IMG/VR virus record: IMGVR_UViG_3300046454_000825
Coordinates: 1-64,000 of that record
DNA length: 64,000 nt
Source of the DNA: a virus
Strand: one strand, 5' to 3'
This document shows positions 1-64,000 of this stretch, piece after piece (position 1 is the first letter of the stretch; each line of letters opens with the position of its first letter). A program made the position numbers and the translations under genes. The notes beneath the pieces are model-generated. The model did no database searches. It was not told where the DNA came from and saw only the letters and a program-made list of their open reading frames with translations.

Positions 1-2
1 TC

Positions 3-608
3 CGGCGCTACATGATCGAGCGCTTCCGGCCGAAGCAGATCCGCGAAGTGAACTACGCGCTCGCCTACCACTTCGGCAACAAGCTCATGAGCTACGGCAT
101 GGATGAGACCGGCCTGGGCCTGCCGATGTACCAGGAGATGGAGGATGACGAGAACGCACCGCCCCGTCTGCTCGATGTCAGCCGCGGCTACTTCTTCAAC
201 GCCAACGTACCGGTCGCTGTCGAGAAGGAGTTCGTGATCGAAGACTCCAAGGGGCAGATGCGCGATCAGTACGGCTCGGCCGTCAAGGAGGAGTACGACG
301 AGCTCAGTGGGGAACGGCGGCTGGTGACATTCATGCCAATGCTGGAGTCCTCCACTCGCTACGTGCGCAGTTGGATCGACAACGGCAAGCTACTGCTCCC
401 ATTCGATCCGGATCTGGTCTCCGACTTCCAAGGTGAGACCCATCAGCGCGTGAAAGCAGTCGGCCAGCGTGTCGGCTCCCGTAACAAGGGAAACGCCTTC
501 CACATTCTCGACTCCGTGCGGGCTGCAGCTCAGGCCGAGCACTCCGACAAGGTGGAGGCCGAAATGGAAGGAGAGTTCGTCGAGGACGTGCTCGACTACG
601 CGGGATGA
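3..608 (+). CDS. terL: terminase large subunit, C-terminal part (cut by window edge)
   Basis: The frame is open to the left edge, so only the C-terminal ~200 residues are present. Terminase large subunit couples ATP hydrolysis to DNA packaging and cuts concatemers with a C-terminal RNase H-like nuclease; this fragment would belong to the nuclease part. Support: the segment NGKLLLPFDPDLVSDFQ resembles the 'lrlP.dp.Li.el' stretch late in terminases, and GNAFHILDSVRAAA resembles the 'hDalDAlr.al' helix that carries the last acidic residue. The position directly upstream of the structural genes fits. No ATPase motif is visible because the N-terminus lies outside. It overlaps the next gene by ATGA. 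Confidence 0.75.
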   Translation, partial: RRYMIERFRPKQIREVNYALAYHFGNKLMSYGMDETGLGLPMYQEMEDDENAPPRLLDVSRGYFFNANVPVAVEKEFVIEDSKGQMRDQYGSAVKEEYDELSGERRLVTFMPMLESSTRYVRSWIDNGKLLLPFDPDLVSDFQGETHQRVKAVGQRVGSRNKGNAFHILDSVRAAAQAEHSDKVEAEMEGEFVEDVLDYAG

Positions 609-1009
609 CCTACAAAGAAGTACAAGAAGTAGTTGAGGAAATCTCGAAACTTCACATCCCGGAGTGGAAAGATCACGGTGTCAAAGAGAAAATCGAAGCG
701 CTGGAAGATCATCTTCTGCGCACCGCGCGCGCGCGAGGCATACTCGAAGAAGCCCGCCTTGGCCTTGAGGACGTGTACGAAGAAATTGACGTCAAGTGGC
801 GAGGCTTGGAGGGCTGGGAAATGTATCTGCGCAACAAGCCCAAGAGCCAGGTCGAGATCGACGACGCCAAAGGGCAGGCCGACCCGGAGCTCCACTCCGA
901 GCGCCGGCTATGCATCAAACTGCTGAGGCAGGTGGGGAACCAGATCCGCAGGCTCGAAAAAGACGACGCCGCGGCGAGTCGGATCTACACCATGCTGACG
1001 GGAAGTTAG
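605..1009 (+). CDS. hypothetical helical protein after terminase
   Basis: 134 aa, starting in an ATGA overlap with the terminase stop, so probably translationally coupled to it. Composition is charged and helical throughout, with a likely coiled coil over the first 60 residues and around residues 100-125. No enzymatic motif. The position next to terminase would allow a packaging accessory role, but nothing in the sequence shows it. Not recognised as a family. Confidence 0.7.
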   Translation: MTYKEVQEVVEEISKLHIPEWKDHGVKEKIEALEDHLLRTARARGILEEARLGLEDVYEEIDVKWRGLEGWEMYLRNKPKSQVEIDDAKGQADPELHSERRLCIKLLRQVGNQIRRLEKDDAAASRIYTMLTGS

Positions 1010-1148
1010 CGAGCTGACCCGGACCCCCGCAGAAGAGAGGCTCGACCCCGATCCGGTGGGTTGCCGAGCTTCTGTCTTAGCCTGATCCCCGCGTACCCGC
1101 CGAAGCGGTCTCGGCGAGGGGCCGTGGCGTGTTCGCCAGCTCGACTCG

Positions 1149-1154
1149 TACATT
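1149..1154 (+). promoter_or_regulatory. -10 element TACATT, probable leaderless promoter
   Basis: TACATT, preceded by TCG, ends 7 nt before the ATG at 1162. No Shine-Dalgarno sequence lies between them. The same TCGTANATT arrangement recurs before other starts at 1929, 4113 and 12278. No convincing -35 was seen. Confidence 0.5.
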
Positions 1155-1161
1155 ACACGAC

Positions 1162-1749
1162 ATGTACTCCGGAGTGCAGTGTTTCTGGGTTGAGCCCAAC
1201 GGCAAAGCCGATCGGTCGCTGCGTCGCTATGGCGGCGAGGGCTGCCCGCTGAGGGAGGGTGCATACACCAGCTCCCACAACGCCAGCGTCGACATCGGCC
1301 AGTTCGACGTCATCAGGACGGAGCCCAACGACGAGGGCATCCGGTACATAGCTTCGATCCCGGTCGATGAGTACCTTGGCGACCCCCGCTGGCCGACGCA
1401 TTGCGAGTGCGGCTACGAGTTCCAGGCCGACGACAAGTGGCAGGTCAACCAGGATGAGATCTACATCGCCGAGGATGGCCGGCAGACCTACATCAGGGCC
1501 GCTCTCGGCCGCAAGCCGCTCCCAGGAGCCATGTTCGACACCTTCTGGAGGCCGAACGCCCGGAAAGAGGACGGCCTGGCGATCTCCGTGATCCTCCCGA
1601 ATGGCCTGGACTGGTGCATCGACGGCGAGGCCAGCAGCGGCGGCTTCTGGGAGCGGACGGGCACGCCGCCCAATCTGACGGTCTCCCCGTCGATCCAGGG
1701 CGGCGACTACCACGGATACCTGCGGGATGGCGCTCTGACGGACGGGTAG
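1162..1749 (+). CDS. hypothetical protein between terminase and portal
   Basis: 195 aa. The ATG at 1162 was chosen over an upstream in-frame ATG at 1129 because a TACATT -10 element ends 7 nt before it and the first residues (MYSGVQCFW) then read as a folded start. The protein is soluble and beta-rich with a CEC pair near residue 78. No catalytic motif was recognised. It sits between terminase and portal and is followed by a hairpin, so it may form its own transcription unit. Function unknown. Confidence 0.65.
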   Translation: MYSGVQCFWVEPNGKADRSLRRYGGEGCPLREGAYTSSHNASVDIGQFDVIRTEPNDEGIRYIASIPVDEYLGDPRWPTHCECGYEFQADDKWQVNQDEIYIAEDGRQTYIRAALGRKPLPGAMFDTFWRPNARKEDGLAISVILPNGLDWCIDGEASSGGFWERTGTPPNLTVSPSIQGGDYHGYLRDGALTDG

Positions 1750-1750
1750 C

Positions 1751-1801
1751 GAGAGACGCGCATCGAGCTCTCGCAAGGGGCGGAGCCGCGCTGCGTCTCT
1801 C
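1751..1801 (+). terminator. long inverted repeat, possible terminator
   Basis: GAGAGACGC (1751-1759) is perfectly complementary to GCGTCTCTC (1793-1801), directly after the stop at 1749. There is no T run, so this may be a weak terminator or an RNA processing site. A second imperfect hairpin (CGAAG near 1809 with CTTCG near 1843) follows. Confidence 0.4.
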
Positions 1802-1916
1802 TCGTCGGCCGAAGCCCCTTGACCATAGACAAGGAGCGAGCCTTCGTGCCGGGCACCTTAACTTAGTCATCCGATGGCTAAATTGCCGTCAACGGGGTCT
1901 AGTCCGAGCGGAATCG

Positions 1917-1922
1917 TAGATT
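1917..1922 (+). promoter_or_regulatory. -10 element TAGATT, probable leaderless promoter of portal
   Basis: TAGATT in the context ATCGTAGATTA ends exactly 6 nt before the portal ATG at 1929, so the predicted transcript would begin at or next to the start codon. No Shine-Dalgarno sequence is present. Confidence 0.55.
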
Positions 1923-1928
1923 AGGTCC

Positions 1929-4103
1929 ATGGATCTGGTTCTTCCGCCTGGCGTGTCGCCGGGCTTTCTTGACGGCGAGCCGGGTCCTATGGGCGAGGGG
2001 CCGGACGGCGTCGTCATCGACAACCAGACCGGCCTGCCCGACGACTTCATCGGCGACGCGACCCGGACGTTCATAGAGGAGAACTCATCTTTCGGGCCGC
2101 AGGTGATGGACTACCAGTTCTACAGCGGCGCGGGCTCTTCGATCATGACGCGCACCGAGTTCCGGCAGCCGTCGACGATCGTCGAGGAGATCCGCGTCGC
2201 GCGCCACCTGGCCGAGCGAGACGATGACGTCGCCGCGGTCATGGGCGAGATGATCGGCACCGCGTTCTCAGAAGGCCTGGAAACCCAGCATGCCGACGAG
2301 AAAACCAAAGCGATCTTCTGCGCGATCAACGAGGAGATGGACATCGAGGCGGTCCTCTCGGAGATGTACCGCGAGTGGCTGATCGCCAGCCAGGTCAACA
2401 CTGCGATGCTCTTCAGCCGCAGCAACCTCGAATACGAGATGAGCGAGGCGACGCGGACCCTGAACGTCTCGGCCGCGGTCCCGCGCGTGGGCGTGCTGGC
2501 CTCCGAGAACATCCGCGTGCTCGGCAACGACACCTTCGGCACCGGCACGCTGGCCTACGACCCCGACAACGAGAAACTGCGGATCTGGCTGCGCGAGTAC
2601 TTCGACAAAGGCACGAGCGTCGCTCGCAAAGCCGAAATGGGCAGGCAGGACCGAATCGCGGCGAACCTCTTCACGGCTCAGATCTACGTCAACCCCTTCG
2701 AAGTGGACATGCCGTCGACGACGACGGGCGTCCTCTACCTGCTGAACCCCCAGATCGTCCAGCGATCGACGATGCCGAAGGGCTCTTGGCGCTACCCGCG
2801 TCCGTTGCTGACGCGCAACTTCCCACTCCTGGAGGCCAAGAGACTCCTGAACATCATGGATTTCGCGCTGCTGCAGGGCGGCTCGAACTTCATCGTGGTG
2901 GCGAAGAAGGGCTCCGACAAACGGCCAGCGCGCCCCAACGAGGTGGCCAACCTGCGCGAGGTGATCCGCCGTTCCTCGAAAACGGGCGTCATCGTCGGCG
3001 ATCACCGCCTGTCCTTCGAGATCATCACCCCCAAACTCGACGAGCTCCTCAACCCGACCAAGCGCCGGCTGATCGGCCGCAAACTGGTCATGGGCATGAT
3101 GCGCGTGGCCGACCACGGCGACGACAAAGGCTCCGAAACGGCGAAGGCAGAGACCGAGACCTACGGCCGGGTGATCTCCTGGGACCGGGCGGCGATCGCC
3201 CGCCACATGAAACGGAACGTCTACAAGGAGACCGCCCGGCGCAACTCCAGCATCCTCAAAGGGCCGGCGTCGCTGTGGTTCCCGAAAGTCATTCTCCAGG
3301 GCACGCAGTATTTCACCGACTTCGTGTTGAAATTGCGCGACCGCGGAGATATTCCTCGCAAGGCGGCGGTGCAGGCAGCGGGCTTCGACTACGAGGCTGG
3401 ACTCGCGCAGCGCAAACGCGAGCTCGCCAACGGCGACGACGCCGTGCTGATCCCGGGGATGGTGCCGCACAGCTCCCCCGAACAGCCCGGCCAGCAGCCC
3501 AGCCCGAACGACAACGGCGGTGGCAGGCCTCCCGGCGGCGGTCCCGAAGACGCCTACCGCGGCAAACGGGTGATCGCTAAAAACGCCGGCGAGACGATCA
3601 AAGCGTGGCTCGACGATGACCCGGAGATCAATCAGGTCGTGCGCATGGGCGAGATCACCCTCGGGATGCTGGAGGAGTACTCCGATCGCGACGTGGGCCG
3701 CATGACGGGCAACGAGCGCACCGCACTCGACCTCACCGAGCCGACCCAGATCGCCACAACCGTCTACGTCCCGGTCAACCCCGGCTACATGGTCAACGAC
3801 GTGAAAGCCGTGCGCCTGGCCGACGGCCTCTCCGCGCTGATCGGCACCGAGGTCGCCAGCGACGCGATCGTCACCAAAGTGCTCTGCTTCCGCGAGCCGC
3901 AGTTCACCCTCAAAGAGGCCGAGGAGATGGCGCTGCGCTGGGGATTCGTCACCCGTGAGATGCCCCAGCTTGCGCCGCCGGCGGACCCGGAGGAGACGGC
4001 AGCCGTGCCGCCCGTGAACATCAACTTCAACCTGCCGGAGAGCGTGATCAAGTACCTCGAAGGGCTGGCGGGCGGCAACATCGACCCAGGGGACGGTTCG
4101 TAA
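1929..4103 (+). CDS. portal protein
   Basis: 724 aa, within the usual portal range. Portal forms the dodecameric ring at the capsid vertex through which DNA enters and to which the tail connects. Support: size, position after terminase and before protease, scaffold and capsid, and an internal pattern resembling siphovirus portals (a long helical mid-region around residues 70-150, an alpha/beta clip region, and a Pro/Gly-rich flexible segment near residues 515-545 before a C-terminal extension). The C-terminal ~170 residues (after PPGGGPEDAYRGKR) may be an added domain. No RBS; the start is set by the -10 element 6 nt upstream. Its stop codon lies inside the next gene's -10 element. Confidence 0.8.
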   Translation: MDLVLPPGVSPGFLDGEPGPMGEGPDGVVIDNQTGLPDDFIGDATRTFIEENSSFGPQVMDYQFYSGAGSSIMTRTEFRQPSTIVEEIRVARHLAERDDDVAAVMGEMIGTAFSEGLETQHADEKTKAIFCAINEEMDIEAVLSEMYREWLIASQVNTAMLFSRSNLEYEMSEATRTLNVSAAVPRVGVLASENIRVLGNDTFGTGTLAYDPDNEKLRIWLREYFDKGTSVARKAEMGRQDRIAANLFTAQIYVNPFEVDMPSTTTGVLYLLNPQIVQRSTMPKGSWRYPRPLLTRNFPLLEAKRLLNIMDFALLQGGSNFIVVAKKGSDKRPARPNEVANLREVIRRSSKTGVIVGDHRLSFEIITPKLDELLNPTKRRLIGRKLVMGMMRVADHGDDKGSETAKAETETYGRVISWDRAAIARHMKRNVYKETARRNSSILKGPASLWFPKVILQGTQYFTDFVLKLRDRGDIPRKAAVQAAGFDYEAGLAQRKRELANGDDAVLIPGMVPHSSPEQPGQQPSPNDNGGGRPPGGGPEDAYRGKRVIAKNAGETIKAWLDDDPEINQVVRMGEITLGMLEEYSDRDVGRMTGNERTALDLTEPTQIATTVYVPVNPGYMVNDVKAVRLADGLSALIGTEVASDAIVTKVLCFREPQFTLKEAEEMALRWGFVTREMPQLAPPADPEETAAVPPVNINFNLPESVIKYLEGLAGGNIDPGDGS

Positions 4104-4106
4104 ATT
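4101..4106 (+). promoter_or_regulatory. -10 element TAAATT, probable leaderless promoter of head-fibre gene
   Basis: TAAATT in the context TTCGTAAATTA overlaps the portal stop codon (TAA 4101-4103) and ends exactly 6 nt before the ATG at 4113. Confidence 0.55.
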
Positions 4107-4112
4107 ACGATC

Positions 4113-5390
4113 ATGGACGCCGTCGGCTTCATCACCAATCTGAGAGGCGTAGAGGAGGTCCAGGCCCGGCGTCTGTTCGTCGACCACGATGAACGGATCG
4201 CAGCGGTGGAGGCTGGCGGCGGCTCCCAGGCTGAGACCGAAGTGAAAGTCATCAACCTGGGGAGTGACTGGTCGGGAGGGGATCTGCTCGGCGCGCGCGT
4301 TAGTTCCCCGCCGAAATCTCATAAGCTCGACCTTCGAGACGGCACTGCAGCGTCGCCCGCCAAGTCTGGCGTCACCGCGAGTATCAGCCGCACAGACTCC
4401 ACGAGCAGAGCCGAACTGAACGAAATCGGCCCGACCGGCACCGACGGTCCCGACGGTGCATCAGCGATGCGGATCACGATCAAGGGGACGCCGGCGTCGC
4501 AGGTGCAGATCACAGCCCTCACTCTTCGCGCGTGGCAGACCGGCACCGAAAACGGTGGAGAAGTCAGCGCGGACGCCACGCCGCTGATGTCACTTTCCCG
4601 GGTGTCGGGTAGCGGCATGGGCCGCGCGATCGCCGCTTACTTCGAGACGGTGCGAGAAACCGCGACGTCCGGTGGGCAGCAGGGGCTGGAGATCCGGGTC
4701 AAGAACGAATCCGGCGAAGACGACTCCTACCTGACCAGCGGTGGTTCGAAGTCGATGGGGCTCTGGATCTGCGCCAGCGGCTTGAAACGTGCCGGTGCGG
4801 CCGTGCAGATCGGCCACAACTTCTCCCAGACCTTCGACGTCGGCTTCGCGGCCAATCCCGAATCGCTGGTCTCATCCTTCCTACGCGACGAGTCCGAAGC
4901 TCTGCGCTCGCTCTTCATCCGCGGCAAACACGAAAAAGGCGCGATCGTCGTCAACAAGGAAGCCGGCCATGTGATCATCGGCCGAGAAGAAGCCCAGCAG
5001 GCCACGCCGCTGCTCGAAGTCTATTCCGAATCGGGAACCGATCCGATTGTCAGCTTCGGCAGCGACAAAGGCGTCAGTCACCGCGCTCAGTTGATCCGGA
5101 ACTCGACCGGCAACCTCGGTGCCTTCGCCTCCAACATCGAAAACGGCTTCCTCACCGGGACCAAACAGGGTGACACCGGCCTCACCTTCACCGCCGGCAA
5201 GACCTTCCATATCGGTGCGGTGGGGAAAACCTCCCAGATCCGTGTGGAAGAAGCGAAACTTGGCTTCTACGGCGTCGCCCCCGTGGCAAGGGCTGGAGCG
5301 ATCTCTTCACCTGCTGCCGAAGTCGCGCCGCTGAAGACCGCCGTCGATGCAATCCGCGTAGCCCTCACCAACGTCGGGATCACCTCATGA
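4113..5390 (+). CDS. predicted head fibre (capsid-attached fibre)
   Basis: 425 aa. Beta-rich with a fibre-type C-terminus: KLGFYGVAPVARAGA followed by a short helix (LKTAVDAIRVALTNVGI). That ending is common in tail and head fibre proteins and probably forms a trimeric tip. Residues 1-50 are helical and could anchor the fibre. The gene lies between portal and protease rather than with the tail genes, which is where head-fibre genes of several actinophages occur, hence the call. It overlaps the next gene by ATGA. It could instead be a misplaced tail fibre. Receptor unknown. Confidence 0.6.
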   Translation: MDAVGFITNLRGVEEVQARRLFVDHDERIAAVEAGGGSQAETEVKVINLGSDWSGGDLLGARVSSPPKSHKLDLRDGTAASPAKSGVTASISRTDSTSRAELNEIGPTGTDGPDGASAMRITIKGTPASQVQITALTLRAWQTGTENGGEVSADATPLMSLSRVSGSGMGRAIAAYFETVRETATSGGQQGLEIRVKNESGEDDSYLTSGGSKSMGLWICASGLKRAGAAVQIGHNFSQTFDVGFAANPESLVSSFLRDESEALRSLFIRGKHEKGAIVVNKEAGHVIIGREEAQQATPLLEVYSESGTDPIVSFGSDKGVSHRAQLIRNSTGNLGAFASNIENGFLTGTKQGDTGLTFTAGKTFHIGAVGKTSQIRVEEAKLGFYGVAPVARAGAISSPAAEVAPLKTAVDAIRVALTNVGITS

Positions 5391-5665
5391 GCACTCGACC
5401 CAAAAAGCCGCGTAAACGGGCGCGCAAAGCCAAGCCGAAAAAACCAGGTGACATCCTCAAACCGGTGAAGATCACGGGGTGTGTGCTCTGGGGAGCCAGG
5501 TACAACGAGCACGGAGAACAGATCGGCGAAGAGCCGATGACCAACCCCCAGGAGCCGTTCGTCATCTGGGCACCCAACTTCCCGAAACTGAAGCAGACAA
5601 TCGACCGGGAGCTCAAGGTGGCAGAAGCCGCCGAGGCTGCCCGAGAGGCGGACGGAGATGGCTAA
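5387..5665 (+). CDS. hypothetical protein with basic N-terminus
   Basis: 92 aa. The first ~25 residues are Lys/Arg-rich (RPKKPRKRARKAKPKK), the middle is folded-looking (ILKPVKITGCVLWGARYNE) and the C-terminus is an acidic helix. It starts in an ATGA overlap with the head-fibre gene and overlaps the protease start by 8 nt, so it is translated as part of the same unit. The basic tail would suit nucleic-acid or capsid contact. Family not recognised. Confidence 0.7.
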   Translation: MSTRPKKPRKRARKAKPKKPGDILKPVKITGCVLWGARYNEHGEQIGEEPMTNPQEPFVIWAPNFPKLKQTIDRELKVAEAAEAAREADGDG

Positions 5666-7049
5666 GTTGAAGTCGACAGTGTTCGAGCGCGGCGATCGCC
5701 TCTACATCGTCTCCGAGGTGGCACCCATCCGGCCGACCGATGAGGAGATCGCGGAGTTCGCCTTCTCACAGGAGCTGATGAAACAGGCTCCCAACCCGGC
5801 GATCAAATGGCTGCAGGGACAGTTCGTCGAGGCCGACAAACCCAATCGCAACGGCCAGCAGTGGACTGAGGGTGAGGTCGCGATCAAGTCGTTGACCCCG
5901 ATGTTCATGCCCGTGACGGTAATGCACGACACCCGCTCGGCAGTCGGCCTGATCGCCGACACAAGGCTCCAGACCCCAGACGCTGATGGCGTTCCGCGTG
6001 CTCGAATCGACAACACCTTGGCGATCTGGTCGCACCGTTTCCCGGAGGTCGCAGAAGAAATCGACATCAACTACGAGAAGGGCTCGTTGATGCAGTCGAT
6101 GGAGGCTCTGTCGCCAGCCTACGACTGCGGTGAGTGCGGTAAGACCTTCGCCAAGTTGCCGGGTGGGGCCGAGCGCGCCAACTGGTGTGAGCACCTCAAG
6201 GCTGGAGAAGGTCGAGGCACTCGTATATTACGCAATGTCGTCTTCACGGGAACCGGACTCATCTTCGGAACTCAAGGTAAGACGGGGGCAAATCCCTCAG
6301 GTCACCTAGAGGTTTTCCAGGAGGAGATCGCCGAGTTTCACGAGAGGGCTCATAAAGAGACTAGGCGAACCGGTAAGCGAAGCGACACACCAAAGCGAAG
6401 GAGAAAGACTTCAATGAGCGAGATCGAGATCAGCCACGACGAGTACGCAAGTCTCCGCGAGCGTCCCTCGAAAGAGGAGCTGGCCGCGGAGAAGCAGCGT
6501 GCCGACAAGGCCACCGAGGATCTCGCGGAGGCGAACAAGAACCTGGAGCAGGCGGAGACCGCCAAGACCAAGGCTGAGGAGGAGAAAGCCGAGGTCGACA
6601 AGAAGCTCAAGGCTGCCGAAGAGGAGAAGGCCGAGGTCACGCTTCGCGCAGAGCGGATCGGCAAATTCGGCGACGGCTTCCTGCACAAGCTCGGTGAGAA
6701 CACGAAGAAGAACCTCACCGAGCAGGCCGGCACGATGGAGGAGGACGCCTGGGAGTCCAGGGTCGCCGAAGTCGAGGAGATGGCCGGCGTCAAGCGTGAC
6801 GCCAAGCTGCAGAGCAAAAAAGGCGGCGAGGACAAGGACTCGAAAGAGACCCCCGCGGCCGAGACGTCTTCAACGGAGAGCGACGACAAGGAGTTCTCCA
6901 AAGAGGAGCTGGCCTCCACCGTCGTGCTCGACGGCGACGCGGAGGACACCAGCGGAGGAGGCGGCGGCAGCGGTGAGCCGTCCGTCAACCAGCGGAAGTC
7001 CGTGATGAGAGGTCTCATCCCGGGCCGAGAGCCGGCAAAGACCGAGTAG
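5658..7049 (+). CDS. capsid maturation protease, with in-frame scaffold domain
   Basis: 463 aa. The N-terminal ~230 residues resemble prohead proteases, which cleave scaffold and capsid proteins inside the prohead. Residues 61-66 (KPNRNG), H90 (MPVTVMHDT followed by VGLIADT) and S147 in QSMEA fit the His and Ser positions of a serine prohead protease. C157, C160, C177 and H179 form a zinc-knuckle-like set. The C-terminal ~210 residues are an acidic coiled coil, i.e. scaffold-like, and have their own start at 6414. The full-length product is thus a protease-scaffold fusion, as in lambda C/Nu3. Catalytic assignment is inferred. Confidence 0.75.
   Translation: MAKLKSTVFERGDRLYIVSEVAPIRPTDEEIAEFAFSQELMKQAPNPAIKWLQGQFVEADKPNRNGQQWTEGEVAIKSLTPMFMPVTVMHDTRSAVGLIADTRLQTPDADGVPRARIDNTLAIWSHRFPEVAEEIDINYEKGSLMQSMEALSPAYDCGECGKTFAKLPGGAERANWCEHLKAGEGRGTRILRNVVFTGTGLIFGTQGKTGANPSGHLEVFQEEIAEFHERAHKETRRTGKRSDTPKRRRKTSMSEIEISHDEYASLRERPSKEELAAEKQRADKATEDLAEANKNLEQAETAKTKAEEEKAEVDKKLKAAEEEKAEVTLRAERIGKFGDGFLHKLGENTKKNLTEQAGTMEEDAWESRVAEVEEMAGVKRDAKLQSKKGGEDKDSKETPAAETSSTESDDKEFSKEELASTVVLDGDAEDTSGGGGGSGEPSVNQRKSVMRGLIPGREPAKTE
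6224..6229 (+). promoter_or_regulatory. internal -10 element TATATT inside protease gene
   Basis: ACTCGTATATTA at 6219-6230 repeats exactly the sequence before the gene at 12278 (12257-12268). Here it lies inside the protease coding region about 185 nt upstream of the nested scaffold start. An ATG 5 nt downstream is out of frame and opens only a short ORF, so any transcript would serve the scaffold gene. Confidence 0.4.
6414..7049 (+). CDS. scaffold protein from internal in-frame start
   Basis: 211 aa, identical to the C-terminal part of the protease gene from its residue 253. The ATG at 6414 is preceded by AAGGAGAAAG (6398-6407), nearly the same RBS as the capsid-region gene at 7077. The product (MSEIEISHDEYASLRERP...) is an acidic coiled coil with EEK heptads over residues ~20-85, then a low-complexity Ser/Glu/Gly tail and a short basic C-terminus (RKSVMRGLIPGREP), the usual scaffold layout with a capsid-binding basic end. 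An internal start lets scaffold be made in excess over protease. Confidence 0.75.
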   Translation: MSEIEISHDEYASLRERPSKEELAAEKQRADKATEDLAEANKNLEQAETAKTKAEEEKAEVDKKLKAAEEEKAEVTLRAERIGKFGDGFLHKLGENTKKNLTEQAGTMEEDAWESRVAEVEEMAGVKRDAKLQSKKGGEDKDSKETPAAETSSTESDDKEFSKEELASTVVLDGDAEDTSGGGGGSGEPSVNQRKSVMRGLIPGREPAKTE

Positions 7050-7076
7050 GCCAACGGAGACCAAGGAGAAAGTTTA

Positions 7077-7649
7077 ATGTCCTTCCTAACCGAGAATTCG
7101 GGCTCCTTCGAGCTTACGTCGGTCAAAAACCTGCCCAACGCGCAGGTCGCCCATCCGGGCGAGCACTGGTCCAACCGCAAGGCCTCGGGCGCGATCGTCC
7201 CGGGTGCCGCGGTCGTGCCGCTGGCCTCGGGCTCCGCCCCGGACGCCACGATGGTGATGCGCCTGGCGAAATCCGGCGACGCCGTCACACAGCTTGCCGT
7301 CGCCCTGCGCACGGTTCAGACCCCCGACCCGAACAAGGGTCCCGGTTCACTCGGCCCGACCGAGATCATGAACCAGACCATCGCGTCCGGGGAGTACATC
7401 CACGCCCACTACACGGGCGTCCTGCGCCTCACCCTCGTCGTCCCCGACACGTACACCCCCGGCGAACTGATCGGGTGGGACGAAGCGGCGACGATGCCCG
7501 AAGGCAAGAACGGCAAAGGTGCCTGGACCAAGGACGCGAAAGCGGACGTCAAATCCGTCTTCGAAGTCATGGAGTGGGAGGAGGTCAACACGACCACCCA
7601 CGAAGGCATCTTGACCGTCCGATTCCTCCGCGGAGGCGGCGACGGCTAG
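7077..7649 (+). CDS. probable capsid decoration protein
   Basis: 190 aa, beta-rich and soluble, preceded by a strong RBS (AAGGAGAAAG, 4 nt from ATG). It lies between scaffold and major capsid protein, the usual place for head decoration or stabilisation proteins in siphoviruses. The central VVPLASGSAP and later beta-strands suit a trimeric beta-barrel cap, but no family signature is decisive. The role is inferred from position and size. Confidence 0.6.
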   Translation: MSFLTENSGSFELTSVKNLPNAQVAHPGEHWSNRKASGAIVPGAAVVPLASGSAPDATMVMRLAKSGDAVTQLAVALRTVQTPDPNKGPGSLGPTEIMNQTIASGEYIHAHYTGVLRLTLVVPDTYTPGELIGWDEAATMPEGKNGKGAWTKDAKADVKSVFEVMEWEEVNTTTHEGILTVRFLRGGGDG

Positions 7650-7722
7650 GGCCAGCGCAAGCTGACCCAGGCAAGGCAAACCCCGACGTAACTCTCAACC
7701 AAGGACCAGGAGAAAGAAAAAC

Positions 7723-8664
7723 ATGGAGCGACGAATTTTCAATCTGCTGGAGAGGGTCCAGGGCGAGAGCGACGCCGGGAAACAGGCCGACCTGAAAGAG
7801 CAGACCAACGCCGAGTTGGGTGCTCACTTCCGCCGTCACCCGCACGAGCTGGAGGAGCTTGCCTTCGACATCCTGAACCTCGTGTGGCACGACACGATGG
7901 AACAGGACATCGTCCCCCAGGTGATCGAGGTGAAAACCGTCGGTCTGGGCGAACCGGACTATGTGGAGGAGGATCTCCGCGGAGGCCGCGCCTACTGGCA
8001 GGGCAAAGGTGGCCAGATCCTCAGCGGGATCATCCGCTACGAGCGGAGCGTCATGCCCCGCGAGGAGATGGTGACCGCTCTGGACTTCCACCAGGACGAG
8101 ATCGTCACCAACTTCTGGGGCACGTTCGACAAGCTCGTCGCCCAGGCCCAGGAGAAGCTCCGTCAGCTCCCGACCACGCGACTGATCGAACTGGTCCGTG
8201 CCGGCGTCACCGGAGGCAGCCCTGTGTTCGGGGAATTCGCCTTCTCGACGCTGACCGCCGCCCAGATCGACGCCGTGATCCAGGAGGTCGCGGTCAAGTC
8301 CAAGGGTCAGGTCACGATCCTCGGGACGCAGGTCGCGGCGCGACTCCTGGCCAACGTCGGGCTGGAATTCTCGAACGAAATCAAAACCCGGATCTTCGAC
8401 ACCGGCCAGATCGGCGTCTACAAGGGCTACCCGGTCGTCCAGGTCGAGAACTTCGAGGACTTCCACGGGCACTTCGTGCTCCCCAACGACGAGCTCTGGA
8501 TCATCGGCCGCAACGCCGGCAGGCTCACCTACTACGGTGACGTCCCGAAGGTCCAGCAGCTCCGTCGAGAGGCTTTCTACACCCGGTGGGAGACCGCTCG
8601 GGACGCCGGGATGCTGCTCTACGGTGCGCCCAAGAAGCGCATTGGCCGCATCGTCCTGACATAG
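7723..8664 (+). CDS. major capsid protein (HK97 fold expected)
   Basis: 313 aa, the size of a mature HK97-type coat subunit. It follows scaffold and decoration genes and has a strong RBS (CAGGAGAAAG). The mid and C-terminal parts contain the pattern typical of such proteins: a long helix (QIDAVIQEVAVKSKGQ), then GVYKGYPVVQVENF and NDELWIIGRNAG, corresponding to P-domain strands and the A-domain loop. The N-terminal ~60 residues are a charged helix, possibly an N-arm or delta-type segment. Whether the protease trims it is not evident. A hairpin follows the gene. Confidence 0.85.
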   Translation: MERRIFNLLERVQGESDAGKQADLKEQTNAELGAHFRRHPHELEELAFDILNLVWHDTMEQDIVPQVIEVKTVGLGEPDYVEEDLRGGRAYWQGKGGQILSGIIRYERSVMPREEMVTALDFHQDEIVTNFWGTFDKLVAQAQEKLRQLPTTRLIELVRAGVTGGSPVFGEFAFSTLTAAQIDAVIQEVAVKSKGQVTILGTQVAARLLANVGLEFSNEIKTRIFDTGQIGVYKGYPVVQVENFEDFHGHFVLPNDELWIIGRNAGRLTYYGDVPKVQQLRREAFYTRWETARDAGMLLYGAPKKRIGRIVLT

Positions 8665-8671
8665 AAGGGCC

Positions 8672-8703
8672 TAGCGCGCCTCGGTCGTCTGGCCGGGGCG
8701 CTA
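8672..8703 (+). terminator. hairpin after major capsid gene
   Basis: TAGCGC (8672-8677) pairs with GCGCTA (8698-8703), with an inner GCC/GGC pair. It lies 8 nt after the capsid stop. There is no T run, so it may protect or attenuate the abundant capsid mRNA rather than fully terminate. Confidence 0.4.
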
Positions 8704-8740
8704 CGGTGTCACGGCTCAAGCGACGGAGGAGGAGACAGGC

Positions 8741-9343
8741 ATGGCGGTTCCGAAGAGTCAGTTCAAGAACACTTCCGGTGGCATTCTAGGTGCCACCACT
8801 CTCGACGGAAAGGGCGAACCGAAGGGCATTCCGCTCTGGCCCGACGAAACGATCTGGCTCTCCGAGGAGGAGCAGGCGCTCACCGCCAATGCTCCTCGCC
8901 ATGAAGAAGACAACCCGTTCAAGAACGGGAAACTGACCCTCCTCGTGAGGGCTCAGGACGTTCCGACCTCCCGTCCGATCGGAGACGACCAGGACATCGA
9001 CAACCCGCCGCCGCCGGCCGCACCCGCCGCCGAGGAGCCGGAGATGGACGAGATTCGCGAGGAGCAGCCTCCCACTCCCGAGGAGAGCTCCACCGGTGCT
9101 CCGCCCGAGTCCGAGGCTCCCGCCCCGGAGGGTGGCCGCGCGCAGAACGAGGAGGCCGCGGTCGTCGAGGAAAAGCCGGGCGACCCCGCCGACTTCGTCA
9201 GCCCCGACGACGAGGGCAAGGTCGAAGAGGCTCCGCTGGATACCACCGCCGACCGCGGTGCCGGCGTCCGCCCGTCGTCCTCACCGGTCGCTCCGCCGCC
9301 GGCTCCGGACCCGATGCCCGGCCCGCCGGAGTCGGCCGACTAG
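8741..9343 (+). CDS. hypothetical protein with long disordered acidic tail
   Basis: 200 aa. Residues 1-75 look folded (GGILGATTLDGKGEPKG, then IPLWPDETIWLSEEE). The rest is low-complexity Pro/Glu/Ala, rich in PPPPAAPAAEEPE-like runs. RBS GGAGGAGG precedes the ATG. The N-terminal part could dock on the capsid or neck; the acidic tail resembles decoration-protein or DNA-mimic tails. No family recognised. Confidence 0.65.
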   Translation: MAVPKSQFKNTSGGILGATTLDGKGEPKGIPLWPDETIWLSEEEQALTANAPRHEEDNPFKNGKLTLLVRAQDVPTSRPIGDDQDIDNPPPPAAPAAEEPEMDEIREEQPPTPEESSTGAPPESEAPAPEGGRAQNEEAAVVEEKPGDPADFVSPDDEGKVEEAPLDTTADRGAGVRPSSSPVAPPPAPDPMPGPPESAD

Positions 9344-9348
9344 GACCG

Positions 9349-9354
9349 TAAGAT
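9349..9354 (+). promoter_or_regulatory. -10-like TAAGAT before connector gene
   Basis: TAAGAT in the context ACCGTAAGATC ends 9 nt before the ATG at 9364. It resembles the TCGTANATT elements but is a weaker match with longer spacing. Confidence 0.3.
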
Positions 9355-9363
9355 CGGGGTTCG

Positions 9364-9960
9364 ATGGACGTCACGGACCCCACCGACACTCGGGTACTGA
9401 TTCCGCGCATCAGGCGCGCGATCGAACCGCCGAACTCCAGTGGCGAAGTGCTGCAGGATTCGCAGATCAACGCGATCGCCGCGGACGCGATCGCCGGCGT
9501 CATCTTCTACTCCGGGTCGCTGTTCGGCAAAAAGCTCGAAGTCTCGGCGCGCGACACGACCTACATGGCCCCGATCGCCTGGAAGACCGACGTCCCCCTG
9601 GAGGAGGCCGAGATCACCGCGATCGCAGCCCAGGCCTCGCTCGACTACTTCTACAGCTTCCTGGCCGGGTCCAAGACGGCCGAGACCATCGCCGACGAGG
9701 CGTCCAACTGGTCCTGGGAGAAAAGCCCGCAGGCCCTGGTCGAGCGCATGCGCCAGTTGAAGGCCGACCGAGACCAGGCGATCGAAGTCCTCTCCGAGGA
9801 AGCCGAGGCCGCGATGACCGAGTGGGTCTCCTTCATCGGCGAACGTGACGAACTCACCGCCCGGATCATCGAGCCCTGGGTGAAAGGCGAAGGCCCGATC
9901 TACAACGATCCCCGATTCGAGAGGTCAGGAGCCTTCTTCGGCGAATCGGAGTACATCTAG
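9364..9960 (+). CDS. head-tail connector (adaptor-like)
   Basis: 198 aa, largely helical. It follows the capsid genes and precedes two further small neck proteins, the classical position of the adaptor that extends the portal ring. The sequence starts with LIPRIRRAIEPP and continues with repeated helices, as in many adaptor proteins. Assignment rests on position, length and helix content. The stop codon overlaps the GTG start of the next gene by one base. Confidence 0.6.
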   Translation: MDVTDPTDTRVLIPRIRRAIEPPNSSGEVLQDSQINAIAADAIAGVIFYSGSLFGKKLEVSARDTTYMAPIAWKTDVPLEEAEITAIAAQASLDYFYSFLAGSKTAETIADEASNWSWEKSPQALVERMRQLKADRDQAIEVLSEEAEAAMTEWVSFIGERDELTARIIEPWVKGEGPIYNDPRFERSGAFFGESEYI

Positions 9961-10400
9961 TGGAACCCGACCTGGAAGGGTTCGTCGCTGCGCAGGAGCG
10001 CAAGCGGCAGGTGCTGGGCCAGGAGGTGACGTTCTTCATTCCCACCGACACCGTCTGGCCGGACGTTCCCGTCGACGAGGAGGGCGTGCCGCTCGACCCC
10101 ACTACCCAGCCGCTGTCCTCTGGCGTTGCCAGCGCCTCTGCCGTCGTCAGCCTGGTGAACCGTCCCGTGGCGGGCGGAGCCCGCGGTATCCAGCCTCATA
10201 GCGAGGAAACGGCCGTGGGCCTCGCTGAGCGCACCTCAGTGATCGCCATCATCGGCAAACCGCAGTACGACGAACTCGGGCTGGCCGGCGCGCAGGAAGC
10301 CGAAGTATTCGAAGCCCTCTACGCGGTGCGAGATAAACTTCTCGACCAGATGGGACCCGGACCACCCCAACGAGTACTGATCTTCCTGGAGAAAAGATGA
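9960..10400 (+). CDS. head-tail connector (stopper-like)
   Basis: 146 aa, GTG start sharing one base with the previous TAG. Beta-rich (VLGQEVTFFIPTDTVW; RTSVIAIIGKPQYD), the size of the stopper or head-closure proteins that follow the adaptor and gate DNA exit. ATGA overlap with the next gene. Inferred from order and length rather than from a specific motif. Confidence 0.55.
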   Translation: MEPDLEGFVAAQERKRQVLGQEVTFFIPTDTVWPDVPVDEEGVPLDPTTQPLSSGVASASAVVSLVNRPVAGGARGIQPHSEETAVGLAERTSVIAIIGKPQYDELGLAGAQEAEVFEALYAVRDKLLDQMGPGPPQRVLIFLEKR

Positions 10401-10885
10401 GCCTGACGCGCGAGGATTACGTCACCAAATCCGTGACGAAATACCTCAAGGACATACTTGCAACACGCGGCTACACAGATGACACAGTGGAGCTGCTGGA
10501 TTCCTTCCCGCAGACCGGGTTGGAATCGCCGCTCTCCAAGACCTTCATCGCCGCTGGCTTCAACTTCGACGATGGTGGTAAGCAGGCCGAGCTCGGATCG
10601 ACGCTCAAGTTCCGCCTATACACCATCGAGTTCTTCATCTTCGGAAATACCCGCACCTGGGCGAAGAATGTCGCAAACGCAGTGAAATTTTCTCTAGAGC
10701 AAGATCAAATTGTCCCCATTTTCAATATCCTCGATCCTGCGATGCCGCAGATGGATGCCATGCCGGTGATCAACTGCTCGGCAGAGCATCAGCCCATCCC
10801 GAAGCCGGCCCCCTGGGAAGAGAACGTCTGGACTGTTCACCTCCGGGTGGAAGACACCTATATAGCGGCCGACGCTGTCGCTTAG
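10397..10885 (+). CDS. tail terminator-like protein
   Basis: 162 aa, alpha/beta. Order (third small protein after capsid, before tail tube) and pattern (an N-terminal helix, KFRLYTIEFFIFGNTR strands, a helix with AKNVANAVKF, C-terminal strand VWTVHLRVEDTY) fit tail terminators that cap the tail tube and join it to the head. The ATG lies in an ATGA overlap. This gene ends the first head-neck cluster and is followed by an unusual 0.4 kb segment without a clear forward gene. Confidence 0.55.
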   Translation: MSLTREDYVTKSVTKYLKDILATRGYTDDTVELLDSFPQTGLESPLSKTFIAAGFNFDDGGKQAELGSTLKFRLYTIEFFIFGNTRTWAKNVANAVKFSLEQDQIVPIFNILDPAMPQMDAMPVINCSAEHQPIPKPAPWEENVWTVHLRVEDTYIAADAVA

Positions 10886-10892
10886 AAGGGGC

Positions 10893-10898
10893 TAGGTT
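10893..10898 (+). promoter_or_regulatory. -10-like TAGGTT, 8 nt after tail-terminator stop
   Basis: CTAGGTTGCTCG here matches the promoter-like ATAGGTTGCTCC at 29990-30001 and TTAGGTTGCGCTC at 28826-28838. No -35 was recognised at this copy, and no clear gene lies just downstream. Confidence 0.3.
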
Positions 10899-11179
10899 GC
10901 TCGTCCTGGTTAGCTCCGACCGCTGCCAGATGACGCATCGCGGTTCGTCGGAAGACCCGCTTGCCGAGCTACACCATCGCCCGCAAGCATTATGGCATGG
11001 ATGTCCCCGGTCGACCTTCCTAGCGATCTACCAGGCGTCCAACCGGGAACAGAGCCGAGCGTCCACTCGCCCTCGCCCCCCAGAGATGCTGCTCCACTAT
11101 TCAGGGGCGGTTCGGCTCCGCCTGCCGAGCAGGGCTGACGGGAGGGCCGCAGCTTCAGACTCGGCGCGAGCCTACTAGA

Positions 11180-11209
11180 TGGCAAGTTTTTTTGCTGTAG
11201 AACTTGCCA
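11180..11209. repeat. perfect 9-bp inverted repeat
   Basis: TGGCAAGTT (11180-11188) and AACTTGCCA (11201-11209) flank a T-rich 12-nt loop. On the minus strand it follows the terminator of the 53-codon gene and may be a second terminator or an operator. Confidence 0.55.
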
Positions 11210-11216
11210 AAAAGTT

Positions 11217-11265
11217 GGCCCGCCGCCAGCCCGGTGGGTTAGGTCCGGTCTATGGGCGGCGGGCC
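11217..11265 (-). terminator. intrinsic terminator of the minus-strand small gene
   Basis: GGCCCGCCGCC (11217-11227) and GGCGGCGGGCC (11255-11265) form a perfect 11-bp GC-rich stem. Read on the minus strand, it lies 29 nt after the stop at 11295 and is followed by AACTTTTTGG, a T tract in the right place. Confidence 0.65.
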
Positions 11266-11294
11266 TCAACAAGGAGAAGCCAGAGGATCGTACC

Positions 11295-11456
11295 TCAGGC
11301 GGAGGGCGTTACCGGCCCCGTCGAGACGGCACCTTCGACCGCGATCTGGACGGCCTGGCTGTGCTGCAGCTCCAGGCTGTTGACCACGTTGCCGTCGTTG
11401 TCGCTGACCGTGATGGCCGGGCAACCGTCTGCGTCGTTGACGATGTCGATCTTCAC
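11295..11456 (-). CDS. 53-codon minus-strand gene inside the late operon
   Basis: GTG start at 11456 with RBS AAAGGA 5 nt upstream (minus strand) and a stop at 11295. The product begins MKIDIVNDADGCPAITV and ends ISTGP-like VSTGPVTPSA; it is an acidic small beta-type protein with no TM segment. Codon use is clean and GC-ending, and an intrinsic terminator follows. It is too short for usual ORF cut-offs and runs against all surrounding structural genes. Function unknown: a small regulator or moron-type gene expressed separately is possible. Confidence 0.65.
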   Translation of the reverse strand: MKIDIVNDADGCPAITVSDNDGNVVNSLELQHSQAVQIAVEGAVSTGPVTPSA

Positions 11457-11555
11457 TGGGGTCCTTTCGTAGGTGGATATGCGCGGCCCGCGGCTTACGA
11501 GTGATCGAGGAGGGTGCTAGCCGGTCCCCCGCTCAGCGTTGGCCGCGCAGGGGGA

Positions 11556-11561
11556 TACTAT
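11556..11561 (+). promoter_or_regulatory. -10 element TACTAT, probable leaderless promoter
   Basis: TACTAT ends exactly 6 nt before the ATG at 11568, and no Shine-Dalgarno sequence is present. Confidence 0.5.
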
Positions 11562-11567
11562 CCTCCC

Positions 11568-12224
11568 ATGGCGGAATTGGGCGAAGAAGGCTTCTACGCC
11601 GTCTTGCCGACGCCGCCGGCGCTGCTCGGCGGGCTGGAGCTCCTGGCCGAGGCCCTGGTGCTCGCGCGACGCCTGGTAGGGCTCGCCCCGACGGCCCAGA
11701 TAGAGTCCCTTATCGCTGCTGTTGAGTCTCGCGTCAACGCCACCGGGCAGGAGGTGGCGCTCGCCTCGGAGAGGCTGATCGTCGACAAGATCAACCAGAC
11801 GAGGGTCCGGCCTGAAGCAGATCGTGGCCGAAAGCACCTGGCAGACGGGGTGAAGTCAGAGTCGCTGGGGCTCGGCGCGGTTGGCATCGGCTCGATTCCC
11901 GAGCTCGACACGGTCGTAGGCAGTGATGGCAAACCCTTCTGGCGCGCGCAGGAGTACGGCTCTCACCATCTGGTTGGCAGGACGATCCCAGGCCTCTTCC
12001 AGCCCGGCGGTGTGCAGGCCTCTCAGGAGGATTTCCGGGTCCACCCGATCTTCGAGGTGGGTGAAGGCGGCGCAATGACGATTCGCCGGCCGATCCCCGC
12101 CCGTCACTTCATGCGCGACGGCGCTGCAGAGGCCACTGTGCTGCGCGAGCGACTATTCGGTGAGACCCAAACTGTGGCGATCGCCGAGATCCGCGCGATC
12201 CGCGCCGCGGTCGCTGCGCTCTAG
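11568..12224 (+). CDS. tail completion / minor capsid-like protein
   Basis: 218 aa. The ATG at 11568 is preferred to 11514 because TACTAT lies 6 nt upstream and the product then starts MAELGEEGFY. Residues 20-80 are helical. The middle (PFWRAQEYGSHHLVGR) and the end (RRPIPARHFMRDGA) resemble the HK97 gp10-like family of neck and tail-completion proteins, whose 'RPI.ARHF' type ending is recurrent. Position before the tail tube agrees. Alternative: an unrelated virion protein. Confidence 0.5.
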   Translation: MAELGEEGFYAVLPTPPALLGGLELLAEALVLARRLVGLAPTAQIESLIAAVESRVNATGQEVALASERLIVDKINQTRVRPEADRGRKHLADGVKSESLGLGAVGIGSIPELDTVVGSDGKPFWRAQEYGSHHLVGRTIPGLFQPGGVQASQEDFRVHPIFEVGEGGAMTIRRPIPARHFMRDGAAEATVLRERLFGETQTVAIAEIRAIRAAVAAL

Positions 12225-12261
12225 CAAGCCAAATCACACTTTGGCGTCTGCCGGTCACTCG

Positions 12262-12267
12262 TATATT
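12262..12267 (+). promoter_or_regulatory. -10 element TATATT
   Basis: ACTCGTATATTA (12257-12268) is identical to 6219-6230 and ends 9 nt before the ATG at 12278, which lacks an RBS. Confidence 0.5.
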
Positions 12268-12277
12268 AAGTCTCGGC

Positions 12278-12562
12278 ATGGCGGAGACGGGCGACGGTAG
12301 TCGAAACGCATACGTTCACAAGCGGAAGGGCCGATACATGGCGCAACTGCTGGAGGCGTTCGAGGAAACAATCGAGCCCCTGATACCAGCAGAAGCGTCG
12401 AAAGAGTTCAAAGCCCTTGTACGGCGAAAGATGAATGCACTGGCAGCGGATGCGATCGAGCTTTTGGAGTTGGAGGAAAAGGCCATTAACGGTGCAGCGC
12501 AAGACATCCGAGATCGAATCTTCCCAGACGGAGCTGCGCAGCCAACTGCGAGGAGAGGTTAG
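12278..12562 (+). CDS. hypothetical helical protein before tail tube
   Basis: 94 aa, almost wholly helical (LLEAFEETIEPLIPAEASK; ALVRRKMNALAADAIELL). No RBS, but a TATATT -10 element lies just upstream. An internal ATG at 12338 is an alternative start. It directly precedes the tail tube gene and is presumably cotranscribed with it. No family recognised. Confidence 0.6.
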   Translation: MAETGDGSRNAYVHKRKGRYMAQLLEAFEETIEPLIPAEASKEFKALVRRKMNALAADAIELLELEEKAINGAAQDIRDRIFPDGAAQPTARRG

Positions 12563-13795
12563 ATGAGTATTCGAGCCGGAAGCATTCTGCACGTCGGTGG
12601 TCAGAACGTCATCGACCGCATCCAGCAGGCAGGGTTGGGGAACGTCAACCTCCCCGTCGAGACGATTCGCGAGGTGGGTAACCGTGAGGTGGTCGACAAG
12701 ATCACCCAGGAGCCCGACTTCTCGTTCTCGATCCAGAGCTTCAACGTCGGCATCGAGCTGATGGCCTTCCTCACCGGCAAATCCGGCACCGGGCAGGCCT
12801 CCGGCTCCGGCCCAGGTGCGGCGGACCCCGAAGGGACCGAATACAACTGGCTCGACTGCGGCTTCGTCAACATCGCGTCGCCGTGGAAGAACCCGGCCAC
12901 CGGTTCCGCCGGCATCGTCGAGGCCGGCCACCTGATCCCGGGCTACTACCCGACCAAATACTCCCTCAGCTTCGGAGTCACCGACAACGCTCAGCAGACC
13001 GCCGAGCTCTCCGGTGGCTCCTTCTTCTACGCGAAAGCCGCGCCGCGCGAGGAGAAATTCGAAGGCAACGGCGCGACGACCGCGTTCGAAACGACCGACG
13101 TCACCATTCACTACCGCAAGGGCGGCTCGGAAGGCTCAACGTTCCGCGACGTCTTCGGTGTGATCGTCGCCGGCACGCTGATGACCGAGGGGATCGACTA
13201 CACGATCACCGGCGGCAACGGGTCGAAAGCGAAAATCGAATTCACGGTCGCTCCGGCCAATAAAGCCGACATCCGCTGCTGCTACTTCACCAGCGCGGAA
13301 AAGAGCTTCCCGCAGACCGTCCACGCCTCCTCGCAGGTGGTGCCGGGCGCGGTCCGCGGTCGCAACATCGTGGTCAAGGTCGCGGGAGCCCGCCTCGGCG
13401 GCGTCCAGACCTTCACGCTGGAAGCCACCGTCGAAGGTGAAGTCGAACGCGAGATGGGCACCGAAGACGTCATCGGCTATGTCGTCAACGGGACCGACTG
13501 CACCGGGACCGCGACCGTCCGCGCCAAGGACAAAGCGGCGTTCTTCTCGGCCCTCAACAAGGTGACCGGCGTCTCCGAATCGGAGGTCTTCGGCTGGTTC
13601 AACGACCACACGGTGGAACTGCTGGTCGAAATCCAGAACCCGAAGAACCCGGGCCAGATCTTGAAGAAAGTCAAGGTGACTGACGCCAAGTTCGAGCCCC
13701 CGGGCACGCCGGCGCAGGTCAACCAGGCCACGGACTTCCAGTTCCAGTGGTCCTCGGTCACCGGCACCTTCTCCGAGGTGAAGGGCTCGATCTAA
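12563..13795 (+). CDS. major tail (tube) protein
   Basis: 410 aa. It starts directly after the preceding stop with RBS GAGGAGAGG. Order (after neck proteins, before chaperones and tape measure) and a beta-sandwich-rich sequence (DFSFSIQSFNVGIELMAFL; FTLEATVEGEVEREMG) fit the tube protein that polymerises into the tail. It is longer than the ~200-250 aa minimal tube proteins; residues ~155-230 (EEKFEGNGATTAFETTD, then an IDYTITGGNGSKAKIEF-type unit) look like an inserted surface domain, as in tubes with an Ig-like decoration. A hairpin follows the stop. Confidence 0.8.
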   Translation: MSIRAGSILHVGGQNVIDRIQQAGLGNVNLPVETIREVGNREVVDKITQEPDFSFSIQSFNVGIELMAFLTGKSGTGQASGSGPGAADPEGTEYNWLDCGFVNIASPWKNPATGSAGIVEAGHLIPGYYPTKYSLSFGVTDNAQQTAELSGGSFFYAKAAPREEKFEGNGATTAFETTDVTIHYRKGGSEGSTFRDVFGVIVAGTLMTEGIDYTITGGNGSKAKIEFTVAPANKADIRCCYFTSAEKSFPQTVHASSQVVPGAVRGRNIVVKVAGARLGGVQTFTLEATVEGEVEREMGTEDVIGYVVNGTDCTGTATVRAKDKAAFFSALNKVTGVSESEVFGWFNDHTVELLVEIQNPKNPGQILKKVKVTDAKFEPPGTPAQVNQATDFQFQWSSVTGTFSEVKGSI

Positions 13796-13816
13796 GCCGC
13801 ACCTCACATAGCGGCT
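13795..13816 (+). terminator. small hairpin after tail tube gene
   Basis: AGCCGC (13795-13800) and GCGGCT (13811-13816) form a 6-bp stem overlapping the stop codon of the tube gene. No T run follows. Confidence 0.35.
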
Positions 13817-13898
13817 CCGGCCGCGCACTACGGACTCGGCGCTCGAAAGAGCAAGGCACAGGCAAAGCGGGCGATCAGCCCCTACAGGAAGGAAGCAC

Positions 13899-14765
13899 AT
13901 GGAGGCAGCAACCACCGAGATCCCACAGGAGTCGACCGCGGAGACCTCTCCGGCGGAGACCGACACCCCCAAGGGCATCTACAGCTACTCGCGCTACGTC
14001 CACGTCGGACCGGGCGCAGAGGAGTGCGAGCACCGCGAGGATGGGGCCTGCGAGGACAGCTCCCACTTCCACGCCTGGTGCCGGCTCCCGAACCAGTTCG
14101 AGCGCAAAAGCCTGCGCGACAAGGGCCTGGCGGCGCGAGCTCGCAAACTGCGCACGCTCGAAGACCCCGAATCAGACTCGCGGGTAGTCATGGACGGCGA
14201 GCTCAGGGCGATCGCCAACCGCGGCGACACCGCGGCGCTGGTCGAAGAAATCGTCAACCAGGAATTCCTGCGCGATCAGCTCTCCGCGATGGAACAGGTC
14301 GCCGAGGACGCCGACGGCGACTGGGATCTGATCGACGAGGACAAGGAGCGCCTGCGCGCCCTGGAGGCCCTGCCGGAGGAGGAGCGCTCCGAGGAGGAGT
14401 TCACCGGCCTGCGCAAACGGATCTCCGACTACACGGAGAAGGTCAACGCCGCGCGGGAGGAGATCCAGGCACCCCGCAAGGATGCGATCGAGGGGAAGTC
14501 GATCGACGAGCTGGTGGACATCGTCCGCGAACAGCGGATGGAGAACATCGCCAACCAGGAGCAAAACGAGGAGTACGCAAAGTGGCAGTGGTACATCGGC
14601 ACCTTCAAGCCGAAGTCACCCGACAAGCCTGGCTTTCCCGACGAGCGGATGTGGGCCGACATCAACGGCTTCACCCATGCGGCCGAGGAGGAGATCGAAG
14701 CCGTTTCGGTGGCGATCGGGGCTCTTGAAGCCGAAAGCGCCGCCTCCCTAAAAGGCTTCTCCTAG
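13899..14765 (+). CDS. tail assembly chaperone, upstream (G-type) product
   Basis: 288 aa with RBS AGGAAGGA. In long-tailed phages the two genes between tail tube and tape measure encode chaperones that coat the tape measure; the second is made as a fusion by -1 frameshifting. This gene lies in that position. The protein is acidic and helical (residues ~125-230) with a small Cys/His-rich segment (residues 46-62, CEHREDGACED plus HAWC). The last codons contain a shift-prone CCCTAAAAGG, and the -1 frame is open from there into the next gene. Confidence 0.75.
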   Translation: MEAATTEIPQESTAETSPAETDTPKGIYSYSRYVHVGPGAEECEHREDGACEDSSHFHAWCRLPNQFERKSLRDKGLAARARKLRTLEDPESDSRVVMDGELRAIANRGDTAALVEEIVNQEFLRDQLSAMEQVAEDADGDWDLIDEDKERLRALEALPEEERSEEEFTGLRKRISDYTEKVNAAREEIQAPRKDAIEGKSIDELVDIVREQRMENIANQEQNEEYAKWQWYIGTFKPKSPDKPGFPDERMWADINGFTHAAEEEIEAVSVAIGALEAESAASLKGFS

Positions 14766-15082
14766 ACGACTCATGGATCGACACGGTGAGAATTGCCCGG
14801 GAAATGGGGACAGTGCAGTCACTGTTCCCTCCGGGTATCACCGACCTCAGAGAACTGCCAGGCGGCTACTTCGATGCGATCACCATGGCGCTCAGCTTCC
14901 TCAGCTTCGAGGAGCTGCCCAGCGAGGATCGCCCGCCGCGCCGCATCTGGCTCAGCCACGAGAAGCTGAAGGCACACTTCGACGCCGTCAAAGCCCGCCA
15001 GAAGGAAAAGGCGGACCCCGACAACGAGCCGATCGAGGACCCGGTGGATAACCCGGCCGCGAGGGATCTGATTGCCCGGTAG
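14729..15082 (+). CDS. tail assembly chaperone, frameshift (T-type) extension
   Basis: The frame is -1 relative to the upstream chaperone and open from 14729. As a separate gene it could only begin at a GTG (14786) or ATG (14804), neither with an RBS, so expression as a fusion is more likely. The product (VQSLFPPGITDLRELPGG, a hydrophobic helix ITMALSFLSFEELP, then a charged helical end) fits the T domain that binds tape measure. It ends inside the TTG start region of the tape measure gene. Confidence 0.7.
   Translation, partial: SRKRRLPKRLLLDDSWIDTVRIAREMGTVQSLFPPGITDLRELPGGYFDAITMALSFLSFEELPSEDRPPRRIWLSHEKLKAHFDAVKARQKEKADPDNEPIEDPVDNPAARDLIAR
14746..14755 (+). promoter_or_regulatory. candidate -1 ribosomal frameshift site
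   Basis: CCCTAAAAGG, read TCC CTA AAA GG in the zero frame and CCT AAA AGG in the -1 frame. The A-site Lys codon re-pairs perfectly; P-site re-pairing of CTA to CCT is poor, so the exact slip is uncertain. The -1 frame is open from 14729 and the zero frame stops at 14765, so any shift must occur in this 36-nt overlap. Confidence 0.55.
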
Positions 15083-18000
15083 CTTCGACTTCGGGGCATT
15101 CGAGAAGGAAGCTGCTCAGCTTCTCGCTCAACTGCGCGCCAGCGCGGATCGCATTGCCGCGGTCGAGAAGGAGATCAAAGGCGGTCGGGCGACGACCTCA
15201 GAGGTTCGCTCGGCCGCAAGTGAGCCTGCCGCCGCCGGTGCTCCCGGTGAGGTCTCCAAGAGCGCAGAGGCGGAGATTCGTAGCAGGGGGCTCGCCACCG
15301 ACCAGCTCCTGGCCAAACAGCGCGAGCTGACCACTGCGACGCGCGCTTCCTCAGAGTCCGAGCGCGTCATGGCGCAGACGATGGCCCAGACCAGCGCCGG
15401 GATGCAGAAATCCGGTGCCCTCACCAACGAGTTCGTCGACGCTGCCAAACGCGGTGAGGTAACGGTCAGGGAGCTCGGACAGCAGGTTGCCGGGACGATC
15501 GCGAAGTTCGGTGGCTGGATCGTCGCCGGTTCGGCCGTGTACTTCGCCTTCGATGCGCTGTCTGCTGTTAAGCGCGGCGCGATCGACGCATCCTCAGGGG
15601 TGAATGAGCTGCAGCGAGTCGTAAACGGCGTCAACACCAGAAAGGCTCAACAGGAATTCCAATCGCTGGCCGGTCACTTCAACCTCCCGATCAAAGAGGT
15701 CGCGGACGCGGCCTACGAAATGGGGAAGGTCTTCAACAATCAAGAGCAGGCGTTCACTGCTGCCAAACAGGTGCTTTACGCGGTCAAGATCGGCGAGCTC
15801 GACACTGCGGCTGCATCTCGGTACCTGATCTCGATCATCAACGGCTTCCATCTCCCTGCGAGTCGGATGGCCGATGTGCTCGATCAGGTCAACCAGGCTC
15901 AGAATAACTTCGGCGTATCGACCGAAGATGTTCTCTCGGGTGTGGCGAAGGCATCAGGTGCCTTCCATCAGGCCAGCGGTGAGTTCAAACAGTACGGTAA
16001 GGACTACAGCTACCTGCTGGCTCTGATCACCACCGGTGTCAAGGTCACCGGCCAGACCGGGCCGACGGTCGGTACCGCGATCGCTCGCGCCCCCAACTTC
16101 CTCCGTCGCCCATCCAACCAGGAGGTGCTCCGCCAGTTCGGCATTGAACCGAACGGGCCGATCGAGAAGGTGTTGAACGAAGCCTTCAAACGGGTGAAAA
16201 CCCTCACCGGTAAACAGGTCCAGGAGCTCGCCGCCGGGATCGGCGGTCCACAGTATGGAGCGCGTGTCTTCACTGGGCTGCTCTCCAACTACCAGAAATT
16301 CAAAGAAGTATCTGAGGGGACCTCGCCGAAAGCCTCGAAAGGATCTGCACAGCGAGAGCTTAATCGACAGCTTGGTGGTGTCAATGAGCAGGTTACAAAA
16401 CTAGGGATCTCCCTCGAACGAATTGGTGAGGGACTTGTCAGCTCGCATCTGCTCGATTCACTGGGTCTCATGTTGGGTTCCATTAATTCGCTGTTGAGTG
16501 GTGTCAATTACCTCGTTCAGGACTTCAGCAAATTGCCTGATTTCACTCAGAAGTTCTTGGCCTATCTCATACAGGCTTCGATCGTGCTTCGGCTCATGCG
16601 CCGGGGTCAGGTGGGCGAGCTAATTGGAGGTGGCCCAGGGGCTCAGCCGGGTGCTGTCCGAGGTGGGATAGCCGGCTTCTTCGGCGAGGGGGACAAGGGT
16701 TTCGCTCGTCGCGCGCGCACAAGCCTGGTCAACGAGCAGGAGGCTCTCCTTCGCGAGCGTGGTGGCCTGGGTGGTCAGCTCTCCAGGGCAGCGGCCGAGG
16801 AACGTTACACAGGTCAGGGTGCAGTCGCGGCTAACGCGGCCCTGATCAAGGAGCAGCAGCGCTCCGGACCTCTCAGCGCCGAGACAGCAGCAGCGCAGAC
16901 CCGTCAGATTGCCGCCGAGCGCGCCTATGTGGCAGCGCAGGAAACGACGATCGCCCTGAAGCAGAAAGAGGCCTCCTCGGCTGAGCGGCTGGCCAGCGTG
17001 CAGGCCTCCCTGAGCAGGGTCAATAACTTCGGCGGTCGACTCAACACCAAAGCCGCATTGGAGGAGGCCCGTAGGCAGGGGCTGCCGTTGCCGGCCGGGT
17101 ACGGCAAAGGTGGTGTCGAGCCTCCCGTCCGGCTCGCCACGCCGGTCCTGCCCTCCCAACAGGCCGAGCTCGATGCGGTGAAAGAGATGGAAAAACGCGG
17201 GCTGATCCCGCCGGGTCTTGAAAGCGAGACCCAGCGCGCGACTCAGTCGACCGCCGGCGCTACGGGGCGTCTCACCGGCCTGGGGCAGAAATTCGGCGGG
17301 CTCCGCGGTGGCCTTGGCAAGATGGGCGGCGCGATGAGCCAGCTTCTCGGCCGCGCCGGTGAGCTCGCCTTCGCCGCCTTCACGATCGGCTTCCTCGCTG
17401 ACGCGCTCACCGGCGTCGCCAATAGCGTCGGTAGCGAGTTCGAACACGTCGGTTCGAGTGTGACCAGCGCCAAAGCCGCGGCCGAACGGGCGAAAGAAAA
17501 CGCCGAAGGATCAAAAGCAGGTGAATCCTTCAAGGAGCGCCTCTTCAACGCGGTCACCGAACACACCAACATCGGACCGGTTCCGATCCCGACACTTGGT
17601 CTTGGCTCACAGAAGGGCATCGGTGAAGAACGGGCAGAAGCCGAAGAACAGGCACTTGCCACCTACCGGGAGATCCAGAGCCTCCAGGCCAAAGAGCGCG
17701 GTAGCGGTAAAACAGTTCAGTACCGGTACGCCTCAGACATTGAAAAAAACATCAAGCAGGTCGAAAAGTCCGGCAAGAGCCGTAAGGAAATTCGCGAAGC
17801 TCTTAACAAGTACGACGAACAGATCGCACAGTCTTCGCAGGCACTGCTGGGTGGCAAAAACGCCAAAGGTGAACTCGAACAGGCGAAGACGGTTCTCAGT
17901 AAAGCGAGGGTCAAGAGCGCTGCGAGTAACGAACTGGTTGAAAAGCTGCAGCTACTTACCTCGAAAGAAATCTCCGAACGACTGCAGGCGTCGGTCACAC

Positions 18001-19553
18001 AGCTCGGGGGCACACTCGGCCAGGGTTACAACGCAGGCGCAGCAAAATCTGCGGCCCTTAAGTATCAGGCGCTCGTCCAGAAAGCGGGAGCCAGCCACGA
18101 CGCGACATCTGTGCAGGAACTCGCGCAGGCGCGGCAGGCCTACTTCTCAGGGATTCAGAGCGCCGTCTCCGGCGACCTGCAGTACGCACTCGACTTCGCG
18201 AAATCGCCGGGTGAACGAGGGGCGGCTTATGCACAGGCGATCTCTCGCTACCAGGCATTCGGCAGCAGCTCCGACGATGCGGCGAAGAAAGCTCAGGCCA
18301 ACCTCACCAAGCTGACTCAGGAACGGGCGAAACTCCAGAAGCGTCAGTTCGCGCCAGAGACGCCGGGCAAAGAGGTGCACCCCAGCGAAATCGCCAAAGA
18401 ACAGAACACGGCGAAAGCGATCCACGCACTCGATCTGGAAATCCAGGCCGAGACCAAAAAGATCAGCGACATCAAAAAGAGTCAGACCGAAAAGCGCAAA
18501 TACATCAAAGACATCATCCAGCAGCTCCGCATCCAGGAGTTCGAAGCCAACAGTGCACTTCGCCAGGCGCAGGAGGGTGCGCGCGAGGCTCTCACTGCCA
18601 ACCCGATCGTGCAGACCGAAGAGCAGATCAAATTCCTCGGTGGGCAGATCTCCAGGGCGATCGCGATCTACGGCAAGGAGTCCCAGCAGGTGCTCGGTCT
18701 GATCGCCGAACAGCGCCAGGCGCGTCAGCAGCTTGCCCAGAACGAACTATCGCTCTTCCAGAGCAAAGGTGGGCTGGAAACGGCAGGGATCATCGAACAG
18801 GTCCCGAAAGAGAAAGTCACGCTGCGCGGTGCCCACGGACTCGAAGCGCAGCTTGCCTTCGTCAAATCTCACGAAAACCAGTTCGACCCGAAGACTCTGA
18901 TCGACCTGGAGACGCAGGTGGCCGCGGCGAAAGCCCAGCTTGCCTTCGACATCCAGCAGGAAGCCAATCAGGTCAAGGACGCGCACTTCGGGATCGAACA
19001 GGCTCGCGCGACCGCGGCCGGCCACACTGTACGTGCAGCCGAGCTAGCCGTCCAGCAGGCGAGATACGACGTCTCCCATGCTCAGACGCCGCTCGAAAAA
19101 CTGGGAGCCCAGCAGAACCTGATTCAGAGTCTGGCGGCGAAGCGCGACGCGGTCGCTCAGGCCCGGGTGGAATCCATCACCTTCGAGGCGAACATCTCGA
19201 AAATCACCACGCAGCAGGAGATCGAACAGCTCGAAACGCTCTTGCACACGTACAAACTGAGTCTCTCCGCCCGTCGCCAGCTCCGCGAGCAGATCCACTC
19301 GCTCAAAGGTCAGCTCTCCAGTGAAGGCGAAAAGTTCAACCTCAACATCGGCGACTTCGCACTGCCGACGGCCTACGACATCCGGCGTGCGGTGCTCGGT
19401 GCCGGCGGCGGTCGCGGCGGCACGACGGTCACGCAGACCAACGAATTCCACATCGAGAACCACTCAAATGATCCCGCCGTGCTCGGTCGAGCGATCGGTC
19501 ACGCTCTCGGCCGCGGCGCGGAGTCCGCAGCTCGATCGGCAGGAGTCGTATGA
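15072..19553 (+). CDS. tape measure protein
   Basis: 1493 aa, the largest gene here. Tape measure protein fixes tail length, and this size predicts a tail of roughly 220 nm at ~1.5 A per residue. TTG start at 15072 with GAGGGA upstream, overlapping the chaperone stop. Long coiled coils cover residues ~1-120 and ~830-1420, rich in Gln/Ala/Lys. A hydrophobic segment lies near residues 138-160 (KFGGWIVAGSAVYFAFDAL) and another near 760-785 (ELAFAAFTIGFLADALTG), as expected for parts that enter the membrane during DNA ejection. No lysozyme or peptidase domain was seen. Confidence 0.9.
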   Translation: MPGSFDFGAFEKEAAQLLAQLRASADRIAAVEKEIKGGRATTSEVRSAASEPAAAGAPGEVSKSAEAEIRSRGLATDQLLAKQRELTTATRASSESERVMAQTMAQTSAGMQKSGALTNEFVDAAKRGEVTVRELGQQVAGTIAKFGGWIVAGSAVYFAFDALSAVKRGAIDASSGVNELQRVVNGVNTRKAQQEFQSLAGHFNLPIKEVADAAYEMGKVFNNQEQAFTAAKQVLYAVKIGELDTAAASRYLISIINGFHLPASRMADVLDQVNQAQNNFGVSTEDVLSGVAKASGAFHQASGEFKQYGKDYSYLLALITTGVKVTGQTGPTVGTAIARAPNFLRRPSNQEVLRQFGIEPNGPIEKVLNEAFKRVKTLTGKQVQELAAGIGGPQYGARVFTGLLSNYQKFKEVSEGTSPKASKGSAQRELNRQLGGVNEQVTKLGISLERIGEGLVSSHLLDSLGLMLGSINSLLSGVNYLVQDFSKLPDFTQKFLAYLIQASIVLRLMRRGQVGELIGGGPGAQPGAVRGGIAGFFGEGDKGFARRARTSLVNEQEALLRERGGLGGQLSRAAAEERYTGQGAVAANAALIKEQQRSGPLSAETAAAQTRQIAAERAYVAAQETTIALKQKEASSAERLASVQASLSRVNNFGGRLNTKAALEEARRQGLPLPAGYGKGGVEPPVRLATPVLPSQQAELDAVKEMEKRGLIPPGLESETQRATQSTAGATGRLTGLGQKFGGLRGGLGKMGGAMSQLLGRAGELAFAAFTIGFLADALTGVANSVGSEFEHVGSSVTSAKAAAERAKENAEGSKAGESFKERLFNAVTEHTNIGPVPIPTLGLGSQKGIGEERAEAEEQALATYREIQSLQAKERGSGKTVQYRYASDIEKNIKQVEKSGKSRKEIREALNKYDEQIAQSSQALLGGKNAKGELEQAKTVLSKARVKSAASNELVEKLQLLTSKEISERLQASVTQLGGTLGQGYNAGAAKSAALKYQALVQKAGASHDATSVQELAQARQAYFSGIQSAVSGDLQYALDFAKSPGERGAAYAQAISRYQAFGSSSDDAAKKAQANLTKLTQERAKLQKRQFAPETPGKEVHPSEIAKEQNTAKAIHALDLEIQAETKKISDIKKSQTEKRKYIKDIIQQLRIQEFEANSALRQAQEGAREALTANPIVQTEEQIKFLGGQISRAIAIYGKESQQVLGLIAEQRQARQQLAQNELSLFQSKGGLETAGIIEQVPKEKVTLRGAHGLEAQLAFVKSHENQFDPKTLIDLETQVAAAKAQLAFDIQQEANQVKDAHFGIEQARATAAGHTVRAAELAVQQARYDVSHAQTPLEKLGAQQNLIQSLAAKRDAVAQARVESITFEANISKITTQQEIEQLETLLHTYKLSLSARRQLREQIHSLKGQLSSEGEKFNLNIGDFALPTAYDIRRAVLGAGGGRGGTTVTQTNEFHIENHSNDPAVLGRAIGHALGRGAESAARSAGVV

Positions 19554-19978
19554 GAGACAAGTTCACAGATCCCGCGACCGGCAAAGAATACCAGTGGCAA
19601 ACCGGCCACTCCAGCGAGGACGCGATCGGCAAGACGCGCGCGACGACGCTCAGTGCCAACACCGCCAACACGGGGTTGGTCAAGCAGCAGGGCGACGTTC
19701 AGCCGCTGGTGCTCAAGTACCACGGGACGATTCGTCACAAGCATCAGCTCGAAGAATTCTGGGCCTGGTATGAGCTCTGCGAGACCCAGACGATCCACTT
19801 CACTGACTTCGCTGGCGAAGAGTACGAGGTCATCATCACCGACTTCTCGCCGCTGCGCAAACCGACCGTCAGAAACGCGACCGATCCGACGAACGCTCCG
19901 CTGTGGTATTGGTCTTACGACCTCACCATGGAAGTGATCAGCGTCGTCTCAGGAGTACTGGCGAACGTCACCCCCTGA
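19550..19978 (+). CDS. distal tail protein-like
   Basis: 142 aa, ATGA overlap with tape measure. Position directly after the tape measure and a beta-rich content (VLKYHGTIRHKHQLEEF; IHFTDFAGEEYEVIITDF) match the small distal tail proteins that form the hub between tube and tip. Short for a Dit with a carbohydrate-binding module, so probably only the hub domain. Called from position and predicted fold. Confidence 0.55.
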   Translation: MRDKFTDPATGKEYQWQTGHSSEDAIGKTRATTLSANTANTGLVKQQGDVQPLVLKYHGTIRHKHQLEEFWAWYELCETQTIHFTDFAGEEYEVIITDFSPLRKPTVRNATDPTNAPLWYWSYDLTMEVISVVSGVLANVTP

Positions 19979-22098
19979 TGCCGACCGTCGAAGAAATCGC
20001 CCTGCAGCGCCACCGCTGGCTCTCGATGGACCACGTCGGAGATGCGCGGCCGGTGGTGCGCGCCTTCGTCCGCAAGGGCCACTTGGAGCGCACCTACCGC
20101 CGGCTGCCCGACAAAGACGTCTTCGGCTACATCCCCGGCCTGCTCTCTCCCAACGATGTCTGGTATGGGCACTGGGTGGCGGACACGGACTACGTCGAGA
20201 TCCCGAACATCAAGGATGCCAAAGGCGATCAGGACTACTCGCAGAACGGCATCGAACAGGTGACGATGACGCTCGACAACATCGCCATGATCGAAAAACA
20301 CGGCAACCTTGGCGCACTCTTCCACATGATCGACCGCGGCCACTACAGCCCGCAGCGGGGTCAGCCCTCCAACCGCGGTGAACGCACCGGGGTGAAAAAT
20401 GAGTGGTTCGACACCTGGAAGGACAAGTGCACCCAGATCATGATCCTCGGCGGCTACGGGGAGGCGATCTTCCCGCTGCATTTGGGGCTCGTCGACAAGA
20501 TCGACCTTGGCTCCCGGCCGGATCAGATCGTCGCCACGCTGCGCAGCATGGGGCAGTTCCTCACCGATCAGAATGCCTTCATGGATGCCAAGAACCTCTG
20601 GCTCCGCGATCCGATCACCTTCGCCGATCGCGTCACCGTCCAGGAGGGTCCGAACGTCGCCAATACGGCGCAGGCGAAGTCACAGAAGCCTGGCTGCCCG
20701 GGCTCGCTCGCCGTCGACGGGTCCAACAAGACCGCCTGGGTCTCCGAAGGCCACGACGACACCCAGGACATCGAGTGGATCGAGTTCCCGCTGCCGGAGG
20801 GTCACTACATCAAGTTCCAGATGTACCCGGCCTTCACCAACCTGAACATGTTCGTCTCCGTCTTCGCGAAAAACCCACAGGGCGGAGTCGCCAAGCTCGG
20901 CAGCACGAACGTCGGGGAAGGCTGGATCAACAACGGGATGGGAGTGGTGCCGGGGACGAGTATCCCCTTCGTCAACGAAGTGCCTGACATCCGCGAGGTG
21001 CTGACGACCTACCCGATCACTCGCTCCGGTCAGAAGATCATCGGGGGCGATGGGACGACGGTGAGGTTGTGGTTCCGCAACCTGCAGCGTTCACCTACCA
21101 ACAGCGGCAAAGCCTTCACGAATAGGGCCGGGGTTCGCGAGTGCCGGATCTTCGATGCTGCTGTTCCCGCGTCGGCCAAAAAAGCGCACTGGATTCTGGT
21201 CGACGACGTGACCGACATCATCAAAATGGTGTTGCAGTGGGTCGGTATCCACGACTGGGATATCGAAAGCGCCGGCGTGAGGCTCGCCGACAAGGTGGTC
21301 TTCGATCGGCAGAAAAAGCTGATCGACATCATCAACTACGTCAAGGAACAGATCGGCTACATCTTCTATGTCAAGCCGCCCGACGACTTCGACCTGAGCG
21401 ACCTCACGCCAGGCAACGCCGCCAATCTGCACATGGGTACGGCGATCTGCAGGCAGTCGAGCTCGATGAAGCAGGACCCGCTCGACGGGATCGAGAGCGT
21501 CCGCGACGACAACCTCCTGACCGGTGTGCAGGGCACCTTCGACGCCAACGCGCTGCCCGACTCGATCCGGGTCCGGGGCAAGGCGGTCGCAGACAAAATC
21601 GCCCGCAACGACCCTTCGCACGTCCATGCCCTCGGTGAGGACCGGACGAAGCGCTTCCAGGCCAGCTACCGGCCGGTCTGGGCTCGCGGCGATTCCCATG
21701 GCGGGGCTCACCTGCGCCGGCCTGTCGTGCACTACGACTACACGCTCGACTCGCTCTACCTGTGTCAGGTCGCTTGCCTGATGATCGCCTTCCGCGCCGC
21801 GGTCGAGGCTGGCAAAGGTGTCATCGAGATCCCAATGTGGCCTTTGATACATCTCGACCACCAGACCCTCCTCTTCGATCGCGGCACCGGCTTGTCGACG
21901 CGGCTGTGGAACGTGCAGCGCACCTGGAGCTACGCGAGCGGCCAGCAGGTCGAGTTCAAACTGAACCTCGGCGGCAGCTTCATCGACGTCAATGACGTGA
22001 TCGAAACGCGCGAAGAGCTGGAGGAACTGCTCAACGAAGAGGGCGGGATGCCATCGCCGATCGCCCGCGGACCCTGGACCAAACCGATCACCTTCTGA
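19978..22098 (+). CDS. minor tail / baseplate protein with discoidin-like insert
   Basis: 706 aa, ATG at 19978 inside TGATG. It follows the distal tail-like protein and is the size of tail-tip or tail-associated hub proteins. Residues ~225-300 (SLAVDGSNKTAWVSEGHD followed by IEWIEFPLPEG) resemble an F5/8 type C (discoidin) galactose-binding domain, a typical sugar-binding insert. The flanking parts (DYVEIPNIKDAKGDQDYS; IKMVLQWVGIHDWDIES) look like the two halves of a baseplate hub. No peptidase motif was seen here. It overlaps the next start by TGATG. Confidence 0.65.
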   Translation: MPTVEEIALQRHRWLSMDHVGDARPVVRAFVRKGHLERTYRRLPDKDVFGYIPGLLSPNDVWYGHWVADTDYVEIPNIKDAKGDQDYSQNGIEQVTMTLDNIAMIEKHGNLGALFHMIDRGHYSPQRGQPSNRGERTGVKNEWFDTWKDKCTQIMILGGYGEAIFPLHLGLVDKIDLGSRPDQIVATLRSMGQFLTDQNAFMDAKNLWLRDPITFADRVTVQEGPNVANTAQAKSQKPGCPGSLAVDGSNKTAWVSEGHDDTQDIEWIEFPLPEGHYIKFQMYPAFTNLNMFVSVFAKNPQGGVAKLGSTNVGEGWINNGMGVVPGTSIPFVNEVPDIREVLTTYPITRSGQKIIGGDGTTVRLWFRNLQRSPTNSGKAFTNRAGVRECRIFDAAVPASAKKAHWILVDDVTDIIKMVLQWVGIHDWDIESAGVRLADKVVFDRQKKLIDIINYVKEQIGYIFYVKPPDDFDLSDLTPGNAANLHMGTAICRQSSSMKQDPLDGIESVRDDNLLTGVQGTFDANALPDSIRVRGKAVADKIARNDPSHVHALGEDRTKRFQASYRPVWARGDSHGGAHLRRPVVHYDYTLDSLYLCQVACLMIAFRAAVEAGKGVIEIPMWPLIHLDHQTLLFDRGTGLSTRLWNVQRTWSYASGQQVEFKLNLGGSFIDVNDVIETREELEELLNEEGGMPSPIARGPWTKPITF

Positions 22099-22562
22099 TG
22101 CCAGAGCCAGCCCTACAAGCACTGGAGCGCTCCTTCAAGGGGCTGCGAATCGGCGCGACGCTGGACATGCAGAAGCTGAAGGACCGTGCCGAAAAGGACG
22201 GCCTGATCGAGCGCGACGAGCAGTTCCACCTGGCGGTGGCCGGTCTCGCAGAGGAGTTCTTCCTGTGGACGTCGACGAAGATCAAATTCGCCACCGCGTT
22301 CGTTGACGCAACGGGCCAGAGAGATTCACCCTTCGACCGTCCACATATCTCGGTCGGCTGCGAGATCTACACACCGGTGCCGGTGGCGATCAACGCGGTG
22401 GTCATGGAATGGGACGTGACCGACCGGAATGAAACGGTAGGCGCGACCGTGGCGCTCGGCGTCGCGAGTTCCGATCAGACCACCAAGTTCAAGGGCGCTG
22501 TGCATCTGACCTTCCAGGGCTACGGCGCGCCACTCAACACCTTCGACGACGCCGAACTATGA
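22098..22562 (+). CDS. minor tail protein, possible H-type lectin-like
   Basis: 154 aa. An N-terminal helix (LQALERSFKGLRIGATLDM) precedes a beta-sandwich-like part, IKFATAFVDATGQ and later VMEWDVTDRN, reminiscent of H-type lectin strands. Co-translated with its neighbours through TGATG and ATGA overlaps. Located between hub and fibre genes, so probably a tail-tip component that could bind the cell envelope; the lectin relation is only a pattern impression. Confidence 0.5.
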   Translation: MPEPALQALERSFKGLRIGATLDMQKLKDRAEKDGLIERDEQFHLAVAGLAEEFFLWTSTKIKFATAFVDATGQRDSPFDRPHISVGCEIYTPVPVAINAVVMEWDVTDRNETVGATVALGVASSDQTTKFKGAVHLTFQGYGAPLNTFDDAEL

Positions 22563-25500
22563 AAAAGACGATCTTTGCCGGCTTGACGATCCTCGAACCA
22601 GGGGAGGGCCTCAGCACTGACAACGGGTCGTTCGTCGACGCAGATCCGCAGATCGTCGATCGCTTGCTGGAAATCGGAGCCAAAACCCATCGCCACACAG
22701 GCCTGGCCGGGCTCTCCAACCCCTCCGGTGCGCCGGTGGCGAGCATCGTCGCCTCAGGGGGCGCTCTGCCATCGGATCTGGCCATCTCCGTCGGATACAC
22801 ACTGGAGGACTCCCAGGGCGGCGAGACGCTGCTGTCGCCGATCACGGTGGTCGGCACGCCGGGCGAGATCCCCGCGCCGCCAGCGGCACCCAGCGCCCAG
22901 GTCAGCCACGCGGCCGGGCAGCTTGAGGTCAACACCTACTACTACGCGACGACCTTCGTAGACAATGAAGGCGGCGAGACGGAGCTCGGACCCGCGGTCA
23001 ACGCCGAGCGCCAGCCCGGATTCGCGTCGGGCCAGGTCATCCTCACCCAGCTCTCCTTCGGCATGGCTGCAGCCGGCGCGGCAGGCTGGCGTCTCTATCG
23101 AGCGGTCGGTGGCGACACCTTCAACCTGCTCGCGACCGGCAGCGGAGACGAATTCGTCGACGATGGTAGCCAGCCGGTGAGCTGCGACGTCCACCCGCCG
23201 GCGGGCGAACAGAACACGACGGTCGGATCGTCCTCGCTGCTCGTGACGCTGCCGTCCGCGGTCCCCGGGCAGGTCTTCATCAACGTCTATGCGTCGATCT
23301 CGGGCGACTTCGGTGGCAGCAGCCTGCTGGGGCAGTTCCCGCTGGCCAGCGCCGGGCAGATCGCCGTCTTCCGCTCGCTCGAATTCTTCGACGTCAACCC
23401 GCCGTCGGTCAACCTCTCGATCGGGGGGGCGCACCAGATCGACCCCGACACCGAGCTCCTGGACTGGCACTGGAAGCGCCCGGTCCTCGCGTCGGGTGCC
23501 CTCGGGTCGGGCGTGACCGGCGACGTGCGGCTCGTGAAGAGCACAGGCGAGCTCTACGCCGTGCTCGCGCCGTCCGCAGTCGCCTCGGGCGCGAGCGAAT
23601 GGGTGAGGATCGCCAGCGCTGGCGGCGGCGGCAGCGGCAGCGTCGGCCCGCAAGGACCCACCGGCCCACAGGGTCCAGAAGGGCCAGCAGGTCCGAAAGG
23701 TGCCAGCGGGGCAAGCGGTGCGATCGGTCTGACCGGGCCGCAGGGTCCGACCGGCCTGACGGGTGCCACCGGGCCACAGGGTCCGACCGGTCCCGGTGAC
23801 AGTTGGAAGCCGCCCGTCTTCGCATCCGCCAGTCTCGGCTCGGGTGTGCTCGGCGATGTGAAAATGGTCGAGCAGGAAGGTGAGCTCTACGGTGTGCTCA
23901 GCGCGTCCGCCTCCACCGCCTCCGCGTGGGTGAAGCTGAGCAGCGCCAGCACGCTTGAAGCGAGCGCGACGCAGGGCATCGTCGCGCCGGTCCAGAGGCT
24001 CACCATCCGGGCCTCCGGGGTGGCGATCGTCGACATCGTCAAACAGTCGGCTGGGCGCGCGCTTTACACAGTCACCGTTCCTCCTGTCGCCGGCCCCCAG
24101 GGACCAGAAGGACCGAAAGGAGCAAGTGGCGCATCGGGTGCAATTGGCCTGACCGGTCCGACCGGTCCACAGGGTCCAGAAGGACCCGCCGGTCCCAAAG
24201 GGGCTAGTGGTGCATCCGGTGCCATCGGGCTGACCGGGCCACAAGGTCCGCAGGGAGAAAAAGGCACAACTGGGGAAAAAGGTGAACCAGGAGAAACCGG
24301 TCCTAAAGGCGAAACAGGATCAACGGGTGCTACTGGCGGAACGGGTCCGCAGGGACCAATTGGTCCGGGCAATAGTTGGAAGCCTCCGGTTCTGGCGTCG
24401 GGCAGTCTTGGCTCGGGTGTACTCGGCGACGTCAAAATGGTCGAGCAGGAAGGCGAGCTCTACGGTGTCCTGAGTGCCTCAGCCTCAGTCGCTTCCGGCT
24501 GGGTAAGGCTAAGCAGTGCAAGCTCGCTCGAAGCAAGTGCCACACAGGGTCTTGTCGCCCCAGTTCAGAGACTCACGATTCGGGCATCTGGAGTAGCGAC
24601 TGTCGACATCGTCAAACAATCCGCAGGCCGTGCCTTATACACAGTTACGGTGCCCCCAGTCGCAGGCCCCCAGGGGCCACAGGGAGTGCAGGGTGAAAAA
24701 GGAACCACCGGGGAAAAAGGTGAAAAAGGTGAAAAAGGATCGACCGGCGAAAAAGGCGAAACCGGGTCGACTGGATCGACCGGGGCCACCGGTGGGACTG
24801 GGCCGCAAGGTCCGGTAGGGCCAGGTAATAGCTGGAAGCCCCCTGTCCTCGCATCGGGAAGTCTGGGGTCAGGTGTACTCGGTGACGTCAAAATGGTCGA
24901 GCAGGACGGTCAAATTTATGGCGTTCTCGGGGCATCGGCCACGGTGGCGTCGGGGTGGACAAGACTGGCGAGCGGCATCTTGACCGCTAGTGCTAACAAC
25001 AGTGTCCCTGGAGTAGCCCAGCTTGTGAACAAGCTCACCTTCGAAGGTGCGGAGGGAGTGAGAGTTGCCATCTCCCAACCGAAACTTGGAGAGGGAGTAA
25101 TCACCGTGAAAGCGGGTGCGGGGGGGCTGATCTATAAAGGGGAGAGTTCCACCAATCTGGCAACAACCAACTTAGCGTGTCTTCGGAAGAACAAAGAAAA
25201 ATGGAGCGAAGTCACCGAAATATGCCTTTCCATTGAATCCTTGAACTGGACCACCGCTGAAGATCTTCTCCTAAAAGGGATGGCAGTCGGTTCGGTCATA
25301 GTGATCTCTGTTCAAAGCGAAGAGAACGTCAGGCCTATTCGCCAGATGTTCAAGATTACGAGCATCGAATCGACGGCGAACGGTCCGATCGCCAAAGTGG
25401 TTGGCCTCTCTACTACTTCGACAGCTACTGCGAACGAAATCGCCTTCAAGGAACTGGAGGTAGAGTTCTACGCCCCGTTTCATTACGGTCTCGTCACGGC

Positions 25501-25996
25501 CTTGCCAGCATCGCCAAGGCTCCTTGACAGGTGTAGCTTTATCGCGGATGAAACAAACGGTGTCATCTGGGAGCTGCTTTATGACGGCGAAGGCACAAGG
25601 CCGTGGAAGAAGATTGGTGGACCTCCACTCTTCAATGAGGTCGCTACCCAGGAGACGATCAAATCAGCGACCTACGCGAACCTAGCGACAGAAGGTCCGT
25701 CGGTCAAAGTGCCGCTACTAGGTGATTACGACGTAGCAATCGGGGCTGGGATCGGGTCGTTCTCGCCCTCAGTAGAAATCAATATGAGCTACGCGATCGG
25801 CGGAACCGCCGCTGTGGATGCTGATTGCCTCAAAGTCTTCCCAGGCCCCAACGGATGCTTCGTGGAGGCTAAGCGGGTACGGCGTAAGGCATCAATCGCG
25901 AAAAACACCACACTCTTGAGTAAGTACAAAATATCCGGTGGCGAAGGATCATTCTACTTCCGCTGGATGAGTGTTGATCCGATCAGAGTCGGCTAA
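22559..25996 (+). CDS. collagen-like tail fibre
   Basis: 1145 aa. Residues 1-~315 are a globular beta domain shared with the next gene, likely the tail-attachment part. Three Gly-X-Y collagen-like blocks follow (DNA ~23641-23795, 24094-24371, 24666-24827), the first two each followed by a full ~97-residue beta module beginning SWKPPV and ending [11 protein letters not shown], the third by a partial copy. The last ~250 residues are unique and include [11 protein letters not shown]-type strands, probably the receptor-binding tip. Collagen repeats imply a trimer. Codons differ between repeats although the protein is nearly the same. Confidence 0.85.
23641..25000 (+). repeat. three collagen-block plus beta-module repeats
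   Basis: Gly-X-Y runs at ~23641-23795, 24094-24371 and 24666-24827 alternate with modules at 23798-24090, 24374-24662 and a partial one from 24830. The modules are near identical in protein but carry many synonymous differences, and the third collagen block is richer in GEKG units than the first. Confidence 0.8.
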
Positions 25997-26004
25997 GGAG
26001 AACC

Positions 26005-27399
26005 ATGAAAAAGACACTATTCGCAGGCTTGACGGTTCTCGAAGCCGGTGAGGGACTCGACACCGACAGCGGAGCCTTCACCGGCCGCGACCGCGAAACC
26101 ACGGATCACCTGCTCGAAGTTGGGGCGAAGACGCATCGCCACACCGGGCTCAACGGGCTGGCCTCGCCGTCGGTCGCCCTGGGTGCGGCCGTCGTCGCTT
26201 CCGCGGGCACGATCGGCGCGGATCTTGACGTCTCCCTCGGCTACACGCTGGAGGACAGCGTCGGCGGCGAGACGCTGATCTCGCCCGTGACGGCAGTCAG
26301 CACGGGGTCGCCGGTGGAAGGCCCGCAGGCAGCGCCCAGCGCCGCGTTCGACAGCGCTGGCGGCTCGCTGCTCGTGAACACCTACTTCTACGGCGTGACC
26401 TTCACGGACGGCGAAGGCGGCGAGACGCCACTGGGTCCGACGGTCAACGTAGAGCGCCCGCCAGGCTTCGCCTCCGGCCGCGTCGACCTCTCCCAGCTCA
26501 ACTTCGGGCTTGCCGCCGCTGGCGCGAAAGGGTGGCGTCTGTACCGCGCAACGGGTGGAGGGACGTTCAACCTGCTCGCCACGGGTGGCACTGGCGAAAG
26601 CACATTTGTCGATGACGGGACGAAATCCGTCGAATGCAGCGTACATCCGCCAGCCGGGGAAACAAATACGACACTGGGCATCAACACGCTGCTGGTGACG
26701 TTACCGACGACCGGCCTGGCTTCGGCGAGCTTCATCAACGTCTACGCCTCGATCACCGGTGACTTCGGGGGTGGTTCCTTCCTGCAGCAGTTCCCTGTCG
26801 CGAGCGCCGGCGCTGTCGTGCCGTTCTCGAAACTCGAACTGCTCTCGATCAGCCCACCGTCGGTGAACCTCTCGATCGGCGGCGCGCATCAGATCGACCC
26901 GGACACCGAGCTGATCGACTACCACTGGAAGAGACCGGTGGCCAACGTCGGAGATCTGCCTGGGACCGCCGAAGAGGGCGACACGCGCATGGTGTCGTCG
27001 TTCTCCTCACCGACCGCCTACGTGTTCCACAACGGCAAATGGGAACCGTGGCAGGCCGGCGGCAGCGGGACCACAGGACCCTGGACCAGGATGACGCCGC
27101 TAGAAGGCGAATGGGAAGGCACGAGCTCTCCCGAATGGCCACCGGCGTTCCGGGTCAAGGGCGACGAGGTCGAGCTCGCCGGCGGCATCATGGAAGGAGC
27201 GGACGGAGTCACGATCTTCACCTTCCCGGTGGGAGCAAGACCCGCGGCAAACGTGCGGATAGGCCTGGGCGAGGGAGTGGCCAACGCCGGCATCACCCTC
27301 GAAGTCAAGACCGACGGCAGGCTGATCGCGATCAACTCTCAGAATGCGATCGTCTACCTGACCGGCTTGTCCTTCCCGCTGGGTGCTCCGCCCCCATGA
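26005..27399 (+). CDS. second tail fibre, paralogue of the collagen-fibre N-domain
   Basis: 464 aa. Residues 1-~315 align with the preceding fibre from the first residue (MKKTLFAGLTVLEAGEGL versus [18 protein letters not shown]) to [13 protein letters not shown] and the WKRPV that follows. Then comes a different ~150-residue C-terminal domain without collagen repeats (GDTRMVSSFSSPTAYVF; WTRMTPLEGEWEG). RBS AAGGAGAACC. A tandem duplication probably gave two fibres with a common base and different tips. It overlaps the next gene by ATGA. Confidence 0.8.
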   Translation: MKKTLFAGLTVLEAGEGLDTDSGAFTGRDRETTDHLLEVGAKTHRHTGLNGLASPSVALGAAVVASAGTIGADLDVSLGYTLEDSVGGETLISPVTAVSTGSPVEGPQAAPSAAFDSAGGSLLVNTYFYGVTFTDGEGGETPLGPTVNVERPPGFASGRVDLSQLNFGLAAAGAKGWRLYRATGGGTFNLLATGGTGESTFVDDGTKSVECSVHPPAGETNTTLGINTLLVTLPTTGLASASFINVYASITGDFGGGSFLQQFPVASAGAVVPFSKLELLSISPPSVNLSIGGAHQIDPDTELIDYHWKRPVANVGDLPGTAEEGDTRMVSSFSSPTAYVFHNGKWEPWQAGGSGTTGPWTRMTPLEGEWEGTSSPEWPPAFRVKGDEVELAGGIMEGADGVTIFTFPVGARPAANVRIGLGEGVANAGITLEVKTDGRLIAINSQNAIVYLTGLSFPLGAPPP

Positions 27400-28808
27400 T
27401 CCTGAAATTCATCAATGGCAGTCACGTTCAGCAGAACATGTGGGGCGAGGCGCTGCATCACCTGCTCCACTTTCCGTTCGAGGCAATCAACCTCACTGCG
27501 ACCATCGACTTCGTCGCTTCGATCTCAGGAGGGCATACCGACCTAGCGTCTACCAATTGGACCTACGACAGCCCCATCTCGTCCACGAAAGTACGTAAAG
27601 ACGCTCCTTCATTCAGCGGTCTGCAAAGTGCGCTGGTTGCCGAGGCCGCGAAGTGGGGCTTGGAATTCTCGGCGGAGCGTTTCTACATGGAGACCGCTGT
27701 GCATGAGACAGCTCACGCTCTGTACGCAGCACTGCCCCACGCGAGGCGGGTGGCGATCGCGCAGATGTTCGGGGCGAAAAGTGACTCACTGAGTGAAATA
27801 CAGCCGAACGTCGCCTGGCAGGATCGGATCATCGAGGGGATCGCGGAGACCTTCAAGGAGGCGTTCCTGCCGCGACGCTTCAGGGTATTCCCGAACAGGA
27901 CCAACAAGCGGATCTCCTACTCCATGTTCCCCGAATTCAGGGCACTGTGGCGGGCGGCAGCACCGGAAGTGGGGATCGAAGAAGTGGGCACTGTTGAAGA
28001 ACAGATGCACAAACTCGAAGAACGTGACTCCCTGCAGGTAGGACCGAAACTCAAAAATAACACCGAAGAACCGCCGACCGAAGCTGAACTCGACACGCTG
28101 TGGGCGGAATGGAAGCCGGCCGAAGACAGAGGTTGGCACATGGCCGTCGTCTCTGACCCAAACGTCGCCTATCGAACGGTGCCCAATAACAGTGGAAGCC
28201 CGCATCGCTTGCCGAAGGAAGTCGGGGCCATTTGGCAAGGCGAGTTACTCGGAGGCGGGAAAGATGGAATGGGAGTGGTGATTTTCGAGCGATCTTTTAA
28301 CTCTCACTTCGAAGCCACGATCACTGAAGATGGTGAAGTCCAGGTCTTTCTATCCGACCAGACCCTGAAAAGTGGCTACAAGCTATCGGCAAGGCGAACG
28401 AAAAGAACCGGCGAAATATACACCTACAGATTGCGCCTAGAGAGATGGGACGGGGGTGTTCCCGAAGTTCTCCATGAAGGGACGGTCGATGAGAGCGCCT
28501 CCGGTATCGGCGACCTTGGCCTTAGCGCCAAAGACGGTGTTGTTACTGCCTGGGCTGGAGTGCCGGTGGTCCCAATCTTCTCGGTGAACGACAGCAAATA
28601 CAACGAAGGCTACGCCGGCATCGGCCTCCTCCGCGACGATCTCTTCACCGGACTCTCCGAGCCTGGGCTCACGAACTTCCGAGCCGGCACGATTCTCTCT
28701 AACCAGCCAGGCCCACCGGTCGAGGTTCCTCCGCCCAATATCACACCTGCCGGATCGCTGGGTGGCTCCCTACCGCACAAACGTCCAATCGTAGGAAATA
28801 CCCAGTAA
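27396..28808 (+). CDS. tail protein with zinc metalloprotease motif and jelly-roll domain
   Basis: 470 aa; ATG at 27396 in an ATGA overlap with the second fibre. Residues 99-110 contain the zincin motif AVHETAHALY (H103, E104, H107), followed ~40 residues later by RIIEGIAETFKEAF, whose Glu is placed like the third ligand of gluzincins. The C-terminal half (residues ~280-430: VVIFERSFNSHFEATI, YTYRLRLERWDGG, GYAGIGLL) looks like a concanavalin-type jelly roll, often carbohydrate binding. A virion-borne protease that digests a surface protein or cleaves the fibres fits. No signal peptide. Confidence 0.65.
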   Translation: MILKFINGSHVQQNMWGEALHHLLHFPFEAINLTATIDFVASISGGHTDLASTNWTYDSPISSTKVRKDAPSFSGLQSALVAEAAKWGLEFSAERFYMETAVHETAHALYAALPHARRVAIAQMFGAKSDSLSEIQPNVAWQDRIIEGIAETFKEAFLPRRFRVFPNRTNKRISYSMFPEFRALWRAAAPEVGIEEVGTVEEQMHKLEERDSLQVGPKLKNNTEEPPTEAELDTLWAEWKPAEDRGWHMAVVSDPNVAYRTVPNNSGSPHRLPKEVGAIWQGELLGGGKDGMGVVIFERSFNSHFEATITEDGEVQVFLSDQTLKSGYKLSARRTKRTGEIYTYRLRLERWDGGVPEVLHEGTVDESASGIGDLGLSAKDGVVTAWAGVPVVPIFSVNDSKYNEGYAGIGLLRDDLFTGLSEPGLTNFRAGTILSNQPGPPVEVPPPNITPAGSLGGSLPHKRPIVGNTQ

Positions 28809-28838
28809 CGGGGTAGAGATATGTGTTAGGTTGCGCTC

Positions 28839-28864
28839 GCCGCCTGAGTCAAGGCGGCTTTTTT
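28839..28864 (+). terminator. intrinsic terminator at end of late operon
   Basis: GCCGCC (28839-28844), an 8-nt loop, GGCGGC (28853-28858), then six T. It lies 31 nt after the stop of the tail protease-like gene. A TAGGTT element (28827-28832) lies just before it, too close to serve a gene before the terminator. Confidence 0.85.
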
Positions 28865-28929
28865 GTGCTCACGAACGGAGCGCAACACCCGGACCCGCAA
28901 GGGTCAAACCACGCAAAGGGGGACACCCA

Positions 28930-29529
28930 ATGCGACGCGGAGCACTGCTCCTATTCACCACCGCTGCGCTGTTTACAGCGGTCGCACCGGCCGGATCTGT
29001 CGTTGTCCAGCCGGGCTCCATAGATGCATGTCCACTGAAGTTCACCGGTGGGCAGTTCGTGCAGGTGGCGAAGCAAGCATGGAACGAGCGAAAGTGGAAG
29101 GACCACACTCCGGTGGGTCCAGGGCTCCGACAAAAAAGCCGCACAATGCGATATTGCGCTGTGAGCAGGCACGCTGCGCGTCGGATGGCCGAGATCTGGT
29201 CTTCCCACAAGCGGCAGTTCAAGCTCTGGCAGCGCTACCGTCGCATCGCGCCGGAAGAAGGATTCGTCGGCGAGGGGAAATGGCTGCGGTGGTTACCGAT
29301 CCCGCGCTATATCGTCGAATGCGAGACAGAAGGTTACGGGAACGTCCCGGGGTCGAAGGGTCCGCGCATGTCGGCCGTAAACGCCTCTTCTGGGGCCGAG
29401 GGCGCGGCGCAGTTGCTCGGCTGGAACAATCCGTGGCCGGTCGTGACGGCAAGCGATTACGTCGCTTACTGGGAAGAAGCCGCCTACGTGATGGCGGTGC
29501 AGGGGTCTTCAGCCTGGGCATGTGCCTGA
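28930..29529 (+). CDS. exported transglycosylase-like lysis protein
   Basis: 199 aa, ATG at 28930 with RBS AAAGGGGG. An N-terminal signal peptide (MRRGALLLFTTAALFTAVAP) implies export by the host Sec route. The C-terminal part (YIVECETEGYGNVPG, then SGAEGAAQLLGW, then VMAVQGSSAWAC) follows the Rpf-like/actinobacterial transglycosylase pattern: catalytic-type Glu132 next to Cys131 and a closing Cys198. It would cleave peptidoglycan glycan strands and is the best endolysin candidate. The middle helix region (residues 40-110) is not recognised. No holin lies next to it. Confidence 0.65.
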   Translation: MRRGALLLFTTAALFTAVAPAGSVVVQPGSIDACPLKFTGGQFVQVAKQAWNERKWKDHTPVGPGLRQKSRTMRYCAVSRHAARRMAEIWSSHKRQFKLWQRYRRIAPEEGFVGEGKWLRWLPIPRYIVECETEGYGNVPGSKGPRMSAVNASSGAEGAAQLLGWNNPWPVVTASDYVAYWEEAAYVMAVQGSSAWACA

Positions 29530-29581
29530 TAGGCTGACCTCCTCTGCGGTCCGGCTGGTGGGCCAACGGGGTGGATTCAGC

Positions 29582-29614
29582 GCAAAAAGGGGGGCCGCAA
29601 GGCCCCCCTTTTGC
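29582..29614. terminator. bidirectional intrinsic terminator
   Basis: GCAAAAAGGGGGGCC, a GCAA tetraloop, and GGCCCCCCTTTTGC. A/T runs on both sides let it stop transcripts from either strand; it lies between two convergent genes (28930-29529 and 29635-29919). Confidence 0.85.
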
Positions 29615-29634
29615 AGCTCTGAGGTCTCCGCCGA

Positions 29635-29919
29635 CTACTCGGTCGAAGCCTCTCCGCCGTCGCCGCCGGCCGGACTCTCCGGCGCGGGCTCTGCGGGCGT
29701 CTCCGGCTCGGCCGGCGCTGCCGGCTCTCCGGGGGCGGGCTCGGCCGGGGTCTCCGGCTCCGCCGGGGTCGGCTCGCTGGGAGCCTCTCCCCCCTCGGGC
29801 TCGGCCGGACTCTCCGGCGCGGGCTCCGCGGGCGACTGGTCGGGAGCGTCGGGGGTCTCGGGAGCCGGGGTCTCCGGGCTCTCCGTGGGCTCCGGGGCCG
29901 GTGTGTCGCTGGCCTCCAT
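29635..29919 (-). CDS. Pro/Glu-rich repetitive small protein
   Basis: 94 aa on the minus strand; ATG at 29919 with RBS AAGGAG 6 nt upstream. The whole product is low complexity (EPTPAEPETPAEPAPGEP type), acidic and certainly disordered. The plus strand here also lacks stops, but that product would be Gly/Ser/Ala repeats without an RBS. The composition resembles the middle of the protein at 34760-35536. Bounded by a bidirectional terminator. Function unknown. Confidence 0.55.
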   Translation of the reverse strand: MEASDTPAPEPTESPETPAPETPDAPDQSPAEPAPESPAEPEGGEAPSEPTPAEPETPAEPAPGEPAAPAEPETPAEPAPESPAGGDGGEASTE

Positions 29920-29966
29920 ATTGCGCTCCTTCGGTCGAATTAACGTTGCCGGGCGACCATATCGAC

Positions 29967-29996
29967 TTGTGCGGCGTCCTGCGATCGCGATAGGTT
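29967..29996 (+). promoter_or_regulatory. sigma70-type promoter of the replication operon
   Basis: -35 TTGTGC (29967-29972), 18-nt spacer, -10 TAGGTT (29991-29996). Predicted start near 30003, then an AGGAGG RBS at 30012 for the gene at 30030. Confidence 0.55.
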
Positions 29997-30029
29997 GCTC
30001 CCCCCACAAACAGGAGGAATTTACGGCGA

Positions 30030-31112
30030 ATGACACGGCAACGGCAGCAGCGACGTGAGGGTAGGGAGGGCAACCGGTGGGTGAATAAACCGCCGACGGC
30101 CGAGGAGTTGGTCTCCTGGTTCAAAGAGAATGTCGAGGTCGACGAGAAGCTAGAGGCCTCCGACTACGTGGGTGGCGTCACCTTGATCGCGAGCAAGGAG
30201 AAGTCGGCCGAAGTGATGGGCTGGGACGAGAGCAATTCACCCCAGATCGAGGACGTGTGGGACCTCGTCTACACCCCCTATATCAAGGTCGAGACCCGGA
30301 TCAAATACTTCCACGACCTGATGGAGGCCAACGAGGGCTGGCTCGGCATCATCGAGCCCGCGGCCCCGAAAGAGCAGGACGATCGCCTCCCTGCCGGCTT
30401 CTTCATCATGTCGACCAAGACCGGCGAGGCCACCGAGGTGCGCTTCATCTGCAAGTCGATGAAGGTCAGCGTCTACCGGAAGGACACCGTCAAGGAGGAG
30501 TGGGTCCTTGTCGATCGAGGTCTAGAGGAGGCGCGGCGCTGGGAGAAACAGCGCACCGGCGTGATCGTCATGGACCCGCCGGCGGCGACCAAGAACGTGC
30601 CAATGCTCAACAGCTACGGCAACGTCGACACCAACGCGCTGATGAAAGCCGAGACCGGTGCCGTCGGCCGCGCGCTGGGGATGGCCGGCATGCTCGTGAT
30701 CCCAGGGACCGGGCTGGCCACGGCCGAGGACATGCAGGAGGCCGCGGCGATCCGCGAGGACGGCGGCGATCCCTCTTCGGCGATCCTGCCCGACGAGAGG
30801 TTGCCCGGTGCCGAGAGCGAGCCCGCTTCGCTGCAGGCCGACGAGATCCTTCGCAAAGAGGTGGTCGAGTCGCTCAAGCGGATGGACATTCACCCGCCGA
30901 CGCGGGAGGAGTTCAACGAGTGGGCCAAAGGTCGCAGCTTCACCAAACTGAGCGAGGTGACGTCGCCGGCGCTGCGCGGCATGGCCAAACGGGCAGAGAC
31001 GCTGGCCGACCAGGCGGAGGTTCGAGCGGCCGAAACGAAGGCCCAGGCCGCTCCGGAGGAGCCGACCGCGGAGATGGAGGTCCCGGAGCCAGCGCCGGAG
31101 CCGGAGAAGTAG
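30030..31112 (+). CDS. ERF/Rad52-like single-strand annealing protein (putative)
   Basis: 360 aa, first gene of the early operon. The segment AETGAVGRALGMAGML (residues ~207-222) followed by ATAEDMQEA matches the 'aET.AigRALa..G' hallmark of ERF-like and related annealing proteins, which pair complementary single strands in recombination. The C-terminal ~100 residues are helical and then an acidic Pro/Glu tail. The next gene encodes a Cas4/RecB-like nuclease, the usual partner of an annealing protein. An alternative is another DNA-binding replication protein of similar pattern. Confidence 0.55.
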   Translation: MTRQRQQRREGREGNRWVNKPPTAEELVSWFKENVEVDEKLEASDYVGGVTLIASKEKSAEVMGWDESNSPQIEDVWDLVYTPYIKVETRIKYFHDLMEANEGWLGIIEPAAPKEQDDRLPAGFFIMSTKTGEATEVRFICKSMKVSVYRKDTVKEEWVLVDRGLEEARRWEKQRTGVIVMDPPAATKNVPMLNSYGNVDTNALMKAETGAVGRALGMAGMLVIPGTGLATAEDMQEAAAIREDGGDPSSAILPDERLPGAESEPASLQADEILRKEVVESLKRMDIHPPTREEFNEWAKGRSFTKLSEVTSPALRGMAKRAETLADQAEVRAAETKAQAAPEEPTAEMEVPEPAPEPEK

Positions 31113-31197
31113 TGCGGCCCGGCCCGGGGCAGGGGAGCCGGGACCGGGCCGCGAGTCGATCGACCGGGCGGAAACCTAACAGTAATCGTGAGGCAAA

Positions 31198-32349
31198 ATG
31201 AAGCTCCCAGGCAATGCTGTAGGAATTAGCGACGTTATTCAGTTCCGGGACTGTCCACAGCGCTTCGAGTTCGACATGCGCAGGTGGACCGAGGAGGGTG
31301 AAGCGCCGGAGGCGACCAACCCCAACAACGTCTACGGATCTGCGATTCACCACGCGATCGCCGCCAGCGAGGAAGGCATGAGCGATGGCGAAGCGGTGCA
31401 GTCTGCGATGGACAAGTACGGGAGCTGGCTCGACCCCGAAGACCTGGAGCTCCTGATCGACGATCTCGCGACCTACCACCTCCGCGACTACGCCGGCGTC
31501 AAGACCGTGGCCTCCGAGGAAAACATCAAGGTGCCGCTCTTCGAGTGGGAAGGCGAGACGATCTACTACCGCTTCACGCTCGACCGGCTCTACGTCCGGC
31601 TCGACAACCCGACCTCTTTCGTGCACATCGACTACAAGTCGTCCAAGCACAAGAAGAGCGAGGCGGAGGTCCACAAAGACGTTCAGCTCTGGACCTACAA
31701 CTTCGCGATCTTCGAACAGTGGCCAGAGGCGGAGTCGCTGTTGCAGATCTACGATCAGCTCCGCTTCGGCAGCGTGCCCACCCGAAAGAATGCCGCACAA
31801 CGCGCGCAAATTCGGAAGTGGCTGGTCGAACAGATCACCACCATCCTCCGGCGAGACGAGATCAAGCCGCGGTTCAACCAGTGGTGCCCATGGTGTCCGC
31901 TCCTAGAGTCGTGTCCCGAGCCGAGGAAGACTGCGGAGTTTGCGCGTGCCAGGATCGAGGCGCTCGCCCCAGGAGGCGTCGACACCGCTAGTCTCCTCGC
32001 CGAACCGGGACTAATCGACACCTACGCCGAAGAGCTGGAGGAGGTCGAGACGACCCGGAAGTGTTTGGATCGCTTCGAGAAATCTGTGAAAGGTGTCATA
32101 CGTGAGTTGCCATCAGAGAAACGACGCGAGTTGGGGTTCGAACTTTCGCCGAGCTCGCGAGATGTGTGGACTCCACAGGCACTCCGCGCAGTGCACGAAG
32201 CGATCGGCGACGACTTCTATCTACTTATCAAGATGACCAAGACAAAGATCAACGAGTTCTACGCAAAAGACGCCGTGGCGGTGTCGCGAGTGCTCGACTT
32301 GGCAGAAAAAGAGGCAGCATCGCAGCGACTTAACCGCATTCGAAACTGA
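31198..32349 (+). CDS. Cas4/RecB-like PD-(D/E)XK exonuclease with Fe-S cysteines
   Basis: 383 aa. Recognised motifs: GSAIHHAI (H51), D129 in FTLDRLY, D145-Y-K147 (the D-x-K of IDYKSSK), and QLWTYNF (residues 163-169), the order of a RecB-type nuclease core. Cys19 plus Cys230, Cys233 and Cys239 (WCPWCPLLESC) give the one-plus-three cysteine layout of the Cas4/AddB 4Fe-4S cluster. It would resect DNA ends to produce single strands for the annealing protein upstream. A C-terminal ~140-residue helical extension is not recognised. Confidence 0.8.
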   Translation: MKLPGNAVGISDVIQFRDCPQRFEFDMRRWTEEGEAPEATNPNNVYGSAIHHAIAASEEGMSDGEAVQSAMDKYGSWLDPEDLELLIDDLATYHLRDYAGVKTVASEENIKVPLFEWEGETIYYRFTLDRLYVRLDNPTSFVHIDYKSSKHKKSEAEVHKDVQLWTYNFAIFEQWPEAESLLQIYDQLRFGSVPTRKNAAQRAQIRKWLVEQITTILRRDEIKPRFNQWCPWCPLLESCPEPRKTAEFARARIEALAPGGVDTASLLAEPGLIDTYAEELEEVETTRKCLDRFEKSVKGVIRELPSEKRRELGFELSPSSRDVWTPQALRAVHEAIGDDFYLLIKMTKTKINEFYAKDAVAVSRVLDLAEKEAASQRLNRIRN

Positions 32350-32355
32350 CATAGC

Positions 32356-32397
32356 GAAGGCCCCCCGACTCCTTTGGCTAGTAGCTGGGGGACCTTC
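32356..32397 (+). terminator. hairpin between nuclease and replication genes
   Basis: GAAGGCCCCC (32356-32365) pairs with GGGGGACCTTC (32387-32397) with one mismatch. No T run follows, so it may attenuate rather than terminate. Confidence 0.45.
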
Positions 32398-32470
32398 ACA
32401 GGACGCTAAGGGCTTGTGCTGCGTCTCCCGTCACATGAAGCACATCGGGTGACCAGACAGACCTAGCGTC

Positions 32471-33391
32471 GTGAAGCATAGCGAGACGATCGGACAAATG
32501 CAACACGACCAGAGTGACGATCCGCCGGCGGAGGTTGTAACCGGCTACATCAAAAGCGAGATTTACGCCGCGGACGGCGCAATTCTGGGCACCCTGGCCG
32601 GATTTATCGAGCTCGGCGGGGCTTTCGGAGCGGGGGGAACCTCTAAGGAGGGGGGTGAGGAGATCTCGGGATTTAACAACAAACCACCTTCAACTCCAGA
32701 CGTAAGTTTTGAAGAGGGGTCTGGGGAGGGACTTTTGGTTGAGGACATCGAAGGCATGTCGATGGAAGAGATCGCCACCCGCTTGAGGCAGCGCGGGATA
32801 ACCCCGGCCTCCTCAGCCAGCAAGGACGACTTGATCGACCAGTTGGCTGTCGCCCTGCGTGCTGGTCGTTCGAAGGTCGGGGCGCAGGTGGATGCCGTGT
32901 GGTCGGCGTATGTGACCGCCATGAAGCCCAGGCGAACGGCAGCAGGTGAGGAGGAGAGGCGGATCATCCGGGCGGCGTTGAAGGTCGCGACGGTTGATGA
33001 CTGTGTCACCTGCATCAAGGCATGTGCTGCATCGGATTACCACATGAAACGCGGCGAGTACATAAAACGCAAGGGCGGGAAATATAACTCGCTCGGCAAG
33101 ATCCTCAAGCCGCGGCCCCGACTCGGTGAGACGCAACGCTCTCGCATCGACTGGTGGCTCGACAAGGAGATTTCTACCGGCGTTGCGGGATTTCCGTCCG
33201 CTGACCCTGCAATCGTGCGCCAGCATCAGCTAGAAGTACAGCGCGGTCACGGATCGGACGACACCGATGCCGTGAGGAAGGCAAAGGATGCCGAGGCTTG
33301 GCTTGCGAAACACGGAATCGAAACCACTAGACGCGAGAGCGACGGGTACCCGATCTTCAAACGGGTCGACGCTCACGGCGGGGGCCAATGA
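32471..33391 (+). CDS. replication-associated protein with SAP-like motif
   Basis: 306 aa from a GTG at 32471; an ATG at 32498 is an equally plausible start, and neither has an RBS. Residues ~97-130 (MSMEEIATRLRQRGITPAS, then DLIDQLAVAL) resemble a SAP DNA-binding helix pair. The C-terminal half (VWSAYVTAM, a helix-rich core, YNSLGKILKPRPRL, IDWWLDKE) resembles the conserved domain of phage replication initiators and helicase loaders. ATGA overlap with the DnaB-like helicase gene supports a loader or initiator role. Confidence 0.5.
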   Translation: MKHSETIGQMQHDQSDDPPAEVVTGYIKSEIYAADGAILGTLAGFIELGGAFGAGGTSKEGGEEISGFNNKPPSTPDVSFEEGSGEGLLVEDIEGMSMEEIATRLRQRGITPASSASKDDLIDQLAVALRAGRSKVGAQVDAVWSAYVTAMKPRRTAAGEEERRIIRAALKVATVDDCVTCIKACAASDYHMKRGEYIKRKGGKYNSLGKILKPRPRLGETQRSRIDWWLDKEISTGVAGFPSADPAIVRQHQLEVQRGHGSDDTDAVRKAKDAEAWLAKHGIETTRRESDGYPIFKRVDAHGGGQ

Positions 33392-34749
33392 AAGCTCCAC
33401 ATTCCCTGGATGCAGAGCGCAGCGTCCTTGCGACGATGCTCAGGCAGGGCGACAAAGTTGCGGCCGAAGTGATCGGAACGCTCTTGGAGGGAAAGCATTT
33501 CTACGCGCCCCCGCATCGTGTGATCTTCGAAGCGTTGCACGAGAACTACTACGCGGATATGCCGCTCGACTCGTTGACGATTGGCACGCGCTGCTCGAAA
33601 ACTCTCTCGAAGCTGTGGTCGACGTCCGAGGAGGTCGCGGTCGAACGGGTCAACGACCTGGCGGCGTCGCGGTTCCCCGGCAAGGTCATCGACCACGCCA
33701 AGCTGATCAAGGAGCACGCGGATCTGCGCGGCCTGCTCGGCCTCTGCAAGACGATCGAAGGGGAGATCGAGGCTCAGGAGCGCGGCGCGGAGGAGATCGC
33801 CGGCTTGGTCTCCCAGCAGGCGATGCGGATCGCCACGGACTCGCTGCTGACGGCCGAGATCATGGACTTCGGCCAGCTCGGCCGCAACTACTACGAGCAG
33901 GCGACGCTGGCCAAGAAAGCCACCGAAATGGGGATCGAGCTTGGCGTCAAGTTCGGGATGCCGTTCCTGGACAACTACACCCGAGGCCTGCGCGCGACCG
34001 AGTTGATGCTCGGAGCCGGCGAGCCCGGCGTCGGCAAGAGCGCCGTCTATTGGAAGGCGGCGCTGCGCTTCGCCCAGAAGCAGATGGTGAAGACCGAGGA
34101 CAAACGGATCGGCACGCTGGTGCTCAGCTTGGAGATGGGGGAAGAACCGACCAACGTCAGGCTCGCCCAGACGCTCACCCACATCGACGGCGGCAAGCTC
34201 CGCGAGGGCACGATGTCCGACGCCGAGATCAACAAGATCCTCCACGAGTGGGGCCGGCGCAAAGGCATCCCGCTCTACTTCAACTTCGCCTCCAGCGCCC
34301 GAGCCAGCCAGCTTCGAGCTCTCGTCGTCGAGGGCATTCGCCGCTACAACGTCGGCCTGGTGGTCATCGACCACTTCCGCCACTTCAACATGGATCGGCG
34401 CTACGACAACCAGATTATCGAAGACGAGGACAAGGTCAAATTCCTCAAGGAGGCGATCGCCAAGGATCTCAACACCGCGGTGATCTGCGTCTGCCACACG
34501 ACCAAGGGGATCGCCGAAGCCCGCAATCAGCGGCCAAATCTTACCCACCTTCGCGGCAGCTATCAGGTCGCAGCCGCGGCAGACTTCGTCAGTTTTATCC
34601 ACCAACCGTACATGTACGCAACCGACGAGGCTCGCGAGTCGGGAGAGGTGACTGAGTCCCAGATGGAGATGATCTGGGAGAAGAACAGGCATGGCTATAA
34701 AGGCATCGCGCAGTTCCATATGAACGCAGCGCGCATGGACATTAAATAG
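33388..34749 (+). CDS. DnaB-like replicative helicase
   Basis: 453 aa, the normal DnaB length. An N-terminal domain ([17 protein letters not shown], as in DnaB 'ps.eaE.svLg..l') is followed by a RecA-type ATPase: Walker [11 protein letters not shown] (residues ~209-218), [10 protein letters not shown] (the 'S.EM' motif), and Walker B-like [12 protein letters not shown]; DnaB usually has VIDYL here. It unwinds the fork 5' to 3' and would be loaded by the protein encoded just upstream. Starts in an ATGA overlap. Confidence 0.9.
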
Positions 34750-34759
34750 GAGGCTCACA

Positions 34760-35536
34760 GTGTCGGATGACGTAGAGTTCGGAGGTACCGAGGACGTATT
34801 CGCAGACATCGAGACCGATCCATTGGCCGATGCTGATGAGCAGCTTCCCGAGGTCGGGGAGGCGGAGCTGGGTGGTGACAATCCCAGCGAGGAGATCCCG
34901 GAGGGTGACTTCCTGACCGAACCGGAAGAGCCCGACGACCAACTGCCCGAGCCCGTGCTCGAAGATCCCCCTGCGCCCGAGCCGGAGCCTGAGCCGGAGC
35001 CTGCTCCAGAGCCAACTCCGGAGCCCGAGCCGACACCTGAGCTGGAGCCGACACCTGAGCCGGAGCCGACACCCGAGCTGGAGCCGACACCCGAGCCGGA
35101 GCCCGCACCGGAACCCACTCCTGCGCCTGAGCCGGAGCCGGAGCCGGTCCCAGATCCGGAGCCCACTCCCGAGCCGGAAGTACCAAAACCCGAGCCCGAG
35201 CCGATCGCGGCGAAGGCTGAGCCCGAGGAGAAGCCGCCGGCGAAACCCAAAAAACCGAAAGCCAAAGCGAAAAAACCCAAGGCCAAAGGTAAGAAGGACG
35301 GCCGCGCGGCGACGCGCCCCTACATCGTCATGTACGAAGACGAGAAGGGGTGGCACGAGGGTGCGGAGGTGGTCGCGCGCAGTGTCGAAAGGGCGCTCAA
35401 GGACGCCTTCCCGATCATGAAAGAGAAGACCGGGCTGACGGAGTTCGCGAACGCGACGGCGGTCCCGGCCAGCAACTGGAACCCAGAGCCGTTGAGCTCG
35501 GAGACGGAAGTCCGAGACAAGGTCAAGATTGGCTGA
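34760..35536 (+). CDS. Pro/Glu-repeat protein with C-terminal folded domain
   Basis: 258 aa, GTG start with RBS AGGAGG. Residues 1-70 are acidic, ~70-150 are Glu-Pro repeats ([17 protein letters not shown] type), ~155-180 are Lys-Pro-Ala rich ([17 protein letters not shown]), and the last ~75 ([16 protein letters not shown], then [14 protein letters not shown]) look like a small alpha/beta domain. The layout suggests a charged spacer connecting a small domain to something else. Located between helicase and SSB-like genes. Function unknown. Confidence 0.7.
34975..35190 (+). repeat. tandem Glu-Pro coding repeat
   Basis: GAGCC(G/T)GAGCC and GAGCCGACACC(T/C)GAGC units repeat in steps of 6, 18 and 36 nt. 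Such tracts vary in length by slippage. Confidence 0.7.
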
Positions 35537-35693
35537 TCTCGGCAAATGCGAGTGGTGCTCGCTTCCGGCGAAGCTGGAGGTCCCGATCATGAAACGGATC
35601 AAGGGCACCAAGGGCATGGCCAATTCGGGCACGAAGATGCGGTGTTGCTACGGCCACGAGGATGTCGCGAAAAGGATGGCAAGACATGAGTGA
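35529..35693 (+). CDS. small zinc-binding protein
   Basis: 54 aa from a TTG at 35529, overlapping the previous stop and running 8 nt into the SSB-like gene. CEWC near residue 7 and a CC pair near residue 39 followed by H43 form a CxxC...CC..H pattern likely to bind zinc. The rest is basic ([10 protein letters not shown]). The start is uncertain, as an ATG exists only at residue 21. Possibly a DNA-binding accessory of replication. Confidence 0.55.
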
Positions 35694-36099
35694 CAGTGTC
35701 AAGAGAAAGCTGACGGTGACGGCCCAGAAGGAGCTTGCCACCTTCAAAAACGACAAGGACGAACCCACCACAATCTACGAGGTGAAAGCCGTCACCGAGG
35801 CCGGTGAGGCTGTCTCAGTCAAGCTGCGTACCTTCCAGTCAGAACTTCCCCAGGGAGAGCTGATCGAGTACGACGTCACCCCCTACGATCACCCGGAGCA
35901 TGGTCGCTCCTACACGATCAAGATCCCCGGTAAAGGTAGAGCCTCCAAGAAAGACATCGCCGAGCTGAAGACACAGCTCAGTGACATTGCTGGCCGGGTC
36001 TCGGCCTTGGAGGACGCGGTCGCCGCGCTCAAACCGAAGACCGAGGCCGAGAAGGCAAGGGACGAGAAATTCGGAGCCGACGACGACGTGCCGTTCTAG
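35686..36099 (+). CDS. SSB-like protein with acidic C-terminal tip
   Basis: 137 aa, ATG at 35686 chosen by RBS AAAGGA and by the natural N-terminus [10 protein letters not shown]. The central part (IYEVKAVTEAGEAVSVK, then GELIEYDVTPYDH) could be an OB fold. It ends in GADDDVPF, nearly the DDDIPF tip by which bacterial SSBs recruit partner proteins. A helix precedes the tip (residues ~90-125). It would protect single strands in replication and recombination beside the helicase and nuclease genes. Sequence match to SSB proper is weak apart from the tip. Confidence 0.6.
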   Translation: MSDSVKRKLTVTAQKELATFKNDKDEPTTIYEVKAVTEAGEAVSVKLRTFQSELPQGELIEYDVTPYDHPEHGRSYTIKIPGKGRASKKDIAELKTQLSDIAGRVSALEDAVAALKPKTEAEKARDEKFGADDDVPF

Positions 36100-36105
36100 G
36101 AGACC

Positions 36106-36426
36106 ATGGAAGCCAGAGCAAGAACCAGCGATCCGGATACATCCCACGCCGCAGCGAAGAGTGTCAAAAAGCTGACGCTCGTTCAGACGCGGGTGTTGGC
36201 GCTATTCAGGCGGTGCGGCTCGATGACCGACACCAGGCTGATCGAGACATGGAATAAGGAACGCTCTCGGTTCCCCGACAGCTACCCCCAGATGTCGGAG
36301 TCAGGCCTGCGTACTCGCCGGCGCGAACTCGTCGACCTTGGTGACCTTAAGGACTCAGGGCTCAGGCAGGAGCTGCTGTCGGGGCGTAAGTCGATCCTCT
36401 GGTGCAGGCGTGTCGATCGCTGGTGA
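36106..36426 (+). CDS. winged-helix DNA-binding protein
   Basis: 106 aa. It starts ARTSDPDTSHAAAKSV, followed by TLVQTRVLALFRRCG, a D-x-L helix and SGLRTRRRELVDLG, closing with SGRKSILW. This order is familiar from small phage HTH proteins in which TSHAAA precedes a MarR-like winged helix. Likely a regulator or DNA-binding accessory. It overlaps the glycosyltransferase start by GTGA, so it is coexpressed with the sugar-transfer cluster. Confidence 0.7.
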   Translation: MEARARTSDPDTSHAAAKSVKKLTLVQTRVLALFRRCGSMTDTRLIETWNKERSRFPDSYPQMSESGLRTRRRELVDLGDLKDSGLRQELLSGRKSILWCRRVDRW

Positions 36427-37211
36427 AGCCGCTGGTCATCATCCCGATGTACCTCACCGAGGACTCAGACGTGGAGACCACGATGGAAGCTGTGCGCAGC
36501 GTCCGCAAGACGGTCAGTGACAGCGTCGAGATCCTGGTCGTCGACGATCACTCACCCGAGCGGCAGTTGGTCGACGGTATCGAAAAGGGGCTGGGGCGCT
36601 TCGACGCCGAGCTCCACCGCAAGGATGAGAACTCCGGCTTCTCCAAGACCGTCAACGTGGGCCTGCAGCGAGCGCGCGACCAAGGTCGGGACGCGGTTCT
36701 CCTCAATGCCGATGTTGAGATCAGCACCCCCGGCTGGCTGAAGATCATGCAGAAGACAGCCGATGCCAACCGTCGGCCGGCGGCTGTTGTCGGTGCGCTG
36801 CTCCTATACCCGACGGGCTTGATCCAGCACGCGGGGATCTATTTCTCCCTGCTGACCCGGACCTTCGATCACATGTACAAGTTCGGGCCGGGCAACCTAC
36901 CCGAGGCGTTGATCCAGCAGAGCAGGCCGGTCACCGGCGCGTTCCAGTTCATCCGTCACGACGCGCTGATGAAGGTGGGGCTCTACGACGAGGGCTTCCA
37001 GATGGCCCACGAGGATGTCGACTACTGCATCCGGACCTACCTTGCTGGCTTGGAATGTGTATACCAACCGAGGGTCAGGGCGTTTCACTTCGAGATGATG
37101 TTCCGCGGTAGGCCTTCTCCCAAAGTGCAGGAATGGCAACAGAAGTCGTGGGTCTATTTTGCTACTAAGTACTCAACCCAAAATTTCGCAGGGTTAGTTC
37201 CCTTCGTCTAA
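36423..37211 (+). CDS. family 2 glycosyltransferase (GT cluster, gene 1)
   Basis: 262 aa; GTG at 36423 in a GTGA overlap. GT-A fold signature: LVIIPMYLTEDSD at the first strand, EILVVDDHSP (nucleotide-sugar binding Asp pair), NSGFSKTVNVGL, LLNADVEI (the D-x-D-type metal site) and HEDVDYCIRTYLAGL, with the acidic catalytic-base region. Transfers a sugar from a nucleotide donor; acceptor unknown. No TM helix, so cytoplasmic. First of six glycosyltransferase domains in 7 kb. Confidence 0.85.
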   Translation: MKPLVIIPMYLTEDSDVETTMEAVRSVRKTVSDSVEILVVDDHSPERQLVDGIEKGLGRFDAELHRKDENSGFSKTVNVGLQRARDQGRDAVLLNADVEISTPGWLKIMQKTADANRRPAAVVGALLLYPTGLIQHAGIYFSLLTRTFDHMYKFGPGNLPEALIQQSRPVTGAFQFIRHDALMKVGLYDEGFQMAHEDVDYCIRTYLAGLECVYQPRVRAFHFEMMFRGRPSPKVQEWQQKSWVYFATKYSTQNFAGLVPFV

Positions 37212-37219
37212 GGAGACCA

Positions 37220-38860
37220 ATGAACGAGTGGTGGAGATACGAGCAGCTTTCCAGCCGGTGGCCCTACGATTGGGCTCCAGCAACCCGCGGCGATCGGCCG
37301 TGGGATCAGCTCGACTTCCACCTAGACCTGGGGTGTGGTCGCGTGCCCAAGGCGCGCATGGGGATCGACCGCAAATTCTCCGAGGGCGCGACGGATCTGG
37401 TCATAGATCTGGATGAGATATTCCTCTATCTGATGGAATCCGAGCGCAGCGGGCACCGCATGCAGGAGCTCCTGGAGTTCCCCGGCGAACGTAGACTGCC
37501 GTTCCCGACCGGCTCAATCGAGTCGATCATCACCCATCACTGCTTCGAGCACATCGGCGAGGGTTTCGAGCGGCTGATGGAGGAGTGCTATCGGGTGCTC
37601 AAATGGGGTGGCGTCATGCGTATTGTGACTCCCGTATTCCCATCATCGGCGGCGGTCTCTGAGTACGACCACAAGCGCTACTTCATGCAGGGCACGCTGA
37701 TGGGGTTCTGCCAGGAGCTGCCCGGCGGCGCGTCGATCTATGACGCCTTCGCCGAGCGCTACAACTCGTGCTGCTTCCGCCAGATCGACGAGGAGGTTTC
37801 ACCTCCGACGCCGGCGGAGAAGCAGTGGACAACCGAGGATGTGCGGGAGATTCGAACCACACTATGGAAATTCAGTGACGGTGAAGATGAGCCCGAACCG
37901 TCGATGTTCATACCGGAGGAGACCAATGATTTTAGTCCAATTCAAGCTGGACAAGGTGATCATCTTCGAGGGGACGATGATGGACTCGGCGCTGCCGAGC
38001 CTGGGGGAAACGATCAAAATTCCGGGGAGCCGGCGCAAACTGAAAGTGGGGATGGTGACGAGGCGGCTCTCCAAGGGCCGAGCGAAGCAGCGCAACGGGT
38101 TGATCAAGCAGGAGGCGGTGGTGGACCTAGTCCCTTCGCATCCGTCTGCGTCCTCAGCTACGAAAGGCTGAGCCTGCTGCGTGAGTGCATCGGCTCGATG
38201 CTCGCCGGCGCACACTCACCCTTCGAGCTGATCGTACATGACGATGGCTCTCGCGATCCCGAGCTCCGTCAGTGGCTCTTGCAGATGTCCGAAGAGGGCG
38301 TGATCTCGACGCTGCTGATGAATTCCCCGGGCTGGAACGAGGGGCAGGGCATAGCGATGAACCGGATGGCCGCTGTCGCGAAGGGCGATCCGATTATCAA
38401 GTGCGACCAGGACCTCGTCTTCGAGCCCGGTTGGCTGCGCAGGGTTCAAGAAGTGCTCAACACCAACGCAAGGGAGACCCACGAAACGGGTGAGCCGATG
38501 ATCGGCGCGCTGGGTATCTTCAAGTACTTCACCGATCCCGTCGACCATGAGAGGATGTTCCTTCGGGACTGGATCTCCTACGACGAAGTTCTCGATTTCG
38601 TCGGCTCGTTCATTGCGATACCGCGGACGGCGTGGGAGATCTTCGGGCCGTGGGGAGAGCGCAGCGCCGCCTTCGCCGAGGACGCCGTGTTCAAGGACAC
38701 ACTGCAGAAGACGGAGGGCTGGTGCTGCGCCCTGACGAAAGAGGATCTGGCCCGCAACCAGGGGTTCGGCGTCGGGCCTTCGACCGTGGTGGTCGCCGAG
38801 GGCACAGTGCAGGCGATCCAGACCGGTCCTAAGGTGATCGAGCCGGGGGTGATCGAGTGA
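37220..38860 (+). CDS. fused SAM methyltransferase - glycosyltransferase
   Basis: 546 aa, RBS AAGGAG. Residues 1-~235 form a class I methyltransferase: LDLGCGRVP (residues 35-43, SAM binding), DLVIDLDE, and THHCFEHIGEGF around motif IV. Residues ~236-305 are an acidic Gly/Gln-rich linker. Residues ~305-546 are a GT-A domain: VCVLSYERLSLL, VHDDGSRDP, KCDQDLVFEPGW (D-x-D type). The linker frame has low third-position GC and overlaps another gene (37926-38171) in a different frame. No start codon exists between linker and GT strand 1, so the GT seems to depend on the fusion. Confidence 0.75.
   Translation: MNEWWRYEQLSSRWPYDWAPATRGDRPWDQLDFHLDLGCGRVPKARMGIDRKFSEGATDLVIDLDEIFLYLMESERSGHRMQELLEFPGERRLPFPTGSIESIITHHCFEHIGEGFERLMEECYRVLKWGGVMRIVTPVFPSSAAVSEYDHKRYFMQGTLMGFCQELPGGASIYDAFAERYNSCCFRQIDEEVSPPTPAEKQWTTEDVREIRTTLWKFSDGEDEPEPSMFIPEETNDFSPIQAGQGDHLRGDDDGLGAAEPGGNDQNSGEPAQTESGDGDEAALQGPSEAAQRVDQAGGGGGPSPFASVCVLSYERLSLLRECIGSMLAGAHSPFELIVHDDGSRDPELRQWLLQMSEEGVISTLLMNSPGWNEGQGIAMNRMAAVAKGDPIIKCDQDLVFEPGWLRRVQEVLNTNARETHETGEPMIGALGIFKYFTDPVDHERMFLRDWISYDEVLDFVGSFIAIPRTAWEIFGPWGERSAAFAEDAVFKDTLQKTEGWCCALTKEDLARNQGFGVGPSTVVVAEGTVQAIQTGPKVIEPGVIE
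37926..38171 (+). CDS. small gene overprinting the linker of the fusion
   Basis: 81 aa in the +1 frame relative to the fusion gene. The ATG at 37926 has a strong RBS (GGAGGAGACC, the same style as the fusion's own start). The product begins MILVQFKLDKVIIFEG, continues TIKIPGSRRKLKVGMVTRR, and looks like a small beta-rich basic domain. Its codons end in G or C as elsewhere in the phage, whereas the linker frame does not; so this frame is the constrained one. Function unknown. A sequencing indel that joined two neighbours is an alternative explanation for the fusion, not for this gene. Confidence 0.7.
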   Translation: MILVQFKLDKVIIFEGTMMDSALPSLGETIKIPGSRRKLKVGMVTRRLSKGRAKQRNGLIKQEAVVDLVPSHPSASSATKG

Positions 38861-39054
38861 GGTACGCGGTGCTGTTCACCACTTCGCCCGAAGCCGAAGA
38901 AGGCAAGTCATGGGCGATCGTCGAAGCCGACGAGCCGGCGCAGGCTGTCTCGATGGTCGGTGGTCGCACGGTGGCCATGGATGACAAAGCCCTGTGCATC
39001 CCACTCGATGAGAAGCCGATCCCCGTCTACGCGACGGTTGGGTGGCACACATGA
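38857..39054 (+). CDS. small hypothetical protein in GT cluster
   Basis: 65 aa, GTG start in a GTGA overlap. Beta-alpha-beta pattern (RYAVLFTTSPEAEEGK; WAIVEADEPAQAVSMV), a compact fold. ATGA overlap with the next gene. Not recognised. Confidence 0.7.
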   Translation: MRYAVLFTTSPEAEEGKSWAIVEADEPAQAVSMVGGRTVAMDDKALCIPLDEKPIPVYATVGWHT

Positions 39055-39266
39055 GCGATCCGCAGCTCGACAAGATCCTCAAGGACGCGATCGAGGACGC
39101 CAACCTGGCCAGCAAGAAGAGCAGGCCGAAGTGGATGGGCGGCGCGGCTCCGCGTGAACGCCTGTCGGAGTCAGGGCGCAGGAAGCGGCGCAAACTCAAC
39201 AAGGCGAACGCGAAGCTCCGGCCGAAGGTCAGGAAGCGGAGTAAGCACGGGAGGCAGGTGCGATGA
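39051..39266 (+). CDS. small basic protein in GT cluster
   Basis: 71 aa; ATG at 39051 in an ATGA overlap. The C-terminal half is strongly basic (RRKRRKLNKANAKLRPKVRK), as in nucleic-acid binding tails; the N-terminus is a short acidic helix. ATGA overlap with the next glycosyltransferase. Function unknown. Confidence 0.7.
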   Translation: MSDPQLDKILKDAIEDANLASKKSRPKWMGGAAPRERLSESGRRKRRKLNKANAKLRPKVRKRSKHGRQVR

Positions 39267-40120
39267 AGGCAGGCATCGTGATACCGGTTGGCCCTGGCCG
39301 GGAAGAGAACCTGGGCCGAGCGCTGGTGTCGATCGAAGAGATGAAGTTCCCGCCCGAGCACATCGTCCTGGTCTGCGACGGGCCGGAGTCAGAGGTCAGC
39401 GATCCGGGGATCTCCCTTCCTCACTCGCTCGTTGTTACGCCTCACAAGCATGAGCCCGGTAGGGAGCAGCCCCGCAACGTTGGGGTACGTGTGCTGCAGG
39501 ATCTGGGCGGCTTTACTCACGCCTGGTTCCTGGACACCGACATCATCCTGGATCCCTGGGCGCATTCGCACTTTCAGGCTGCGATGGAGGTCGACACACT
39601 GGAGCGGATCCTCGTCGGTCCCTACGACTGGCTTGCGGCGAACACCAAGGTGCCAGTGCCCGACCTGCGAAACGATCCGCGCTGGCCATCGTTCGACAAC
39701 CACGACATGCCCGAGGCCCTGACCAACGACCTCAGTGCCGGCTTGGCCTGCTTCAGCGGCAACCTGATCTGGCCGATTGAGGCCTTCGTTCGGATCGGCG
39801 GCTTCTGGAACGAGCTCCACCACGGCCGCTGTGAGGACGGCGAGCTCGGACTCCGTGCCGTGGCCTGCGGCATTCCGATTAGCTTCGTCGCCGCGGCGCG
39901 CGGTTGGCATCTCGATCACCCGATCAACGGCGAGCTGACGCTGCAGCGCAATGAGCGCGACGTCCCGATGCTGAACGATCGCCATCCCTGGGTCCAGGGC
40001 GAGGGGCTATTTGTCGTCGAAGAGGACGGCAAACGGTTCAACACTCACTGTCGCTGTGGCTGGTCAGGCAACACGATGGAGATCTGGGAGCACCAGGCAG
40101 GGTGTGAGCAAGCCCGATGA
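39263..40120 (+). CDS. GT-A glycosyltransferase with C-terminal Cys/His motif
   Basis: 285 aa. GT2-like layout: AGIVIPVGPGREENLGRAL, HIVLVCDGPE, REQPRNVGVRVL, FLDTDIIL (D-x-D). The later CEDGELGLRAVACG matches the 'ED.dl..R....G' base motif. The last ~30 residues (HCRCGWSGN, then HQAGC) form a Cys/His set like a mini zinc ribbon, unusual at the end of a glycosyltransferase and maybe for acceptor or partner binding. Linked to its neighbours by ATGA overlaps. Confidence 0.8.
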   Translation: MKAGIVIPVGPGREENLGRALVSIEEMKFPPEHIVLVCDGPESEVSDPGISLPHSLVVTPHKHEPGREQPRNVGVRVLQDLGGFTHAWFLDTDIILDPWAHSHFQAAMEVDTLERILVGPYDWLAANTKVPVPDLRNDPRWPSFDNHDMPEALTNDLSAGLACFSGNLIWPIEAFVRIGGFWNELHHGRCEDGELGLRAVACGIPISFVAAARGWHLDHPINGELTLQRNERDVPMLNDRHPWVQGEGLFVVEEDGKRFNTHCRCGWSGNTMEIWEHQAGCEQAR

Positions 40121-40902
40121 GCCGTCTTCTCGTCTGCATACCGACCATCGAGGGCCGGGAGAAGTTCCTGGAGCGAGCCATGTGGGGCTATCGCACTCGC
40201 ACGCCTCACACCGACATGCACATCGAGGTCGTTCACGACTATCCTACTTGTGGTCAGGGTTGGCAGGCGGCGGTCGAGCGGGGACTCTCTCGCTTGCAGC
40301 CGCCCCCTGACTTCATCCACTTCGGCAATGACGACATTATGGTGGCCGAGGGCTGGTTGCCGCCGCTAATAGATGCCGCCACACAGGGGTTTCTGCCGGC
40401 GTCTCGGATGGAGCCGGCTGGCTACCACCTTGGCGAAGAGCCGGCGGAAGCGATTGCGCCATGGTGGGTCAAGCCCAACGAGCGCAGCTACTTCTACTCC
40501 GATCTGCCCGAGAACCAGCCGAAGAATGACTGGGCTCCGGTCGACCACAGTGCATTGCCATTCTGTTCGGTCGGTCAGTGGCTGAAGATCGGTCGGTTCA
40601 TCCCGATTCACTTCGGCACTGACAAGTGGTTCTATCACCGAGCCCGTCAGGAGGGCATCACCGCGGTCGCGCGTATGGACTCCGTGATCTTCAACTACGC
40701 CACTCAGATCGGTAGGCAAAAGGGTGCGTGGACCGAGACCGACATCATCGACTTCGACTGTGTCTTCGCCTATCCGGCCTACGTGGAGGGGCGTTTGAAG
40801 CCAGAGGAAGAGGACCCCCAACGTCTCACGGGTTCTGGCCTGGCGATGGTTAGGCGCTGGCGTAAGGCGAACTTTGACGGACCACACCACTGGGAGGCTT
40901 GA
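40117..40902 (+). CDS. GT-A-like glycosyltransferase
   Basis: 261 aa. It begins LLVCIPTIEGREKFLERAM with HIEVVHDYPTCG and FIHFGNDDIMVAEGWL: an Asp-Asp/metal-site pattern of GT-A enzymes, more diverged than its neighbours. The second half (HFGTDKWFYHRARQEG) would hold the base-containing helix. Same TGATG/ATGA-coupled chain, so it is expected to act on the same glycan. Substrate unknown. Confidence 0.65.
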   Translation: MSRLLVCIPTIEGREKFLERAMWGYRTRTPHTDMHIEVVHDYPTCGQGWQAAVERGLSRLQPPPDFIHFGNDDIMVAEGWLPPLIDAATQGFLPASRMEPAGYHLGEEPAEAIAPWWVKPNERSYFYSDLPENQPKNDWAPVDHSALPFCSVGQWLKIGRFIPIHFGTDKWFYHRARQEGITAVARMDSVIFNYATQIGRQKGAWTETDIIDFDCVFAYPAYVEGRLKPEEEDPQRLTGSGLAMVRRWRKANFDGPHHWEA

Positions 40903-41684
40903 TGGACACCACGCTTTTGATCTCGACCTTCAACCGTGCCCCGCTTCTTGATCGGTCGCTGGCGCGCCTGGCGCAGCTCACCGTTCCCGACGAGGTGCTG
41001 GTCGTCGATGACGGCAGCACCGACGAGACAGCCGAGGTCTGTGATCGCCACGCGGATCTCCTGCCGTTGACCTACATCTACAACCACAATCCCGAGTGGT
41101 CGATCTGCTCCATGGCCCGCAACATCGGGGTCAAAAATGCCGCCAACGAGTGGATCATTACCTCCGAGCCCGAGCTCTTTTTCGTCACCGACGTCGTTAA
41201 GCAGTTCGAGTACCTGCAGCCCGAGCATCCGGAGCAGGTGATCAGCGCTGGCACGATCTACTTTCAGCCCGAGGGAGGTCCGGATCCGAGCACGAATGTC
41301 GAGGGCCTGGAGGTCGCTGGCGACTACACGCCGCCGACGGGGATGGAGGAAGCGATCGGCTGGGTCGCTCCGTTCTCGGCTCTCTACAACCGCAACTGGC
41401 TGGAGCATGTAGGTGGGTGGGACGAGGAGTTCCCGGGTCCGTGGGGCTGGGACGATATCGACCTGCTGACCCGTCTGCGGATCAAAGGCATCAACCAACA
41501 CATTGCGCTCGACGTGAAAGCCCTGCACCAGTGGCATGGGCCGAAACATCGCGGCGACGTCGACTTCCAGAACGAGCAGTACTTCCGGGCCAAGGACTTC
41601 GTCGCCGGCGGCGTCGAGTCACCGGATCTTCCGGACCTAATCGCCAACCAGGACCGTGAGTGGGGGGTGATCGTTCCCCGATGA
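40902..41684 (+). CDS. family 2 glycosyltransferase
   Basis: 260 aa; ATG at 40902 inside TGATG. Textbook GT2: TLLISTFNRAPLLDRSL, EVLVVDDGSTDET, ARNIGVKNAANEWII, then TSEPELFF at the metal-site position. WGWDDIDLLTRLRIKG gives the acidic base. No membrane segment. The clearest of the six glycosyltransferases by similarity to chain-extending enzymes. Overlaps the next gene by ATGA. Confidence 0.88.
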   Translation: MDTTLLISTFNRAPLLDRSLARLAQLTVPDEVLVVDDGSTDETAEVCDRHADLLPLTYIYNHNPEWSICSMARNIGVKNAANEWIITSEPELFFVTDVVKQFEYLQPEHPEQVISAGTIYFQPEGGPDPSTNVEGLEVAGDYTPPTGMEEAIGWVAPFSALYNRNWLEHVGGWDEEFPGPWGWDDIDLLTRLRIKGINQHIALDVKALHQWHGPKHRGDVDFQNEQYFRAKDFVAGGVESPDLPDLIANQDREWGVIVPR

Positions 41685-42325
41685 AGTACGAGGAGCAGCT
41701 CATCGAGGAGGTCAAGACGTGGTGCATCCAGGATCCGGAGAGACGCGCGGAGAAGATGCAACGCGAGCGCATCCGGCATCCCAAACTGATCAAGGATCTG
41801 CTGCTCGACAAGCTCGACACGTCGACCATGAAGATCCTGGAGGTCGGTGGTGGACCCGAGCCCTTGAGTGACCTGCTCGACTTCGAGTTCCGCATCGTCG
41901 TCGACCCCTGCGCTGACGAGTACGCAGAATTCTTCCCGACTCCAGATCACCTGAACATGGAGGCCGAGGACATGGGAGACAGCACCTGGCACGAGACCTT
42001 CGACCTGATCATCTGCACCAACGCGCTCGACCACGTTCGGGATGTGCCATCGGTCATGAGCAGGATCTACCGGTGCCTCAAGCCGGGTGGTTACTTCGCT
42101 GTCATGTGCGCCGAGAACAACGCGATCACCAACCCGCACCCGTGCCACAAGATCAACCTGACCGCGGCCGACCTGCACCGATCGTGCGACAAGTGGGCCG
42201 AGACCTGCTGGGAGCTTACTTATAGTAAGGACGGGTATCGCTATGGCTGGGCCGAGTACCAGGGCAAGTGCGGCCAGCCGGCCTTCGCGATTCTGTTCCG
42301 CAAGGCGGTCGGGTATGAGCAGTGA
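41681..42325 (+). CDS. SAM-dependent methyltransferase
   Basis: 214 aa. KILEVGGGPEPL (motif I), FRIVVDPCADEY (acidic end of strand 2), and FDLIICTNALDHV (motif IV region) with LKPGGYFAV are those of a class I methyltransferase acting on small molecules or sugars. Located among glycosyltransferases, so O-methylation of a sugar is the natural inference. It overlaps the GT4 gene by 11 nt. Confidence 0.85.
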   Translation: MKYEEQLIEEVKTWCIQDPERRAEKMQRERIRHPKLIKDLLLDKLDTSTMKILEVGGGPEPLSDLLDFEFRIVVDPCADEYAEFFPTPDHLNMEAEDMGDSTWHETFDLIICTNALDHVRDVPSVMSRIYRCLKPGGYFAVMCAENNAITNPHPCHKINLTAADLHRSCDKWAETCWELTYSKDGYRYGWAEYQGKCGQPAFAILFRKAVGYEQ

Positions 42326-43364
42326 GCTCGACGTCGCCAAAGATGTCTGCTTCATAGGGCTCGGCGCGAGTGCACCGTGCTACTACCGCGTCATGCTTCC
42401 AGCGATGGCCCTGAAATGCGACTGGGCCGGAGTCGCCGGTGTTCCACCCAGCCTGCATTGGTTGACCGGCTCGGTGAAGGGTCAGTCGAAGATGCCGGAC
42501 CTGATCGACGACTACAAGATTGTGGTGCTGCAGCAGCCATGCGGTGACCAGTGGCTGAAGCTCACCGAGGCGATGCAAGAGGCGGGCAAGAAAGTTCTCT
42601 TCGAGGTTGACGATTATCTCCATGGCATTGCGAAGCGTGAGGACCACCACTTCAAAGATTCCTACGACCAGAGAGTCATGTTCTTGTTCGAGGATATGAT
42701 GCGCGCGTGCGATGGGATTATCACGTCGACTGAGTACATTGCGAAGAAATACAAGAAGTTCAACCCCAACATCTACGTATGTCGCAATGGGATTGATCTG
42801 AATCGCTACGAGCTGAGCAGACCTGACCGCAAGACGGTGAACATTGGCTGGGCGGGTGCGACCGGTCACACCAAGGCAATCATGCCGTGGATGAATCAGG
42901 TGCTCGCGGTTATGCAGGAGAAACCGGAGACCTGCTTCGTGTCGATAGGCCAGCCGTTCGCCGATGCGATCAGGCCCTACATCGACGACGAGAGGGCGAT
43001 CTCCGTGCCCTGGGCGGCGATCGAGCAGTACCCCTCGGCGATGTCCATGATCGACATCGCTCTGGCTCCCGCCGGCGCAGGCGGCTGGTACCTCGGCAAG
43101 TCGGATCTGCGCTGGCTGGAGGCCGGCGCGCTCGGGATCCCGATCATCGCTAACCGCAAGGTGTACAAGGAAATCGAGGACGGGGTGACAGGCTTCACCG
43201 CCGAGAACCCCTACATCATGACCGAAAAGCTGATGCCCTTGATCGGTGACCGAGACCTGCGGCTGCGGATCGGTGACCAGGCGAAAGAGTATGTTCGCGA
43301 GCATAGGGGCATCGAGACAATGGCCCAGTCTTGGGTCACCGCCTTCGAGGAAGCCTATGAATGA
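42315..43364 (+). CDS. family 4-type glycosyltransferase (GT-B)
   Basis: 349 aa, the only GT-B enzyme of the cluster. N-domain: VCFIGLGASAPCYYRVMLP; linker region IYVCRNGIDLNRYEL (typical 'V.pNGvD...F'); C-domain: GWAGATGHTKAIMPW and SDLRWLEAGALGIPIIAN, matching the donor-binding 'K..E..a.G.Pvia' motif. Such enzymes commonly start or extend glycan chains using nucleotide sugars. It may begin at 42315 without a good RBS, coupled to the upstream gene. Confidence 0.87.
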   Translation: MSSELDVAKDVCFIGLGASAPCYYRVMLPAMALKCDWAGVAGVPPSLHWLTGSVKGQSKMPDLIDDYKIVVLQQPCGDQWLKLTEAMQEAGKKVLFEVDDYLHGIAKREDHHFKDSYDQRVMFLFEDMMRACDGIITSTEYIAKKYKKFNPNIYVCRNGIDLNRYELSRPDRKTVNIGWAGATGHTKAIMPWMNQVLAVMQEKPETCFVSIGQPFADAIRPYIDDERAISVPWAAIEQYPSAMSMIDIALAPAGAGGWYLGKSDLRWLEAGALGIPIIANRKVYKEIEDGVTGFTAENPYIMTEKLMPLIGDRDLRLRIGDQAKEYVREHRGIETMAQSWVTAFEEAYE

Positions 43365-43743
43365 GCTCTCGACGACTGAATCCACGACGGCGGAGGTTGC
43401 ACGGGTCCTGCGGTTGCACTCCTTTCACTACGCGGACGAGGAGCAGCTCCAGCGTGGTGTCGCTGATGCGCTGACGCTCGCCGGCGCGCCGTTCACGCGC
43501 GAGGTCCGGCTGGATGAGTTCTCACGGATTGACTTCATGGTGCACGCTCGCTGCGAGGTGGGCATCGAGGCGAAGATCGCTTCCGCGGCGAGCTCGGTGT
43601 CCAGACAGCTCGACCGCTATCTCAAGAGCGACAAGGTCGACGGGCTCGTGCTGGTGACCACGCTACGGCGTCACAAGAAGCTGGCCGGGATGCGGCTTGG
43701 CAAGCCGGTCGAGGTCGTCTGGCTGGGGTTCGCAGCGCTATGA
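43357..43743 (+). CDS. PD-(D/E)XK nuclease domain protein
   Basis: 128 aa; ATG at 43357 with AGGAAG upstream and 8-nt overlap with GT4. Early Glu (DEEQLQRGVADAL), D59 (SRIDFMV), E71-A-K73 and Q84 (SSVSRQLDRY) reproduce the PD-(D/E)XK order in a minimal single-domain nuclease. Neighbouring SNF2-type helicase suggests a DNA-processing pair. VRR-NUC-type phage nucleases have this size. Confidence 0.7.
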   Translation: MNELSTTESTTAEVARVLRLHSFHYADEEQLQRGVADALTLAGAPFTREVRLDEFSRIDFMVHARCEVGIEAKIASAASSVSRQLDRYLKSDKVDGLVLVTTLRRHKKLAGMRLGKPVEVVWLGFAAL

Positions 43744-43937
43744 CCTTGAAACCTGCGATCGCCTTCATACTCACCGACACTGGCCATAAGCTCCACCTGC
43801 CGGCGGACGACACCACCTTCGAATACCCAACGTCAGGACCGGATCGTCAGCAAACCCGCTGTGGCCGTTCTGGTCGTGTGGTCATCAAGGGTCGTTACGC
43901 CGACGAGGATGTCTGTGTGACGTGCCTATGGCGGTAA
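43740..43937 (+). CDS. small Cys-containing protein
   Basis: 65 aa, ATGA overlap with the nuclease gene and 10 nt overlap with the helicase gene. RCGRSGR and DVCVTCLW give a Cys...CxxC set near the C-terminus, possibly a single zinc site. Sits between nuclease and helicase; maybe an accessory. Not recognised. Confidence 0.65.
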   Translation: MTLKPAIAFILTDTGHKLHLPADDTTFEYPTSGPDRQQTRCGRSGRVVIKGRYADEDVCVTCLWR

Positions 43938-45610
43938 CACACGGCAAAGTAGAGCGCTACGGCGAGACGTGGTGGGTATACACCGAGCCCCATCTGATGA
44001 TCAAGCTCAAGCGCTGGTTCCCCCGCGTCGAGGCCAATCGCCAGGGCGCTCTGATCATCCGTGCCACGTCCGAGGTCTCGCGGGATCTGGAGTGGTTCAT
44101 GACGCGCTACCCGATGGAGATGAAAGAGAAGGATCGGACGGCTCTCGGCCGAGAATCGAAGGAACACAAAGGCCTGGAGCACGATGCACAAGAGATCCTG
44201 GCCGGCAAGGCGCTGAAGCGGGAGCTCAAATGGGAGGTCAAGGATGCCCGTGACTACCAGCTCGTGGCCGCGGATCTGGCGCTGCGCACCGGTCACCTGC
44301 TGATCGCCGATGATGTCGGGCTCGGCAAGACGTTGGAGGCCCTGCTGATCCTCAGGGACGCCGGCCTACTGCCCTGCCTGATCGTCTGTCAGACGCACCT
44401 GCCGCACCAGTGGAAAGAAGAAATCGAAGACTTCTGCCCCTGGCTCAAGCCGCACATTGCTCGGAAAGCGTCTCCCTACAAACTGGCTCAGTTCGAGAAG
44501 GATGGCCTGACACCGAATGTTCTGATCATGGGTTATTCGAAAGTCGCTGGCTGGGCACCGGTGTTGAAAGGGAAAATCAAATCGGTCATCATCGACGAGT
44601 GCCAAGAGGTTAGGATCGAGGGCTCTCAGAAGTACGTTGGCGTGGCCATGGTGGCCGATAAGGCCGACTGCGTGGTTGGCACCACGGCGACGCCGGTCTA
44701 CAACTACGGCGACGAGATCTTCAACATCATGGACGTGATCGCTCCTGGTTGCCTAGGCGAGCGCGACGAGTTCGTCAGGGAGTGGGGCAAGCGGATCGGC
44801 AACCACATGGGTGTCAAGGATCCCGAGGCGCTGCGTCACTACCTGATCGGCCAGAACCTGATGATCCAGCGCACCAGGGCTGAGGTCGGACGAGAACTGC
44901 CGGAGACGATCCGGGTCCATCAGTCGATCGAGTCCGACGAGATCGTCTTCAACGAGCTGATGGCCGATCACATCGAAACGGCGAAGATCCTGGCCAGCCG
45001 CGAAGCGAGCAGGGAAGAACTGTTCAGACTGAGCGGGGAGTTCGAGTGGCAGCTCCGCCGCGCGACCGGCGTGGCCAAGGCACCCTTTGTCGCCGAGATG
45101 GTGAAAGGCCTACTGGAGTCGGGCGAAAAGGTGGTCATGTTCGGCTGGCACCACTCCGTCTATGACATCTGGGAGGAGGCACTGGCCGATTATCACCCGG
45201 TGTTCTATGGCGGTAAACAGTCACCGACGCAGAAGCTGCACGCCAAGGGTAAATTTATGGATCCAGAGGGTGACTGCAAAGTCATGGTGATTTCTTTACG
45301 TTCGGGCGCAGGGCTCGACGGGTTGCAACAGGTGTCACGAATCGCGGTGTTCGGTGAGCTCGACTGGTCGCCGACTATGCATGACCAGTGCATCGGCCGG
45401 CTCCGGCGCGATGGGATGACCGACCCCGTGGTCGCCTACTTCCCCGTCTCCGAGTATGGATCGGATCCGTTCATCGCCGAGAAGCTGCAGCTTAAGCGCA
45501 GCCAGAGTGAGCCGTTCATGCATCCTGGGGCCAAGCTCCTTCAGGTCGACGAGGAGGCAATGGCGGGGAGATCTTTCCGCATGGCAACAGAGTTCCTGAA
45601 GAAGGATTGA
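43928..45610 (+). CDS. SNF2-type DNA helicase/translocase
   Basis: 560 aa; ATG at 43928. Superfamily 2 motifs: RDYQLVAADLALR (Q-like region), ADDVGLGKTLE (Walker A, residues ~127-137), IIDECQEV (Walker B DExQ), GTTATPV (motif III), and HDQCIGRLRRDG (motif VI). Length and motif spacing are those of compact phage SWI2/SNF2 proteins that move on double-stranded DNA or remodel complexes. The upstream nuclease may work with it. Walker A has Asp-Asp-Val where Asp-Glu-Met is usual. Residues 1-100 include a HARP-like or phage-specific extension. Confidence 0.85.
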   Translation: MAVTHGKVERYGETWWVYTEPHLMIKLKRWFPRVEANRQGALIIRATSEVSRDLEWFMTRYPMEMKEKDRTALGRESKEHKGLEHDAQEILAGKALKRELKWEVKDARDYQLVAADLALRTGHLLIADDVGLGKTLEALLILRDAGLLPCLIVCQTHLPHQWKEEIEDFCPWLKPHIARKASPYKLAQFEKDGLTPNVLIMGYSKVAGWAPVLKGKIKSVIIDECQEVRIEGSQKYVGVAMVADKADCVVGTTATPVYNYGDEIFNIMDVIAPGCLGERDEFVREWGKRIGNHMGVKDPEALRHYLIGQNLMIQRTRAEVGRELPETIRVHQSIESDEIVFNELMADHIETAKILASREASREELFRLSGEFEWQLRRATGVAKAPFVAEMVKGLLESGEKVVMFGWHHSVYDIWEEALADYHPVFYGGKQSPTQKLHAKGKFMDPEGDCKVMVISLRSGAGLDGLQQVSRIAVFGELDWSPTMHDQCIGRLRRDGMTDPVVAYFPVSEYGSDPFIAEKLQLKRSQSEPFMHPGAKLLQVDEEAMAGRSFRMATEFLKKD

Positions 45611-45636
45611 AATTGCGCCGTCGGGTTCGCTATGCT
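45607..45636 (+). promoter_or_regulatory. promoter for sigma-factor leader
   Basis: -35 TTGAAA (45607-45612), overlapping the helicase stop, an 18-nt spacer, and -10 TATGCT (45631-45636). Transcription would start near 45643 and run straight into the terminator hairpin. Confidence 0.6.
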
Positions 45637-45650
45637 GCTGACGCTGAGTA

Positions 45651-45711
45651 ACGGGCTTCACCCCCAACCGTCGAAAAGGTCGGCGCATCGGGGGCGAGAG
45701 CCCGTTTTTTT
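45651..45711 (+). terminator. intrinsic terminator/attenuator abutting the sigma gene start
   Basis: ACGGGCT (45651-45657) pairs with AGCCCGT (45699-45705), and CCCCC (45661-45665) with GGGGG (45690-45694); a run of seven T (45705-45711) ends at the base before the ATG. The sigma gene can only be expressed by read-through. The leader of ~70 nt could also be a small RNA. Confidence 0.75.
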
Positions 45712-46332
45712 ATGGACGCTAAAGCCGCAGAAGACCCGAAGCTACTGGCCCACTACGAGGGGCTGGTCAGAAAGACCGCCGGGCGGTATGTGAATCGGCT
45801 GGAGGAGGACTACGAGGATGTGTGTCAGTTCCTCCGCTACAAGGTGTGGAAAGCGCTACTGTCCGTGGACCCGGAGCAATTACGAAAACGGGCTCAGACC
45901 AGCCAGTACACACCGCTGGAACTGCGCGATCGCTACGTCTTCTCTTGCATTGCCAATGCCGTCAAGGATCTTCTCAAGCGCAAACGGCACAATCTCCTCT
46001 TCATCGAGGACTACACAGCCACCGAGTTCGATGTCTACGAGAGTGGCAGCACAACCGGCGTCGGCAGAAACAGACGCGACGAGTTCGATGAGAGATATCT
46101 GTGTGAACAGGACACATTTACCGACGTCGACGTGGAGGTTCTCATCCCGTCGACGTTGACGCGCGCCGAGCGGGAGATCTTACTGCTGATGTATCTCGAC
46201 TACAAACCCGCCGAGATCGCGGCGCAGAAGGCGGTTCCGCGGAAAGAGATCTCAGCCGCGATGAAGACGATCCGAGAGAAGATGGCCGACTGGAGCCCCA
46301 GCCACGACCAACAGGTTCCGGTCGCGGCTTGA
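45712..46332 (+). CDS. sigma-70 family RNA polymerase sigma factor
   Basis: 206 aa. Region 2: LAHYEGLVRKTAGRYVNRLEED, then FLRYKVWKALL and a helix NAVKDLLKRKRHN. Region 4 HTH: LTRAEREILLLMYLDYKPAEIA followed by KEISAAMKTIREKM. Regions 1 and 3 are reduced, as in ECF or phage-type sigmas. It may direct host polymerase to phage promoters, such as the TCGTANATT elements near late genes (inference). No RBS: the ATG directly follows a terminator T tract, so regulation by attenuation or antitermination is likely. Confidence 0.8.
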   Translation: MDAKAAEDPKLLAHYEGLVRKTAGRYVNRLEEDYEDVCQFLRYKVWKALLSVDPEQLRKRAQTSQYTPLELRDRYVFSCIANAVKDLLKRKRHNLLFIEDYTATEFDVYESGSTTGVGRNRRDEFDERYLCEQDTFTDVDVEVLIPSTLTRAEREILLLMYLDYKPAEIAAQKAVPRKEISAAMKTIREKMADWSPSHDQQVPVAA

Positions 46333-46333
46333 C

Positions 46334-46528
46334 ATGCGCCGGAAGCTCATCTGCCGGGGGTGCGGGGGCACGGTTCGAGACCCAGGGATGTGCGGCTTTT
46401 GCAGGGAGGAACGCGGCGAGCAGGTGGTGCCCGACGAGCCGGCGCGGCCGAACACCGCCGGCGAGCAACGGCTGAACACTGCGCTCATGCGCACCAACGA
46501 GTTCCAGAAAAACTGGGGGCTGGTCTGA
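46334..46528 (+). CDS. small zinc-ribbon protein
   Basis: 64 aa. CRGC near residue 7 and CGFC near residue 20 form a two-CxxC zinc ribbon; the C-terminal half is an extended helix (LNTALMRTNEFQKNWG). Its stop is 1 nt from the stop of the convergent minus-strand gene, with no room for a terminator. Perhaps a transcription accessory next to the sigma factor; function unknown. Confidence 0.7.
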   Translation: MRRKLICRGCGGTVRDPGMCGFCREERGEQVVPDEPARPNTAGEQRLNTALMRTNEFQKNWGLV

Positions 46529-46780
46529 CTATTCCGGCCAGATTGCTGCGTGGCAGTGCGGGCAGAAGGTGGGGCGGTCGCAGTACTGGAAGACGTAGGA
46601 CTCCCAGATCAGCTCGGGTTCAATGCTGAGGTTGTCGGTTCGCTGGGCGAGCACGGTTGGTGCCTCCTCCAAAGGGCTATCGGATGGAGGAAGGTCGATA
46701 ATGCAATAGACCTTTCGGTCGGGCTTCCGCTCTCGGAATAAGTCGCCGAGAGCTAGGGTGTGCTTGTACGCAAGAGTCAC
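46529..46780 (-). CDS. hypothetical protein with CPHC motif
   Basis: 83 aa, last gene of the minus-strand operon. Compact part KVYCIIDLPPSD, acidic middle, and a C-terminal FCPHCHAAIW with an upstream CDRP, a likely one-zinc site. Head-to-tail ATGA-type overlap with the next minus gene. Confidence 0.65.
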   Translation of the reverse strand: MTLAYKHTLALGDLFRERKPDRKVYCIIDLPPSDSPLEEAPTVLAQRTDNLSIEPELIWESYVFQYCDRPTFCPHCHAAIWPE

Positions 46781-46983
46781 AGCAGCTTCTCCTGCTCATG
46801 CTGCAGGGTGTAACGCCGGCGCAGTTCCTTGATCGTGATCCGGTCGATGCGATAGCCGGGCCGCGTGAAGCGTTCGATCTTGCAGTTCCAGGTGCTGACC
46901 TCCAGGATCTGAATGTGCGGGCTGGTGGCGCGTAGACGGCTCGGATCCTTCGCCACCCACGTCTGACCGGGTGCTGGTCTCAC
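46777..46983 (-). CDS. small hypothetical protein
   Basis: 68 aa on the minus strand, chained by 4-nt overlaps with both neighbours. Beta-strand-rich (IQILEVSTWNCKIERFTR) then a basic helix end (ELRRRYTLQHEQ). Not recognised. Confidence 0.6.
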   Translation of the reverse strand: MRPAPGQTWVAKDPSRLRATSPHIQILEVSTWNCKIERFTRPGYRIDRITIKELRRRYTLQHEQEKLL

Positions 46984-47168
46984 TGCATCGGTGCGTAGTT
47001 GAGCCAGAGCTGGGCCGAGGTCGAGTAAATGGCCACGCCGCGGCGCTCTTCCGCCCGTCTGACGTCATTGGCCGTGATCTTGCCCGGTAGGTCGAGCCTG
47101 GCCTGGTAGGCCCGGGAGGCGGGCGTTCCGTCTCTCTGCATGGTCGTGACGACGAAGACGCAGTTCAT
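46980..47168 (-). CDS. small hypothetical protein
   Basis: 62 aa on the minus strand, chained by 4-nt overlaps. MNCVFVVTTMQRDGTPAS, then LPGKITANDVRRAEERR, an alpha/beta pattern with no catalytic motif. Confidence 0.6.
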   Translation of the reverse strand: MNCVFVVTTMQRDGTPASRAYQARLDLPGKITANDVRRAEERRGVAIYSTSAQLWLNYAPMQ

Positions 47169-47491
47169 CCCTGCTCCCTATCCCTAAGTTGCGTCGCAAG
47201 CTCGTGACCGGCCTCGGTGATCCCCCACTCAACGGACTGAAATGCCTCTCCGCCCGGCGTCGAGTTCGTAGCTAGGCCCCGACGTTTGAGAGCGACCAGA
47301 ACATTCGCTGCCCCCTGTGAGGCGTAGTTCCGCTTGTGGCCTCGGCCGGGGTCGAGCAGGTCGGCCGCTGCCATCGCGCTTCCGAGAAAGTGGGCCATCG
47401 CTCCACTTCCGCTGTAGAGCGGGACGCCGGCCTTGGTCCGTTTGTCGAGCCAGAGAAGCGCGAACCGTTGGCGCTCGTTTAATGGCTTCAC
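47165..47491 (-). CDS. HTH/winged-helix-like protein next to integrase
   Basis: 108 aa. RQRFALLWLDKRT, MAHFLGSAMAAADLL and AANVLVALKRRGLAT, then WGITEAGHEL, reads as a winged helix in the order HTH, recognition helix, wing. Directly downstream of, and coupled to, the integrase gene, so possibly an excisionase-like or regulatory protein; this is position-based. Confidence 0.55.
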   Translation of the reverse strand: MKPLNERQRFALLWLDKRTKAGVPLYSGSGAMAHFLGSAMAAADLLDPGRGHKRNYASQGAANVLVALKRRGLATNSTPGGEAFQSVEWGITEAGHELATQLRDREQG

Positions 47492-48462
47492 GCGACCTGA
47501 CTCTCGAACTGATCCTCGTAGCGTTCCACGTCGCGCTGTACGTCGTCGACCACGAGCTCAGCATACCCCTGGGTCTCGGAGATGTTGGCGTGGCCGAGCA
47601 GGCGGGAGACGCGCTCGATCGGCATCCCGGCGCGCAGCCAGTTGGTCGCGCACGTATGCCGCATCCTGTGCAGCGTGAAGTCGCCGGCGTCGCGCAGATA
47701 CATGGAGAAGCGCCGGAAGTCCATCGGTCGCAGCCAGACGCCCTCAGGACCGATCCTGGTGAGCGAGAGCCACGGTCGATCGTGCTTGGGCTTCAGTTCG
47801 GTGCGGAACTCGATCCAGTCTTTCACCGCGGCGCGCGCTGCCTTGGTGTAGGGCACCTCGCGGAACTTCTCGCCCTTGCCTTCGCGCACCACGATGTAGG
47901 CGTTGTCGTAGTGCATGTCGTCGAGCGAGAGGTCGAAGATCTCGCTGCGCCGGAGCCCGCAGTCGAGCGCGATCCTGGCCACGGCAGTGAGCTGCAGCCG
48001 ATGGGCATGGGGTTCGATCCGTTTGTAGGCCGACGTTCCGCGCTTGAAGCGAGCTCGCCATTTTCCATCTGAATCGAATGGATATTGCTTGGCGATCGCC
48101 GGCCAGAGCTTCTTGATCTCCTTCGAGGAGTAGGGGCGCGGCAGTCGCTTCTTGATGTCCGGGAACTTGGCACGTTTGATGGTCAGGTACTCGTCGCTGG
48201 AGTAGAGGCCGGCGTCGAAGGCCCAGCCGAAGAACGGGCGGACCAGCATGCCGTACTTACGGACGGTGATCGGTGCAAGGTTGCTCTCGTTCAGTGAGAA
48301 GAGCCAGCGCTTGTAGCCATCGCCAGTGCAGTCGAGCGGATCGGACACACCAACGAACTGACACAAATGCGCGAGTGCTTTGCCCTGTTCACGGCAGCGG
48401 CATATCGTCAGGCCGTTGTAGTCCTGATACTCGGCTTTGAAGCGATCGAGCGACTCCATCAT
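47488..48462 (-). CDS. int: tyrosine recombinase (phage integrase)
   Basis: 324 aa, the usual integrase length. An N-terminal SAM-like core-binding domain (residues ~1-100) is followed by the catalytic domain: R171/R172 in CGLRRSEIFDL, H265-x-x-R268 in LHRMRHTCATNW, H291 in LLGHANI, and the nucleophile Y300 in TQGYAEL, the full R-H-R-H-Y set. It would join phage attP to host attB or resolve dimers. It lies in a minus-strand operon away from the divergent region; no attP core was identified. Start at 48462 in an ATGA overlap. Confidence 0.9.
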   Translation of the reverse strand: MMESLDRFKAEYQDYNGLTICRCREQGKALAHLCQFVGVSDPLDCTGDGYKRWLFSLNESNLAPITVRKYGMLVRPFFGWAFDAGLYSSDEYLTIKRAKFPDIKKRLPRPYSSKEIKKLWPAIAKQYPFDSDGKWRARFKRGTSAYKRIEPHAHRLQLTAVARIALDCGLRRSEIFDLSLDDMHYDNAYIVVREGKGEKFREVPYTKAARAAVKDWIEFRTELKPKHDRPWLSLTRIGPEGVWLRPMDFRRFSMYLRDAGDFTLHRMRHTCATNWLRAGMPIERVSRLLGHANISETQGYAELVVDDVQRDVERYEDQFESQVA

Positions 48463-48725
48463 GCCTTCCGAATGACTGGGCCGTCGTGGTAGTCGTTACA
48501 CACTACGCAGCGGCCGTTCTTGTTCGGCTTCGGAGCGCGGAGACTGAAGCGATCGTTCAACTTAGAAGCAAAGGCCTCGGCGTGCTCGTTGGCCTTCCAG
48601 CCTTCGCCGGGACCGGTGAAGAACGTGCCCATGTCCAAATAGAAGACAGCCCAGCGGGCCGGCTGCTCAGGGTCTTTGTCGACCCAGAAAGGAACGTGAG
48701 GATTGAGGTTCGTTGGCCGGCTCAT
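48459..48725 (-). CDS. hypothetical protein, phage-common type
   Basis: 88 aa; ATG at 48725 preceded by GGAGGC and overlapping the upstream stop by ATGA (an in-frame ATG at 48749 has no RBS). PFWVDKDPEQPARWAVFYL, a conserved-looking aromatic strand, then a helix (NEHAEAFASKLNDRF) and CVVCNDYHDG, a CxxC near the C-terminus. A small folded domain with a possible zinc site; function unknown. Confidence 0.65.
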   Translation of the reverse strand: MSRPTNLNPHVPFWVDKDPEQPARWAVFYLDMGTFFTGPGEGWKANEHAEAFASKLNDRFSLRAPKPNKNGRCVVCNDYHDGPVIRKA

Positions 48726-49102
48726 GGTGCCTCCCCAGGCGGCGTCCATGGGTCGCCGTGCATTCCACTCTCGAACTCATCGGGCTTCGAGCACCTGTAC
48801 TGCGGCTCGCAATCCTGCTCAACTGACCACATGCACGCTGCGCAGTCCCCACCGCAGTCGAGACGTGGATCACCCTTACCATAGAGCTCATCTTGCGGGA
48901 GAAGTTCTCGGCCGCATATGCCGCAGGCCCTGACAGCCTTCCAGCACATAAGGTTCTCTTGCGGGTGGTCCCGTTCGAGCATCCGGAATGCCCTGACCCG
49001 ACTGTCGCGCTCATCCATCTCGGGCGGTGTGCTAACGACGATACTCGTACCGACGTCGAGCTTGCCTAGGACGCCCTCCACCTTGGTCAGCCGAATCTTC
49101 AC
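48722..49102 (-). CDS. zinc-binding protein, N-domain paralogous to 60850 gene
   Basis: 126 aa, GTG start. Residues 1-~55 (KIRLTKVEGVLGKLDVGTS, then SRVRAFRMLERDHPQEN) align with the small protein at 60850-61035 (KIELTKDDDAVFG, GRIRAFEMLQRDNITEN). The C-terminal part adds many Cys: CGICGREL, CGGDCAACMW and CEPQYRC, probably one or two zinc sites. So a shared domain exists alone in one place and fused to a zinc module here. Function unknown. Confidence 0.7.
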   Translation of the reverse strand: MKIRLTKVEGVLGKLDVGTSIVVSTPPEMDERDSRVRAFRMLERDHPQENLMCWKAVRACGICGRELLPQDELYGKGDPRLDCGGDCAACMWSVEQDCEPQYRCSKPDEFESGMHGDPWTPPGEAP

Positions 49103-49320
49103 TATCCCTGACCGCCAGTTGTGACGGGGATGCCGAACAACCGTTCAGGTAGCTTCTTGCCATAGCCGAGCTCCAAAAGGATCTGGGTCTCGGCGTCGGG
49201 CCAGAGTCGAATCATCGTGGGCCGGCGCGCGTTTTTCTTCTCGAACTCGTTCAGCATCGAGGAGACTTCGGCCATACCACCCGAGTGCACTACCATCACG
49301 TCGATCATCGGCTTGTTCAT
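49102..49320 (-). CDS. small hypothetical protein
   Basis: 72 aa on the minus strand. MIDVMVVHSGGMAEVSSML and a helix with EKKNARRPTMIRLW, then GKKLPERLFGIPVTTG. A simple alpha/beta sequence; 4-nt overlap with the upstream gene. Not recognised. Confidence 0.6.
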   Translation of the reverse strand: MNKPMIDVMVVHSGGMAEVSSMLNEFEKKNARRPTMIRLWPDAETQILLELGYGKKLPERLFGIPVTTGGQG

Positions 49321-49967
49321 GTGTCGCCCTCCCCCAGGAGCTTCGGGTCGGTGACGTCAGCCGGGTCAATGCCTAGCTGCTCGGCCTTCGAGACGACCAT
49401 CGCCTCAATGTCGGCCCGGGCGCGCTGCACAACATTCTCGGCGTGTTCGCTCAGGCTGTTCGCAGCGAATCTCATGTTGCCCGGGGCGTTTTTGATCGCG
49501 TACTCCAGGGTCTGTCGATTGGCCTTCGTCTTATTCTCCTGGTAGGCGGAGAATGCCGCCTGAATCTCCTCAACGGCCTTCTCGGCGGCACGACCGACCT
49601 CGTCCATGGAGACGGCAAGGCGCGGGTCGTGCTCAACTCCGGGCATAGCCTCCCTATCGACGTGCTCGATAGTGCAAGGCACGCCGTCGCCCACGTTCAT
49701 TGTGGAGACGAATGAGGCCCACTGCGCCTCACTCATCGCGACCTCCACAATCTCTTCGCGGCCACCGAGCCAATCCCGATTGAGACCTCGCCTACGCAAC
49801 GCCCGCTTGAGGCGGACGACGACGTAGTGTTGGTGGCGGATGTCGCTGTCGAATAGAGCCGCCCCGGGCGGACTACTTGAGACGCGCGATGCGCCGATCA
49901 TCCCCCAAGCGGGGTGTGTTTCGTCGCCTCCATCGGTCGTCGTCGGCTTCGCCGTATCGCGCCTCAC
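49317..49967 (-). CDS. hypothetical protein upstream of small-gene chain
   Basis: 216 aa, GTG start in a GTGA overlap with the RuvB-like gene. Residues 1-40 low complexity; ~45-110 alpha/beta (HQHYVVVRLKRALRRRG); residues ~120-200 helical (AAEKAVEEIQAAFSAYQEN, then AENVVQRARADIEAMVV). No enzymatic motif. The chain with RuvB may mean a common function. Confidence 0.6.
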   Translation of the reverse strand: MRRDTAKPTTTDGGDETHPAWGMIGASRVSSSPPGAALFDSDIRHQHYVVVRLKRALRRRGLNRDWLGGREEIVEVAMSEAQWASFVSTMNVGDGVPCTIEHVDREAMPGVEHDPRLAVSMDEVGRAAEKAVEEIQAAFSAYQENKTKANRQTLEYAIKNAPGNMRFAANSLSEHAENVVQRARADIEAMVVSKAEQLGIDPADVTDPKLLGEGDT

Positions 49968-51097
49968 GCCAGTTCCTTCGCTCGCTCGATGCCGGCGTCC
50001 GTGAGGATGCGGCCCTGACCAATCTGAATGTAGCCCTGCTCGATGAGATAGGGCTCGACGCGCAGGCTGATCGCCTTCGAGTCACGGCTCTTGCCGATGC
50101 CGGTCGCGATGGTGTTCACGGAAGCATGGTAGGTCGTGCCGCGTGGCGTCTCATGCTTACCTTTGGTAAGTAGAAAGACGAGCATCCGCTGCATGTCGAC
50201 GGTCAGCCCGTCTTCGGTGACGCCGTTCATCTCGTGCAGCACTTCGCGCGCGACATCATCAGCGACCACTTTGTCCTCAATCAGGAGCGCAGCATTCTTC
50301 ACGTAGTTGTTCACCTGACGGGGGGTACCGCGCGCCGCCTTCGCGAACACCATCGCCGCGGTCGGCGTGACGACGACGCCGAGCTTCTCACCGTTCCAGC
50401 GCGCCATGCCGGCCAGCGCATCGACGGTATAGGGCTCCAGGAGTGGGCGGATCGGGAAGCGCGCGAGGAAAGGATCCGGAAGCATCCCCTCATCGGTCGT
50501 GGTGCCGATGATCGTGATCTCCGGGAAGTCGAGCAGGCCCGCGCCAGAGGGCATAACACGATCCTCCATAATGGCGTAGAGAACCTCAGGCTGCGTCGCC
50601 GTCGACTTGCCGCGGCGCTCCATGACTGCCTGTTGGTGGATCTCCTCAATCCTCAGGATGTCGCGGTCGCGCATCGTAGTTCGAAGTTCAAGCAGTGTGT
50701 CGCGCGAGACTGGAGCCTCCACCTCGTAGACGTCGACGCCCATCTCATTCGCGATGACGTGCGAGAACGTCGACTTGCCCGTGCCGGCGGCTCCGACCAG
50801 GAGGGTATGGTCGAGCGGCTGATTACGGCGCTCACAAGCGGAGACGACGCGGCGCATCATCGCCACGGCGGCGTCCTGGCCGAGCACTTCGGCGAAGCGT
50901 TCGGGGCGAAGTGGGTTGCGCGATCGGTCGTCTGAGTGCACGGGCATCGGCGCTTCGCTCGGGATATCTGCCTTACCTGCCTGTTGTAGGCGTGCGAGAA
51001 GATCGTCGCGGCCGTGAAGCGCGTCGAGCTCGGCCTGGAGCTGCGTCGCTGTTGGCCAGACGGGGACGGTCTGAATGGTCGGCCGCGTGCCACTCAT
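49964..51097 (-). CDS. ruvB: RuvB-like Holliday junction branch-migration helicase
   Basis: 377 aa, ATG at 51097 in an ATGA overlap. RuvB layout: LRPERFAEVLGQ (residues 63-74), Walker A GAAGTGKST (102-110), Walker B ILRIEEIHQ (148-155; the usual DE is EE), sensor-like FPEITIIGTTTDEG, FLARFPIR, GTPRQVNN (sensor 2), and C-terminal VEPYLIEQGYIQIGQGR (the RuvB winged-helix ending). RuvB migrates Holliday junctions together with RuvA. No RuvA or resolvase is visible in this window, so it may recruit host RuvA or do something else. First ~60 residues are a phage-specific extension. Confidence 0.8.
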   Translation of the reverse strand: MSGTRPTIQTVPVWPTATQLQAELDALHGRDDLLARLQQAGKADIPSEAPMPVHSDDRSRNPLRPERFAEVLGQDAAVAMMRRVVSACERRNQPLDHTLLVGAAGTGKSTFSHVIANEMGVDVYEVEAPVSRDTLLELRTTMRDRDILRIEEIHQQAVMERRGKSTATQPEVLYAIMEDRVMPSGAGLLDFPEITIIGTTTDEGMLPDPFLARFPIRPLLEPYTVDALAGMARWNGEKLGVVVTPTAAMVFAKAARGTPRQVNNYVKNAALLIEDKVVADDVAREVLHEMNGVTEDGLTVDMQRMLVFLLTKGKHETPRGTTYHASVNTIATGIGKSRDSKAISLRVEPYLIEQGYIQIGQGRILTDAGIERAKELA

Positions 51098-51501
51098 CGG
51101 TTCATCACCCAGAGCATCGCGCGTTCGCAGGGCGCAGGAATAAACGTCACTTCCGGATACATGATGCTGCGCGGGTTGGAACTGTGTACGTGGCCGGTTA
51201 GATGTCCCACCTCGTGGAAGGTTACTGCGCATGCCATCTCGAAATAAGACGGCTGCGCGAGCTGGCGGACAAGGTAGAGAAAGCACGGCTGCGGTTCAGT
51301 CGGAATCGTCGCCTCGCCGCGCAGATCGCCCAGCGACCCGTTCGGCACGATCTCCATGTCGACGGAAGTGCAGTTCGGTTCGCCCCAATGCGCCACGGCA
51401 AGCCGATACGCCATGTTCAGGTTCGGCGTGAACGGCGCGGCGGGTGCGGCCGGCGCGAGTAGGCCAAGCGCGAGCCCGGCAATCAGTAGGATGCGCTTCA
51501 A
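51094..51501 (-). CDS. exported metzincin-type metalloprotease
   Basis: 135 aa, ATG in an ATGA overlap. Signal peptide (MKRILLIAGLALGLLAPAAP). HEVGHLTGHVH (residues 96-106) is a perfect HExxHxxGxxH metzincin zinc motif, and SIMYPEV (112-118) matches the Met-turn. C44, C73, C91 and C125 could form disulfides outside the cytoplasm. The domain is very small for a matrixin-like protease, about the minimal core. A phage-borne secreted protease could act on cell-surface or virion proteins. It sits between RuvB and unknown genes. Confidence 0.75.
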   Translation of the reverse strand: MKRILLIAGLALGLLAPAAPAAPFTPNLNMAYRLAVAHWGEPNCTSVDMEIVPNGSLGDLRGEATIPTEPQPCFLYLVRQLAQPSYFEMACAVTFHEVGHLTGHVHSSNPRSIMYPEVTFIPAPCERAMLWVMNR

Positions 51502-51887
51502 GTTGCCTCAGTCAGCGCGGCCCACGGCGAAACACCATCGCGCTTGGGGTTGTACTGAGCGGTCTGATGTTCGAAGTCTTCGAGCCCGTCATAGGGTCCG
51601 ATGATCGCCTTTGGGTCGACGCGGAAGAGGTTCGCGAAAAAGTCGCCCCACTCATACCACGTGGCAGCCGTATAGACACCTGCGCCGATCTTGCCGCTAT
51701 TGGTCCGCCGGCGCGTGTTACCGCGGACATCCTTTCCATCGTCGGCAGTGAGTGTGAGCTCGAAGGCGCGGGCACGCTTACGCGATCCATGCGCCTTATA
51801 GTCGACGTAGACACCGCGAAGGTTATTATCGTGAACCGCGGCAACGTGTATGTCGCGCTCGGTGATGATGTCACTGTGCATTCGCAT
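51498..51887 (-). CDS. hypothetical protein
   Basis: 129 aa on the minus strand; ATG at 51887 or 51881. NNLRGVYVDYKAHGSRKRAR, then NTRRRTNSGKIGAGVYTAATW and YEWGDFFANLFRVDP. An aromatic-rich folded protein with a basic face, of a type seen as conserved hypothetical in actinophages. 17-nt overlap with its upstream neighbour. Confidence 0.6.
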   Translation of the reverse strand: MRMHSDIITERDIHVAAVHDNNLRGVYVDYKAHGSRKRARAFELTLTADDGKDVRGNTRRRTNSGKIGAGVYTAATWYEWGDFFANLFRVDPKAIIGPYDGLEDFEHQTAQYNPKRDGVSPWAALTEAT

Positions 51888-52257
51888 AAAGGGCCTCCAA
51901 TGTTGACACTACGCGGGCAACGCGAGCTTGTGCATCGCGTGGATCCTCAACTACACCGATGGGGATGCTTTCGTTGAGCGCCTTCGCGACTTCGCGAGCT
52001 CGGCTCTCATCCATCCAGTCGAGATTCTGCAGGCCGAAACCTTGCCGGCAGACGCCCCAGCCGAACGTTTTGTGCGATCGACCAAACTGCTCTTCCCATA
52101 GTTCGATGGCAGTCCGATTGTTTTCGTCCAGGTCGAGCGCGAGGTAACGGCCATACGTCGCAGGATGAGTGGGAATGCCCTCTTCCTTGCCGGCCATATT
52201 GACGAAAGGAATGCACACCGGGCCGTGCTGGCGTGGGATCTCGAAGAAGCCAGTCAT
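51871..52257 (-). CDS. hypothetical protein
   Basis: 128 aa on the minus strand. GFFEIPRQHGPVCIPFVNM, YLALDLDENNRTAIELWEEQ and FGWGVCRQGFGLQNLDWM, then a helical end. Mixed alpha/beta with no motif recognised. ATGA overlap with the upstream gene. Confidence 0.6.
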   Translation of the reverse strand: MTGFFEIPRQHGPVCIPFVNMAGKEEGIPTHPATYGRYLALDLDENNRTAIELWEEQFGRSHKTFGWGVCRQGFGLQNLDWMDESRAREVAKALNESIPIGVVEDPRDAQARVARVVSTLEALYANAQ

Positions 52258-52445
52258 TTTATCAAGCCCTGACTATTGAGACGGTTTGCGGCGCGCTGTG
52301 CGTTCTCGCAGGACGAGTAACGAATTAACTGCCCGTTGACCCCATAGTGGTAACGGTCAGCCAATAGAGCTGCGTCTCGGTAGAGAAACCAGTGACGTGG
52401 CCCTGCTCCATTGGACGCGGGACGCCATTTCGCTTCGGTGGTCAT
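52254..52445 (-). CDS. small hypothetical protein
   Basis: 63 aa on the minus strand, chained by ATGA overlaps. WFLYRDAALLADRYHYGVN, then a helix NAQRAANRLNSQG; a compact alpha/beta unit. Not recognised. Confidence 0.55.
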   Translation of the reverse strand: MTTEAKWRPASNGAGPRHWFLYRDAALLADRYHYGVNGQLIRYSSCENAQRAANRLNSQGLIK

Positions 52446-52690
52446 ACCGGACCCCTAGAGCACGGCGTGATGGTGACACGGAAGCGGTCGAGACTGATCC
52501 GGGCCTCACCGTCGCGCGACGCGCGTTCCAGGTAGCTGTTCACCGTCATGCGGGTCAGCATCGTGTCGGGGAGGCCGGCGAACTCCATTAGCGCCGTTCG
52601 CGGATCCGTGCGCGCCGGGTCGACCACGAGTTGGCCGAGACCGCGGTACTTGTCCGCCGGCGTGCCTTTGATGAATCGGTAGCCGTTCAC
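52442..52690 (-). CDS. small hypothetical protein
   Basis: 82 aa on the minus strand, GTG start sharing one base with the upstream stop. YRGLGQLVVDPARTDPRT, then a helix region and FRVTITPCSR. Not recognised. Confidence 0.55.
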   Translation of the reverse strand: MNGYRFIKGTPADKYRGLGQLVVDPARTDPRTALMEFAGLPDTMLTRMTVNSYLERASRDGEARISLDRFRVTITPCSRGPV

Positions 52691-53418
52691 TAGCTACGCG
52701 CCTCCCTGAACCGCTCTTCGATTTTGTCGACGGCCGGGCCGAGAAATTCCTCCCATAGCTTGTCAACGTCCATCGAGTAGAGATTATCGCCGGCGCTCGT
52801 GTCGAACTGGAATTCGCCGCGGTCTTCCATCGTCCCGAGCAGTCCGCCGACGACGCAGCCGGGATCGTGGCTATCGCTGACGCCGACTCGGTAGCAGGTA
52901 ATCACGTGTCCGCAGTTCGGGCAGTGATCCGTGTTTGCAGCGGCGTCGACCACGAGCTCGCCGAAACGGCGAATGTGCTCGCCGACTTCCGCGCTTGCCT
53001 CAAACACGAGCAGAAGGAAATTATCCCGCTCCAGTGTCTCTTCTGACCCGGGATTGGTAAGTGTCTCCGGGAGCCAGTTCTCTGTGCCGCCGACGGCGAG
53101 CCAGCCACTGGAGCGGCCGGCACTGTAGGCGGCGGTGAATCCCAGCGCTTTCGCGCGTTCATCCATCAAGCGCCAGAAATCTTCCTGAACTCCCTGATAG
53201 ATCGCTTCGACCATCGACTCATCTACCACGTCGAGCGCGTTTTGCACGGCGATGGGATATGTCGAGCGGATATTGTGATCCCGCACGTCGACGGCGAGCA
53301 TATTCTCGCGCCGAGAGATTCGTATCGAGTGGCCTGACTCATTGTCAGTAACGGTTAGGTCACTGCCGGTAAAGCCACCGGTTGCACGAGGTGAGAATGA
53401 GTATCGACTCTCAGACAT
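52690..53418 (-). CDS. hypothetical protein, first gene of the minus operon
   Basis: 242 aa. RBS-like GAAAG lies upstream of the ATG. The N-terminal half is beta-rich (SGHSIRISRRENMLAVDVRD), then HCPNCGHVITCY (CxxC plus H and C) near residues 165-176. TAAACT (53443-53438 on this strand) could be its -10. It begins the minus-strand operon, opposite the rightward genes at 53.8 kb. Function unknown. Confidence 0.6.
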   Translation of the reverse strand: MSESRYSFSPRATGGFTGSDLTVTDNESGHSIRISRRENMLAVDVRDHNIRSTYPIAVQNALDVVDESMVEAIYQGVQEDFWRLMDERAKALGFTAAYSAGRSSGWLAVGGTENWLPETLTNPGSEETLERDNFLLLVFEASAEVGEHIRRFGELVVDAAANTDHCPNCGHVITCYRVGVSDSHDPGCVVGGLLGTMEDRGEFQFDTSAGDNLYSMDVDKLWEEFLGPAVDKIEERFREARS

Positions 53419-53801
53419 ATCGAGCTTTCTGTCGAGAAGTTTATGGGTTCGGTTCCGGTAAATACACCCGGACCCGGGAACATCTCGCCGGCCTGTTCAG
53501 TATCCCAGAGTCGACGATATTTCTAGGGCTCTGTTCAGCTTGCTAGAGCCATTCGTCGCACTTTCCGGAGATTGGATCTAAGGATGCGTCCCCGTGAGTC
53601 GTGCGACGCGCTCACTGAGAGATAGACCGCAAGCCCTGCGAATGGAAGCCCAGCCAACATTATGAGCGCTGGAAGGGCTTCCATATCGCGAGGCTTGTCG
53701 GATTTATCTTGCATGGGACACATTCGGAGGAGTTGGGATTTTCCCAGCTCGCATGGTCTACCGTGGCGAGGGAACATAGAAATATGCTGACCATAGTATA
53801 A
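53419..53801. other. divergent intergenic region, 383 nt
   Basis: Noticeably AT-richer than its surroundings. It lies between the leftward and rightward gene groups and should hold divergent promoters: TAAACT for the minus operon and TATGCT (53793-53798 zone) or TAGTAT before the plus gene. An inverted repeat GGCTCT/AGAGCC lies at 53527-53550. A minus frame at 53535-53726 (63 codons) encodes a possible one-TM protein (LPALIMLAGLPFAGLAVYL) but lacks an RBS. Confidence 0.45.
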
Positions 53802-53984
53802 ATGTCCGTAAGGCTTGATATATGTAGAGCGGTCGCCGATAATGCATACATGGACGCATACGGAAGCACTACAGAAGATGAGAGCCAGAGCCTTAACGCT
53901 TGGCTGAATGGTGATGAGCCCAGCAAGCCGGAGCCATTGAAGCCCAGTATCTGGACAGGCACCCTGACGCAGGAGGCGAAATAA
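53802..53984 (+). CDS. small hypothetical protein, first rightward gene
   Basis: 60 aa, no RBS. VRLDICRAVADNAYMDAYG followed by ESQSLNAWLNGDEP. It shares a base with the next ATG (TAATG). AT-ending codons are more frequent than in the structural genes. Not recognised. Confidence 0.55.
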   Translation: MSVRLDICRAVADNAYMDAYGSTTEDESQSLNAWLNGDEPSKPEPLKPSIWTGTLTQEAK

Positions 53985-54169
53985 TGCGCAAGTCAGCCAT
54001 TGAGCAGATTCGGCTAGAAGCCAAGGCCGAAGCTTTCAAGCTCGCCGCGGAATTTGTCGACGGCCCAAAACTTGGCTTGACTCCCGCCGAGCACATTCAC
54101 CAAATGGCGCGCACTAGCGCCCAGAACCTGGAGGAACATATCAGGCTCCATGGGGAGTATTGCCCATGA
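53984..54169 (+). CDS. small helical protein
   Basis: 61 aa, TAATG start and ATGA end overlap. One long helix (IEQIRLEAKAEAFKLAAEFV) plus LTPAEHIHQMARTSAQ. Probably a small oligomeric or partner-binding protein; no motif. Confidence 0.6.
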   Translation: MRKSAIEQIRLEAKAEAFKLAAEFVDGPKLGLTPAEHIHQMARTSAQNLEEHIRLHGEYCP

Positions 54170-54768
54170 TTGTCGGATATACATATCGAGCTGATATTTA
54201 CTGCCCGGAGCACATTCGCGACCAGATACCGGCCGCGCCTACCGTCGGGACCGTAGAGGAATCGCTAGACCGCTTGGCAGCTCACCGGAATATCGACCGC
54301 GCGGACGAATACTCATTCGACTCCGACGATTTCCCTAAGCCGATCACGCAAGAATCAATCGAGCGGGAAGGCCGACTGAGTCAGTGCGGCGACTGCGGCG
54401 ACGCGGTCGGCGTCGAGACTGACTCACTGATCCACCATTGGGAGACGGAAGCCGCGCAGGCTGGCATTCAAGCCGCTAAGGATTCGGCGAGCTGGACCGT
54501 CGACGGTAATCAGGACGTGGCGGAGCGCGCGCGAGTCCTAGCGATGATGCGGGATGGAGATCCGCAAGCTTTCGATTACCTGCCGAGCTCGCCTGACCTT
54601 AGCGGGGAATGGGCGGATGGTCCGACGCCGCGGAGTATTGCGGTCGAGATCGCAGGCGCGGAGCCAAGCCCAGAGACCGTCGACGTTATCGCCGATGCAT
54701 GGGAGTCTGGCGTGTCGGATGCTTTCGAGTCGGCGTGCGAAGCGGAATTAATCAAGTTTTGCGAGTAA
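54166..54768 (+). CDS. conserved phage hypothetical with Cys motif
   Basis: 200 aa; ATG at 54166. YTYRADIYCPEHI, then ESLDRLAAHRNIDRADEYSF, DSDDFPKPI and LSQCGDCGDAV. This order (an IYCPE-type start and a later C-G-x-C-G) is familiar from hypothetical proteins of many actinophages. Possible zinc site from the four cysteines. The C-terminal ~90 residues are helical and less familiar. Function unknown. Confidence 0.7.
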   Translation: MIVGYTYRADIYCPEHIRDQIPAAPTVGTVEESLDRLAAHRNIDRADEYSFDSDDFPKPITQESIEREGRLSQCGDCGDAVGVETDSLIHHWETEAAQAGIQAAKDSASWTVDGNQDVAERARVLAMMRDGDPQAFDYLPSSPDLSGEWADGPTPRSIAVEIAGAEPSPETVDVIADAWESGVSDAFESACEAELIKFCE

Positions 54769-54805
54769 ATCGCATCTAACAAGGAAAGTGAGACATTCGG
54801 AGATC

Positions 54806-55501
54806 ATGATTACTGACCACGTAAAAGATATGGCTGCGCGTCGCAGTGAGGACGCAGCAAGCCACGGATATAACGGCCGCAACGGAAAAGGCGCGGACCT
54901 ACTGCGAAGCGTTGCGCAAGCCGTGAGAATCGCATCACGCCGCGTAGAAGGTCTCTACGGCGTGCCGACAATCACAGCCGCGGAGCGCGCCGAATATACA
55001 TCGGAGCTTGTCGGCCGCTTGCTTGGAGAAAATGGCGGCAAGATCCCTGACGCAAAAAAGCTCGGCAAGGGATATCTTGCCAAGCGCGCGCAAGGAATCA
55101 TCCTCAACGATCGCGATAGACGGAACGTCGCCTATAGCGAAGGGGATCACGCGGAGCCCAGCATCGGCGAGGCTGGAGCGGATTCGCGGCTGGATGGGCC
55201 GATCATGGTCCCCGCGGAGCTGGAAGCAGCCGCGCGCCGACTCCATCTAAGCATGGCCGGCCAACGTGCGCTCATTGCTGCAGTAGTCCCGGCGACGCGC
55301 GAGGAATGGGCCGAGCATTACGGCTACAGCAACGCCGATTCCTGGAAGACCATCGCAAAGCGCGGCCGAGCCGAGCTGCGCGAGATCGGGCAGCACACGT
55401 TGCGCAAGGCATTGCGCGCAGCGGAAGCCGCTACCGTGGATCGTCTCGATATCGCAGAGTCGGCGCTGCGCGAGATGGTCGACACAATGGAGGCGATATG
55501 A
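54806..55501 (+). CDS. sigma-like HTH regulator (putative)
   Basis: 231 aa from an ATG with GGAG 4 nt upstream; an in-frame GTG at 54788 is an alternative. The middle (ELVGRLLGENGGKI, then YLAKRAQGIILNDRDRR) resembles the region-2 helix of sigma factors, and TREEWAEHYGYSNADSWKTI plus AKRGRAELREIG is a region-4-like HTH. The match is partial, so it may be a diverged sigma or a transcription activator. First-phase location after the divergent region suits an early regulator. Confidence 0.45.
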   Translation: MITDHVKDMAARRSEDAASHGYNGRNGKGADLLRSVAQAVRIASRRVEGLYGVPTITAAERAEYTSELVGRLLGENGGKIPDAKKLGKGYLAKRAQGIILNDRDRRNVAYSEGDHAEPSIGEAGADSRLDGPIMVPAELEAAARRLHLSMAGQRALIAAVVPATREEWAEHYGYSNADSWKTIAKRGRAELREIGQHTLRKALRAAEAATVDRLDIAESALREMVDTMEAI

Positions 55502-56001
55502 CCACCACCACGCTGGGCTCTATAGGTGACGTCGAACGGCTGAACAGTGCCAAAGGCAAGCACTTCTTCAGTGACGACACCATGCGCTTTTTCTCAAGCA
55601 AGATAGAGACCGATCTAATCCGTGGTCGTTTCTTTATCACATCGGAGAAGAATCGCGACGAGAGGCGACGATTCACAATCAGAGCCGCGTTTGACGACGG
55701 ATCTATTGAGACATGCGGCGACTTCCAACAGTTTGCGTCATGGAGCGCCGCAGATAAAGCACTGGCCGAGGCATGCCGGCATGGCGCGCAAGTCGTCAAT
55801 GATCCATACGACGATGTGAAAGAGCCCGAGAGAGAGGACTACTTCAACTGGCGTGTGAGGCTGGGTGAGCTGACCATCGGAGTCAGGACCACGAAAGCCG
55901 AGGCCGAGGCGATGGCCAATCAGCTTCGCCCGGCTGATGCAACCCTGGAGCTGACGCGGCAGATCCCGCGCGAGTCAGTGGAAGAGGAGGCGAGCAAATA
56001 G
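55498..56001 (+). CDS. conserved phage hypothetical (TLGSIGDVERLN type)
   Basis: 167 aa; ATG in an ATGA overlap. TLGSIGDVERLNSAKGKHFF, MRFFSSKI, RGRFFITSEKNRDERRRF, and IRAAFDDGSIETCGDFQQF match a very widespread actinophage hypothetical family. The C-terminal ~55 residues (DYFNWRVRLGELTIGVRTT) appear to be an additional segment. Function unknown; it ends this gene group before a long non-coding region. Confidence 0.75.
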   Translation: MTTTTLGSIGDVERLNSAKGKHFFSDDTMRFFSSKIETDLIRGRFFITSEKNRDERRRFTIRAAFDDGSIETCGDFQQFASWSAADKALAEACRHGAQVVNDPYDDVKEPEREDYFNWRVRLGELTIGVRTTKAEAEAMANQLRPADATLELTRQIPRESVEEEASK

Positions 56002-56117
56002 TTAGCGTCGACGGCGCGCGAGAGGGGACACACCCACCTCGTCACCACCAATAGCCATAAGCAGTAGCAGCGATTAGAGCTCTAGGCGGCTTTCACAGCG
56101 TCTAGGGCTTTCGTCGT

Positions 56118-56136
56118 TAGGCACGCTTTGTGCCTA
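56118..56136. repeat. inverted repeat TAGGCAC-gcttt-GTGCCTA
   Basis: A 7-bp perfect inverted repeat with a 5-nt loop inside the non-coding region, without a following T run. Candidate protein-binding site or hairpin; its left arm is part of the third repeat unit of the region. Confidence 0.55.
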
Positions 56137-56611
56137 GCGGACATGTCACAAACAGGGTGCGGGATCTTGCATGCTAACTGAGACTTGCGACACGGTTAGC
56201 CGAGATCCAAGCGTAGATTCGGAAACAAACACTTGCGAGCTCCGACTTTGTAACATATTCGCACAATGGTGGACGCCTACAGCCGGCATCGTCCCTGACG
56301 AACTGATGTTAGACCCCCCGGGTTTCCAGCGCCCATATATGCACGCCCAAACGGACCCCATCGCACCCACACGCTCGCTACATCTCGAAAAATAAATGCA
56401 GTGCTGTAAATTTCCCCAATCATCTAGAAATTTCTCAACCCTCCCAGATACCCAGCGACCCCCCAGATTCCGGCCCCTCCTCCTACCCAGCCGCCGTTCA
56501 AGGCCGCTGGACCCCCGCCAGACCCCCCGAGAGACAAGGCACGAGGACGAGGCCGAGAGCGAGGTGATGCGCGCCGCCGGCGAGTGCGCGCCACGGTTTC
56601 ACGTGGAACGG

Positions 56612-56617
56612 TATAGT
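56612..56617 (+). promoter_or_regulatory. -10 element TATAGT, probable leaderless promoter
   Basis: TATAGT ends exactly 6 nt before the ATG at 56624; no RBS. It would drive the long chain of small genes. Confidence 0.55.
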
Positions 56618-56623
56618 CACATC

Positions 56624-56851
56624 ATGCCCTCCCCCCTCGGCGATCACCTCAACGGCTACGACATCGAGTGGGACCCGCCCCGGTTCACCCCGGCGAAAGA
56701 CGGCCGGACCCTCCTGGTGAAGTGTGCTTCGGACGGGGCAGTGCGCGCCGGCGCTCACATCGGTAACGATGGGCACATCTCGCACGTCGCGGTCGAGCCC
56801 TCCCCGTTCGGGGTCGAGGCGATGAAGATCCTCGCCATCCTGCTGCCGTAA
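56624..56851 (+). CDS. small hypothetical protein
   Basis: 75 aa. The ATG at 56624 is preferred to the far upstream frame opening because TATAGT lies 6 nt before it and the product (MPSPLGDHLNGYDIEWDPP) then reads as a domain with alternating strands (TLLVKCASDGAVRAGAHIG). Function unknown. Confidence 0.65.
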   Translation: MPSPLGDHLNGYDIEWDPPRFTPAKDGRTLLVKCASDGAVRAGAHIGNDGHISHVAVEPSPFGVEAMKILAILLP

Positions 56852-56901
56852 ATGCTGCAACCTCCGGGGAAATAAACGTTCCCCCCTCCAGGTTCGGATG
56901 G

Positions 56902-56907
56902 TAGGGT
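56902..56907 (+). promoter_or_regulatory. -10 element TAGGGT, probable leaderless promoter
   Basis: TAGGGT ends exactly 6 nt before the ATG at 56914; no RBS. Confidence 0.5.
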
Positions 56908-56913
56908 GCGGCC

Positions 56914-57087
56914 ATGAAGATCGAGATACTGGTGACGGAGAGCGACGGGTGGATCAGGGCCACCGTCGAAAGTGACGGGACCGTGCTCGGCGAGAGCTCC
57001 TGTCCCGTGGTCGACGGCGCAGCCTTCGACTTCCGCGCCGGTGTGGTCCGGGACGCCATCGAGCAGGCGTTCCGGCCGGGGATCTGA
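56914..57087 (+). CDS. 57-codon hypothetical gene
   Basis: Starts 6 nt after a -10 element and ends in TGATG with the next gene. MKIEILVTESDGWIRATV then a helical end (VVRDAIEQAFRPG); a beta-alpha mini fold. Codons are GC-ending, as in neighbours. Not recognised. Confidence 0.65.
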   Translation: MKIEILVTESDGWIRATVESDGTVLGESSCPVVDGAAFDFRAGVVRDAIEQAFRPGI

Positions 57088-57311
57088 TGGAGGCCCAGCT
57101 CGCAGCGATCGAGAAGTTCTGCCGCGAGAATGAAGGCAGCTTCGCCCTCGGCGTCAGCCAGAAGGGCGGCTGGTCGGCGATGCTCAACTTCGGCCGCGAG
57201 GCCCCCGACTCCCCGATGGCCGGCGGCTCGGCGATCGGCGGCGGCGGTCCGGAGTCCACGGCTGCAGAAGCGATCACGGATGTCGTCGAAGAACTACATC
57301 TCGACTGCTGA
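57087..57311 (+). CDS. small hypothetical protein
   Basis: 74 aa, TGATG start and end. LAAIEKFCRENEGSFALGV, KGGWSAMLNFG, then a Gly/Ala-rich end. Not recognised; part of a tightly coupled chain. Confidence 0.65.
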   Translation: MEAQLAAIEKFCRENEGSFALGVSQKGGWSAMLNFGREAPDSPMAGGSAIGGGGPESTAAEAITDVVEELHLDC

Positions 57312-57526
57312 TGGCTACCTTCGAGGTCACCGCCCGCCCGATCTTCGACAACGACGACGGCGGTCTGACGGCCCGGCAGGGTCCGGTTTGTGCCCACACG
57401 AAGGGCGATCGCCTGGCCGAAGTGATGCAGGTGGCCGGGGTCAAAATCGAGGAATGGGTGGAGGCGAGCCCCGATGACGCCGAGCTCGACCCGATCGCCT
57501 TCGACGTGCGGGTGGTGGTCAACTGA
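57311..57526 (+). CDS. small hypothetical protein
   Basis: 71 aa, TGATG coupled. FEVTARPIFDNDDGGL, VKIEEWVEASPDDAELD, IAFDVRVVV; beta-strand rich. Not recognised. Confidence 0.65.
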   Translation: MATFEVTARPIFDNDDGGLTARQGPVCAHTKGDRLAEVMQVAGVKIEEWVEASPDDAELDPIAFDVRVVVN

Positions 57527-57597
57527 TGGGCTGGCTGTTCTGGCTCGGGATCATGCTGGTCCTCCTCCTGGGCGTTGCGGAACTGGCGGCGCAGTGA
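57526..57597 (+). CDS. 23-codon single-TM miniprotein
   Basis: MGWLFWLGIMLVLLLGVAEL then AAQ: essentially one transmembrane helix. ATG in TGATG, and its stop shares bases with the next GTG (GTGA). Though tiny, the exact coupling on both sides supports translation. Possible holin-like or membrane-partner peptide. Confidence 0.5.
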   Translation: MGWLFWLGIMLVLLLGVAELAAQ

Positions 57598-57704
57598 GGT
57601 TCAAGCGCATCCCGAGGATGGATCTGCTCCATGTCGCGGGCTGGAATGGCTTCTGGCTTGACTTCGGCGCGCCGCCGTTCACCGCGAGGACGTTCCCGTC
57701 ATGA
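57594..57704 (+). CDS. 36-codon miniprotein
   Basis: GTG start in GTGA with the TM miniprotein, ATGA end overlap. MRFKRIPRMDLLHVAGW then aromatic/Pro residues; basic N-terminus. Supported mainly by coupling. Confidence 0.45.
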   Translation: MRFKRIPRMDLLHVAGWNGFWLDFGAPPFTARTFPS

Positions 57705-57850
57705 TCTGCGCGGCCTGCGAACTCGGGATGCACGACCGCTGTGCGGCCCAGTACCCGCCGCCGCCGGGCATGGTCAACAAGGCCAATTGCGACTGCGACG
57801 GGAAGTGCAAGGAGCGCCTGCAGGCCAAATATGCGGGGGAGGAGAAATGA
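57701..57850 (+). CDS. 49-codon zinc-binding miniprotein
   Basis: ATG in ATGA. CAACELGMHDRC (CxxC...H..C) then CDCDGKC: six Cys and one His in 49 residues, a likely two-zinc knuckle. Common kind of small protein in actinophages. Role unknown. Confidence 0.6.
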   Translation: MICAACELGMHDRCAAQYPPPPGMVNKANCDCDGKCKERLQAKYAGEEK

Positions 57851-58047
57851 TCGACGAGACCTTGACCTGTCCCATCCACGGCGACGTGGAGGGCCTTTCC
57901 CTCAGCGAGGGGCCGCTGTCGGAGACCCACCCCTGGGCTCTCGTCTGCGAGAACTGCCACCCCCACGCGGATGTCATCGTCGGCTGGGAACTCGACGGCC
58001 ACGGCGTCGCCCGCGACTGGGAGACCTTCGGGGAGGCCCTGCTGTGA
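57847..58047 (+). CDS. small zinc-binding protein
   Basis: 66 aa, ATGA start and GTGA end overlap. CPIHGDVEG and CENCHPHAD give a C..H/CxxC..H zinc set; WELDGHGVARDW ends the fold. Not recognised beyond this. Confidence 0.65.
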   Translation: MIDETLTCPIHGDVEGLSLSEGPLSETHPWALVCENCHPHADVIVGWELDGHGVARDWETFGEALL

Positions 58048-58214
58048 GGTTCCGCGCCACTTCCTACTCGATGGGCACGGTCGTCGAGCAGACGACATTT
58101 GAGGCCCCGACCTACTCCGCCGCGCGCCGGCACCCCGCGGTTATCGCGCTCCCCGCCGCCGGCAGCAGCGACCGGGGTAAGGTCAAGGTCATCGGGATCA
58201 AGCCGCTGCGATGA
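58044..58214 (+). CDS. 56-codon hypothetical gene
   Basis: GTG start (GTGA), ATGA end. RFRATSYSMGTVVEQTTFEA and KVKVIGIKPLR, strands around a helix (YSAARRHPAVIAL). Not recognised. Confidence 0.6.
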   Translation: MRFRATSYSMGTVVEQTTFEAPTYSAARRHPAVIALPAAGSSDRGKVKVIGIKPLR

Positions 58215-58606
58215 GCCTCCGCGAGAAAGCCGAAGCCGAAGTGGAGGCCGACGAGATGCGCGCCCGGGAACAGGGCGACGCCGAAGCTGACCGCGCCTAC
58301 CGCCGGCAGATCGAGGAAGCCAAGGCCGCGGCCGAGTGGCTCTCTCGCTGGTCGTCGATGTCGGTCAACCCCGAGACGATCAAGAACGCCGACGGTTACT
58401 TCCCCGGCACCCACGCCTACAAAACGTGGAAGGTGACACTCGACCAGTTCGAGCTGGTGATCAAACAGGAAAAGCGGCACCGCAGCATCGAGGAAGAGCA
58501 CGCCCCGAAATGGGACTTCGAGCTCTACCAGCGCCTGGTCAGCGGTGAGACCCGACGGGTCGACCGCCCCGCGGATCTGCTTGCGCCTGAACGGGCCGTG
58601 GCATGA
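58211..58606 (+). CDS. hypothetical helical protein
   Basis: 131 aa. Residues 1-45 are a highly charged helix (KAEAEVEADEMRAREQGD), then a folded-looking part (WKVTLDQFELVIKQEKRH) and a basic end. ATGA start and end coupling. Not recognised. Confidence 0.65.
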   Translation: MSLREKAEAEVEADEMRAREQGDAEADRAYRRQIEEAKAAAEWLSRWSSMSVNPETIKNADGYFPGTHAYKTWKVTLDQFELVIKQEKRHRSIEEEHAPKWDFELYQRLVSGETRRVDRPADLLAPERAVA

Positions 58607-58794
58607 AAGCCTATGTCGTCACCGAGCACTGGAAGATCGACACAGAGATCCTCGTCTACGCTGAGACCGGCGCGGAAGCCAGGGAGCAGGTTAAAACCGG
58701 TGAGAAAATCGGTGAGTATCCGGAAGTTACCAGTACCAGTCGTGGCAAGCGCGCCCCGGAGTACGATGAAATGTCTACCCCCCCTGGTAAGTAA
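58603..58794 (+). CDS. paralogue of the 60534 gene (MKAY family)
   Basis: 63 aa. MKAYVVTEHWKIDTEILVYA then ETGAEAREQVKTGEKIGEY corresponds to MKAYIVTQHWRIDSEILVYA and ETGALAVEDVETGEKIADY in the protein at 60534. Both genes end with KRAPEYDE. A compact beta-alpha-beta fold. The second copy lies 1.9 kb away, between TM miniprotein genes, so a small block may have duplicated. Function unknown. Confidence 0.75.
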   Translation: MKAYVVTEHWKIDTEILVYAETGAEAREQVKTGEKIGEYPEVTSTSRGKRAPEYDEMSTPPGK

Positions 58795-58799
58795 CCCAC

Positions 58800-59141
58800 A
58801 TGGAGATCGCCGATAATTTGAAGATCAAAGGCTACTGCCCCATGGGGTGTGGTGAAACACTCTTCGTCGGCGAGGGCGGTCTCATTACCTGCTCGCTGGT
58901 CGGTTGCCCGGTTCCAGACGCAGTCTCGACCATCCTCGAAGACAACGAGACCGATCACATCGCCCGCTTTGACGAGGAAGGATTCCGGCTACAACACCCC
59001 CTGCGCGAGCGCCTAGACGGCAAGCTCTTCGGTTGCACTTTCCATTTGCGACTCGCCGACGAGCCGGAGATGCCAGTTCAGGAGCCCGGTCTCTATCGGG
59101 TGGTGATCGAGGATGACCTTCTCTACTGCACGAAGCTATGA
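58800..59141 (+). CDS. conserved phage protein, CPMGCG...HPLRERLD type
   Basis: 113 aa. YCPMGCGETLFVGEGGLITC, CPVPDA, EDNETDHI, and FRLQHPLRERLDGKLFGC match a widespread actinophage hypothetical family (I associate it with DUF6085, from memory). C13, C17, C31 and C36 likely bind zinc. Function unknown. ATGA overlap with the next gene. Confidence 0.75.
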   Translation: MEIADNLKIKGYCPMGCGETLFVGEGGLITCSLVGCPVPDAVSTILEDNETDHIARFDEEGFRLQHPLRERLDGKLFGCTFHLRLADEPEMPVQEPGLYRVVIEDDLLYCTKL

Positions 59142-59422
59142 GTCTCGACCCCCGCATATCCGAAGACGCGCCCGAGCCCGGCGATCGCCTCGGCGGCATC
59201 GCTAACCGAGTCGGCGAGGCCTTCGACGCAGACCCGGAGAAGAACGAGGGCGACCGCCTGATCGTGTTGATAGCACCGCCGGTGAAGGGTGAACGCGGCA
59301 TGATCTACTGTCACGATTACGAGGACGAGGAGACCATGCTGGACGATCTGACGATCTACTGCAAGGCACTCTTCGAGGCGCACGGTAAGAAGCTGGCGGT
59401 CCTCCCGGTAGGTGAGGGATGA
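59138..59422 (+). CDS. hypothetical protein
   Basis: 94 aa. Acidic N-terminal part, then RLIVLIAPPVKGERGMIY, DEETMLDDLTIYCKALF and KLAVLPVG, an alpha/beta pattern. ATGA coupling on both sides. Not recognised. Confidence 0.65.
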   Translation: MSLDPRISEDAPEPGDRLGGIANRVGEAFDADPEKNEGDRLIVLIAPPVKGERGMIYCHDYEDEETMLDDLTIYCKALFEAHGKKLAVLPVGEG

Positions 59423-59964
59423 AGGCGATCACCCTTACCCAGCCGTGGGCGACGCTGGTGGCGATCGGCGCGAAGCACTTCGAGACCCGTTCCTGGCGCA
59501 CCAACCACACCGGGCTTCTCGCGATCCACGCTGGCAAAGGTATCCCGGCCGAGCTTGGCGGCGAGCCCGGCTTCCGCCGGATCTGTGCGGAACAACCCTT
59601 CTTCGCAGCTCTGAGTGCGGCTGGTTACACCAGCCCCGCTTCTCTGCCCCGTGGCGAGGTGGTCGCACTCAGTAACCTGCGAGGCTGCTACACCACCAAC
59701 ATGTATCAGCCCGATGACGGAGAAGTAATCAGAGGCTGGGACGACGAGTACAAGAAGTGGAAGATCGAGCCCGCATTACATGAGCGCGCCTTCGGCGACT
59801 ACAGTCCAGATCGCTACGCCTGGGGGCTGGATGAGGTCATCAACCTCGCCGCCGGCTCCGCGGACAGATATCCCTGTCGTGGGTGGCAGCAGGTTTGGAA
59901 CCTCCCCGACGAGATCGCCGAGCCGCTGGAGCAGCGTCTCTCAATGGCGCACATGCTGCTATGA
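59419..59964 (+). CDS. ASCH-domain protein
   Basis: 181 aa. AITLTQPWATLVAIGAKHFE then TRSWRTNHTGLLAIHAGKG matches the ASCH/PUA-like signature 'QPwa.l...G.K..EtR.w.....G.laIhA'. ASCH proteins bind or hydrolyse nucleobase and nucleoside derivatives or bind RNA. WGLDEVINLA and CRGWQQVWNLP complete the fold. In a phage it may act on modified nucleosides or regulate RNA. ATGA start and end overlaps. Confidence 0.8.
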   Translation: MKAITLTQPWATLVAIGAKHFETRSWRTNHTGLLAIHAGKGIPAELGGEPGFRRICAEQPFFAALSAAGYTSPASLPRGEVVALSNLRGCYTTNMYQPDDGEVIRGWDDEYKKWKIEPALHERAFGDYSPDRYAWGLDEVINLAAGSADRYPCRGWQQVWNLPDEIAEPLEQRLSMAHMLL

Positions 59965-60230
59965 GCGCCGAGCGCACCTTCATCGTCGGCGTGCCCAAAC
60001 TCGAACTGGTAGAGGAGATCGAGGCACCCACGGCCGGCGACGCAGTTCACCGTCTGCTCGACAGCACGAGCGGTGTCTTCGAGGAGAAGACTGATTCGGT
60101 CCCCTTCGGCGAAATCTTCGGTGAGATGGCACCATCGACGATCGCCTGGGTGATCGACACCAAGGACGATTCGGTGACACGGTTCAAGTTGGTACTGGGC
60201 TGGGATAAAACCACCGAGTCGATCAACTGA
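59961..60230 (+). CDS. hypothetical protein
   Basis: 89 aa. RTFIVGVPKLELVEEIEA, a helix (AGDAVHRLLDSTSG), then SVTRFKLVLGW. Small alpha/beta fold; ATGA start and TGATG end. Not recognised. Confidence 0.65.
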   Translation: MSAERTFIVGVPKLELVEEIEAPTAGDAVHRLLDSTSGVFEEKTDSVPFGEIFGEMAPSTIAWVIDTKDDSVTRFKLVLGWDKTTESIN

Positions 60231-60379
60231 TGGGCGCGGCCGTCTTCTTGCTCTGGGCCTGCCTGTTCCTACTGTTCATTCTTCTTAGCGGTCCGCTGAG
60301 CTGGGTCTTCTTCGGACTGATGCTTTGCGTAGCTGGCTGGGGTGGTGCACTCTTTCGCGATTGGATCGACGGTCAATGA
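60230..60379 (+). CDS. 49-codon two-TM miniprotein
   Basis: ATG in TGATG, ATGA end. FLLWACLFLLFILLSG and WVFFGLMLCVAGWGGAL are two membrane helices with a short loop; the C-terminus FRDWIDGQ is polar. A holin-type topology is possible although it is not beside the endolysin gene. Followed by a second small TM gene. Confidence 0.6.
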   Translation: MGAAVFLLWACLFLLFILLSGPLSWVFFGLMLCVAGWGGALFRDWIDGQ

Positions 60380-60537
60380 AAGCCCCCGTGATCGCGGTCC
60401 TCTGGCTGGTGTTAATCGCCGCATATCTTGAAACATCCGGTGAGGGACGCTGGGCGCTTCTTGTGGCGGCATGGATCGTCGCCCTCTGGGGAGGCCTTGA
60501 GTTCGGCATCTGGCTGCGTCGGCGGGAGGGCCGATGA
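60376..60537 (+). CDS. 53-codon two-TM miniprotein
   Basis: ATG at 60376 in an ATGA overlap. APVIAVLWLVLIAAYLE and ALLVAAWIVALWGGLEFGI are membrane helices, then a basic tail (RRREGR) that would stay in the cytoplasm. Forms a tandem pair with the preceding TM miniprotein; a holin/antiholin-like pair is a guess. Confidence 0.6.
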   Translation: MKAPVIAVLWLVLIAAYLETSGEGRWALLVAAWIVALWGGLEFGIWLRRREGR

Positions 60538-60719
60538 AGGCTTACATCGTCACCCAACACTGGCGCATCGACAGTGAGATCTTGGTCTACGCTGAGACAG
60601 GTGCCCTTGCAGTGGAGGATGTCGAGACGGGTGAGAAAATCGCAGACTATCCTGAACTGCGAAGTCTCAGTCGAGCTAAGCGCGCTCCTGAGTACGATGA
60701 AGACGAGGGTTCGAAGTGA
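60534..60719 (+). CDS. paralogue of the 58603 gene (MKAY family)
   Basis: 61 aa. Aligns along its whole length with the protein at 58603 (MKAYIVTQHWRIDSEILVYA; TGEKIADY; SRAKRAPEYDE), with GTGA and ATGA coupling. Many third-position differences indicate the duplication is not recent. Function unknown. Confidence 0.75.
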   Translation: MKAYIVTQHWRIDSEILVYAETGALAVEDVETGEKIADYPELRSLSRAKRAPEYDEDEGSK

Positions 60720-60853
60720 GGTGGCTACGCCGCCGGCGGGCGCGGGCATCTATCGTGCGCTGCGAAGCGATCGAGGTAAAGCTCACTCTGGTTCACTTGC
60801 GGACTCTGATCAAGCTGGAGCGCAAGGAGCGACGTTACGAGGCGGTATCGTGA
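60716..60853 (+). CDS. 45-codon basic miniprotein
   Basis: GTG start (GTGA) and GTGA end. RWLRRRRARASIVRCE, IEVKLTLVHLRTLIKLERKE: a very basic helix. Support is the coupling on both sides. Could bind nucleic acid; unknown. Confidence 0.5.
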   Translation: MRWLRRRRARASIVRCEAIEVKLTLVHLRTLIKLERKERRYEAVS

Positions 60854-61035
60854 AGATCGAACTCACCAAGGACGACGACGCAGTGTTCGGTCAGCGTCCG
60901 AGAGGCGAGTCCATTGTCATTAACGTACCCGACGACCTCGGCGTGCAAGATGGGCGAATCCGCGCCTTCGAGATGCTGCAGCGCGACAATATCACCGAGA
61001 ACCGGATGGAGTGGACGGCGGAGGTGGTGGAGTGA
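60850..61035 (+). CDS. single-domain paralogue of the 48722 gene N-terminus
   Basis: 61 aa, GTG start in GTGA. KIELTKDDDAVFGQRPRG, SIVINVPDDLG, GRIRAFEMLQRDNITEN align with the first ~55 residues of the minus-strand zinc protein at 48722-49102. Here the domain stands alone, without the Cys-rich part. Function unknown. Confidence 0.7.
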   Translation: MKIELTKDDDAVFGQRPRGESIVINVPDDLGVQDGRIRAFEMLQRDNITENRMEWTAEVVE

Positions 61036-61214
61036 TCGACCGCTGGGAAACACTGCGCGGGGCCAGCATGACGAAGGAAGACGAAGGGGCATTCTTCACG
61101 GTGGCCGACGTGAAGATGGCGCTGGCCGAGCACGCGAAGACGAATGTCGCCCCGCGCAAACGCGATCGTGACCTGTACAGGGCTCTCGGTTTCACTAAGA
61201 GGCAGCCTTCCTAA
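61032..61214 (+). CDS. small hypothetical protein
   Basis: 60 aa; GTG at 61032 in GTGA (frame open further upstream). ASMTKEDEGAFFTVADVKMA, then KRDRDLYRALGFTKR. The first part resembles an HTH-like helix start; not recognised. Confidence 0.55.
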   Translation: MIDRWETLRGASMTKEDEGAFFTVADVKMALAEHAKTNVAPRKRDRDLYRALGFTKRQPS

Positions 61215-61705
61215 TGGGTATCGTTGCCGGCCGTCATACCCTGGTTCCCGAGGACGTCGAGTGCTTCGTACAACTGAGATTCGGCGCGTTCTGTTCGATC
61301 GCGTCGGGACTCAAGATCATCTCGGGTCAGCACCCGGGTGTAGGCGCACCAAACGCGATCTCTGACTTCCCCTTCTCAGAGCATGGCTTCGGCAAATACC
61401 CCGCCTCCGAGCATGACGGCAAGGTGGTCGTAGGTAGCGACGTCTGGATCGGCCAGGACGTGAGTATCATGGCTGGCGTCGTTGTCGGGCACGGTGCGCG
61501 GATCGGCGCGGGCGCGATGGTGGTGAAGGACGTTCCTCACTATGCAGTCGTCGTCGGCAACCCCGGTGAGATCAAACGCTTCCGCTTCGATGCCTGGCAG
61601 ATCGACAAGCTGGTGGAGATCGCCTGGTGGCGCTGGTCAGATCGAGAGATCAAGGATCAGCTCTTTGAATTCGCAAACGTCGACACGTTCCTGCACGGCA
61701 AGTGA
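61214..61705 (+). CDS. hexapeptide-repeat acetyltransferase (XAT-like)
   Basis: 163 aa, TAATG start. Left-handed beta-helix: FGAFCSIASGLKIISGQHPG (the SGQH segment holds the catalytic-type His of the Vat/CatB xenobiotic acetyltransferases), VVVGSDVWIGQDVSIMAGV, and VGHGARIGAGAMVVKDVPHY, then VVGNPGEIKRFRF, a family hallmark. Uses acetyl-CoA or another acyl-CoA. It may acylate a sugar made by the 36-43 kb cluster, or detoxify an antibiotic; target unknown. Isolated among tiny genes. Confidence 0.85.
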   Translation: MGIVAGRHTLVPEDVECFVQLRFGAFCSIASGLKIISGQHPGVGAPNAISDFPFSEHGFGKYPASEHDGKVVVGSDVWIGQDVSIMAGVVVGHGARIGAGAMVVKDVPHYAVVVGNPGEIKRFRFDAWQIDKLVEIAWWRWSDREIKDQLFEFANVDTFLHGK

Positions 61706-61733
61706 AGTTCCCCCCGACAGGTGAGACGGTTAA

Positions 61734-61916
61734 GTGAACCAGGAGACCCAAGCCGACCTGATCGCTCGCTTCCGCGGCACTACCATGCGCGCGACGTCGA
61801 CCCAATATGAACTTCTCCGCGAGTCGATCGACACCTGCGCGATCTGCGGGTACTGGATCAACCTGGACGATCTCGATGAGGAAGGCTCCTGCGAGGATTG
61901 CCGAGGGGAGGACTGA
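61734..61916 (+). CDS. small zinc-ribbon protein
   Basis: 60 aa, GTG start with AGGTGAG upstream. CAICGYW and CEDCRGED give two CxxC pairs ~17 residues apart, a zinc ribbon. N-terminal helix (QADLIARFRGTTMRATS). TGATG end overlap. Function unknown. Confidence 0.65.
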   Translation: MNQETQADLIARFRGTTMRATSTQYELLRESIDTCAICGYWINLDDLDEEGSCEDCRGED

Positions 61917-62122
61917 TGGACGGTCTCAGCGTCGAAGACAAGGTGGCACTCCGTCAGTTCAATGATCGCTTCGATGCGGCCCTTGATCGGCTAGAGGAGA
62001 TCACCACTAACTTCGGATACGCCGTTGAGGCTATGGGCGTGGCAGCCGATCGGCTTGAAGAGGCCGCACGGCCGATGAACGATGCCGCGGACAAGATGCT
62101 GCGTGCGGGGAAGATGGGATGA
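61916..62122 (+). CDS. small coiled-coil protein
   Basis: 68 aa, ATG at 61916 in TGATG. FNDRFDAALDRLEEITTNF and ADRLEEAARPMNDAADKML are heptad-like. ATGA overlap with a TM miniprotein gene; could be a membrane-complex partner. Not recognised. Confidence 0.65.
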   Translation: MDGLSVEDKVALRQFNDRFDAALDRLEEITTNFGYAVEAMGVAADRLEEAARPMNDAADKMLRAGKMG

Positions 62123-62265
62123 TCCTCCTACTTCTCTGGCTTCTGCTGATTACCCTTGCCGCCGGCGCTGCGACAGGCTCCTACCTGTTGTTCTCGATCA
62201 TGGTGCTGATCGCGGCTTGTGCCCTCGCGAGCTGGGCCTGCTCTTCGATGGGGAGTAGACAATGA
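62119..62265 (+). CDS. 48-codon two-TM miniprotein
   Basis: ATG in ATGA, ATGA end. MILLLLWLLLITLAAGAATG and LLFSIMVLIAACALASWAC form two membrane helices, with a polar end (SSMGSRQ). Third TM miniprotein of this region; holin-like by topology only. Confidence 0.6.
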   Translation: MILLLLWLLLITLAAGAATGSYLLFSIMVLIAACALASWACSSMGSRQ

Positions 62266-62492
62266 CGCTCTGGGACGGGGTAGATGATCATGACCGTCGG
62301 CTCGGCGAGGCGATGGAGGAGGCTGGCTTCCCAGAGGAGATCGTGAACAAGGCCCGGCAGGGTCGGTGGTCCGACTTCAAAAGCCCACTCGACGCGCCGA
62401 AGCTCTCGCTGGTAGAGCTCATTCGTTCTGGCCGTTTTGGAGATCAAGAGCCGCTGGCGCAGCGGGTAATGGAAGGTGAGTTCGATGGATAG
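62262..62492 (+). CDS. small hypothetical protein
   Basis: 76 aa. LWDGVDDHDRRLGEAMEEAG and FKSPLDAPKLSLVELIRSG, helical. ATGA start, 8-nt overlap at the end. Not recognised. Confidence 0.6.
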   Translation: MTLWDGVDDHDRRLGEAMEEAGFPEEIVNKARQGRWSDFKSPLDAPKLSLVELIRSGRFGDQEPLAQRVMEGEFDG

Positions 62493-62706
62493 GTGTCTGG
62501 TCTGCGGCAATCCCAAGAGCGTCGAACACACACGCGCTGTGCATGAAGTCATCGGCAGTGATAAAGGGACTCATATGTCGATTCGCATCGAGTACTGTGC
62601 TGATCGTGCGGAGTGTGGCGAGGCGCGGGCGATGGAGTTGATGGACCTCTTCAGCGGGTCATTTGTCGCTGCTATGCACGCCAAAGGAGCAGACGTTGAC
62701 CGTTGA
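62485..62706 (+). CDS. small zinc-binding protein
   Basis: 73 aa; ATG at 62485. CLVCGNPKS (CxxC) then IEYCADRAECGEA (C.....C), with HTRAVHEV between: a zinc finger-like set. Overlaps the following TTG start. Not recognised. Confidence 0.6.
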   Translation: MDRCLVCGNPKSVEHTRAVHEVIGSDKGTHMSIRIEYCADRAECGEARAMELMDLFSGSFVAAMHAKGADVDR

Positions 62707-63031
62707 GAACCGATTCTCTCCCCTTACGGCGCGAGAGGCGTTGCTCGCGATCAATGTCGAGCTCGCCGAGTTCCAGGATGCAAGCCGATGGGCGCGACTG
62801 GAGCGGATCGAGACGATCGCCAAGGCTGGCCTGGACCGTACCAGCCCACCGAACTTCGAGCTGACCGACCAGTTGGCAGATCGTCTCGCGGAGGCTCACG
62901 AGGTACTGCGCAAGCTGGTCGACATGGCACCCGAAGGTCCCGAGGAGCGTGACTTGGTCGATAGCGCCGCGGAGGCTCTCGCGTTGCCCCCGGATCTCGA
63001 AGCTATGGTCGAGAGGCGCATCGGTCACTGA
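62696..63031 (+). CDS. hypothetical helical protein, TTG start
   Basis: 111 aa. The TTG at 62696 was chosen because AAAGGAG ends 6 nt upstream; the longer frame has no other RBS. Helical (LAINVELAEFQDASRWARLE; LADRLAEAHEVLRKLVDMA). TGATG end. Not recognised. Confidence 0.6.
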   Translation: MTVENRFSPLTAREALLAINVELAEFQDASRWARLERIETIAKAGLDRTSPPNFELTDQLADRLAEAHEVLRKLVDMAPEGPEERDLVDSAAEALALPPDLEAMVERRIGH

Positions 63032-63348
63032 TGACCAGCCGGCATAAGCGAGACATGGAGGACGACGTCATTCACCAGATGCTCCTACGCTGGGGCGGCG
63101 GTTGGACGATCACGGAGATGGTGGCTGGTCTCAGGGAGTCGGAGGCGATGGACATCTTCGTGCACTTTGCACGTCCGCTATTTCCGTCATTTACGCTTCG
63201 TCGGAGGCTCAAGCGCCTGCAGCGGCGAGGTAAGGTCACTAGCACTCGTCTCGCGGTCGGACTCTTCGAATGGAGAGCCATTCCAGAGGAACACCCAGTT
63301 GCTGATTCAACCCTGATCGCCAAACAGATCCCAAAGGAGCCCCAGTGA
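63031..63348 (+). CDS. winged-helix-like protein
   Basis: 105 aa, TGATG start. VIHQMLLRWGGGWTITEMV, then FPSFTLRRRLKRLQRRG, VTSTRLAVGLFEWRA reads as HTH, recognition helix and wing. Likely DNA binding; target unknown. GTGA end overlap. Confidence 0.6.
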   Translation: MTSRHKRDMEDDVIHQMLLRWGGGWTITEMVAGLRESEAMDIFVHFARPLFPSFTLRRRLKRLQRRGKVTSTRLAVGLFEWRAIPEEHPVADSTLIAKQIPKEPQ

Positions 63349-63872
63349 GCACACGCACCGAGTACGTTCCCGGAAAGCCTTCCTCTTCCCAGGCGCATCT
63401 CCTGGCTGAAGCGGTGTTGATCGCCTACAAGGCCGGGTGGAAGGGTTCGATGCGCGAAAACGCGCGGCCGTCGCTTCCGGGATGGGCGACCTTGCCGACC
63501 ATCAGCTCTCTCCGCTCCAAAGGACTCGTCGAGCCCGCTGAGGATGGCAAGAGGCGTGGCGGCTACAAGAAGCTAACCATCCACGGTGTTGCCGCCGGCG
63601 AGGCAACCTACAAAGCGACCTATGGCATCTCTGCCGAGGACCAGGCGGAAAAGAACGCGAAGGAAAGACAGAAAGTCGAGCAGGATGCGCAGGATCGGAA
63701 AGACAGGGTCAAGCACCTCTTCCGCGGGTTGCATGTCGACAGGCAGGCGAGCTACTCCGCCAAGGGCAAGAAAGGCCGCTCGATCGCTGCACACATCGAC
63801 CGCAGCTCGTCGATCCAGATGAACATCGACGACCTGCTCGTGCTCGGCGAGGAGATCGAGAAGCTCCGGTGA
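63345..63872 (+). CDS. hypothetical protein with winged-helix-like N-half and charged helix
   Basis: 175 aa, GTG start in GTGA. SQAHLLAEAVLIAYKAGWKG and LPTISSLRSKGLVEP look like an HTH; residues ~95-125 (EDQAEKNAKERQKVEQDAQD) are a charged helix; the end (SAKGKKGRSIAAHIDRSSSI) is basic. Not recognised. Confidence 0.6.
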   Translation: MSTRTEYVPGKPSSSQAHLLAEAVLIAYKAGWKGSMRENARPSLPGWATLPTISSLRSKGLVEPAEDGKRRGGYKKLTIHGVAAGEATYKATYGISAEDQAEKNAKERQKVEQDAQDRKDRVKHLFRGLHVDRQASYSAKGKKGRSIAAHIDRSSSIQMNIDDLLVLGEEIEKLR

Positions 63873-64000
63873 CCGACGAGCCCAACGAATGCCCGGTCGA
63901 CGGCTGCGACAACGGCCGTCAGACCAATCAGCTCATGTGCAAGAAGCACTGGTACATGGTGCCGCGCGAGCTGCGCAACGAGGTCTGGGCCGCGGCCAAG
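63869..64000 (+). CDS. zinc-motif protein, cut by window edge
   Basis: 44 codons visible; GTG start in GTGA. CPVDGCDNGRQTN then MCKKHWYMVPRELRNEVW: C....C and C..H, a motif found in many actinophage and host small proteins that contact nucleic acid. The C-terminus lies beyond the window. Confidence 0.6.
   Translation, partial: MTDEPNECPVDGCDNGRQTNQLMCKKHWYMVPRELRNEVWAAAK

Follow-up and report, generated by a model that had tools for sequence, protein, structure and literature searches.

In this study, we report a 546-codon open reading frame from an uncultured phage that joins a methyltransferase (MTase) to a family 2 glycosyltransferase (GT) and that contains, within the linker between the two enzymes, an 81-codon gene in another frame. 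The window analysed here is a stretch of 64,000 nucleotides, part of a 78,875-bp virus record. Our reading, to which we assign a probability of about 0.68 on the strength of one fusion-bearing sequence, is that an old small gene was overprinted by a fusion linker that arose de novo. The old small gene and the new linker would then share the same bases, a case of dual coding that we infer from the sequence. A fuller version, which we hold to be rather probable if a little less so, is that the fusion formed across a living gene whose synonymous sites were tuned to spell a disordered linker, and that two related loci (L002 and L001) and the window represent stages of this process.

Sequence searches and null models

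IMG/VR was scanned with the fusion, the GT and the MTase, which yielded the relatives L001, L002, L003, L006, L008, L019 and L030; several of the IMG/VR relatives appear under more than one locus id. Codon-usage scores of the small and linker frames were computed over identical bases. Two null models were used for the linker. In the first, the small protein was held fixed and codons were drawn from the phage's context-dependent usage, with 440 control windows. The second permuted only the small gene's own synonymous codons, with codon content fixed, in 20,000 permutations.

The fusion and its two enzyme domains

The fusion extends from 37220 to 38860 on the + strand, from ATG to TGA, and encodes 546 aa; the frame and the 81-codon frame nested in it at 37926-38171 are both present as an earlier note on this DNA had claimed. 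The MTase part (37220-37897, + strand) carries the class I SAM motif DLGCG and is nearest to the MTase of L002 (64%). Pfam identified Methyltransf_11 (PF08241) at residues 35-133 (1.7e-8; 35.4 bits against a gathering score of 21.2), and DLGxG is invariant in the relatives, which places this part among the class I SAM methyltransferases. The GT2 part (38132-38857, + strand), with DDGS and DQD motifs, is nearest to the GT of L001 (73%) and matched Glycos_transf_2 (PF00535) at residues 308-416 (1.7e-14; 54.6 bits against a gathering score of 23.3). A check of the GT-A fold with Foldseek gave matches to GT2 structures at E about 1e-7, and the domain belongs to glycosyltransferase family 2. In the structural model of the fusion the GT was well predicted, residues 227-303 had pLDDT values below 50, and the mean pLDDT was 59, for which reason the MTase part of this model is considered poor.

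The GT has no start codon of its own, as proposed earlier: the start codon map contained no ATG, GTG or TTG in the fusion frame from 37904 to 38198, and the start codon at 37904 has no Shine-Dalgarno sequence. Since the fusion frame offers no such codon near the GT, the GT would be made only by translation through the linker.

The nested small gene

The small gene (37926-38171, + strand) encodes 81 aa in the +1 frame relative to the fusion. Its Shine-Dalgarno sequence, GGAGGAG (37915-37921, + strand), ends 4 nt before the ATG and has an energy of -9.5 kcal/mol, a strength reached by 3.5% of random positions. GC content by codon position was 0.54/0.42/0.80 in the small frame, with third-position GC of 0.87 over 37926-38128, and 0.85/0.56/0.35 in the linker frame, where third-position GC over the overlap was 0.35. 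The strong ribosome binding site, the G/C-ending codons and the poor third-position GC of the linker frame that had been described from the sequence were thus all recovered. Codon-usage scores were +0.27 bits per codon for the MTase, -0.35 for the linker frame, +0.33 for the small frame and +0.38 for the GT. Along the sequence, these scores favour the MTase frame as far as about 37900, the small frame over 37926 to about 38110, and the fusion frame once more in the GT, so that the coding signal switches frame near 37926 and returns near 38110.

An AF2 model of the small protein, built from two sequences, was all-beta with pLDDT of 81-89 over residues 1-60 and about 50 over residues 62-81. This tail (38110-38171, + strand), modelled with low confidence, overlaps the start region of the GT and has no counterpart in L001. 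Foldseek searches with the model returned weak matches only, including the CarD N-domain and eIF5A, and comparison with Pfam and PHROG families gave no significant match. The small gene of L001 is a homologue with 39% identity (E=3e-11, from a single comparison). Neither blastn nor tblastn matched the fusion or the small protein to any of 50,697 phage records, and the L001 small protein had one match in the phage records, which was insignificant. Scans of viral contigs with the small protein returned nothing except L001's own copy, and among five related virus records it was found in that of L001 only. Codon-position identities between the two small genes were 0.48/0.60/0.46 over 48 codons, which are few and highly diverged, and the comparison with this one homologue over these codons gave no signal of purifying selection on the small frame. 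The suggestion that the middle gene was kept alive inside the linker is favoured indirectly, by the intact frame, the strong Shine-Dalgarno sequence, the gene-like codons and the modelled fold.

Relatives and the ancestral gene order

The MTase, a small gene and the GT occur in that order, tightly spaced and all separate, in L001, L002, L003, L006 and L019; in L008 the order is kept but the spacer is longer. This arrangement in five relatives and L008 makes the three-gene order ancestral, in agreement with the earlier note. In L030, an independent GT with its own ATG lies downstream of a different MTase; the region L030:2882-5732 is rearranged, with the MTase followed by another GT2 and a second MTase, and then the GT. 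Every relative examined has the MTase and the GT as genes of their own, the fusion occurs in the window only, and the linker frame as a continuous frame is absent from all relatives. The small frame, with its homologue in L001, was pre-existing and the fusion and linker are derived, again as had been supposed. Relatives of the GT in cellular genomes were distant and partial only.

L002 and L019 share one type of small gene (36%) and the window and L001 another (39%), while the small genes of L003, L006 and L008 look unrelated to both types. Counted over L001, L002, L003, L006, L008 and L019, the small genes found between the two enzymes are of at least four or five unrelated kinds. Since the small genes differ among relatives, the junction appears to be a place of small-gene exchange, and from these sequences the gap between MTase and GT resembles a small-gene cassette site within this glycan cluster.

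In the trees, the MTase of the window grouped with that of L002 (64%, support 98/98) and the GT with that of L001 (73%, support 99/99); the small gene is of the L001 type. By these groupings the MTase and GT come from different lineages and the window is mosaic, and a recombination boundary must lie near the end of the MTase. The sequence GGAGACCAATGA at the MTase start (37212-37223, + strand) is repeated at 37918-37929, at the start of the small gene (11-mer, 2 matches with 0.03 expected). The copy of GGAGACCAATGA near the MTase end thus repeats bases of the MTase start, close to this recombination boundary. As L001 and the window carry different MTases, the loss of the MTase stop may have happened on two occasions.

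Loss of the MTase stop and the L001 intermediate

For INTERMEDIATE, the C-terminal ends of the MTases are RKHE* (L019), RKYE* (L030) and IPKEE* (L002). In L002, L003, L006, L008 and L019, the MTase reaches its stop ahead of the small gene or at it. The L001 MTase lacks a stop both after RKHE and at the start of the small gene, and reads 37 codons into that gene (5704-5816), with a relative phase identical to that in the window; both loci are stop-loss overlaps. The L001 small gene (5704-5910), the homologue of that in the window, shares its stop with the start of the GT as TGATG (5908-5912). The L001 GT is already in the MTase frame, and a TAA at 5814 is the sole separator of MTase and GT. In the window the MTase frame is stop-free, the TGATG is gone and the small gene extends about 40 nt into the GT. 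On this comparison of sequences, L001 is an intermediate stage toward the fusion. The shared stop and start signal could be lost harmlessly only if the fusion already made the GT, which suggests the order of events.

One element of the earlier reading failed, namely that a TGA overlapping the ATG of the small gene is the original MTase stop. This TGA, at 37927, is in the wrong frame, a third one that holds 11 stops from 37882 to 38182, and for that reason it marks nothing. In L002, which has the nearest MTase, the stop does overlap the ATG of the small gene as TGATG, in the MTase frame itself, and the window codon aligned with this stop is AAT.

Composition of the linker frame

In the fusion frame, the linker (residues 227-303; 37898-38128, + strand) is acidic, Gly-rich and predicted to be disordered (pLDDT <50). 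The openness of this frame was rejected as evidence, since 42% of 68-codon windows in the phage's other genes were open in the same relative frame, and the chance of an open linker frame given the small protein was 0.11 under plain codon usage and rose to 0.29 when neighbour context was taken into account. Three observations do go beyond chance: the amino-acid composition of the linker, the homology of the small frame to a genuine gene in L001, and the three-gene order conserved among the relatives. Under the first null model, the disorder-promoting fraction was 0.866 against 0.686 ± 0.036 expected (z 4.9), Arg and Lys together numbered 2 against 9.3 expected, and net acidic charge was 12 against about 0 expected. 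None of the 440 controls reached the z-score of the linker for disorder or charge, and one reached that for Arg and Lys. Under synonymous permutation, disorder had z 3.35 (P printed as 0.0 in 20,000), with P=0.003 for Arg and Lys and P=0.03 for charge; no control reached the disorder or the Arg and Lys score, and 15 windows reached the charge score. The P values are somewhat optimistic, because the features were picked after the linker had been seen.

The synonymous sites of the small gene spell an acidic, Gly-rich, Arg/Lys-poor linker, and this skew indicates that selection has probably acted on the fusion frame. The L001 homologue had no such skew over its full length (z -0.5). The exception was an excess of charge over the 37 codons shared with its MTase (P=0.004), a pattern compatible with selection on a tail that is translated. 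Both the chance-level openness of the linker frame and the mosaic origin of the window are points beyond the earlier reading.

Alternative explanations

An unlikely alternative, and the one that survives best, is that the fusion alone is translated and the small frame is a dying relic, 81 codons left over from a recent fusion. The L001 homologue is only 39% identical, with no excess of change at third positions; the small gene has lost its stop and its tail is extended; and small genes are exchangeable among relatives at this junction, so that of the window may be dispensable. A relic, however, would hardly have kept a strong Shine-Dalgarno sequence and ATG, a frame free of stops and frameshifts, and codon usage equal to that of neighbouring genes, and residues 1-60 are predicted with a confident fold. 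Synonymous change sufficient to tune the linker would also have given a dead frame time to gain stops.

We consider it quite improbable that the fusion is an assembly or sequencing error and that the actual phage has separate genes. The fusion is known from one metagenomic record, annotated long same-strand overlaps are mostly errors (PMC2478687), and the small frame has a strong AGGAGG with GTG codons immediately upstream of the GT region (38110-38123). A single miscalled base, however, cannot yield three clean genes on the three-frame map of starts and stops, because the GT-proximal starts are all in the small frame, which is stop-free before 38169. There is no homopolymer longer than 5, L001 (a separate assembly) shows the same-phase overlap and a GT in the frame of its MTase, and an error does not produce a composition skew of this kind. 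The AGGAGG and the two GTG codons at 38110-38123 may be left over from a former start signal of the GT.

That a -1 frameshift out of the small frame produces the GT, as a small protein-GT fusion, or that the GT has an unusual start of its own, with the MTase-GT fusion incidental, is very improbable: the GT frame does lie at -1 relative to the small frame, with an overlap of about 40 nt, but the small frame contains no X XXY YYZ slippery heptamer, the fusion frame has no near-cognate start (ATN or NTG) from 37941 to 38167, a shift is unnecessary where the direct frame is open, and the linker composition indicates selection on the fusion frame. A GGGAAAC at 38005-38011 is in slippery register in the fusion frame, with about 0.4 such sites expected by chance over this stretch by our estimate; a -1 shift there would reach a TGA at 38041 and give an MTase without the GT.

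Proposed origin and likely function

We therefore return to an old small gene overprinted by the fusion linker. In a phage glycan-modification operon, separate MTase and GT2 genes would once have flanked a short third gene. Loss of the MTase stop would have let the MTase frame run through the whole small gene into the GT, giving one polypeptide, while the small gene persisted in the +1 frame by internal initiation at the Shine-Dalgarno sequence (37915-37921) and the ATG at 37926. The fusion frame over the small gene would form an acidic, Gly-rich, disordered tether. Once the GT was made within the fusion, its own start, in a TGATG overlap as in L001, would have become dispensable and been lost; independent translation of the GT would have ended and the small protein lengthened into the GT region.

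The upstream GT2 gene of the same cluster (36402-37211, + strand) is syntenic in L001, L002, L006 and L019. The fusion is one of a group of GT2 and MTase genes spanning 36402-42325, and a tail-fibre-like gene (22559-25996) lies upstream of it. This 1145-aa gene matched many tail fibre and collagen-like minor tail families and is a possible glycan acceptor. Nearby, the ORFs at 26005-27399 and 27039-28808 share about 360 nt; as the codon score switches frame only near 27350, the start of the second gene is probably downstream of that of its longest ORF. In the region 28740-30000, flanked by two well-scoring genes, none of the forward frames scores well for coding.

A link between virion glycosylation and phage genes for GTs and MTases has been reported (Freeman et al. 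2023, as cited in PMC13313380). Here too a phage carries GT and MTase genes, clustered at 36402-42325; unlike there, the enzymes are fused, and no sequence match was found in 50,697 phage records. It is plausible, from the gene neighbourhood alone, that the tethered MTase and GT act on one glycan.

Comparison with known overlapping genes

In stop-loss same-strand overlaps (Fonseca et al. 2013, PMC3887535; Sabath et al. 2008, PMC2542354), an upstream gene without its stop reads into its neighbour in another phase, and L001, with 37 codons, is a plain case. The window differs in that the extension crosses the whole neighbour and joins a third gene, which produces a fusion together with a gene nested entirely within it.

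In the E/D pair of phiX174 the inner gene is the newcomer, whereas in the window the inner gene would be older and the outer frame over it new. The two cases are alike in that a full gene lies inside another, the two being in different frames and having separate start signals; such nested phage genes, gene E within D among them, are reviewed in PMC8227390. In viral overprinting, the ancestral frame has codon usage nearer to that of the genome (Pavesi et al. 2013, PMC3744397; review PMC8227390), and de novo frames are rich in disorder-promoting residues (PMC3744397; PMC8227390). The window has both traits: the small frame, with its L001 homologue, scores +0.33 and the linker frame, which no relative has as a continuous frame, -0.35, as expected of overprinting. 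Unlike in those cases, the de novo product is a fusion linker and not a new protein. Among prokaryotes, 0 of 715 same-strand overlaps longer than 60 bp were real, the longest real one being the 56 bp of holD-rimI (Palleja et al. 2008, PMC2478687). The window resembles holD-rimI as a same-strand overlap of two genes that would both be functional, and differs in its length (246 bp), in being fully nested and in its phage rather than cellular setting. No named precedent for a gene nested in a fusion linker was found in open-licence papers.

Gene callers pick the long ORF and would probably miss the small gene. The usual view of fusions is that they join adjacent genes, and most long same-strand overlaps in prokaryotes are errors of annotation. 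If our reading is true, it would add a route by which stop loss carries a gene through its neighbour into a third gene while the neighbour is kept. The locus would provide a natural example of de novo linker evolution constrained by an older coding frame, with the separate and intermediate stages present in relatives.
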